Below, one piece after another: positions 1 through 39,487 of a DNA stretch of 39,487 bases (within the stretch, counting starts at the first letter, position 1; each line of letters starts with the position of its first letter). A program made the translations under genes and the position numbers. Under the pieces are notes generated by a model, which saw only the letters and a program-made list of their open reading frames with translations, was not told where the DNA came from and ran no database searches. The stretch is taken from NCBI GenBank assembly GCA_017448965.1, contig JAFSKK010000047.1, forward strand, positions 1-39,487, written 5' to 3'. This DNA comes from Bacteroidaceae bacterium (GTDB lineage: Bacteria; Bacteroidota; Bacteroidia; Bacteroidales; Bacteroidaceae).

Positions 1-51
1 AAAAAAGCCGTAAAAAAAGGCAGAATAAGCACATAGAAAACATGAGCCCAT

Positions 52-94
52 AAAAAGCAAATGGCGTGTAACTCATTGAGCTACACGCCATTTG
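52..94 (-). terminator. dnaK transcription terminator
   Basis: Read on the minus strand, a 12-bp perfect stem (AAATGGCGTGTA with TACACGCCATTT, 59-93) closes an 11-nt loop and is followed by a T-rich stretch (52-57). It starts 33 bases after the dnaK stop codon, as expected for an intrinsic terminator. Confidence 0.75.
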
Positions 95-126
95 ATAGTG
101 TTTTGTTATGTCTTTACTTATGCGTC

Positions 127-2052
<1,926 letters not shown>

Positions 2053-2148
2053 AATCGTATTTGTTTTTAGTTTTTATTCTTTATTTATTAATAATGTATT
2101 GAAAACTGCCCTACACATAAACAGGCGCAGTCGATACATCACAAAGAC

Positions 2149-2185
2149 AAAAGCCGTGCCAGCATTCCGATACTGACACGGTTTT
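2149..2185. other. terminator-like stem-loop upstream of dnaK
   Basis: AAAAGCCGTGCCAG (2149-2162) can pair with CTGACACGGTTTT (2173-2185) with one mismatch and one G-T pair, around a 10-nt loop, with A-rich and T-rich flanks. It lies about 100 bases upstream of dnaK. It may be part of the dnaK leader or a leftover terminator of a lost gene; the role is unknown. Confidence 0.4.
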
Positions 2186-2294
2186 CCGTTTCGACTGACG
2201 GGATACTGACAATGTGGCATTATTGGCATGACATCAAATGTCAATTTGGGCACGAACCATATAAAGCCTGCACAAAAATGGCTATTGCGGAACC

Positions 2295-2390
2295 CCTTAA
2301 ACAGCAACGTCACAGACGTAATTACAGTAACGAGCGCAACGTAATTACGTCAACGACGCAAACGTAATTTAGTTTACGACGCTGCCGTAA
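2295..2390. repeat. 23-bp periodic array, GTAA core (array 1)
   Basis: GTAA recurs at 2318, 2341, 2364 and 2387, exactly 23 bases apart. The first two units both begin GTAATTAC, and all three share a second block related to CAACGACGC. No indels are seen between units although the rest diverges. The same period and core occur at 8435-8530 and 21750-21956. No function is known to me. Confidence 0.7.
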
Positions 2391-2444
2391 AACCCCTCTG
2401 TCAGTCCCCCGCAAAGCCATGATGGGGGCAAAGTCATTTTGACC

Positions 2445-2601
2445 GCCAAATTAGCCAAATGCCAAATAAGAAATAAGAAAAAAATGCCCCCCTTATTATA
2501 TTATAATAATATATAGGGATAGAAGTAAATGGATAGGAACTATATATAATATAATATAATAACCACCCCTTCACGCTTATTTGGCATTTGGCTTATTTGG
2601 C
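2445..2601. repeat. 26-bp inverted repeat around an AT-rich core
   Basis: The left arm (2445-2470, built from GCCAAAT units) matches the reverse complement of the right arm (2576-2601) at 25 of 26 positions. The 105-bp core is almost pure A/T in its middle (TATATTATAATAATATAT-like). The transcript would fold back on itself. Together with array 1 this fills the gap between dnaK and the lipoprotein gene; I see no gene in it. Confidence 0.75.
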
Positions 2602-2682
2602 GTTTGGCATATTGGATAGATTCACCAATAAGTGACCCTTGCACCTCCTTTCTATGTTTTTCTTTCATTTTTCATCAAGTAA

Positions 2683-2715
2683 TTTGGAGAATACCGGAAA
2701 GAATCACTACTTTTG
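2683..2715 (+). promoter_or_regulatory. Bacteroidetes-type promoter of the 2767 lipoprotein gene
   Basis: TTTGG at 2683-2687 (-33 box) and TACTTTTG at 2708-2715 (-7 box, consensus TAnnTTTG) are separated by 20 bases. Transcription would begin near 2722, giving a 5' UTR of about 45 bases. This supports choosing the ATG at 2767 and excludes the upstream in-frame ATG at 2713, which lies in the -7 box. Confidence 0.7.
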
Positions 2716-2766
2716 CTACGTGCTTTGCAAAAGGCACAGACATTTTATTTGCTCAATCGCTACATT

Positions 2767-3186
2767 ATGAACAACAACATTTCATTCCGTTTTCTGACTC
2801 TCTTTATGGTAGTAGCATTAAGTATCGGAGTCGCTTCTTGCAGCAAAGATGATGATGGTGAACCTTCTCTTTTAATTACAGAAGACATGCTAGCTGGAAC
2901 ATGGAAAGTGACGGCCATTCATGGCAATAATCCCTTTAGCGGATATCTTGCAGTGGGGGATGTGACCACATTTAGTGCAGGTGGAACATGCCAAGGGTTT
3001 CACTGGATGGAGAATTCCTATCGTATAAAAGGTGGTCGCCTATATACTTATTATGCCGAAACCAAAGAACCTATAGCGGTTTATACGCTTCTGTCGGAAG
3101 ATGGAAGAAAGGTCACGATGAAGATGAACGGCACTTTAGATGAAGCGGCATTGACTTGTACATTGATTCTGGAAAGGGAAGAGTAA
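2767..3186 (+). CDS. small surface lipoprotein, lipocalin-like
   Basis: A 139-residue protein. Residues 1-24 are a lipoprotein signal peptide with a hydrophobic core (FLTLFMVVALSIGVAS) and the lipidated Cys at 25. The sequence after it, CSKDDDGE, fits the Bacteroidetes lipoprotein export signal (K followed by acidic residues), which sends lipoproteins to the outer face of the outer membrane. The rest (LAGTWKVTAIHG, then beta-rich segments such as YRIKGGRLYTYY and KVTMKMNG) resembles the lipocalin-like small lipoproteins common in Bacteroidales, with the typical 'GTWK' opening. Ligand and role are unknown. It stands alone, with its own promoter at 2683-2715, facing the convergent ATPase gene. 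Confidence 0.8.
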   Translation: MNNNISFRFLTLFMVVALSIGVASCSKDDDGEPSLLITEDMLAGTWKVTAIHGNNPFSGYLAVGDVTTFSAGGTCQGFHWMENSYRIKGGRLYTYYAETKEPIAVYTLLSEDGRKVTMKMNGTLDEAALTCTLILEREE

Positions 3187-3248
3187 TATTGCTTTTTAAT
3201 CCTTCACCAGCATCTTTGCCCATTCGGGCAGGTCATCTGTTCCATTTC

Positions 3249-4439
3249 TCAAAACAAGTCTTCCACATGACAACGGAAGAAATCTTCTAATGGCATACCA
3301 TCTGTGTCGACGACAAAGGCACGTTTGGGGTGGAACTTCTCTCCAACGGTTTTAAGCCCACTATTCATGCCACGACGACCACTTTTCACTTCTATTGCAA
3401 CTGTTTCCCCTTGCCGTTGGATGATAAAATCAACCTCTTCGTCTTTCTCACGCCAATAAAACACACGATAATCACCTTCTTCTGCACCACCAAGCAAGTA
3501 GGCACCGACGGCAGACTCCACCCATCTACCCCAGACATCAGGATTGATGCGGTCTTTCTCATAGGCAGTCCCCTTATAAGCTGTCAACAAAGCATTGTTA
3601 TATACTTGGTATTTAGGTATCGATTGGTATTTTCTTGCTTCATCATTCGCATATTTCTGCAATCCTGTCAACAAATTGCATTGATCGAGAATCGTCAGAT
3701 ATGAAGAGAGTGTTGTCACGTTGCCCGCATCTTGCAACTGCCCCAACAACTTTGTCAAAGAAAGGATTTCAGCAGAATACGAACATCCCAGCTCAAATAA
3801 CCGTTTCATCAATGCAGGTTTGTAAATTGTAGAAGTCAGCATGACATCTTTCTCAATGGCAGGAGTCACAAGAGAATCTCTGACATATTTTCGCCAACGT
3901 CGTATATCTGAAACAAAACGGGCTGTACCAGGGTAACCACCATAATAGATCCATTGGTCAAGGTTCCAGCCAAAAGCATCATGCATTTCCTGCAAAGTCC
4001 AATGACCCAAACGTATCATCTCGAAACGACCAGCCAAAGACTCCGTCAGACCTTTTCGCAACATCAGCCTTGACGAGCCTAACAAAAAGACTTTTAAAGG
4101 AACACGATTCCTCGTATCACTGTCCCATTCCTTCTTCACGGCATCGCTCCATTTCTTGATTTTCTGTATTTCATCAATCACAAGCACCGCCTCTTCTTGC
4201 CTTGATACAGCCATTTGGGCACGCACACTTTCCCATGTACGATATATCCAATCCGTATCATTTTCATCCACACCATCTGCATTATATAAATAATGTGGCA
4301 AACGAATCTCTGTCAACACCTGATTCATCAGCGTTGACTTCCCCACTTGACGAGGACCTGCCAATACTTGTATATATCCTCGTGGTTCATTCATTCTGTC
4401 AAGAACCTCTTGGAATTGCAATCTTCTGTATTCTCCCAT
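3249..4439 (-). CDS. AAA-family ATPase with C-terminal DUF4143 (first copy)
   Basis: A 396-residue member of the AAA_14/DUF4143 'orphan ATPase' family. Near residues 28-35 it has a Walker A motif, AGPRQVGKST, and then a Walker B-like VLVIDEIQKI; FLLGSSRLML follows as sensor-like region. The C-terminal third carries the DUF4143 core, with VDFIIQRQGETVAIEVKSG, a PD-(D/E)XK-like arrangement (D..EVK). Family function is not established. The ATG at 4439 is preferred; a TTG at 4445 is in frame. It is a single gene under a strong promoter at 4522-4553, and its leader consists of three direct repeats with a fourth, degenerate copy over the start codon. It is about the same type as the ATPase at 14745-15995, but the two proteins are clearly diverged. 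Confidence 0.85.
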   Translation of the reverse strand: MGEYRRLQFQEVLDRMNEPRGYIQVLAGPRQVGKSTLMNQVLTEIRLPHYLYNADGVDENDTDWIYRTWESVRAQMAVSRQEEAVLVIDEIQKIKKWSDAVKKEWDSDTRNRVPLKVFLLGSSRLMLRKGLTESLAGRFEMIRLGHWTLQEMHDAFGWNLDQWIYYGGYPGTARFVSDIRRWRKYVRDSLVTPAIEKDVMLTSTIYKPALMKRLFELGCSYSAEILSLTKLLGQLQDAGNVTTLSSYLTILDQCNLLTGLQKYANDEARKYQSIPKYQVYNNALLTAYKGTAYEKDRINPDVWGRWVESAVGAYLLGGAEEGDYRVFYWREKDEEVDFIIQRQGETVAIEVKSGRRGMNSGLKTVGEKFHPKRAFVVDTDGMPLEDFFRCHVEDLF

Positions 4440-4515
4440 GCTCAAATATACGTTACAAAATGTTCAAATCTTATTCAAGAAATGTTCAAATCTCTTCCGA
4501 AAAATGTTCAAATCT
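4436..4515 (-). repeat. 22-bp direct repeats forming the ATPase leader
   Basis: On the plus strand AAATGTTCAAATCT occurs perfectly at 4458, 4480 and 4502, exactly 22 bases apart. A fourth copy in the same register at 4436-4449 matches 10 of 14 positions and covers the ATG at 4439. The array spans the transcript from about the start point to the start codon, so it is well placed to be an operator or an RNA-level autoregulatory site for the ATPase. Confidence 0.8.
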
Positions 4516-4521
4516 CGGTTG

Positions 4522-4553
4522 CAAAGATAGCAGCTTTTCTTGTTCTCCCCAAA
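4522..4553 (-). promoter_or_regulatory. promoter of the first DUF4143 ATPase
   Basis: On the minus strand TTTGG (4553-4549) and TATCTTTG (4529-4522) lie 19 bases apart, a near-perfect Bacteroidetes promoter. The expected start point near 4515 is the outer edge of the 22-bp repeat array. Confidence 0.75.
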
Positions 4554-4582
4554 TTTTATTCAACTTTTTTGCAAGGGGAAAA

Positions 4583-4627
4583 CAAAAAAACAGGCTTGAT
4601 GTGCCGAATTAGCACATCAAGCCTGTT
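4583..4627 (-). terminator. terminator of the LeuA-like/SIMPL operon
   Basis: A perfect 14-bp stem (4591-4604 with 4612-4625) closes a 7-nt loop. On the minus strand it is followed by seven T residues (4590-4584). It lies about 20 bases after the stop codon of the SIMPL gene. Confidence 0.85.
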
Positions 4628-4649
4628 CGATAGTTATCAGCGCATCTTA

Positions 4650-5348
4650 CTAATCTTTCAGCGAATACGTAATGGTTGATACCACGCGAACCTTCTTCTT
4701 GTAGGGGAGGTCGGCATCGTCGATGGAGAATTCGCCCTGCCCTGCTTCCACAATCTTGTTGATGGTGGAGTGGCTGTTCTCAGCAAACTGGCTGGCGGTC
4801 TTCTCAGCATTGGCAATTGCCTCAGCCATCATTTCGGGCTTCAGTTGCTGGAACTGGGTGTACTCGTAGTTGGCATAATCTGATTCCAGAATGACACCCA
4901 TGTCGATCAGGTCATCGACTTTTTCACGCATTTGACTGATGAACTTGGTGTCTTTGGAAGTGACCAGCACGGAGCGGCCCACCGTGTAATGGTAGCGGGG
5001 CTTGTTGTCACCCCATGCATTGGCCAAGTTGTCAGTCACATCGTAGGTGGTGACAGAGACAGTCCCTTTGCCTTTGATTCCATTCGTGTCAAGAAACTCC
5101 TTGACGAGGTCAACCTTTACGTTGATGTCAGCAAAGAGCGGTTTCAGTTCATCACCCGACAACTGAACAGTCAGTGTCCAGCTCACCTTGTCGGCATCCA
5201 CCTCCCGTTCTGACAAACCTTTCACGGTCACACGGCGATCTTTGTTGGTGAAATTGTCGATGCCACCCTTGATGCACAATCCTAACATCAAGAGACCAAC
5301 AGCCACAATGGCTGCCACAATTATTTTCTCATACTTTTGCATAAGCAT
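4650..5348 (-). CDS. SIMPL domain (DUF541) protein
   Basis: A 232-residue protein with one N-terminal membrane segment (residues about 9-28, IIVAAIVAVGLLMLGLCI) followed by a periplasmic SIMPL/DUF541 domain. The family pattern VTVKGLSEREVDADKVSWTLTV is clear at about residues 40-61, and the later block with AIANAEKTASQFAENS also fits. SIMPL proteins are oligomeric periplasmic proteins; some relatives are linked to stress protection, but no specific reaction is known. The gene is last in an operon, 19 bases after the unknown gene at 5368-6189, and is followed by a strong terminator. ATGs at 5348 and 5342 are both possible starts. Confidence 0.88.
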   Translation of the reverse strand: MLMQKYEKIIVAAIVAVGLLMLGLCIKGGIDNFTNKDRRVTVKGLSEREVDADKVSWTLTVQLSGDELKPLFADINVKVDLVKEFLDTNGIKGKGTVSVTTYDVTDNLANAWGDNKPRYHYTVGRSVLVTSKDTKFISQMREKVDDLIDMGVILESDYANYEYTQFQQLKPEMMAEAIANAEKTASQFAENSHSTINKIVEAGQGEFSIDDADLPYKKKVRVVSTITYSLKD

Positions 5349-5367
5349 CTATTTTGTTTGATTTGTT

Positions 5368-6189
5368 TCACTTCAAAATGTCCTGAATGAATGTCCATGC
5401 ACCCTTGCGGGACTTCACTTTGGCGAGGGTGTTGTAGCTGACAATAAACTCGGAGAGTCCTTCGCGGGGAGCACCACGATGCCAGTCGTAAGTATAGCCG
5501 AGTTGTGTCCATGGGAGGGCATAAGGAGGCTTGTATGCCATCGAGAGGTTATAGGCGAACCACTCGCGGAAGTTGGTCTCGCCTACCTTGTAGTTCTCAT
5601 CAGCATAGTCTGGGAAGGTGAGGCCGACGGTAGTAGTGGTGATGTCTGGATCGAAAGCCGGACGGAACATGCCGGCAGGGTCAGCATAGAACTCCACCAC
5701 GCGGTCGTAGTTGCAATCAACGCCCAAGCCGAGCATCTGCGCCATTCTCACCTGAGCAGCCACACTGTCGAGACCGACAAACTCAGAGGCACGCTGTTTC
5801 CAGTTGCAAGGCAATGCCACCCAAATGCCCGTTTGCTTCTGCGTTCTGAAGGTGTCTTCGCTCTCGTAGAAGGCGGCACCCTTCTCATTCATAAATGCAG
5901 CCACCAGCACCATCTTCTTGCCGTCGATGGTGATCCAATCCTGCTCCGGATCGTCGGGATTGATGGCGACGAGCGTGTGTGAGATTTTCGACTCATCGGG
6001 GCTTTTGGCATCGATGATGGAGCGTTCGAGGTCAGCTCTCAAAGAGTCTTTGTCTTCATACCAAGCCTTTGTCTGGTCATCGTCGCCCGAAGTCAAGACG
6101 ATGCCCAAGTTGCAGAACAAGGCGAATGTGAGCATCCACAACCCCGCCTGTTTAAGGGTTGCGTGGAGATTTTTCTTTTCAGTCTTCAT
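5368..6189 (-). CDS. hypothetical membrane-anchored or secreted protein
   Basis: A 273-residue protein I do not recognise. A positively charged start is followed by a hydrophobic segment (WMLTFALFCNLGIVLTSG, residues about 17-34), a signal anchor or signal peptide, then a soluble domain rich in Trp and Tyr (CNWKQRASEFVGLD, PPYALPWTQLGYTYDW). The middle part has the look of a small export-dependent domain seen in Bacteroidales operons, but I cannot name a family. The ATG at 6189 overlaps the 3' end of the LeuA-like gene by 11 bases, so translation is probably coupled; a TTG at 6195 is the alternative. It sits between a LeuA-like synthase and a SIMPL protein. Confidence 0.75.
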   Translation of the reverse strand: MKTEKKNLHATLKQAGLWMLTFALFCNLGIVLTSGDDDQTKAWYEDKDSLRADLERSIIDAKSPDESKISHTLVAINPDDPEQDWITIDGKKMVLVAAFMNEKGAAFYESEDTFRTQKQTGIWVALPCNWKQRASEFVGLDSVAAQVRMAQMLGLGVDCNYDRVVEFYADPAGMFRPAFDPDITTTTVGLTFPDYADENYKVGETNFREWFAYNLSMAYKPPYALPWTQLGYTYDWHRGAPREGLSEFIVSYNTLAKVKSRKGAWTFIQDILK

Positions 6190-7705
6190 TTTCAATGATA
6201 TTTAGCATTTTAATTGTTGCCTTGATAGCGGCTTCCGTCTGATCGGCATCGAGGGCACGGGTGCGGTAAGCCTTGTCGTTGTATGTCCACGAGATAGTGG
6301 TCTGCACGAGTGCATCGGTGCGTCCACCGGGCGGGATGCTAACCTGATAGTTGGTGAGCCAGGGGAAGGGGCGGTTGAGCTTGTCTTTATAGATGTGGCG
6401 CACCGCATGGATGAAGGCATCATACATACCGTCACCCATTGCCGACTCCTCAAACACCTCTTCGTTCACTTCGAGCTTCACCGATGCCATCGGCTTCAAG
6501 CCGTATGCCGTAGACACCATGTAGGAGATGAGTTTCACCTTGTCATCAGGAGCACTGTGCTTGAGCACATCTGCCACGATGTATGGGAGGTCCTCCTGCG
6601 TGATGAGTTGCTTCTTGTCGCCCAGTTCGATGATGCGGTCGGTCACACGGCGTGTCTGTTCGGGAGTGAGTTCCAAGCCCAACTCTTCGAGGTTCTTGAG
6701 GATGTTCGCCTTTCCAGAGTTCTTGCCGAGAGCATACTCACGCTTTCTGCCGAAACGCTCAGGCAGGAGGTCGTTGCAGTAGAGGTTGTTCTTGTTGTCG
6801 CCGTCGGCATGCACGCCAGCAACCTGCGTGAAGACGTTCTCGCCAATGATGGGTTTGTTGGGCGGGATGACGATGCCCGAAAGACTCTCCACCATCATCG
6901 ACACCTTGCCGAGATTCTCCTCGTTGATGTTGGTGCGCACATGAGCATGGTCGTGCAGAATGGCCTGCACAGACGAAAGCGGTGCATTGCCAGCTCGTTC
7001 GCCAAGTCCGTTCACAGCCGTGTGAACACCCTGACATCCAGCCGTCACTGCGGCAAGCACATTGCTGGTGGCGAGGTCGTAGTCGTTGTGGGCATGAAAA
7101 TCGAAATGCAGGTCGGGATAACGACCCACCATCTGGTTCACGAAAGCGGCTGTCAGCTGCGGATTGAGAATGCCCAGCGTGTCGGGCAGCATGAAACGCT
7201 TCACGCCGCTGTCCTTCAGGGCATCGATAAATCCGAACACATAGTCAGGGCTGTCCTTCATGCCGTTCGACCAGTCCTCCAAATAGAGGTTGACGCTGAT
7301 GCCCAACTGCTTTGCATAGTCGATGCTTCGCTTGATGTCTGCCACATGCTCCTCCAGCGTCTTCTTCAGCTGAAAACGGCAATGCCGCTCGCTACCCTTA
7401 CAGAGCAGGTTGATATTGCGGCATCCGCAGTCGTGAATCCAATCGAGCGACGTGGTGCCATCGACGAATCCGAGCACCTCCACCCTATCGAGCATGCCAC
7501 CCTGACGCGCCCATCGGCAGATGCTTTTCACAGCCTCCTTCTCACCGTCAGACACACGCGCCGAAGCCACTTCGATGCGGTCGACGTTCAGCTCCAGCAG
7601 GAGCATGCGCGCAATCATCAGCTTCTCGTGCGGCACAAAACTGACACTGTTCGTCTGTTCACCGTCGCGCAGCGTCGTGTCCATGATTTCTATGAACCTA
7701 TCCAT
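6179..7705 (-). CDS. LeuA-family synthase (2-isopropylmalate or citramalate synthase-like)
   Basis: A 508-residue DRE-TIM metallolyase. Residues 9-17 give the signature DTTLRDGEQ; the metal-binding motif DFHAHNDYDLA is also present, and GLGERAGNAPLSSV matches the family. The C-terminal part (from about residue 380, including GLKPMASVKLEVNEEVFEES) is a LeuA-type allosteric domain. The enzyme condenses acetyl-CoA with a 2-oxoacid: 2-oxoisovalerate (leucine) or pyruvate (citramalate route to isoleucine). It is clearly distinct from the leuA of the leucine operon at 19763-21265, so a citramalate role is plausible but not shown by sequence inspection. The ATG at 7705 starts [17 protein letters not shown]; the longer frame to 7813 runs through the promoter at 7728-7760. 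It is first in a three-gene operon. Confidence 0.88.
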   Translation of the reverse strand: MDRFIEIMDTTLRDGEQTNSVSFVPHEKLMIARMLLLELNVDRIEVASARVSDGEKEAVKSICRWARQGGMLDRVEVLGFVDGTTSLDWIHDCGCRNINLLCKGSERHCRFQLKKTLEEHVADIKRSIDYAKQLGISVNLYLEDWSNGMKDSPDYVFGFIDALKDSGVKRFMLPDTLGILNPQLTAAFVNQMVGRYPDLHFDFHAHNDYDLATSNVLAAVTAGCQGVHTAVNGLGERAGNAPLSSVQAILHDHAHVRTNINEENLGKVSMMVESLSGIVIPPNKPIIGENVFTQVAGVHADGDNKNNLYCNDLLPERFGRKREYALGKNSGKANILKNLEELGLELTPEQTRRVTDRIIELGDKKQLITQEDLPYIVADVLKHSAPDDKVKLISYMVSTAYGLKPMASVKLEVNEEVFEESAMGDGMYDAFIHAVRHIYKDKLNRPFPWLTNYQVSIPPGGRTDALVQTTISWTYNDKAYRTRALDADQTEAAIKATIKMLNIIENED

Positions 7706-7727
7706 GATTTCTTTACAATTGGGTGTG

Positions 7728-7760
7728 CAAAGGTACGAGATAAATGTGAAAAGTGGAAAA
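7728..7760 (-). promoter_or_regulatory. promoter of the LeuA-like operon
   Basis: On the minus strand TTTTCC (7760-7755) and TACCTTTG (7735-7728) are 19 bases apart. The start point would be near 7721, about 16 bases before the ATG at 7705. It is back to back with the plus-strand promoter at 7774-7806. Confidence 0.65.
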
Positions 7761-7773
7761 TGAAAAGTAAAAA

Positions 7774-7806
7774 TTTTCCACATTTCATCACAAAGCGTTA
7801 TCTTTG
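7774..7806 (+). promoter_or_regulatory. promoter of the 7851 secreted protein gene
   Basis: TATCTTTG at 7799-7806 fits the Bacteroidetes -7 box exactly, with a weaker TTTTCC (7774-7779) as the -33 box about 19 bases upstream. It is divergent to the LeuA-like operon promoter. Confidence 0.65.
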
Positions 7807-7850
7807 CAACCACAATTACTTTTTACCTAAACATAAAAAACTTTACGCAC

Positions 7851-8345
7851 ATGAAAAAGATGAGACTTGCACTTACACTTTTGGTGCTGGCATGCTGCCT
7901 GAGCACAATTGCCCAAACGAGAAGAACACCAGCCAGAAGAACCACCACAACGGCTGCTGCCACCAACCTCACACCCCTCGAAAGACAAGTGGTGGGCAAC
8001 CACATGCTGAGCCTGCAATGGATTTCGTGGGACTATTTCGGCACGGCCAAAATCACCAAGGAGGCTGACGGCCGTCTCAAGTGTGTAGGCGAACAGCTCT
8101 CCAAAGAGTATCCCGGCGACTACCTGAAGCTGGATGGCTACATCACCATCGTTGATGCTCTTCATCTGCAGTTCACGGGCACCATCAAGACCAAGGTGTA
8201 TCACCTGAACAATGGCGAGGAGTATGTGCGAGAAGGCACCTTCGACTTCAAATCCACTCAAGGTCGCAAATACTGGCGTGAGCAGGAGATGAAAGGACCC
8301 GACGGCGTGACCGATTACGTTGATATCTACTTCAAGAGAAAATAA
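7851..8345 (+). CDS. small secreted protein of unknown function
   Basis: A 164-residue protein. Residues 1-22 (KKMRLALTLLVLACCLSTIAQ) are a signal peptide ending at a typical Bacteroidetes A-Q site. A short basic, Thr-rich linker (RRTPARRTTTTAAATN) is followed by a compact domain of about 120 residues with a conserved-looking WISWDYFGTAKI stretch and alternating beta-strand-like segments. I do not recognise the family. It has its own promoter and an excellent terminator (8396-8425), so it is monocistronic. The ATG at 7851 is preferred because it opens the signal peptide; the ATG three codons later is possible. Confidence 0.75.
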   Translation: MKKMRLALTLLVLACCLSTIAQTRRTPARRTTTTAAATNLTPLERQVVGNHMLSLQWISWDYFGTAKITKEADGRLKCVGEQLSKEYPGDYLKLDGYITIVDALHLQFTGTIKTKVYHLNNGEEYVREGTFDFKSTQGRKYWREQEMKGPDGVTDYVDIYFKRK

Positions 8346-8395
8346 CATACGGAAATAGCAGAGGGGAAGCACCCCCACATGCTCTCTCACCTGAT

Positions 8396-8425
8396 GGCCG
8401 ACAGCACCTTGTCGGCCCTTTTTTT
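8396..8425 (+). terminator. terminator of the 7851 gene
   Basis: The perfect 8-bp stem GGCCGACA/TGTCGGCC (8396-8403 with 8410-8417) encloses a 6-nt loop and is followed by seven T residues, 50 bases after the stop codon. Confidence 0.9.
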
Positions 8426-8530
8426 GTTACAAATGTAACACATCCAGTGTTACATTTGTAACAGTGCCAGTGTTACACTTGTAACAGTGCGTGTGTTACA
8501 CTTGTAACAGTGGAAGTCTCAAAAACGTTA
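8426..8530. repeat. 23-bp periodic array of palindromes (array 2)
   Basis: GTAACA starts at 8435, 8458, 8481 and 8504, exactly 23 bases apart, with a related GTTACA at 8527. Each unit also carries TGTTACA, so four palindromes of the form GTTACAnnTGTAAC are repeated (8426, 8449, 8472 and 8495). It lies between a terminator and the porin promoter, where no gene is present. It could be a cluster of operators for a dimeric protein; no matching regulator is identifiable here. Confidence 0.85.
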
Positions 8531-8644
8531 CATCGAAAGGGCGCCAGATGGAATAAATGCACTCCCATCTGAGGCACAACGAGCACGGGGCATAGGAATG
8601 AGCAGGCTTTTGATGCACATTTTTTCACTTTTCTTAACTTTCTC

Positions 8645-8676
8645 TTGGCAAAATGACAAGAAAAGTGTACCTTTGC
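8645..8676 (+). promoter_or_regulatory. promoter of the porin-symporter operon
   Basis: TTGG (8645-8648) and TACCTTTG (8669-8676) are 20 bases apart. Transcription would start near 8683, leaving a 5' UTR of about 44 bases before the ATG at 8727. Confidence 0.7.
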
Positions 8677-8726
8677 CCGAAATTTTGACACAATATATAG
8701 AACAATCAATAATAACCACAAAGATT

Positions 8727-9869
8727 ATGGGATTCAGATTTACAATGATTCTTACGATGCTGCTATGCTGGATGAGCATTGGCAGCATGAATGCCCAAGC
8801 ACCCAAGGAGCAACAAATTCCCGACTGGGCAGTGGACTTGGCAAAGCGCGTACAAGTCGACGCCTATGCTCAAGCAGGATTCACTTACCAGCACACTGGC
8901 GGCTTGGACGACAACGACAAGCTCAACAAGCGTGACTACAACACGTTCGAAATGAAGCGCGTTTTCCTCGTTGTGGCAGCACCTATCACCGACCGCTGGT
9001 TTGCCATGTTCATGCACGACTTCAATGGTGGTGTGGTGCACGAGTATTGGACTTCTTATCGCTTCACCAACAACAAGGCATTCAGCGCCAGAATCGGTCA
9101 GTTCAAGCATGCCTACACCATCGAGAACAACATGTCTCCTACAGAGTTGGAAGCCATCGACGTTTGTTCTGAGGGTGTCACCTACCTGGCAGGTTGCGGC
9201 TCTGACCGTCTACAGGGCACGCAGTATGGACGTGACCTCGGTTTGGAGTTCTCAGGTGAGACCAACGACGGCAAGTTTGCTTACAAGGCTGCTATCATGA
9301 ACGGACAGGGCGTCAACAAGAAGGATGGCAACAGCGAGAAAGACTTCATCGGCCATCTGGAATTCCGTCCCACAAAGGAACTGAACATTGTGGCCACCGG
9401 CCAGATTGGTCGCGGTCATGCCGTGGATCGTTCGACATACATCAGCAACATTCTCCCTGGCGAAGACTACAAGCGCAATCGTTGGTCAGCAGGTTTCACC
9501 TACAAGTCCCAATCCTCTCGCCTCAGTCTTCGTACAGAATATCTGGAGGGACGCGACAAGGATGTGACCAGCCGTGGTGTCTATGCAACAGGTGTTCTGC
9601 CAGTTGCGCCCAAACTCGACCTGGTCGGCTCCTACGATTTCTTCAACTACAATGTGAAAGAGCACATGGATCAGCACAAGGCTATCTTCGGACTCCAGTA
9701 TTGGTTCTACAAGCGTTGCCGCATCCAGTTGCAGTATGTCTATAAGAGTGCATCGCTCCAAGACCGCACCATCTTCAACCCCATGGGTGAGCCTGTGGGA
9801 ACAGGCAAGGCCTTCACCCACGGAGCTAATCACGCCATCATGTGCCAAATGCAGGTGAGACTGAAATAA
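8727..9869 (+). CDS. outer-membrane porin, OprO/OprP (phosphate-selective) family
   Basis: A 380-residue protein with a signal peptide (residues about 1-23, ending MNAQ) and a beta-barrel body of alternating strands with aromatic ends. Its closing segment (HAIMCQMQVRLK) is a barrel strand, though the last residue is Lys and not the classic aromatic. The strand around WFAMFMHDFNGGVVHEYWTSYRF and the SARIGQFKHAYTIENNMSPTELE block match the OprO/OprP-like porins of Bacteroidetes, where the latter (GQFK.P.) is diagnostic. It probably lets small anions or other solutes through the outer membrane. The symporter gene begins 18 bases downstream in the same operon, so the pair may serve one substrate, not identifiable from sequence. 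The ATG at 8727 is chosen because it follows the promoter and opens the signal peptide. Confidence 0.85.
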   Translation: MGFRFTMILTMLLCWMSIGSMNAQAPKEQQIPDWAVDLAKRVQVDAYAQAGFTYQHTGGLDDNDKLNKRDYNTFEMKRVFLVVAAPITDRWFAMFMHDFNGGVVHEYWTSYRFTNNKAFSARIGQFKHAYTIENNMSPTELEAIDVCSEGVTYLAGCGSDRLQGTQYGRDLGLEFSGETNDGKFAYKAAIMNGQGVNKKDGNSEKDFIGHLEFRPTKELNIVATGQIGRGHAVDRSTYISNILPGEDYKRNRWSAGFTYKSQSSRLSLRTEYLEGRDKDVTSRGVYATGVLPVAPKLDLVGSYDFFNYNVKEHMDQHKAIFGLQYWFYKRCRIQLQYVYKSASLQDRTIFNPMGEPVGTGKAFTHGANHAIMCQMQVRLK

Positions 9870-9887
9870 ACACATATAAACACGACT

Positions 9888-11444
9888 ATGCTTATCAAAA
9901 TTCTTCTCACCGTCATCTTCTTGGCTGTGACGGTGTATGTGGGAATCTACTCACGCAAACAAGCCAACAACGTCGACGGTTTTGTGCTCGGCGGCCGCTC
10001 CGTAGGCCCTTGGCTCTCCGCCTTCGCCTTCGGAACCAGCTACTTCTCAGCCGTTGTGTTCGTCGGCTATGCAGGTCAGTTCGGTTGGAAATATGGTCTT
10101 GCCAGCTCTTGGATTGGTATTGGAAACGCCATCATCGGCTCGTTGCTCGCATGGCTCATCTTGGGTCGGCGCACCAAACTGATGACTCAGCACATCAACT
10201 CGCGCACCATGCCCGACTTCTTCGGCACCCGTTTCTCCAATCAAGGTCTGCGCATCGTTGCTTCCATCATCGCCTTCGTGTTCCTCATTCCTTACACAGC
10301 AGGCGTGTATAGCGGCATCTCCAAACTCTTCGACATGGGTTTCGGCATCCCCTACGAGTATTGCATCATCATCATGGCCTTGCTCACCGCTGTCTATGTG
10401 ATTCTCGGTGGTTATAAGGCAACGGCCATCAACGACTTCATTCAAGGCATCGTCATGCTGGGAGGTATCATCGCAGTCATTGCCGTGGTGCTCAACAGCC
10501 AAGGTGGTTTCACTGAGGCATTCCACAAGATGAAGGAAGTGGCTCCTACAGCTCACGACCTTGAGAATCCGCTCTACAAGGACTTCCAGCCAGGCGACTT
10601 CGCTTCATGGTTCGGTCCAAACCCAATGAGCCTGTTGGGTGTGGTGGTATTGACCTCACTCGGCACTTGGGGACTTCCTCAGATGGTCGGCAAGTTCTAC
10701 TCCATCACCGACGAGAGCGCCATCAAGCGTGGCACCATCATCTCGACCATCTTCGCCTTCATCGTGGCAGGCGGATGTTACTTCCTCGGTGGTTTCGGTC
10801 GTCTGTTTGGCGAACCCGTTTGGAATGAGGCACGCAACAACTACAAATTCGACGACATCATCCCCACGATGCTCGACACGGCAGTCAACTCCGACCTTCT
10901 CATCGGCCTCGTCATGGTGTTGGTGCTCTCTGCCTCGATGTCCACACTGGCATCATTGGTGCTCACCTCTTCCTCCACCATGACCCTCGACCTCATCTAT
11001 CGCGACAAGCGCGCCACAGCCGACGAGGTGAAAGGTGGTGAGATTGACGACGAAGTGGCTGAAAAGATTGAGCGTCGCAAGGTGGTCATCATGCGTGTGC
11101 TCATCGTCTTCTTCATCGTCATTTCCGTGCTCATTGCCCTCAATCCTCCAACCTTCATCGCCCAGCTCATGGGTATCAGTTGGGGAGCCCTTGCAGGCGC
11201 CTTCCTCGCCCCCTTCCTCTTGGGTCTCTACTGGCGAGGCGTCACCACTGCCTCCGTATGGGCATGCTTCATCTGGGGCGTAGGCTTCACTGTGGTCAAC
11301 ATGATTCTCGGCAACCCCATCAACCCCATCGACTGCGGTGCCATCGCGATGGTCGGCGGCTTCCCCGTTGTGCTGCTCGTCAGCCTTGTGACCAAGAAAC
11401 TGCCACAAGCAAAACTGGACAGCATCTGGAAGTGCTACAAGTAA
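9888..11444 (+). CDS. sodium:solute symporter (SSS family)
   Basis: A 518-residue inner-membrane protein with about 13 hydrophobic segments, the usual number for the SSS (SLC5-like) family. The early block DGFVLGGRSVGPWLSAFAFG and the following TSYFSA match the sodium-site region of the family, and YVILGGYKATAINDFIQG is the characteristic loop between TM5 and TM6. It should co-transport Na+ with an organic solute; the substrate cannot be told from sequence, and the family includes proline, pantothenate, sugar and carboxylate carriers. It is co-transcribed with the porin at 8727-9869 and followed by a strong terminator. Confidence 0.9.
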   Translation: MLIKILLTVIFLAVTVYVGIYSRKQANNVDGFVLGGRSVGPWLSAFAFGTSYFSAVVFVGYAGQFGWKYGLASSWIGIGNAIIGSLLAWLILGRRTKLMTQHINSRTMPDFFGTRFSNQGLRIVASIIAFVFLIPYTAGVYSGISKLFDMGFGIPYEYCIIIMALLTAVYVILGGYKATAINDFIQGIVMLGGIIAVIAVVLNSQGGFTEAFHKMKEVAPTAHDLENPLYKDFQPGDFASWFGPNPMSLLGVVVLTSLGTWGLPQMVGKFYSITDESAIKRGTIISTIFAFIVAGGCYFLGGFGRLFGEPVWNEARNNYKFDDIIPTMLDTAVNSDLLIGLVMVLVLSASMSTLASLVLTSSSTMTLDLIYRDKRATADEVKGGEIDDEVAEKIERRKVVIMRVLIVFFIVISVLIALNPPTFIAQLMGISWGALAGAFLAPFLLGLYWRGVTTASVWACFIWGVGFTVVNMILGNPINPIDCGAIAMVGGFPVVLLVSLVTKKLPQAKLDSIWKCYK

Positions 11445-11493
11445 AACTGTATTGAAGGCTTTCAGTTTAGAAGTCTTATAAATCCATAATTAT

Positions 11494-11539
11494 AAAAAAG
11501 CATCCCCACGGAGCAATGACTTCGTGGGGATGCTTTTTT
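11494..11539 (+). terminator. bidirectional-looking terminator after the symporter
   Basis: A 17-bp perfect stem (11494-11510 with 11523-11539) built around GCATCCCCACG, with A- and T-runs at its base and a 12-nt loop. It can stop transcription from the symporter and also from the convergent M60 peptidase gene. Confidence 0.9.
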
Positions 11540-11638
11540 ATAGTTAAAGATAACTTTGGAGGTGAACCTCTCCATTGCCCGTAACTACAGGGTGAGCGAG
11601 CAAGCACGTTATGATAGAAACTGGCATGTGGGAAGATG

Positions 11639-13705
11639 CTACAATGGTAGATGCGCGATGTGCTCCACCATGCCGTCGGGCATAGGCTTCAGCTTTTTCT
11701 TCCTTGTCATTCCGTTCATTTCTCGGTGGAAACTGTCAAGCTGTTCTTGTGTCAGATCGTAAGTGTGTTTGCCGTAATCATCAAGTTCGAAAGACTTAAC
11801 GCGGAGGAAGCCGAAACGCTCGAAGTAGGGAGTCAAGTTGTAGCCGCTCAATAGTGAAACCTTGCGGATGAAGTTGAAGATGTATGGCACGATGTTCGTT
11901 GAGTCGGGCGAAACGTCGGAATGACGTAGCGTTTCGTAAAGGTCGGGCAGGAAGTCGGGCATATTGGCCTCGGTGGTGAAATAGTGGCAAAGTTTCAGGA
12001 AGGGGCATAACTGCTCGAAAGCATTCTCATGGGCTTCGTTCTGCTGGAAGATGCAGTCGTCAGTCTCTCCGTCTATGTATTGCTCCACAGCGTGTTCTAG
12101 TCCCCAGCGTTTGCCTTCTTCGAGGTCTTTATATTGGTAGCCCATACGCATCAGACTGTAGTAGGCATTCAGGTTGTTGGTCACCTCGCTCACGCCACCC
12201 CAACAGAAGTAGGGCTGCAACTGGTGCTGATGTCCCCACTCATGAGCCAGTCCCCAGATGGTCTCCGAGTCTTTGAAGCGCAACGAACGGCAGTTGAGCA
12301 GCGGGCGTTCCAAGTCGATGTGAGCGCTAATGCCGAACCCGTCTTGGTACAAACTGCCGAATGTGAAGTTGACGTACAGCAGACTGCGATTGCGGGGAAT
12401 GCGACCGTACTTCTCCATGCCCACAAGCTGTTGCTGCCAAGTCATCAGCGAATCGAGGATGCCCATGTACTGACGGTAGCCGGGCGACTTTCCATCGTCG
12501 GCCTTGCAGAAATCGTGCATCCCCGCCGAAGTCCATACGGCATGAACCTTGCGGCTCACCACATCGATGAAGCGCGAGGGTGCCGCGGCTGTCATCCTGT
12601 GCATCTGCTCGTCGGTCATGTCGGGTGTCAAGTAGCCGTTGACGGTTCCGCCCACGAAATGGACGCGGATAGCAGGGAGGTCGGCGGCATGTCCCTCGGA
12701 GAAGTAGGCGATGTAAGCCAGCCCCGGCCACGAACTGTCGTGGTCTATGACGTTGATGCCGTTCTTTAGATGGTAGGTGAGAATTTCGGGCTTGCCACCG
12801 TCGAAGTTCTTGCCAGTTCTCCCTGCATACCAAGCCACCACTTTCAGATCGGCAGTCTCTCCGTCGGGCAGTCCGCTCACCATGACCAAGTGTTTCCCTG
12901 GCTCCATGACGATGCCTGTCACGCCCTGCAATTGGTCGTAGAACTTGTTGGGCGTGCGCCATTCCTTGGCCAGCCACTGCGGATGGTCGTAGCAGTCAAA
13001 CGTGGCCACACGGTAGGCGGTTTGATAAGAGCCGTTCTTCAGTTCTTTGGCCAGCTCACGATAGATGGGGATTTCCATACGCTCAATGTCCTCGTCGGTC
13101 ACGTCGGCTTTCAGGGCTGTATAAAGGTCGTCGGCAAATAACGGGCAGTCCTTCAGGCTCTCCCCGTCGCGAAGGAAGCGCATTTCAGCGCATGAACCCA
13201 AATCGCCCATGCCGTGCAGTACACGGAACATGATGGCTGTCGGCTTGTGGAGTCCCCCTTCGAAGCGGACTGTCTTCGGCTCCATGTTGCTCTCCCAAGT
13301 GTAGCGGCCAGCGAGACGGAAATCCGTATCTGTGGAGGTCTTCACCAGCACTTCCGCTTCTGTCACGTAACCATTGGGCGAGCCGTCCTGCCGTGGGACA
13401 TACACCATGCGGTCAATCCGCTCTGTGTTCTCAAACTCATACACCAGTTCGGCGGGTGTCTCTGGTGTCACCTTCTTATGTTCTGGATAATAAGCCGAAT
13501 GCCATAACGTGTTCTTATCTCCGTCAAACGTAAACTCCACACTTGCCTTTGCATTCTCCTGATGGTTGTTGTCGTGGCAACGCACCGGTACGATATGAGT
13601 ATCTCCCGGCAAGCTCTCATTGCATTGCTGCCATATCAATTCTTGCGCCCCTGCCGTCAAGGCGACGAGTGCGAGGATGAGGGTGATGATTTTCTTTCTT
13701 TTCAT
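11639..13705 (-). CDS. secreted M60-like zinc metallopeptidase with discoidin-like N-terminus
   Basis: A 688-residue protein. Residues 1-20 are a signal peptide (KKIITLILALVALTAGAQ). A discoidin/F5-8 type C-like sandwich follows (about 40-180: FTFDGDKNTLWHSAYY, then MVYVPRQDGSPNGYV). The M60/enhancin-like catalytic domain holds the zinc motif HEWGH at about residues 488-492, with Glu 15 residues later (GGVSEVTNN), as in the family pattern HExxHx(8,24)E. M60 peptidases in gut bacteria cleave mucin-type O-glycoproteins; the discoidin module would bind sugars, so host mucin or similar glycoproteins are likely substrates (inference). It is monocistronic; the ATG at 13705 opens the signal peptide, and the longer frame to 13801 does not. 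A -7-like TTACTTTG sits at 13736-13743. Confidence 0.88.
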   Translation of the reverse strand: MKRKKIITLILALVALTAGAQELIWQQCNESLPGDTHIVPVRCHDNNHQENAKASVEFTFDGDKNTLWHSAYYPEHKKVTPETPAELVYEFENTERIDRMVYVPRQDGSPNGYVTEAEVLVKTSTDTDFRLAGRYTWESNMEPKTVRFEGGLHKPTAIMFRVLHGMGDLGSCAEMRFLRDGESLKDCPLFADDLYTALKADVTDEDIERMEIPIYRELAKELKNGSYQTAYRVATFDCYDHPQWLAKEWRTPNKFYDQLQGVTGIVMEPGKHLVMVSGLPDGETADLKVVAWYAGRTGKNFDGGKPEILTYHLKNGINVIDHDSSWPGLAYIAYFSEGHAADLPAIRVHFVGGTVNGYLTPDMTDEQMHRMTAAAPSRFIDVVSRKVHAVWTSAGMHDFCKADDGKSPGYRQYMGILDSLMTWQQQLVGMEKYGRIPRNRSLLYVNFTFGSLYQDGFGISAHIDLERPLLNCRSLRFKDSETIWGLAHEWGHQHQLQPYFCWGGVSEVTNNLNAYYSLMRMGYQYKDLEEGKRWGLEHAVEQYIDGETDDCIFQQNEAHENAFEQLCPFLKLCHYFTTEANMPDFLPDLYETLRHSDVSPDSTNIVPYIFNFIRKVSLLSGYNLTPYFERFGFLRVKSFELDDYGKHTYDLTQEQLDSFHREMNGMTRKKKLKPMPDGMVEHIAHLPL

Positions 13706-13831
13706 TACTTTGCTCGTTTTACTGATTTGAACTTGCAAAGTAACAAAAAAAGCGTAAAAAAAAACTCGGCAAAGCCCGAAAACAGGTCGCCGAGGGTACA
13801 ACTCTAAAACTAGTTTTAGAAATTTGGGGAA

Positions 13832-13866
13832 TTTTTGGCTCAGTTTGATATTTTTTGAGCCAAAAA
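13832..13866. other. inverted repeat between regulator and M60 gene
   Basis: TTTTTGGCTCA (13832-13842) and TGAGCCAAAAA (13856-13866) form a perfect 11-bp inverted repeat. It lies just after the stop codon of the Crp/Fnr-type gene (13881) and about 130 bases before the M60 start. It could be a terminator of the regulator gene. Confidence 0.55.
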
Positions 13867-13880
13867 CGTAGGATGGGGGC

Positions 13881-14474
13881 TTATTCCTGCCCGAAGGTTA
13901 ACTCCTTGCGTATCTTGCTGAGATAGATGGGTGAGATTTTGAGGAACGAGGCGATGTCCTTCAGCGAGAGCATCTGCACCACCTGCGGGCAGCGGTCGAG
14001 CAGCCGGCGGTAGCGGCCACGGGCGGTGTAGCGGTAGTGGTCGAGGTTGCGCCTATAGACCATCTTAAACAGGTTCTTCAGTATCTTCACGTCCATCTTC
14101 ACCATCGACGGGTCGGTGTCGAAGAGGCACTGCAGCTCCGCGCCGCTGATGACGCGCACCTCACAGTGCATGCCCGCCTCGATGGTCACCTCCGACGCGT
14201 CGCCGTCGAGACAGTAGGGGAAGTCGGCCACGAACTCGCCCTCGAAGGCGAAGCCCGTGCAGTAGTCCTTGCCCTCTTCGTCGTTATGCACCATGTACTT
14301 GAAGCATCCGCACTCCACGAACGCCACCCACTGCGCCGGCTCGCCCACGTCCTCCAGCGTCTCGCCACGCTCCATCACGCGCCTCTCCCCATGCTTCATG
14401 CAATACTGCCGAAGGACCTCAATATCCAGTCCTTCTTTATAGGTGTTGAAGTGCTTATTCATCTGCTGTGTCAT
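13881..14474 (-). CDS. Crp/Fnr-family transcription regulator
   Basis: A 197-residue protein. The cyclic nucleotide-binding-like beta-barrel spans about residues 25-120 (RVMERGETLEDVGEPAQWVAFVE, GEFVADFPYC); a C-terminal helix-turn-helix is seen at about 165-195 (MLSLKDIASFLKISPIYLSKIRKEL), a Crp-type winged helix. No Cys cluster for an Fe-S sensor is evident, so it is unlike true Fnr. Effector unknown. Such short regulators are common in Bacteroidetes as one-component switches. The ATG at 14474 is chosen (MTQQMNKHF); one at 14462 is possible. It faces the same way as the M60 gene downstream, 175 bases away, and might control it, but this is only neighbourhood. Confidence 0.88.
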   Translation of the reverse strand: MTQQMNKHFNTYKEGLDIEVLRQYCMKHGERRVMERGETLEDVGEPAQWVAFVECGCFKYMVHNDEEGKDYCTGFAFEGEFVADFPYCLDGDASEVTIEAGMHCEVRVISGAELQCLFDTDPSMVKMDVKILKNLFKMVYRRNLDHYRYTARGRYRRLLDRCPQVVQMLSLKDIASFLKISPIYLSKIRKELTFGQE

Positions 14475-14501
14475 ATTGCCACGTCTTACAATTTGTGGGT
14501 A

Positions 14502-14509
14502 CAAAGGTA
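14502..14509 (-). promoter_or_regulatory. -7 box of the Crp/Fnr-type gene
   Basis: TACCTTTG on the minus strand, 28 bases upstream of the ATG at 14474, fits the Bacteroidetes -7 box exactly. I do not see a clear -33 box. Confidence 0.5.
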
Positions 14510-14643
14510 ATGAATAATAGGCGAAATAGCATGGACAGAGAATAAAAAAGACACAAAGATTACGGAAGAATAAATTTTGTAGCACCTTTGCCAAAAGAAT
14601 TGGCAATACAGTAATATATCGTATCTGTCCTATAGGCCTTATA

Positions 14644-14690
14644 AACAACAAAGAGGGAACGGTTCAACCGAATCGTCCCCTCTTCTTGTT
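14644..14690 (-). terminator. probable terminator after ATPase 2 / DUF4234 remnant
   Basis: AAGAGGGAACG (14651-14661) pairs with CGTCCCCTCTT (14674-14684) with one mismatch; AACAA and TTGTT extend the stem outward. On the minus strand the stem leads into TTGTTTATAA. It lies about 20 bases beyond the stop codon of the remnant at 14710. Confidence 0.55.
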
Positions 14691-14709
14691 ATGTTCTGTC
14701 AATAATGAT

Positions 14710-14748
14710 TTATCCTTTCTGGTTGTAGTCAGCGTTCAAGTGGTTCAT
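14710..14748 (-). pseudogene. 3' end remnant of a DUF4234-type gene
   Basis: On the minus strand this codes for MNHLNADYNQKG followed by TAA. The same end, MNHLNADYNQRG plus TGA, closes the LeuD-DUF4234 gene at 16293-16331. Over 30 bases (14719-14748 against 16302-16331) the DNA is 29/30 identical. Upstream of this, homology stops at the ATPase gene, whose own TGA is formed by the ATGA of the remnant. No 5' part is present. It may be the stump of a second DUF4234 gene or a duplication made when the ATPase segment was inserted. Confidence 0.75.
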
Positions 14749-15995
14749 TGCAATAAGAATTGGAAAAGACCAATATAGCGGATGCCTTTGTCATCAGTAT
14801 ATTCCGCAATATCGTTTCCCACAATCACGATTTTCCTGAAGCTGTCATCGATTTTGAGAAGCGATTTCAGTTCTTGTTGCTTCTTTTCTTCTGTATCTAA
14901 GGCAAAAGCTGATTGGATGTAATACTTATCCGTACCATTGCTGGCTATGAAGTCCACCTCATATTGGATATACTCCATTTTACCATTGCGCATCTCACGT
15001 GATTCAACCAGGCCAACATCCACAGCAAATCCTCGCATTCGGAGTTCGTTGTAAATCACATTCTCCATGATATGGGTGACTTCCTGCTGGCGGAAATTGA
15101 GCTTGGCATTCCTCAGACCTACATCGGCAGCATAATATTTCCTGATGCTTTCGTAATACTTGTTTCCCTTAATGTTAAATCGCTTGGCACCCTCAAACAG
15201 ATAAGCCTCCTCCAGATATTCGATATAATTGGCTACGGTGTCTGGATCGATTTTCACCTTCTGTAAACTCTGCAAGATGTTGCTCACGCGATTAGGATTC
15301 GACAACGAGCCAATAGACGAACAAAGTGCATCAGCCAATGCAGACAATGCTTCACGGTTCTTCACATGATGACGCTCCACAACATCGTCCAAATAAGTCT
15401 TGTTCCACAGACGTTGCAGATAGGCGACTTTCTGTTCTGGCTTACGCTGTTTCAACAGTCCTGGCATACCACCGTATGTATAATACTCTTTCCAAAGCTC
15501 GCTAACAGGCTCTGTACGATTGGTGCAGAACTCCTTGAAAGAGAAAGGATATACCCTCACCTCATCACCACGTCCACGAAAGATGGTCTTGATGTCGGAA
15601 GATAGAAAATGGGAATTGCTGCCAGTAATATACACATCAACATTATCCTTGGCATTCAGACCGTTCACGATTTTTTCAAAACCCTCCACCTCCTGCACTT
15701 CATCGAGTATGATATAATAGGGTGTGTTCTCAGAAGTGATACGGCTATACAGATATGACTTCAAGGCTTGACGGTCAGTCAAATCGCCATTCTCTTCTTC
15801 ATCATCCATGTCGAACGACACGATGATGATATTCTCTTCCGGAATGCCTTTCGAAAGAAGGTGGTCTTTGAAAATCCTATTTAACAACCATGATTTTCCT
15901 GATCTTCTGGGACCAGTAACGATTTTCACTTCTCCATTATCCGTCCTGTCGATAAGTTGTTGGAGATAAGTCTCACGTTGAATGTATTGAGCCAT
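14745..15995 (-). CDS. AAA-family ATPase with C-terminal DUF4143 (second copy)
   Basis: A 416-residue AAA_14/DUF4143 protein. The Walker A motif is at about residues 26-33 (TGPRRSGKSW), the Walker B-like YIILDEVQEV near 105, and a sensor-like YITGSNSHFLSS follows. The C-terminal region holds the DUF4143 block with YEVDFIASNGTDKYYIQSA, where the usual E-x-K of the nuclease-like fold is replaced by YIQSA, so the nuclease-like site may be inactive. Function of the family is unknown; these genes are scattered and often single. The ATG at 15995 (MAQYIQRETYLQQL) follows a duplicated promoter-like repeat (16012-16088). Its stop codon lies within the first codons of a DUF4234 gene remnant. Confidence 0.87.
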   Translation of the reverse strand: MAQYIQRETYLQQLIDRTDNGEVKIVTGPRRSGKSWLLNRIFKDHLLSKGIPEENIIIVSFDMDDEEENGDLTDRQALKSYLYSRITSENTPYYIILDEVQEVEGFEKIVNGLNAKDNVDVYITGSNSHFLSSDIKTIFRGRGDEVRVYPFSFKEFCTNRTEPVSELWKEYYTYGGMPGLLKQRKPEQKVAYLQRLWNKTYLDDVVERHHVKNREALSALADALCSSIGSLSNPNRVSNILQSLQKVKIDPDTVANYIEYLEEAYLFEGAKRFNIKGNKYYESIRKYYAADVGLRNAKLNFRQQEVTHIMENVIYNELRMRGFAVDVGLVESREMRNGKMEYIQYEVDFIASNGTDKYYIQSAFALDTEEKKQQELKSLLKIDDSFRKIVIVGNDIAEYTDDKGIRYIGLFQFLLQ

Positions 15996-16011
15996 GTTAT
16001 TCCAAATTTTC

Positions 16012-16088
16012 TGCAAAATTACAATAAATTCCGAATACAAACAAGCTCGTATTCCGATTTTATTGCAAAATTACAATAAATTCCGAAT
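16012..16088 (-). repeat. duplicated promoter-like repeat upstream of ATPase 2
   Basis: A 25-bp sequence is perfectly repeated at 16012-16036 and 16064-16088, 52 bases apart. On the minus strand each copy contains ATTCGGAATTTATTG followed by TAATTTTG, which fits the -7 consensus TAnnTTTG. The proximal copy would start transcription about 13 bases before the ATG, the distal one about 65 bases before it. A third ATTCCGAT-like motif lies between them (16051-16058). Confidence 0.75.
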
Positions 16089-16234
16089 GGAACTAAAATT
16101 CAGGGGGGGAGTAGAGGGGAAAAACGTCGTTACCCTCATGAACTTTACGAGTGTACTTCCAAAGAGTTCACGGAAGAATGATCCTTATTGAAGTTGCAAA
16201 TTCGTCGCTAAAGGTTCAGGAGTTTCATCTATAA

Positions 16235-16268
16235 GAAAAGAAAAGGGGAATGCTTTCGAGCATTCCCC
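16235..16268 (-). terminator. terminator of the leucine operon
   Basis: A 10-bp perfect stem GGGGAATGCT/AGCATTCCCC (16245-16254 with 16259-16268) closes a TTCG-type tetraloop; on the minus strand it is followed by TTTTCTTTTCTT. It lies 25 bases after the end of the LeuD-DUF4234 gene. The remaining bases to the ATPase repeat (16089-16234) show no gene I can support. Confidence 0.85.
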
Positions 16269-16292
16269 CTTAATTCATTTATAAAAGTACAA

Positions 16293-17681
16293 TCACCCCC
16301 TCTGGTTGTAGTCAGCATTCAAGTGGTTCATGGCAGTCATGAACTTGTGCAGATATACCAATGGGAGGAAACCCACGAAGGAACCCAGCACACACCAGAG
16401 CCAGTAGTCGGATGCACTGAAGGAGTATGGGATACGACGGCGCTGGAGTTCGTTGCCGATGCGGTTGCTGATGCAATGGAACCAAACAAGGCAAGCAATG
16501 CCGCCTGTCAGCCAAGACAGAATCAATGCAATCAACAGGAAGTTGGATGTCTTACGGCCATCGTACTTGCTGGCTACAATGTTGATTTCCTTGGAAATCT
16601 TCGTGAAGATGACGAGGTTGTAGATGCCAAAGGTGATAGCACCAAGCAAAATCATCTTGGCGAGGCTGCGGTTGATAGGCAGCAGCTTCTCCGGCACAAA
16701 TGGTGCGGGTTCTTCTGCCTTCACTTCCACAGGCTGTACATCCTCAGCAGGAGCAGCCTCTGGAGCCTCATCGGTTGCTTCCACATAAGCAGGTTCTGGA
16801 GCAGGCTCTTCAGCGGGAGCGGCTTCCTCAGCAGGAGCGGCTTCCTCAGCAGGAGCAGTTTCTTCGGCTGGTGCTGGCTCTTCAGCAGGAGCAGCTTCCT
16901 CAGCTGGAGCTGGTTCCTCAGCAGGTGCTGGTTCTTCCACTGCAGCAGCGAACTCTTTAACTACTTCAGGAACTTCAACGGTTTCAGGCTGTTCAACCTT
17001 ACCTTCCACGAGGTTTTTCTCTTGTTCATTAGTTGTTTCCATGTTCTCTGATGTTTTAGGGGTTAATAATGATTGTTGCTCATAGGTCTCTATTTTCTCC
17101 TTGTTAGACAGCAAGAAGTCAATGTCATCATAGGCATTCATGAGGCAATACTTCTTGTAGGAGTTGATGTCGAAGTGCTCAGAGTTGCCTGTGGCGAGGT
17201 TGATCACCGTCTGGTTGGGCACATCCACCTTCACCTCTGTCTTAGGATTGGCAGCGATGCTGTCGAAGAGTTCCTGCTGGAACTCCTTGCTCACGATGAC
17301 AGGAAGCACGAAGCAGTTGAGGAGGTTGTTGCGATGGATGTCGGCAAAGGAACTGGAGATGACGACACGAACGCCATAGCCAGCAATCGCCCATGCGGCA
17401 TGTTCACGGCTGGAACCCGAGCCCCAGTTCTGACCGCCCACGATAATCTCATGCACCCCCTTGCGAGGTGCTTCTACATACTCAGGTTGATTCATCACGA
17501 AGTCTGCCACAGGCTTTCCTTCAGCATCGAAACGGAGGTCGTGCATGAAGGCATCGCCAAAGAACTTAGGGTCACGTGTGGTGCTTGCCAAGTAACGGGC
17601 AGGAATGATGAGGTCGGTATTGCAATTGTCAATCTGGATAGGAATGCAGGTTGACTGGATGATGTCAAATTTTTCTTTCAT
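16293..17681 (-). CDS. leuD: LeuD fused to a DUF4234-like membrane domain
   Basis: A 462-residue fusion. Residues 1-200 are LeuD, small subunit of 3-isopropylmalate isomerase, with IPARYL, GGQNWGSGSSREHAAWAI and the normal end (DDIDFLLSNKEKIETYE). LeuD alone is about 200 residues and would stop there. Reading continues with no stop through 13 linker residues, then about 120 acidic, Pro/Ala-rich residues with repeats of EEPAPA/EEAAPA, and ends in a hydrophobic domain (from about 340) with three or four membrane segments: AKMILLGAITFGIYNLVIF, FLLIALILSWLTGGIACLVWF, YWLWCVLGSFVGFLPLVYL. The latter has DUF4234 character (TFGIYNLVIFTKISKEIN). An internal ATG at 17042 (METTNEQEK) could start the second part on its own. 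Start at 17681 follows the short repeat element by 9 bases. LeuC partner is directly upstream. Confidence 0.85.
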   Translation of the reverse strand: MKEKFDIIQSTCIPIQIDNCNTDLIIPARYLASTTRDPKFFGDAFMHDLRFDAEGKPVADFVMNQPEYVEAPRKGVHEIIVGGQNWGSGSSREHAAWAIAGYGVRVVISSSFADIHRNNLLNCFVLPVIVSKEFQQELFDSIAANPKTEVKVDVPNQTVINLATGNSEHFDINSYKKYCLMNAYDDIDFLLSNKEKIETYEQQSLLTPKTSENMETTNEQEKNLVEGKVEQPETVEVPEVVKEFAAAVEEPAPAEEPAPAEEAAPAEEPAPAEETAPAEEAAPAEEAAPAEEPAPEPAYVEATDEAPEAAPAEDVQPVEVKAEEPAPFVPEKLLPINRSLAKMILLGAITFGIYNLVIFTKISKEINIVASKYDGRKTSNFLLIALILSWLTGGIACLVWFHCISNRIGNELQRRRIPYSFSASDYWLWCVLGSFVGFLPLVYLHKFMTAMNHLNADYNQRG

Positions 17682-17690
17682 AATAATAAA

Positions 17691-17849
17691 AGACCCTCTC
17701 CCCAACCCTCCCCCGTAATGGGGAGGGAGGCCATCCGGCCAGCTTTTTCGATTGAGGGCTATTAAATGATTATATTATCTTTCCTATTCCCTTACATCCC
17801 GCATGGTCTCCCCTCCCCATTACGGGGGAGGGGCAGGGGGAGAGGGTCT
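17691..17849. mobile_element. short DUF559-associated palindromic element, leuC-leuD gap
   Basis: A 159-bp element with inverted outer ends: AGACCCTCTCCCC at 17691 and its complement ending at 17849. Each arm (17691-17738; 17801-17849) is itself a hairpin around CCGTAATGGGG. The inner end is CCATCCGG on the left and CCATGCGG (as complement) on the right, exactly as in the longer element at 19232-19762. The 62-bp core has no open frame. It begins 2 bases after the leuC stop codon and ends 9 bases before the leuD ATG, so it fills the whole junction and disrupts neither gene. Its strong hairpins could affect leuD expression. Confidence 0.8.
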
Positions 17850-17851
17850 GC

Positions 17852-19312
17852 TTATTTTCTTGGGTCAGTTACTACTCCTGTGATGGCCGATGCTGCCACA
17901 ACCAGCGGTGAAGCAAGGATGGTGCGAGCACCTGGACCTTGACGACCGACGAAGTTGCGGTTGCTGGTAGAGATGGAGAGCTTGCCTGCTGGCACCTTGT
18001 CAGGATTCATGGCAAGACAAGCAGAACAAGATGGGAGACGAAGCTCAAAGCCTGCTTCTTCCAAAATCTTGTCGATGCCTTCGTCGATGATTTGCTGACG
18101 AACAAGCCAAGAGCCCGGAACGAGCCAAGCCACCACATTGTCAGCCTTCTTCTTGCCCTTCACCACAGAGGCAAAGGCACGGAAATCTTCTATGCGGCCA
18201 TTGGTGCAAGCACCGAGGAAGCAGTAATCCACAGGCACTCCTTCGAGTTTTTGTCCGGGTTCGAACTGCATGTATTCCAACATGCTGAGGAACTGAGAGC
18301 GGTCAGCCTCTGGAATCTCATCAAGCGTAGGGATTGCTCCATCAATGGCGATACCAGCACCGGGGTTCGTTCCGTAGGTGATGCGTGGTGCGATGTCTTC
18401 TGCACGATAAGTCACCTCCTTGTCAAACACGGCATCCTCGTCAGAGTAGAGCTTCTGCCACTCTGCCACAGCCTTGTCCCACTCTGCACCTTTGGGCGCA
18501 TATTCACGACCTTTCAGATAAGCGAAGGTGGTCTCATCGGGAGCAATCAGACCCGCACGTGAACCCATCTCAATGGAAAGGTTGGAGAGGGTCAGACGTC
18601 CTTCCATGCTCATGTTGCGGACAGCGGAGCCAGCATACTCCACAGCATAGCCCGTGGCACCCGAAGTGGTCATCTGAGCCATGATGTAGAGTGCCACATC
18701 CTTGGCAGTCGTACCCTTGGGAAGTGTACCTTCGATGTTGATGCGCATCGTCTTAGGCTTGCTCTGAAGGATACATTGCGAAGCCAGCACCTGAGCCACC
18801 TCACTGGTACCAATACCCATTGCGATGGCACCCACAGCACCATGTGTGGAAGTGTGAGAGTCACCACACACGATGGTCATGCCTGGCAACGAAAGTGCCT
18901 TCTCAGGACCCACCACGTGAATGATGCCATTGTCCTTCGTACCCATCGCAAAGTGCTTGATGCCATACTCGGCACAGTTCTTCGCAAGGGTCTCCACCTG
19001 CTTGCAACCTACAGGGTCGTTGATAACCTCCTGCTGGTCAGACGGTGTGTTGTGGTCGGGCATTGCCACCACATGGTCAGGACGGAACACCTTGATGTTC
19101 TTGTCTCTCAATGTGTCGAACGCCTGCGGACTCGTCACCTCATGTGCATACAAGCGGTCGATATAGAGTTGTGTGGGACCATCCTCCACGTTCTGCACGA
19201 CGTGTGCATCCCAAATCTTATCGAAGAGAGTAGACCCTCTCCGCCCTGCGGGCACCTCCCCCATAATGGGGAGGGAACCATCCGGTTTGTTTGTATTCTC
19301 GTATTCTTTCAT
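17852..19312 (-). CDS. leuC: 3-isopropylmalate dehydratase large subunit, with element-encoded N-terminus
   Basis: A 486-residue aconitase-family enzyme that, with LeuD, isomerises 2- to 3-isopropylmalate in leucine synthesis. [10 protein letters not shown] and the 4Fe-4S cysteines (GACTNGR near 370 and [11 protein letters not shown] near 430) are intact. Normal LeuC proteins start about [14 protein letters not shown]. Here [12 protein letters not shown] is preceded by 27 extra residues. Of these, 18 ([18 protein letters not shown]) are encoded exactly by the palindromic arm at 19232-19285 and the first nine lie in the interior of the same element. The ATG at 19312 overlaps the stop codon of the DUF559 gene (ATGA), which indicates coupled translation. 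An internal ATG within the arm (PIMGEV) is another possible start. Confidence 0.95.
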
Positions 19313-19762
19313 AATGATAAATGTTCTTTTATTCTTTTAATTACTTGTTCTGCTGAACAGAAGACTTCTTCATTGGTGAAACGCACAATAGAAAATCCCA
19401 TTTGTTCAATTAATACAGTCCTTATTCTATCTTCTTCTATTTGGGTATCTACAAAATGATAGCCCCCATCAACCTCCACAATCAGCTTTTTCTCCAAACA
19501 AATGAAATCTGCAATATAATCGTAAACAACATATTGCCGTCTGAATTTGACGCCTAAAGCACCACCTTTCAGTAATCGCCAAAGATATCTCTCGGCCTCG
19601 GTCGGATGTTCCCTGTTTTTCCTTGCGAAATCCTTCAATAGCGATACCTATCTGGACTTGCTGTTCGGAAATACGGAGGTGCCTCATACTGTTCCATCAC
19701 TGTCGAATCACACCCCGCATGGTCTCCCTCCCCATTATGGGGGAGGGCTGGGGAGAGGGTCT
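19232..19762. mobile_element. DUF559-carrying palindromic element, leuA-leuC junction
   Basis: A 531-bp unit with inverted outer ends: AGACCCTCTCC at 19232 and GGAGAGGGTCT ending at 19762. Left arm 19232-19285 has inner end CCATCCGG; right arm 19715-19762 has inner end CCATGCGG as complement. Each arm contains a hairpin around CCATAATGGGG or CCATTATGGGG. The interior carries one gene, the DUF559 protein (19309-19638). One end abuts the TAA of leuA (19763-19765); the other ends at the third codon of the ancestral leuC body. No obvious target-site duplication. This is the full-length version of the elements at 17691 and 37772. Confidence 0.8.
19309..19638 (-). CDS. DUF559 (Vsr/PD-(D/E)XK-like) endonuclease-domain protein
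   Basis: A 109-residue protein of the DUF559 family, related to very-short-patch-repair and other PD-(D/E)XK endonucleases. The typical opening [23 protein letters not shown] (residues about 12-36) is followed by the nuclease core [22 protein letters not shown], where D..E-V-D are the expected active-site residues, and by a C-terminal helix region. Length is normal. No ATG is available at the N-terminus: an in-frame TAG lies at 19648 and the first usable start is TTG at 19638. Its stop overlaps the leuC ATG. The gene is enclosed by inverted palindromic arms inside the leucine operon and unrelated to leucine synthesis. It is probably the gene of a mobile element; nuclease activity on the arms is inference. 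Confidence 0.82.
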
Positions 19763-21265
19763 TTAGTCCCTAAATTTATTGATACAGTCAATGTATGCTT
19801 CGACGGAGGCGGTGACGATGTCGGTGTTGGCACCAAAACCGTAGTAGAGGTGACCGTTGTATTCCACCTGCATGTGCACTTTGCCCATGTCGTCGCTGCC
19901 CTTCGAGATGGCTTGGATGGTGAACTCCTTGAGGGTCATCTTGCGCTTGATGATGCACTTCAGCGCATTGATGGCAGCATCGACAGGACCATTGCCCGAT
20001 GCGGCAGCCTCGAAGTGCTCGTTCGCCACCTGCAAACCGATAGAAGCCACAGAACGAACTCCCTTGCCGGTGGTCACCTGCAGATAATCCAGCTTCACGT
20101 TGTGGGCAGCACTGCGCTCTGCACCTGCCAATACGAGGATGTCATCGTCCGTCACTTCCTTCTTCTTGTCAGCCAGCTTCAGGAACTCCTCATAAATCTG
20201 GTCGAGCTTCTCGCCATCCACCTCCACGCCGTTCACGTGCAGACGATGCTTCAAGGCTGCACGACCACTACGAGCCGTCAGTACAATGGCGTTGTCGTCG
20301 ATCCCCACATCCCTTGGATCCATGATTTCGTATGTGGATGCGTTCTTCAACACACCATCCTGATGGATGCCACTCGAATGGGCAAACGCATTCTTACCCA
20401 CAATCGCCTTATTAGGCTGCACTGGCATGTTCATCAATGAAGACACCATACGGCTCGTCGGATAAATCTTCGTCGTGTTGATGTTCGTCTCGATGCCGAG
20501 ATCGGGGTGCGTCTTGAAAATCATCGCCACCTCTTCCAGCGAAGTGTTACCGGCACGTTCACCGATACCATTGATGGTCACCTCCACCTGACGCGCACCA
20601 CCCAGCACACCAGCCACCGTATTGGCAGTAGCCATACCGAGGTCGTTGTGGCAGTGGGTCGAGAGGATGGACTTGCCAGCAGCAAAAGCATCCACATGCT
20701 CATAGAGGTATTTGATTTTCTCATGATATTCGTTCGGCACACGGAAACCCGTCGTGTCAGGGATGTTACAAACCGTTGCACCAGCCTTGGTCACCGCATC
20801 AATCACACGAGCCAGATACTCGTTGTCCGTGCGGCCAGCATCCTCAGCATAGAACTCCACATCCTCCACGTACTTCTTGGCATACCTCACAGCAGCCGCA
20901 GCACGTTCGATGATTTCCTCAGGAGTCGAGTTGAACTTGTACTTGATATGCGTGGGGCTTGTGCCAATACCCGTATGGATGCGCTTATGCTTTGCATACT
21001 GCAACGCCTCAGCAGCCACATCAATATCCTTCTCCACTGCACGAGTCAACGCACAGATGGTCGGCCACGTCACTGCCTTCGAGATTTCAACCACACTGTT
21101 GAAGTCGCCAGGGCTGGAGATTGGGAATCCAGCCTCGATGACATCCACGCCCAACGCTTCCAACTGCTTAGCCACCTGGATCTTCTCAACCGTGTTGAGC
21201 TGACATCCAGGCACCTGCTCGCCATCGCGCAGCGTAGTGTCAAAAATAAATAATCTGTCTGCCAT
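19763..21265 (-). CDS. leuA: 2-isopropylmalate synthase
   Basis: A 500-residue enzyme condensing acetyl-CoA and 2-oxoisovalerate, first step of leucine synthesis. DTTLRDGEQ is at residues 9-17, the metal-binding HCHNDLGMA at about 203-211, and [15 protein letters not shown] follows. The C-terminal third (from about 390, including [21 protein letters not shown]) is the leucine-sensing regulatory domain, so feedback inhibition is expected. The ATG at 21265 gives a standard [15 protein letters not shown] start. It is the first structural gene of leuA-DUF559-leuC-leuD and lies behind a transcription attenuator (21316-21468). The palindromic element begins at the base right after its stop codon. 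leuB is not in the window. Confidence 0.96.
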
Positions 21266-21315
21266 ATTTTAATTAAGTTTTAGTTCTCACAACCATGAGG
21301 CACAACTACCTGCAT

Positions 21316-21353
21316 TTAAAAGTAAAACCTTCCCCACAGCCGTGAGAAAGGTT
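21316..21353 (-). terminator. leucine attenuator (terminator hairpin)
   Basis: On the minus strand AACCTTTCTCAC (21353-21342) pairs with GTGGGGAAGGTT (21337-21326), 12 bp with two G-U pairs around the tetraloop GGCT, followed by TTTTACTTTT. It lies 20 bases after the leader peptide stop codon and 60 bases before leuA. Confidence 0.88.
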
Positions 21354-21437
21354 AAACATACTTTTTATATCGTTATGCCTGACAGCACATACGCACCTTT
21401 CTCACCTCCGACCCTGTAAGTCGTAGTGCCCAAAGGT
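21342..21437 (-). promoter_or_regulatory. antiterminator and 1:2 pairing regions of the leu leader
   Basis: Region 2 (GTGAGAAAGGT, minus strand of 21395-21405, inside the leader peptide gene) is perfectly complementary over 11 bases to region 3 (ACCTTTCTCAC, 21342-21352), which is also the 5' arm of the terminator. Region 1 (ACCTTT, 21432-21437), within the leader Leu codons, can pair with the AAAGGT of region 2. This is the complete alternative-structure set of a classical attenuator: a ribosome stalled at Leu codons covers region 1 and frees region 2 to form the antiterminator. Confidence 0.82.
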
Positions 21438-21468
21438 TTAGAAGCGCCGTGTTGCTATACGTTGCCAT
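21373..21468 (-). CDS. leuL: leucine operon leader peptide
   Basis: A 31-codon open frame from ATG at 21468 to TAA at 21373. It reads MATYSNTALLNLWALRL and then TGSEVRKVRMCCQA. Five of nine consecutive codons (21418-21444) are Leu: CTT, CTA, CTT, CTA, CTT. It begins about 18 bases after the predicted start point and ends just before the terminator. Ribosome stalling on scarce Leu-tRNA at those codons would let 21395-21405 form an antiterminator, so leuA-leuD is transcribed; free passage to the stop codon would mask that segment and allow termination. The peptide itself has presumably no other function. The logic is standard for amino-acid operons; this peptide I do not know from databases. 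Confidence 0.85.
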   Translation of the reverse strand: MATYSNTALLNLWALRLTGSEVRKVRMCCQA

Positions 21469-21491
21469 TTTACTGAATTCTATTTTGGCTG

Positions 21492-21499
21492 CAAAGATA
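21492..21499 (-). promoter_or_regulatory. -7 box of the leucine operon promoter
   Basis: TATCTTTG on the minus strand fits the Bacteroidetes -7 box; the start point would be near 21485, about 18 bases before the leader ATG. The -33 box is weaker: TGGTTG-like at 21516-21521. Confidence 0.65.
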
Positions 21500-21749
21500 A
21501 CACATTCTTTCAAAACAACCACGCTTTTTGTCAAAAAAATTTCAAAAACATGTCCGACAAGCCTTTATCTTGGACATTTGAGGATTAGCCACTTTTGTTC
21601 TTTCCCGAAAAGTTGTCACCGTTGGATGTGAAAAACCCTCTTCTGGTGTTCTTTAATTTAACTTCAGATGTGTTTATTAGGCTTCGTGTGACGAAATAAA
21701 ACCTATTAAAAATCCTCACCTTGATTGTATGGCGTATGAGACCCCTATT

Positions 21750-21956
21750 GTCGGTGTCTCTGTTAAAGTAATGCAACATGCTTTGATGGCTGAGCGTAAC
21801 ATGCTCGGCCTGAAGATTTTAACACAGCCAGTCAATTGACCGTAACATGCTCGGTTCAATGACTGTAATGTCCTCAAATGGGTTAGTGTAAGAACCTCCA
21901 CTGACTCAGTGTAACAACCTCCATCACGGCAACGTAAGTACAAAAATAAATCGCTT
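21750..21956. repeat. 23-bp periodic array, GTAA core (array 3)
   Basis: Units start at 21750, 21773, 21796, 21819, 21842, 21865, 21888, 21911 and 21934, each exactly 23 bases. From 21773 on they open with GCAAC, GTAAC, TTAAC, GTAAC, GTAAT, GTAAG, GTAAC and GTAAG. Related neighbours share more: GTAACATGCTCGG at 21796 and 21842; GTAAnAACCTCCA at 21888 and 21911. Despite strong divergence no unit has an indel. No open frame follows it. The stretch before it (21541-21749) shows neither gene nor structure that I can support. Confidence 0.75.
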
Positions 21957-22033
21957 CTTACGATTGATAAACCGGAAGAAGCGATTGATGAGCCGAAACA
22001 AGCGATTGATGAATCGTAAGAAGCGATTTATGG
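21946..22033. repeat. 21-bp array closed by a 20-bp inverted repeat
   Basis: Four 21-base units start at 21950, 21971, 21992 and 22013 with core GCGATTGATGA (last unit GCGATTTATGG). The ends form a perfect 20-bp inverted repeat, ATAAATCGCTTCTTACGATT at 21946-21965 and its complement at 22012-22031. The array ends 7 bases before the -33 box of the HU-family gene and directly follows the 23-bp array. Confidence 0.8.
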
Positions 22034-22039
22034 AGAAAA

Positions 22040-22071
22040 TTTGGAAGTGACACAAAAAAGTGCTAACTTTG
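22040..22071 (+). promoter_or_regulatory. promoter of the HU-family gene
   Basis: TTTGG (22040-22044) and TAACTTTG (22064-22071) are separated by 19 bases. The transcript would carry a leader of about 130 bases before the ATG at 22209; that leader shows no clear structured motif. Confidence 0.7.
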
Positions 22072-22208
22072 CCACCCAAGGAAGACGGGACAGGGGAAGT
22101 TCCAAATTACCCTGCAAAGATACGACATTTTTTCGACTTTGTCAAGTGTTTCTTCTCCCTAAAAGCAATTTTTTTGATGTCAAACACCTTTATCAAACTA
22201 AGAGGACA

Positions 22209-22844
22209 ATGGAATACACTTTTCAGGAAATGCCCGACGTACACGGGACGGGCAAACGCAAGGTCTATCCGAAGCCGTTCCACTGCGGCCGAATCGAGAC
22301 CGATTTCTTCATGAAGGACGTGGCTGGCAAGACGGCATTTGCGGCAGGAGCGATTGAAGCGCTGGTGAACACCATGACGGAGTCGATGGACATCTATCTG
22401 AAACTGGGGCACTCCGTGAAGGTGGAAGGCCTAGGCACTTTCAACATCGCACTTGGCATGAAGAACCGAGAGGAGGCCGAGGAGGTGAAAGAGCAGGGCG
22501 AACGGTATGACACCAACGGGGTGTACATCAAGGGCATCAACTTTCTGCCCGACCCTCGCTGGCTGGAACGGCTTCGCAAAACGACGGAACTGAACAAGGT
22601 GGGCGATGTGAAGAAACTCCACAAGGTGAAGAGCACCCGCGAGGAACGCTTGCAGATTGCACGCAACTACGTGGACGAGCACGTAATGCTGCGGATTCAG
22701 GATTACGTGTACCTGACGGGTATATGCCGCACGGCTGCCCGCGACGAGCTGCACAGTTTTGCCAACGACCCCACCAGCGGCATACGGAAAATGGGACGAG
22801 GGAATCAGCTGGTATTTGTGAAGGAGAAGACCACCACCGAATAG
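22209..22844 (+). CDS. HU-family (HU-like) DNA-binding protein
   Basis: A 211-residue protein of the extended HU-like type common in Bacteroidetes. Residues 1-130 have the HU pattern (DVAGKTAFAAGAIEALVNTMTE helix pair, then KLGHSVKVEGLGTFNIALG and the arm-like segment up to INFLPDPRWLERLRK). A C-terminal part of about 65 residues (YVYLTGICRTAARDELHSFA) looks like a helix-turn-helix-type module not found in E. coli HU. It should bind DNA; whether as a nucleoid protein or a specific regulator cannot be told. The ATG at 22209 is used because the upstream frame extension lies in the promoter and leader. It is immediately followed by the GH43 gene in the same direction, which has its own -7 box. 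Confidence 0.85.
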   Translation: MEYTFQEMPDVHGTGKRKVYPKPFHCGRIETDFFMKDVAGKTAFAAGAIEALVNTMTESMDIYLKLGHSVKVEGLGTFNIALGMKNREEAEEVKEQGERYDTNGVYIKGINFLPDPRWLERLRKTTELNKVGDVKKLHKVKSTREERLQIARNYVDEHVMLRIQDYVYLTGICRTAARDELHSFANDPTSGIRKMGRGNQLVFVKEKTTTE

Positions 22845-22916
22845 GGTGAATCACTTTTTATCGGAAACTGATGAAAAAAAGCGGGGCATCCTGCATGACG
22901 ATTCGGCTTTTTTTGC

Positions 22917-22924
22917 TAATTTTG
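22917..22924 (+). promoter_or_regulatory. -7 box of the GH43 gene
   Basis: TAATTTTG fits the TAnnTTTG consensus and lies 24 bases upstream of the ATG at 22948. No clear -33 box is visible. Confidence 0.5.
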
Positions 22925-22947
22925 CCCCAACAATCACATTCAGCAAC

Positions 22948-24600
22948 ATGAAAACGATCATCAAAACGCTTTTCGCAGCGACTTGTTGCACCGCTTTGGC
23001 AACATCCTGCAACAACAACACCCCACAAATAGCAGAAATGGCACAGCAAGAACTCAGCACGGTGGGAAATCCCTTCCTGCCCCTGTGGGAACACATCCCC
23101 GACGGGGAACCATACGTTTTCGAAGACCCTGACCACCCGGGGAAGCAGCGTGTGTATGTGTATGGCTCGCACGACAACATGGTGACGGGCTACTGCGGAC
23201 GTGACCAGGTGGTGTGGTCGGCCGCGATTGACAACCTGACCCAATGGCGATACGATGGCGTCATCTTCAGCGTGGACAAGAATGCCAACGGCGAGCCTTT
23301 CGACTCCGCCGGCACGGCCGATGTGCTCTATGCACCCGACGTGACGCTGGTGGTTGCTCCCAATGGCGAGAAGACCTACTACCTCTACCCCAACAATCAG
23401 GAGGGAGGACGCAACGGCATGGTGGCGAAGAGCACACGCCCCGACGGCCCCTTCGAGGTGTGCAACTGGAGCAAGGACAATCCTAACGAGACGGACGGTG
23501 TGCTGCGGTTCGACCCTGCCGTGTTTGTCGATGACGACGGCCACGTGTACGGCTATTGGGGCTTCGAACGCTCATACGCTGCCGAACTCGACCCTGAAAC
23601 GATGGCGACGGTGAAGCCTGGCACACAGGTGGTGGAGGACATGATTTCGGGGCGTTACCAGGCGGGGAAGTTCCGCTTCTTCGAGGCGTCGAGCATCCGC
23701 AAAATTCAGGACAAATACATCTTTATATATAGTCGATTCACAGAGGAGGGCGAGTTCGGCCTACCCATGTCGAACTACACGCTGGCATACGCCTACAGCG
23801 ACCATCCGCTGGGGCCTTGGAAGTATGGCGGCACCATCATCGACGGACGTGGACGTGACAGAGACGAGCAGGGCAACATCATCGCCACTGCCACCGTGGA
23901 TGGCAACACCCACGGCAGCATCTGCGAAATCGACGGCCAATGGTATGTGTTCTATCACCGACAGACGGGCACCGATGAGTATGCCCGTCAGGCAATGGTG
24001 GCTCCTATCAAGGTGAGAGTGGAAGAAGGTATTGGCGGCAAGGTGGAGATTTGCGAGGGAGAATACACCTCGGAAGGATTCTCGCTCAACGGTCTCAATC
24101 CGCAGGAACGCCACTCGGCTGGCATCGCCTGCTGGTACACGGGGCCGAAGGTGGCAGTGCACGAGTGGCCTAACAACACGTTCTACGGCTCGTATGTAGC
24201 AGCAGGGTACGGAACGGACGACAAGTTCGATGCGCCCTACGAACTGCGCAACAACACGAACGATGTGGTGAACAACACGGATGGCTCCATCGTGGGCTAC
24301 AAATACTTCAACTTCGACATCACGAACGGCAGGAAAGATGTGGTGCTGGCCATCAACCTGACACCCGAAGGCATCGACGGCACCATCGAAATCATGGCGG
24401 GTGTGCCTTGGACATCGAGAGGCGGCCGACTGCTGGGCACCATCGAACTGAAGGCCGACATGCCGAAGAAGCCGACGGAACTGTCAGTAAAACTTCCCAT
24501 CATCGGCGAACTGGAAGGCAAGTGCGCCATCTTCTTCAAGTTCAAATCGGACACCAAGGAGAAGTCGCTCTGCACCTTGCACGACTTTGTGTTTAAATAA
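22948..24600 (+). CDS. GH43-family glycoside hydrolase, lipoprotein
   Basis: A 550-residue protein. Residues 1-20 are a lipoprotein signal with the lipidated Cys at 21 (TALATSCNNN). A five-blade beta-propeller of family GH43 follows: Asp near the start (YVFEDPDHPG), the Asp of YAPDVTLVV, and Glu in FFEASSIRK, which are the three acidic residues of the clan. C-terminal 150 residues are a beta-sandwich resembling a carbohydrate-binding module. GH43 enzymes release arabinose or xylose (or galactose) from plant polysaccharides; the exact substrate cannot be read here. It is probably anchored to the outer membrane. An in-frame extension upstream to 22846 overlaps the promoter and lacks a signal peptide, so the ATG at 22948 is chosen. 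Confidence 0.9.
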   Translation: MKTIIKTLFAATCCTALATSCNNNTPQIAEMAQQELSTVGNPFLPLWEHIPDGEPYVFEDPDHPGKQRVYVYGSHDNMVTGYCGRDQVVWSAAIDNLTQWRYDGVIFSVDKNANGEPFDSAGTADVLYAPDVTLVVAPNGEKTYYLYPNNQEGGRNGMVAKSTRPDGPFEVCNWSKDNPNETDGVLRFDPAVFVDDDGHVYGYWGFERSYAAELDPETMATVKPGTQVVEDMISGRYQAGKFRFFEASSIRKIQDKYIFIYSRFTEEGEFGLPMSNYTLAYAYSDHPLGPWKYGGTIIDGRGRDRDEQGNIIATATVDGNTHGSICEIDGQWYVFYHRQTGTDEYARQAMVAPIKVRVEEGIGGKVEICEGEYTSEGFSLNGLNPQERHSAGIACWYTGPKVAVHEWPNNTFYGSYVAAGYGTDDKFDAPYELRNNTNDVVNNTDGSIVGYKYFNFDITNGRKDVVLAINLTPEGIDGTIEIMAGVPWTSRGGRLLGTIELKADMPKKPTELSVKLPIIGELEGKCAIFFKFKSDTKEKSLCTLHDFVFK

Positions 24601-24660
24601 TTGATTCAACTTTCGGAAGTTACCGCTTCTTTGCGAGCAAAGCGCTACGCGATGGCGCTC

Positions 24661-24778
24661 AGAAGTTAAAGGAGTTATAGGAGTTAAAGCCTATACTCTG
24701 TCAACTGTGGAGAGGAGTTTTCACGCCAGCATTACATTCGGCTTTAACTCCTCTAACTCCTTTAACTTCTTTAACTCC
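24661..24778. repeat. snapback repeat made of GTTAAAGGA units
   Basis: The left arm (24661-24691) and right arm (24740-24770) are reverse complements at 30 of 31 positions. Each is built of 11-base AGTTAAAGG/AGTTATAGG units, and a further unit extends to 24778. The 48-base loop holds no gene. It lies between the GH43 and M13 peptidase genes. Confidence 0.8.
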
Positions 24779-24839
24779 AAGAAAGTGGAGCTTGCGAACC
24801 TTTAGCTCGACGAAGTCAAACTTAAGTAATTAACAATTG

Positions 24840-26861
24840 ATGAAAACAAGACTTTTTGTGATGACACTTATGGCAGCATCAATCACTGCGAATGCCCAGA
24901 CAGCAGGCATCAAACTGGAGAATATGGACATGACCGTGAAGCCAGGCACGGACTTCTACGAATATGCCTGCGGCGAATGGATGAGGAAGAATCCGCTGAG
25001 ACCTGAGTTTTCAAGCTACGGCAGTTTCGACGTCATCGTGGAGGAGAATCAGAAACGCATCAGAGGCATCATCGAAGGACTGGCTGAGCAACCGCAGCAG
25101 AAGGGGTCGCTGGGTCAGAAGATTGGCGACCTCTATGCCCTGCGCATGGACTCTGTGCGTCAGAACAAGGAGGGCGTCTCGCCTGTGATGGTGGATTTGA
25201 AGCGTGTGGCAGCCGTGAAGACGACGGCTGAACTGCTGACCCTGATGAACCAGATGAACACGGAAGGTGTGGGATTTGGGGAACTGTGGGGCTATGGTGT
25301 CGGTGCTGACATGATGGCATCGACGGAAAACCTGCTGGAAATCGGACAGGGCGGCTACTCCATCGAACGCGACTACTACGTGAAGGACGACGAGGCAAAC
25401 AAGAGGATTCTGGAGGCATACAAGGCACACATCATCAAGATGTTCCAGTTTGTCGGAGAGACACCTGCCACTGCGCAGAAGAAGATGGAGCATGTGATGC
25501 AGGTGGAGATGCGCATGGCGAAGGCTGCACGTGACAACGTGGCGTTGCGCGACCCTGCCTCGAACTACCATAAAATGTCGTTTGCCGACTTCGTAAGAGA
25601 ATATGAGGGTTTCGACTGGAAAACCTACTTCGATGCACAGGGACTCACCGACATCGACTCCCTCTCAGTGGGTCAGCCCGAAGCCGTGAAGGAGGCGCTT
25701 GCCGTGCTGAAGGACACACCTTTGGAGGTGCTGAAAGACTTCTTCCAATGGCAGATTCTCGACTCGGCAGGTGGCATGTTGGGCGATGAGGTGTATGAAG
25801 AGGTGTTCGACTTCAACGGACGCATCCTCACGGGTGCGAAGGAGCCTCGTCCACGCTGGAAGCGAGGCGTGAGCATGGTGAACGGTGTGCTGGGCGAAGC
25901 GGTTGGCCAGATTTATGTGGAGAAGTATTTCCCACCTGCCAACAAGACCCGCATGGAGGAACTCATCAAGAACCTGCAAATCGCGCTGGGTGAGCGCATC
26001 GACGCACAGGAGTGGATGAGCGAATCGACCAAGAAGGCTGCACATGAGAAACTGGATGCCTTCTATGTGAAAGTGGGCTATCCGAACAAGTGGCGCGACT
26101 ACTCGAAGATGGATATTGACCCTGCAAAATCGCTCTACGAAAACATGAAGGAGGTGGCCAAATGGGCACATGCCGACATGCTGGAACGCCGATGGAAGAA
26201 GCCTGTGGACAAGGATGAATGGCTGATGAATCCGCAAACGGTGAATGCCTACTACAACCCGACCACCAACGAGATTTGCTTCCCTGCAGGCATTCTGCAA
26301 TATCCCTTCTTCGACATGGAGGCCGACGATGCTTTCAACTATGGTGCCATCGGTGTGGTCATCGGTCACGAGATGTCGCATGGATTCGACGACCAGGGAC
26401 GCCAGTTCGACAAGGAAGGCAACTTCCGCGACTGGTGGACGGAAAACGATGCAGAACTCTACAAGCAAAAGGCACAGCAGATGAAAGACTTCTTCTCTGC
26501 CATCCTGGTGCTGCCCGACCTCCACGCCAACGGCGACCTCTGCTGCGGCGAGAATCTGGGCGACCACGGCGGTTTGAAGTTCGCCTACACCGCCTTCAAG
26601 AATGCCACCAAAGAGCATCCGCTGCCCGTAAAGGACGGCTTCACTCCTGAGCAGCGTTTCTTCCTTGCATACGCAGGCGTGTGGGCAGAAAACATCACCG
26701 AGGAGGCCATCCGTCAGCAAACCACAGCCGACCCCCACTCACTGGGCAGATGGCGTGTGAACGGTGCCCTCCCACTCATCGACGCATGGTACGACGCCTT
26801 CGGCATCACCGAAAGCGACCCGCTCTTTGTGCCGAAAGAAAAAAGAATCAAGATTTGGTGA
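24840..26861 (+). CDS. M13-family (neprilysin-like) metallopeptidase
   Basis: A 673-residue exported zinc endopeptidase. Residues 1-19 are a signal peptide (LFVMTLMAASITANAQ). The N-terminal M13 domain opens with PGTDFYEYACGEWMRKNP, and the catalytic domain holds HEMSHGFDDQGRQFD (zinc ligands HExxH, near residue 510) and the third ligand region ENLGDHGGL (ExxxD). The C-terminal end KRIKIW matches the W-ending tail typical of PepO. Length is normal. It cleaves small peptides, likely in the periplasm. The ATG at 24840 is used; a TTG three bases earlier is in frame. The stop codon abuts that of the convergent HD-domain gene with no gap. Confidence 0.92.
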   Translation: MKTRLFVMTLMAASITANAQTAGIKLENMDMTVKPGTDFYEYACGEWMRKNPLRPEFSSYGSFDVIVEENQKRIRGIIEGLAEQPQQKGSLGQKIGDLYALRMDSVRQNKEGVSPVMVDLKRVAAVKTTAELLTLMNQMNTEGVGFGELWGYGVGADMMASTENLLEIGQGGYSIERDYYVKDDEANKRILEAYKAHIIKMFQFVGETPATAQKKMEHVMQVEMRMAKAARDNVALRDPASNYHKMSFADFVREYEGFDWKTYFDAQGLTDIDSLSVGQPEAVKEALAVLKDTPLEVLKDFFQWQILDSAGGMLGDEVYEEVFDFNGRILTGAKEPRPRWKRGVSMVNGVLGEAVGQIYVEKYFPPANKTRMEELIKNLQIALGERIDAQEWMSESTKKAAHEKLDAFYVKVGYPNKWRDYSKMDIDPAKSLYENMKEVAKWAHADMLERRWKKPVDKDEWLMNPQTVNAYYNPTTNEICFPAGILQYPFFDMEADDAFNYGAIGVVIGHEMSHGFDDQGRQFDKEGNFRDWWTENDAELYKQKAQQMKDFFSAILVLPDLHANGDLCCGENLGDHGGLKFAYTAFKNATKEHPLPVKDGFTPEQRFFLAYAGVWAENITEEAIRQQTTADPHSLGRWRVNGALPLIDAWYDAFGITESDPLFVPKEKRIKIW

Positions 26862-27752
26862 TTACCCTTTCACCACATTCGTGCCCAGCGCAAACGCCTT
26901 CTCCATGTTGCCTGTGGTGCTGAAGATGTCTGCCTTGGCAGAAATGTTGTCGAGGTAGTTGATGAGTTGTGCTTCTGGTGTGCAGGGAAGCACGGGGCTG
27001 CCAAACTCCAGTTGCCCGTGGTGGGCAAGGACACAATGCACGATGAAGTTCACCTCACGCTTGTCGGCCTCGGAAAGCTTTCCGTTCTTTTCGGTGAAGA
27101 AATCGCGCAACAGGTTGTTCAGATAGTTGGCAGACATGTAGATGTGACCCAACAGATAGCCGTTCTCCGTCTTCTCTCCCTCCACATTGTACTCGCACAA
27201 CTTGCCCCAATCGTGGAAGAGGATGCCGATGATGACACGCTCCACCTTCAATTCGTCGGGATAAGGATAGACAGGATAAACACCCTCAAGCAGATGCAGC
27301 ATTTGCCATGTGTGGTTCAGCAATCCACCAGGGAACGCATGGTGCACACTCGTGGCAGCAGGGTATTTGGCATACTTCGCAAAGAGGTCGTCGGTGTATT
27401 GATTGATAAAATCCTTCAGCACCTCATCCTTGCAGAAGGAGAGCAGCTTGTCGATGGTGGTATCCCACACCTCGCGCTTGATGGGTCGTGGCACCAGTTT
27501 GTAGAGCGGATGCCCCTCTTCGGGAAACGTTCTCACCAGCATGTCCATGTTCGTGGCTGACTTCTTGCCCTGATTGTCACGGATGGTGAGAAACGCCACC
27601 AGCTGCCCCACTTTAGGTCCTGCCAACTTGGGCACGTCAAACACGCAGATATTCTCCACTCCCTCCAGATTCGCCACCTTCAGGTTCACGTAGGGAGAGT
27701 TATTCCGAGCCACCGCATCCTGACGGCTCAACACAATATATTCCTTTGCCAT
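26862..27752 (-). CDS. HD-domain protein, YhaM-like 3'-5' exoribonuclease
   Basis: A 296-residue protein. Residues about 1-90 form an OB-fold-like nucleic-acid binding region (VNLKVANLEGVENICVFD), and the HD domain follows, with the metal ligands seen as HHAFPGGLLNHTW, LFHDWGKLCEY and LAHHGQLEFGSP. The order OB-HD is that of the YhaM family, which degrades RNA (and DNA) from 3' ends in a Mn-dependent manner in Firmicutes; the same activity is plausible here but is inference. The gene has its own -7 box (27778-27785) and is separated from the glycosidase operon by a strong hairpin (27811-27887). Confidence 0.87.
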   Translation of the reverse strand: MAKEYIVLSRQDAVARNNSPYVNLKVANLEGVENICVFDVPKLAGPKVGQLVAFLTIRDNQGKKSATNMDMLVRTFPEEGHPLYKLVPRPIKREVWDTTIDKLLSFCKDEVLKDFINQYTDDLFAKYAKYPAATSVHHAFPGGLLNHTWQMLHLLEGVYPVYPYPDELKVERVIIGILFHDWGKLCEYNVEGEKTENGYLLGHIYMSANYLNNLLRDFFTEKNGKLSEADKREVNFIVHCVLAHHGQLEFGSPVLPCTPEAQLINYLDNISAKADIFSTTGNMEKAFALGTNVVKG

Positions 27753-27777
27753 ATTTGATAGTTATTTGATTACGCCG

Positions 27778-27785
27778 CAAATTTA
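27778..27785 (-). promoter_or_regulatory. -7 box of the HD-domain gene
   Basis: TAAATTTG on the minus strand fits TAnnTTTG, 26 bases before the ATG at 27752. Upstream lies the AT-rich left arm of the snapback repeat, which provides TTTTC-like -33 sequence. Confidence 0.5.
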
Positions 27786-27810
27786 GGGATTTTGAATTGA
27801 AAAGTTGAAA

Positions 27811-33170
<5,360 letters not shown>

Positions 33171-33183
33171 ATTACCTTATGTT

Positions 33184-34923
33184 TTATTCGGTGAGAACTT
33201 CCACATCGCTGTAACCCATGCGTTCTCCTTGTGCCAAGCGCAGTCCTTCCACACGGATGACTTTGGCACGGATGGGTTTACAACGTACGGTCTGCCAGAT
33301 GGGATTGTTCACGATGTTAGAGAACTCTCCTTCACCCAGTATTTCCCAATGACTCCAATCAGTGGTGGCGGAAATGCGATAATGAGTGACGAGTCCCTCG
33401 CGTGAATCCTGTGGAGGCAGATAACGGAACCCTGTGACAGTCATCTCATCATTGAGTGTCACGAACATCATCTTGTCGGCTCCGAAGAAGATATAATAGT
33501 TAGAGCTATGTTTCTCGCCAGCATCGGGGGTGTCCTGGCTGATCTCGGGTGCTAAATAGACAGCTACTTTCTTGATGACAGGTTCGCACTTCGAGTCGAG
33601 TATGGTGAAGCGCAAGCGTGTAGCGGATACATTGGGGAAGCAGATGATGCGGCGGTGGCCAATGGTGGTGAGTCCGTCACCACGATCTGCAAGTTCATCC
33701 TTCAGGGGCACCCACTGCCCATCAACCTCAGCCTCCAGCGAGAACTTCTTCACACGCTGTCCGTAACGGATGTCTTCTTCAGCCACGAAGCGATTGAAGG
33801 TGGTGGGGTTCTTGAAGGTGATGAGAGTTTCATGCCCCTGTGTCTTCTTCTTTGCTTTCTTGGCAAGGTCGTTCTTAAACACCTCATGAATCATCTTGTT
33901 GAAGGCGATGCCACGCAACGAGTCCGTAGGGTGGATACGGCCATTGGGAGCAATAGGAAAATTCAGCAACAAACACGAGTTGCGACCTACCGATTTATAA
34001 TAGGTGTCCATCAGTTTCGACAGGCTCTTCACGTTCTCGTTCTCCGTCTCGTGATAGAACCAGCCAGGACGAATGCTGGTGTTGGTCTCGCCTGGTACCC
34101 AAACGTTGCCGTTCTCCAAACCGTAGTGCAGTTGCTCGTAAGGCACATCGCCTTTGTCATTCAACAAGCTCCAGTTCGTTTCACCAATGTTACCAGCTTC
34201 GGTGCCTACCCAACGCAGATCACCGCGATCGCTACCATCGTTCCAGATGAGAGCTTTGGTTTGCAGCTCACGAATCATTTGGTAGGTTTCTGGCCATTCG
34301 TAATAGGTCGTGCGGTCAATACGGCGCATCTCGTTGGCACCACCATACCAACCATCACCGCCATTGGCACCATCGAACCACACCTCGAACATATCACCGT
34401 ACTCCGTCAACAGTTCACGGAGCTGGTTGCGGAAATAGGTCACATACTCAGGCTTACCATACTCAGGATGGTTTCTGTCCCATGGTGAGAGATAGACGGC
34501 ATACTCCAATCCTTCCTCGCGGCAGGCTTCAGCCAATTCACGCACCACATCTCCTTGACCATTCTTCCAAGGAGAGTTCTTCACGGAATACTCCGTATAT
34601 TTGGATGGCCACATGCAGAAACCGCAATGGTGTTTGGCGGTGAAGATAATGCCTTTCATGCCGGCCTGCTTGCAGACACGTGCCCATTGGCGACAATCAA
34701 GGTCGCTGGGGTTAAACAACTTTGGGTCTTCATTGCCGAAGCCCCATTCCTGATCGGTGTAGGTGTTCAGCGAATAGTGGATGAACGCATACATCTCCAT
34801 GTCCTGCCAACGCAGTTGGTTCTCAGTCGGCACAGGGCCACAAGGGCTGATGGCGGCTCCCTTCTGAGCCTGAAGGGTCAGAAAGGAACAGCAAAACAGA
34901 GCTAAGGTGACGATTGACTTCAT
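33184..34923 (-). CDS. GH29 alpha-L-fucosidase (first of tandem pair)
   Basis: A 579-residue exported enzyme (signal peptide 1-20, LALFCCSFLTLQAQ). The TIM-barrel opens with AFIHYSLNTYTDQEW and KGIIFTAKHHCGFCMWPS, both GH29 hallmarks, and the nucleophile is Asp184 in FEVWFDGANGG. A C-terminal beta-sandwich (from about 410: FNRFVAEEDIRYGQRV) resembles a discoidin/F5-8 type C module. The enzyme removes terminal alpha-L-fucose by a retaining mechanism. It belongs to a different subfamily than the GH29 at 34920-36584, which suggests different linkages. Its ATG overlaps the stop codon of that gene by four bases (ATGA). Confidence 0.93.
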   Translation of the reverse strand: MKSIVTLALFCCSFLTLQAQKGAAISPCGPVPTENQLRWQDMEMYAFIHYSLNTYTDQEWGFGNEDPKLFNPSDLDCRQWARVCKQAGMKGIIFTAKHHCGFCMWPSKYTEYSVKNSPWKNGQGDVVRELAEACREEGLEYAVYLSPWDRNHPEYGKPEYVTYFRNQLRELLTEYGDMFEVWFDGANGGDGWYGGANEMRRIDRTTYYEWPETYQMIRELQTKALIWNDGSDRGDLRWVGTEAGNIGETNWSLLNDKGDVPYEQLHYGLENGNVWVPGETNTSIRPGWFYHETENENVKSLSKLMDTYYKSVGRNSCLLLNFPIAPNGRIHPTDSLRGIAFNKMIHEVFKNDLAKKAKKKTQGHETLITFKNPTTFNRFVAEEDIRYGQRVKKFSLEAEVDGQWVPLKDELADRGDGLTTIGHRRIICFPNVSATRLRFTILDSKCEPVIKKVAVYLAPEISQDTPDAGEKHSSNYYIFFGADKMMFVTLNDEMTVTGFRYLPPQDSREGLVTHYRISATTDWSHWEILGEGEFSNIVNNPIWQTVRCKPIRAKVIRVEGLRLAQGERMGYSDVEVLTE

Positions 34924-36584
34924 TTCTTTATTTTGAGCACGGGCATGATGTTGTTCTGCTTCTCTGGAAGGGTCACGACCAAAGCTTCTTTCGTGCGCTC
35001 GAACTTCACTTTTCCGTAACCAAGCAACTCAACGGACTTGATGGCTGCTGGATAGAGGTCGGAACCATCTGCTAATGACTTCACGCTGATAGTGTGGTTC
35101 TCTGGCCATGCGAGAGCGGTAACATAGAGTGCCTTGTCGGTTTGGTTGAAGCGGATTTCATCGGCTCCAGCCTTGGTGTACTGCCCATCGTTGAATCCTT
35201 GGGCGTTTATCTTGATGTCAGCATTAGCGATGGGGCCTTCACCGAAGATTTTCCACGGACGGGTCTTGACAATACTCTCGCTATTCACCTTCATCCAAGC
35301 ACCAAACTCACGCATGATGGCAAGTTCTTTCTCATCGGGGGTTCCATCGCCTCTCAATGGTACCGATAGCAACATGTTCCCGTTCTTGCTGACGATGTCC
35401 ACCAGAAGTTTGGCGATGGTATGAGCACTCTTGTAGCCGTTGCGCTCGAAGATACCTGTGTCGTAGTGCCAACCTCCGATACAGTTACAGCACTGCCAAG
35501 GCTGTGGCATGATTTGGTTAGGTGCTCCACGCTCTACATCCCACACGAGAGCTTCCTTCATGTCGTCGGTAAGTATCTTGCCGAACACCACAGCCTGGTT
35601 CTTGCCCTTGTGGGTGGCAGCGCTATGGTTGTACATGTGAGCGGCAATCTTCATGCCTGCATCGCTGACAGGATAGAAGGGCAGCACGGTCACATCAAAG
35701 TAGATGAGGTCGGGGTTGTAGCGGTTGATGGCATCGAGGGTACGGTTGTAGAAGTTGGTCACATACTCCTGTGTAGGGGTGCAGGCTCCATTCTGCCAAC
35801 CCCACTGGCGATGGATGGCACCGTTGTCCCATGTATTGTCAGAGAAGTCGTGATTCTGGGCATAGAGGTTCTGCGGGTCGAGTCCTTTCCACCATTTCTC
35901 AGTGCCGTCGGCATTGAGTTTGTAGCCATCCTCCTTGGTCAGCCAACCATCATACTTCACACCACGTTTGTCGCCCTTGAGGTCAAAACGTCGGCTGGGT
36001 TCATACCATGTCCATGCATGATCAGCATGGAAGGAGATGCCGAAGGGAAGTCCTGCCTTCTTGGCGGCCTTGGCCCATCCGTCGAGGATGTCCTTATGAG
36101 GTCCTATGTTCTGTGAATTCCACTCTTGATACTTCGAGTTCCAGAGGTCGAAGTTGTCATGGTGGTTACCAAGGGCGAAGAAGTACTGCGCGCCACATTC
36201 TTCCTTATAGAACTTCACCAGTTCTTCGGGTGTCCAATTTTCTGCCTTGAAGAGCGGAAGAATGTCCTTGAAGCCTACTTCGGAGGGGTGTCCGTAGTGG
36301 TCGCGGTGGTAGTTGTACTTGTAGTTGCCCTCCATGTACATCTCACGTGCCATCCAGTCGCCAGAGCCTTCCACACACTGAGGTCCCCAATGAGCCCAGA
36401 TGCCGAACTTGGCATCGCGGAACCACTCGGGCACTTGGTATTGACGCAGCGACTCCCATGTGGGAGAGAATTGTCCCGTCGCCATTGGCTCATCAGCCTC
36501 CGACACTGGCACTTTATAGGTTTGTTGTGCTTGCATTGCCACCGATGTCAAGAGCATCACGGCTGTAAAAAGATTCTTCTTCAT
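34920..36584 (-). CDS. GH29 alpha-L-fucosidase (second of tandem pair)
   Basis: A 554-residue exported enzyme (signal peptide 1-20, AVMLLTSVAMQAQ). The barrel shows WFRDAKFGIWAHWGPQC, FFALGNHHDNFDLWNSKYQEWNSQ and, as nucleophile, Asp297 in PDLIYFDVTVLPF. The C-terminus ends in a small beta-domain with no discoidin module visible. GH29 with the GIWAHWGPQ pattern is the group with broad alpha-fucosidase activity (subfamily A-like); the pair therefore probably splits work between linkages. It follows the mutarotase gene by 30 bases and overlaps the next GH29 by four. Confidence 0.92.
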   Translation of the reverse strand: MKKNLFTAVMLLTSVAMQAQQTYKVPVSEADEPMATGQFSPTWESLRQYQVPEWFRDAKFGIWAHWGPQCVEGSGDWMAREMYMEGNYKYNYHRDHYGHPSEVGFKDILPLFKAENWTPEELVKFYKEECGAQYFFALGNHHDNFDLWNSKYQEWNSQNIGPHKDILDGWAKAAKKAGLPFGISFHADHAWTWYEPSRRFDLKGDKRGVKYDGWLTKEDGYKLNADGTEKWWKGLDPQNLYAQNHDFSDNTWDNGAIHRQWGWQNGACTPTQEYVTNFYNRTLDAINRYNPDLIYFDVTVLPFYPVSDAGMKIAAHMYNHSAATHKGKNQAVVFGKILTDDMKEALVWDVERGAPNQIMPQPWQCCNCIGGWHYDTGIFERNGYKSAHTIAKLLVDIVSKNGNMLLSVPLRGDGTPDEKELAIMREFGAWMKVNSESIVKTRPWKIFGEGPIANADIKINAQGFNDGQYTKAGADEIRFNQTDKALYVTALAWPENHTISVKSLADGSDLYPAAIKSVELLGYGKVKFERTKEALVVTLPEKQNNIMPVLKIKK

Positions 36585-36614
36585 GATTGTTATTTTTCTT
36601 TAACTTCTTCTCAT

Positions 36615-36956
36615 TTATTCATATAGGTAAAACATGCGTTCCATCATTTGCCACTTCTCGTCGCTGCGGGCTTCGGGGCTACAACCTTGAAGACGTGCCA
36701 CAAAGGCTTCCCATTCGGCCTGTCGGGGCAAGGTGGCGAGTTTGTCCATTGCTGCCTGCCAGTCGAAGTCGTCGGGAGCATCGACCACCATCACCAATCG
36801 TGTGCCGAGAATGTAAATTTCCATCTCCAAGATGCCCACGGCACGGATGCCGTCACGGATTTCACGCCAATGGTGTTCCCTGGAGTGCCATTTGCGGTAC
36901 TCCCGAATCATGTCGGGGTCGTCGCGAAGGTCGAGTGTTTGAACGTAACGCTTCAT
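36615..36956 (-). CDS. L-rhamnose/L-fucose mutarotase-like protein (RhaM, DUF718 family)
   Basis: A 113-residue protein of the dimeric ferredoxin-like RhaM family, with MKRYVQTLDLRDDPDMIREYRKWHS at the N-terminus, IRDGIRAVGILEMEIYILGTRLVMVVD, and a Trp-rich C-terminal helix ending EKWQMMERMFYLYE, all as in the family. It interconverts alpha and beta anomers of L-rhamnose or L-fucose. Sitting between a sugar kinase-like gene and two alpha-L-fucosidases, a fucose role is more likely than rhamnose (context inference). The ATG at 36956 is used; the long frame to 37112 overlaps the kinase gene and is not supported. Confidence 0.9.
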   Translation of the reverse strand: MKRYVQTLDLRDDPDMIREYRKWHSREHHWREIRDGIRAVGILEMEIYILGTRLVMVVDAPDDFDWQAAMDKLATLPRQAEWEAFVARLQGCSPEARSDEKWQMMERMFYLYE

Positions 36957-37000
36957 TGAGAATTGACAATTGACTGTTATAATGCGCCAAGGGCGTGGGC

Positions 37001-38266
37001 TTATCTGCGGATGGTGAGCGGTATGGCTTCTTCGTGCTGCTGGCAGAAGGTGGAGGCATCGTTGACCACGAGGGCAAGATAACCACCGCCACCTGCACCT
37101 GGCATCTTCCATGCCAGTACATCAGGCAAGACAGAGTATTGGTCTATATACTCCTGCACACCTGGCTGTATCATGGCGGGGAAGAGGGTGATTTGTGCAT
37201 TGAACGAAGCTTGGTAGGCTGCCGCAAAAGCGTTGAGGTCTGTCTGTAGAATGGCTTGCCAGCAATTGTCTGCCGCTGTGGCCAGAGCCTTCACGTTGGC
37301 TTCGTTGAGGTCTTTTCCCTCCACCACCGAACAACCTGGTCGGCGAGGAAACATGGGAATCATGCACAAGTGCTGCTCCAGCCAGCGAAGAACTGTCTCG
37401 TCAGTACACGACTCTATGCGCTCAGGCCAGTAGTGGGCATTGTAGTAGTGACGGCAAAGTCCTGGCATGCAGATGCCAATCGCATCCTGTGCACCGCTGA
37501 TAATGCCATCGGTGCGCTCTGGGTCGTTCTCGAAGCAGAAGACAAGTTTCGCCAGCATCTCAGGATCCATGTCGGGCAGACGGACTGGCCAGATGCGCTT
37601 GATTTGATTGCGTGTGGAGGTGGAGAGTCCGCAGCGTTCGCGAATCTCGAAGGTGGGCAAGAGCGAGATGGTGATGGCCCATCCTGCTGCGTATGTGCTC
37701 ACGTAGGGTTGGTCAATCCATGTGCCAGCAAGGTCGAGACGGGTGGGAATACCTTCGGAGACCCTCTCTCCAGACCCTCTCCCCAACCCTCCCCCGTAAT
37801 GGGGAGGGAGACCATCCGGAAGGCTCTCCCCATCATGGGGGAGGGTTGGGGAGAGGGTCTGAAGACTCGCTTTGATGCTCGTGCTGCTACGTGCCTCCAA
37901 CCCTTCGGCTGGAATGCGGTCGAGCACGATGTATTCGATGCCACGCTCTTCGCAGAACTTACGCTTCTCCTCACTCGACCCGTCGGCATTCACCACAAAG
38001 CGGTCGGGCTTCAAGGCCTCCACTGTGGGGATGAAGTCCATCACGCCAGAGCCTTGATTGATGAAGGCATCCTTCACATAGCGGATGCTCTTCACCATGA
38101 AAAGGCGTTCCTTCTCAGGGTAGAGCGTCTTGTGGTTCTTATAGGTGAGAATCGTTGCATCCGACCCGATGCCCACATAGAGGTCGCCGTATTGACTGGC
38201 CTGTCGGAAAAACTCGACATGACCGCTGTGAAGAAGGTCGTAACAACCGCTGACAAAGACTTTCAT
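37001..38266 (-). CDS. cytidylyltransferase-like + GHMP kinase-like fusion with repeat-encoded linker
   Basis: A 421-residue two-domain protein. Residues 1-135 are a nucleotidyltransferase domain: GCYDLLHSGHVEFF with the HxGH motif at 13-16, and RSSTSIK near 127-132 as the conserved end. Residues 173-421 resemble GHMP sugar kinases (PTRLDLAGTWIDQPYVS, ISGAQDAIGICMPGL, PGAGGGGYLALVV), close to fucokinase-like proteins; the canonical ATP loop is present only in the last motif. Residues about 132-170 are unlike either and are encoded by the palindromic repeat at 37759-37860, in frame. The role may be activation or phosphorylation of fucose-derived sugar; reaction uncertain. ATG at 38266, 46 bases after ADH. 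Confidence 0.8.
   Translation of the reverse strand: MKVFVSGCYDLLHSGHVEFFRQASQYGDLYVGIGSDATILTYKNHKTLYPEKERLFMVKSIRYVKDAFINQGSGVMDFIPTVEALKPDRFVVNADGSSEEKRKFCEERGIEYIVLDRIPAEGLEARSSTSIKASLQTLSPTLPHDGESLPDGLPPHYGGGLGRGSGERVSEGIPTRLDLAGTWIDQPYVSTYAAGWAITISLLPTFEIRERCGLSTSTRNQIKRIWPVRLPDMDPEMLAKLVFCFENDPERTDGIISGAQDAIGICMPGLCRHYYNAHYWPERIESCTDETVLRWLEQHLCMIPMFPRRPGCSVVEGKDLNEANVKALATAADNCWQAILQTDLNAFAAAYQASFNAQITLFPAMIQPGVQEYIDQYSVLPDVLAWKMPGAGGGGYLALVVNDASTFCQQHEEAIPLTIRR
37759..37860. mobile_element. minimal palindromic element inside the kinase gene
   Basis: Arms 37772-37819 (AGACCCTCTCCCC outer end, CCATCCGG inner end) and 37822-37860 (complement, outer end GGGGAGAGGGTCT) face each other with two bases between. 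A partial extra outer end, AGACCCTCTCTCC, precedes at 37759-37771. Same family as at 17691 and 19232, without an interior. The frame stays open through it, adding about 35 residues rich in Gly and Pro between two domains. Confidence 0.8.
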
Positions 38267-38312
38267 TGTTAAGCAACTTTTGAATGGGTTATAGGAACTA
38301 TAGAAGCAAGCA

Positions 38313-39332
38313 CTAGAACTTCACCAGGATTCTGAACACCTTGCCCGGGTTCTCGCTCCACCACTGCATGGTTTCGAGTGCCTCTTCTGGACGGATGACC
38401 TTCGTGATGAGTTCGTCAACAGGGCAGTTGCCTCTCTCCAAATAGCGGATGACGGCACGGAAGTCCATCGGGGTAGCATTGCGGGAGCCACGGATATCGA
38501 GTTCCTTCTGCACAAAGAGTTTCGTCTGGAAGGTCACATCCTGCTTGGCATAACCGATGCAGGCGACACGTCCCGTGAAGGCCACCTCGTTCACAGCCAT
38601 CTGATAGGTGAAGGGATTGCCCACGGCTTCGATGATGACATCGGGGCCAAAGCCACCTGTGATGTCGGCCAGACGCTGATGCACATCTTCCGTCTTGGTG
38701 TTGATGGCGTATGCAGCACCCATCTGCTTGGCCAATGCAAGTTTCTCATCGTCGAGGTCGGCAGCAATCACCGTGGCACCACGGGTCACAGCACGCACGA
38801 TGGCACCCATGCCCACCATACCACAACCAATCACCATCACAGTGTCCACGTCTGTCACCTGTGCTCGGCTCACCGCATGGAAGCCTACACTCATTGGCTC
38901 AATCAGCGCACTGGTCTTGGCTGAGAGTGTGCCTGCAGGGATGATTTTCTCCCAAGGCAGCACAATGTATTCCTTCATGGCTCCGTTGCGCTGCACACCC
39001 AGTGTCTCGTTATGCTGGCAGGCGTTCACACGACCGTTACGGCAGGAAGCACACTTGTTGCAGTTGGTGTAAGGGTTGCAGGTCACGACCATGCCCACCT
39101 TCAGGTTTTCAGGCACCTCACTGCCCACAGCCTCAATCACGGCACCCACCTCGTGTCCGGGAATGACGGGGTTCAATGCCATGGTATTACGTCCCAAGAA
39201 GGTGTTGAGGTCGGAGCCGCAGAAGCCTACATACTCCAGTTTCAACAGCACTTCGCCAGCCTTCAGTTCCGCTGGCTTTTCCACTTCAATGATGTTCAAC
39301 TCTTGTGAGTGAGTGATTTGAATTGCTTTCAT
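38313..39332 (-). CDS. zinc-dependent medium-chain sugar or polyol dehydrogenase
   Basis: A 339-residue enzyme of the MDR/alcohol dehydrogenase superfamily. The catalytic zinc ligands are in GFCGSDLNTF (Cys38) and PGHEVG; the structural zinc cysteines lie in NCNKCASCRNGRVNAC. NAD(P) binding uses VIGCGMVGMGA (about 168-178). It is close to sorbitol, threonine and L-galactonate-type dehydrogenases; in this operon it may oxidise fucose or a derivative (inference). It is the first gene of the operon in the window, followed by the kinase fusion. A possible -7 box TACATTTG lies at 39420-39427, but no good -33 box was seen. Confidence 0.88.
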   Translation of the reverse strand: MKAIQITHSQELNIIEVEKPAELKAGEVLLKLEYVGFCGSDLNTFLGRNTMALNPVIPGHEVGAVIEAVGSEVPENLKVGMVVTCNPYTNCNKCASCRNGRVNACQHNETLGVQRNGAMKEYIVLPWEKIIPAGTLSAKTSALIEPMSVGFHAVSRAQVTDVDTVMVIGCGMVGMGAIVRAVTRGATVIAADLDDEKLALAKQMGAAYAINTKTEDVHQRLADITGGFGPDVIIEAVGNPFTYQMAVNEVAFTGRVACIGYAKQDVTFQTKLFVQKELDIRGSRNATPMDFRAVIRYLERGNCPVDELITKVIRPEEALETMQWWSENPGKVFRILVKF

Positions 39333-39387
39333 ATTGTTTTATTTCTTTACTAAAGTTTCGCAAGCTTTGTATGCCTTGTAGATAAAG

Positions 39388-39487
39388 GGAGATAGAAGAA
39401 GATAGAAGGAGATAGAAGACAAATGTAATGCTAATGGCAAGGTATCGTCCTCTATCTTCCGCCGCTGAAATGCGGCTATCTTCCTTT
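39388..39487. repeat. GGAGATAGAAG repeat region, cut by the window edge
   Basis: GGAGATAGAAG-type units (GGAGATAGAAGAAGATAG and further copies) run from 39388 to 39420, and complementary CTATCTTCC units occur at 39452-39484. It is probably another snapback element, partly outside the window. Confidence 0.5.

Follow-up and report, generated by a model that had tools for sequence, protein, structure and literature searches.

Two inverted palindromic arms enclose a DUF559 nuclease gene at the leuC–leuA junction of a Bacteroidaceae bacterium, which we analysed from a stretch of 39,487 nt (positions 1 to 39,487 of contig JAFSKK010000047.1, hereafter the window). Our best reading is that a mobile element of very small size is seen here in its gene-bearing form, with a Vsr/homing-endonuclease-like nuclease as its probable sole enzyme; the gene-less copies of the arms are taken as non-autonomous. 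We consider it very probable that the arm–gene unit of this genus is a single mobile element, and lean, with more reserve, towards the nuclease as the agent that drives the spread of the repeats. Of the interpretation given in the preliminary description of this DNA, part is supported, while its idea that the nuclease, or the repair it triggers, spreads the repeats stays a proposal. Three observations go beyond that description: in-frame insertion in coding genes, target replacement without duplication, and resemblance to triplex (BoxC) repeats.

The element at the leuC–leuA junction

The left arm of the full copy (19232..19285, plus strand) reads AGACCCTCTCC...CCATCCGG, and the right arm (19715..19762) reads AGACCCTCTCC...CCATGCGG on the minus strand. 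The window arms share the layout CCCTCCCC-ATTATG-GGGGAGGG-CT-GGGGAGAGGGTCT, and the element carries terminal inverted repeats of the kind expected of MITEs and classical transposons: positions 19255-19276 and 19725-19746 display 100% complementarity over 22 nt. Between copies, 19715-19762 is 94% complementary to 37772-37819, and 17689-17738 is 92% complementary to 19715-19764. Rechecking the window sequence returned the arms, coordinates and copies as the preliminary description gives them, including its statements that the inner ends differ in both the full copy and the copy at 17691-17849 (CCATCCGG on the left, CCATGCGG on the right) and that the full copy starts at the base after the leuA stop codon, which its right end adjoins. 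The window has 0 Rfam matches at gathering score, and a known RNA family was rejected on this basis.

The leuA gene (19763..21265, minus strand) ends where the element begins. On the other side, the native start of leuC (17852..19312, minus strand) is replaced by element sequence: the leuC frame starts at an ATG within the element, which overlaps the TGA of the DUF559 gene as ATGA, and reads through the left arm as a new N-terminus. The left arm of the full copy is thus more than intergenic, supplying the leuC start codon and staying open in frame with leuC. Several element-free relatives have the leuC start ATGGGAAAGACA directly after leuA.

The enclosed ORF (19309..19638, minus strand, 109 codons from a TTG) encodes a YcjD-type DUF559 protein (PF04480; E 1.5e-30, 105.7 bits against a curated cut-off of 20.6 in a profile search) with the fold and conserved acidic core of Vsr-like PD-(D/E)XK nucleases. 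The 109-residue DUF559 gene of the preliminary description is therefore present, but its TTG start is a 5'-shortened reading. A neighbouring genome (locus L052 of G010) has an ATG-started version of 129 codons, in which the codons corresponding to 19639..19697 (minus strand) are in frame; in the window, codons 1 to 20 are out of frame with the remainder, so the copy may be decaying, or the draft may contain an error. Judged by this comparison, the window's own nuclease copy looks 5'-broken. Two further open DUF559 copies are found in the same genome, and the nuclease is under purifying selection, with dN/dS near 0.1. The best match of the window protein in a defence library (PADLOC) has an E-value of 0.0036, and YcjD has none up to E 0.01, on which grounds an anti-phage system was rejected. 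The DUF559 protein of Pantoea matches 3 of 50,697 phage records. A further DUF559 gene, in a Neisseria gonorrhoeae record labelled plasmid (L206), is related to the solved structure 3hrl (NGO0050) and has TM-like sequences upstream and farther downstream.

The short gene-less copy lies in the leuC–leuD gap, with its left arm at 17691..17738 (plus strand) and its right arm at 17799..17849 (minus strand). The same copy is present at this site in G010 and another arm variety in G014, and it was not seen in the other relatives whose leuC–leuD gap was read. The minimal gene-less copy of the preliminary description is found at 37772..37860 (plus strand), its arms almost touching, and folds as a single long hairpin (z -8.6); its setting needs amending, since it lies in frame within a cytidylyltransferase-like ORF (37001-38266, minus strand) and adjoins an apparent part of another copy.

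Elsewhere in the window, the palindrome TGTTACAnnTGTAACA forms a tandem array with a 23-nt period at 8425-8539, just 5' of an ORF at 8598, and resembles an operator array. A leuD ORF (Aconitase_C) at 16293-17705 is joined to a DUF4234 domain via a repeat with an 18-nt period (16741-16957), and a 21-nt tandem repeat, CGATTGATGAAxCG, with inverted ends is located 5' of leuA at 21946-22032.

Arms and DUF559 genes across genomes

The arms of DUF559 genes were scored as the best inverted match between the 350 nt upstream and the 350 nt downstream of the domain. Within the genus there were 42 DUF559 matches, 31 of which were examined (the other 11 had no locus), and 28 stand-alone genes were scored. 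Outside the genus, 42 loci were reduced to 38, as two (L062, L063) repeat G010 and G035 and two (L093, L103) are cut by contig ends; they span Bacteroidota, Chloroflexota, Proteobacteria, Acidobacteriota, Patescibacteria, Cyanobacteria and others. A score of at least 12 was reached by 28/28 genus genes, 29/38 outside loci and 19/251 shifted-window controls, and is a weak criterion alone because 8% of controls attain it. At 14 or above the counts are 24/28 and 25/38 against 3/251, and at 20 or above 20/28 and 14/38 against 1/251, so that inverted arms are commoner around DUF559 genes than in the controls. Four genus loci at 12-12.5 (L032, L044, L047, L049) have C/G-rich palindromes on both sides by eye, and nine of the 38 loci outside the genus have no paired arms at score 12. 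As far as sequence comparison goes, these data show that the arm–gene unit recurs in many phyla. A structure alignment used 47 of the 66 loci; those omitted include three with DUF559 in longer host frames (L045, L065, L066) as well as L033, L039 and L059. In a Sphingomonas locus (L208, around 1360-2005) between GatB/YqeY and dnaG, the palindromic arms that flank the DUF559 gene are doubled on either side.

Among 34 loci preselected for an arm score of at least 20, the mean arm similarity is 0.72 within a locus and 0.27 between loci. Protein and arm similarities are correlated (Mantel r 0.63, n=34; 0.79 for the genus, n=20; 0/2000 permutations each), and since six of the genus loci represent the same leuC site, the correlation partly reflects shared descent. 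Arms and nuclease diverge together, in part through common inheritance. By coordinates, a DUF559 gene lies next to the leuC start in 7 of 43 leuC-bearing genomes. Despite the divergence of the arms between genomes, all six of these loci that were fetched have matched arms, so that none of the six has DUF559 in this operon without arms, an outcome that would have refuted the preliminary description.

The core CTCCCCCRTRATGGGGAG, allowing one mismatch, occurs 59 times in the window's 3.03-Mb draft genome, whereas its reversed control has 0 occurrences in all 45 genus genomes searched, including this draft. Fifty of the 59 matches form 25 convergent pairs and nine are unpaired; two pairs on a duplicated contig were left out, giving 23 distinct pairs. 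The core starts are at most 150 nt apart in 22 of them, and the remaining pair, 472 nt apart, is the DUF559 copy. All 23 being convergent, the random orientation that would have refuted the original proposal is not what the genome displays. The gene-less copies number in the dozens and outnumber the gene-bearing unit, and DUF559 was the only gene seen within the 23 pairs.

Across the 45 genus genomes the core is absent from 20 and occurs 1 to 42 times in the others besides the window's genome. The five genomes whose DUF559 has the window's arm variety contain 59, 42, 41, 35 and 13 cores, compared with a mean of 4.6 and a median of 0.5 in the other 40 (p 2e-4, with a post hoc grouping and phylogeny ignored). 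The presence of any stand-alone DUF559 gene predicts core number weakly (p 0.054, phylogeny ignored). Two draft genomes, G021 with 33 cores and G039 with 18, have no DUF559 detected.

Arms in genomes where no DUF559 was found are what one would expect if the gene were a passenger, that is, a host very-short-patch repair gene or other gene captured between arms that something else moves or amplifies. In enterobacteria the DUF559 gene lies beside the repeats and not between them, which also suits such an account, and the Caulobacter DUF559 protein VsrA is read by its authors as a mismatch repair enzyme and proposed for VSP repair (PMC12907096). The same work holds VsrA responsible for an SOS response in a methylase mutant (PMC12907096), which shows a genotoxic activity of a DUF559 protein. 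Set against a passenger role are the lack of any other gene inside the core pairs of the window's genome, the arms flanking the examined stand-alone genes of the genus, the co-divergence of arms and protein and the defence-library results for the window protein and YcjD. Furthermore, the richest genome, that of the window (an 86%-complete draft), has 0 matches to PF01797 (Y1/RAYT) at E<=1e-3. We regard the passenger explanation as unlikely.

Copies within coding sequences and element-free alleles

Of 33 arm matches in the window's genome, 30 loci were fetched; nine lack two recognisable ends and 21 are complete, two of them on the duplicated contig, which leaves 19 distinct complete copies. 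Fifteen of the 19 lie in frame inside an ORF that is open on both sides, and four (L001, L005, L006, L010) are intergenic by reading. The host genes of gene-less copies include those for CTP synthase, a topoisomerase, a MutS-type protein and a PFL-like protein. Ten of the 15 host ORFs were scanned and all ten match a Pfam family; in an ArsP-type permease, the topoisomerase and CTP synthase a single domain match spans the element. The peptide start TLSPTLP... is common to 11 of the 15 copies, indicating that one frame of the element is used most. The whole DUF559 element is found in frame in a host protein at three of 66 loci, namely in an isoleucyl-tRNA synthetase (L065), a type ISP methylase (L066) and an epimerase (L045). 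The first of these, from a Cytophagaceae draft, has the element in the middle of the synthetase within a single frame of 1333 codons (75-4073).

The ability of the arms to form hairpins, and the position of some at gene ends, would agree with ordinary operon terminators or RNA-stability hairpins next to a DUF559 gene that is a normal member of the operon. This is contradicted by the 15/19 in-frame coding insertions, and PIT/TM elements reportedly have no promoter or terminator activity (PMC4666352); we give the terminator explanation almost no credence.

Comparison of empty sites in relatives, which the preliminary description had suggested, yielded element-free alleles that differ by a short other stretch of about 10-40 nt, as seen at three genes. 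At pyrG, six of 20 loci (our own included) have an element at one and the same position, with at least three varieties among them; the other loci have 7-16 nt there (85 nt in one), and the 20 lengths are all congruent modulo 3. The MutS-type gene has two insertions. At its site 2, 15 of 19 relatives have 29 nt compared with 107 in the window's genome, with 20/20 in frame; at site 1, 17/20 keep the frame, and the remaining three (L158, L159, L173) have a frame shift or indels in the anchors. The corresponding stretch of the PFL-like gene is 96 nt long in the window's genome and 15 nt in the close relative G010, again with 20/20 in frame; two relatives have a single arm there, and one has a nested copy. 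The reverse case is located upstream of leuA: when L216 of G010 (640-1000) is compared with 21200-21560 of the window, G010 has an element and the window has about 40 other nt in its place. Taking the majority state among relatives as a guide to the direction of change, we infer that the element-free state is ancestral at the pyrG, MutS-type and PFL-like sites and that copies were gained.

We found no direct repeat of at least 2 nt flanking any of 45 copies with distinct flanks, against about 2.8 expected by chance at two; the copies come from several genomes and are not 45 independent events, and the ends were fixed as AGACCC...GGGTCT, so a duplication at shifted ends would escape. The replaced stretch together with the lack of duplication makes it most likely that copy gain replaces a little of the target and creates no duplication, as judged from the alleles compared. 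DDE/MITE-type insertion was rejected on the same two observations, no duplication in 45 copies and replacement at three genes.

Copies occur at many unrelated sites, yet differing varieties are found at one site. One alternative reading is a homing or gene-conversion drive. The nuclease would then cut element-free alleles or palindromes resembling the arms, homologous repair would copy the element into arms already present or into homologous alleles and nowhere else, and new sites would arise rarely by other means. However, the many unrelated sites have non-homologous flanks, and most of the element-free alleles read contain no arm. Homing of this kind has, in our estimate, a low probability.

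Short replacements and the lack of target duplication are also compatible with an enzyme-free spread of the arms, in which hairpins cause replication to slip or to switch template and the nuclease merely cleans up or profits. Loss of arms between repeats points the same way: G007 has a pyrG scar at the microhomology GGTCTGT, and E. coli provides further cases (L241, L296). An enzyme-free process leaves unexplained the recurrence of the gene–arm unit in many phyla, the co-divergence of arms and protein and the dN/dS near 0.1, and we consider it quite improbable.

The conserved nuclease, matched structured ends, lack of duplication, small replacements, nesting, single arms and microhomology scars fit a process in which the nuclease breaks DNA at structured ends and repair then proceeds by copying. 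The different varieties at one protein loop, on the other hand, may reflect tolerance of that loop and not targeting. Under this preferred reading, the element would consist of two inverted ends, each a hairpin beside a mirror-repeat third strand in the layout of an intrastrand triplex motif, enclosing one DUF559/YcjD nuclease gene. The nuclease would recognise the structure of its own arms, probably extruded or single-stranded at a replication fork, and cut or nick at the arm, the target or both, after which host repair, using little homology, would fill the break with a copy of the element at the cost of a few target bases. Arms that are free of stop codons in the used frames would let copies survive within genes, and a host gene that takes its start codon from the element, such as leuC here, may make clean loss of the element impossible.

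Triplex repeats and other known systems

More tentatively, and at somewhat less than an even chance, we propose a bacteria-wide class of mobile elements that would have no DDE, HUH or S/Y enzyme and would instead employ a Vsr/homing-endonuclease-type nuclease on triplex-forming hairpin ends, inserting as breaks are repaired, with replacement of target sequence. The BoxC/TM repeats of E. coli and of many further genomes would stem from it, and it would go on supplying proteins, essential enzymes among them, with in-frame peptides. The proposal may help account for the spread of a class of repeats that E. coli and further bacteria have long been known to carry. If true, DUF559, a widespread family of unknown function, gains a role, certain inserted peptides of predicted bacterial proteins (here of the TLSPTLP...GEG type) are mobile DNA, and a new route to in-frame protein segments emerges, with examples in CTP synthase, a topoisomerase, MutS-type and PFL-like proteins and a nuclease copy in isoleucyl-tRNA synthetase. 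A full-text literature search, with most subscription papers outside its coverage, found no paper linking DUF559 to such repeats.

BoxC was first noted near fabI, and in E. coli K-12 (C600) the gene order is sapF, ycjD (DUF559), TM-type repeats and fabI. The control list of DUF559-bearing genomes omitted E. coli, although K-12 (C600, L237) has ycjD. Holder et al. describe a G/C-rich intrastrand triplex motif, earlier known as BoxC or PIT, in more than 260 prokaryote genomes, and triplex formation of TM_ECO was demonstrated in vitro (PMC4666352). Its describers state that they never found activities that confer mobility near the motif (PMC4666352), and DUF559 would provide a candidate enzyme. 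The window arms have the same G/C-rich layout of a hairpin and a mirror-repeat third strand as TM_ECO in Table 1 of that paper (PMC4666352), a likeness drawn from sequence. TM_ECO also occurs as inverted pairs of two non-identical forms, all five K-12 pairs being A + B (PMC4666352). By contrast, the E. coli copies are described there as intergenic only, with no mobility gene nearby (PMC4666352), whereas a nuclease gene and coding insertions are found here. The polarity of the arms also differs between lineages: the third strand is outermost in this genus, L065, L081, L085 and the Pantoea pairs, and the hairpin is outermost in L074, L075, L078, L079, L091 and four of the five K-12 pairs.

The flanks of the 66 DUF559 loci match TM_ECO with a score of at least 14 in 39/132 flanking windows versus 3/225 controls, and of at least 18 in 12/132 versus 0/225. 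A pattern test for the TM motif in 20 DUF559-bearing genomes gave a match in 13 and none in seven, and in several genomes the reversed control came close to the motif itself; the motif is near its own mirror image, which accounts for the high control, and only the exact matches of a Pantoea genome (G048) and their pairing were used. This genome has 42 exact TM copies, 34 of which form 17 inverted pairs, each with one xxA and one xxG form, a counterpart of the A + B pairing in K-12. Both E. coli ycjD and the Pantoea DUF559 gene have triplex repeats on one side only. The Pantoea ORF runs into the repeat at its end, and that repeat and the next hairpin look like a neighbouring gene-less pair and not an arm around the gene.

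The ycjD locus is at least 80% covered in 3330 of 5426 E. coli genomes, and other E. coli genomes have an efflux operon in its place, as has been reported for some E. coli (PMC12817139). Strain 167 (L241) has lost the 3' end of ycjD and the adjacent repeat between a duplicated stretch of about 23 nt of the gene end. Between hrpB and mrcB, two of the other strains read lack the K-12 pair and have roughly a dozen different nt at that place, and a third strain has lost the inner part between both hairpins.

YcjD is a predicted PD-(D/E)XK member (PMC1189080) and belongs with VsrA to the same Pfam family as the window protein (the DUF559 match of K-12 ycjD has an E-value of 1.4e-49); the passages on these proteins make no link to repeats (PMC1189080, PMC12907096), in contrast to the tie between DUF559 and arms found here. 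The entry for I-Bth0305I, a Vsr-type homing endonuclease, is labelled mobile intron protein, whereas the present element has no intron and no single homing site. MITEs are similarly short, with inverted ends and gene-less copies, and differ in that here no target-site duplication is found (45/45) and no transposase gene was seen with the copies. Rickettsia palindromic elements are short palindromes inserted in frame in unrelated protein genes (PMC10969869), a property shared by 15/19 copies here. A Rickettsiales genome with DUF559 has 21 arm copies, none clearly in coding frame; a frame is open across the core in three of the 21 loci, all in a tandem array, and the link was therefore left as an analogy. 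In this genome (G065, contig C4, L272-L290), clustered arrays of arm units spaced by 48 nt surround the DUF559 gene.

The closest parallel drawn in the preliminary description was with REPtrons. REPtrons and REPINs with RAYT combine palindromic repeats with a unit that bears one nuclease gene, alongside many copies that lack a gene, and the present system has the same composition. The description as REPtron-like holds as an analogy, but the defining Y1 transposase was not found in the window's genome and the enclosed gene is DUF559, so that REPtron membership was rejected. REPtrons bear a GTAG or CGTC tag beside the REP palindrome (PMC3733652). The enzyme here is a Vsr-like PD-(D/E)XK nuclease and not a Y1 HUH protein, and many of the copies are found within coding sequence.
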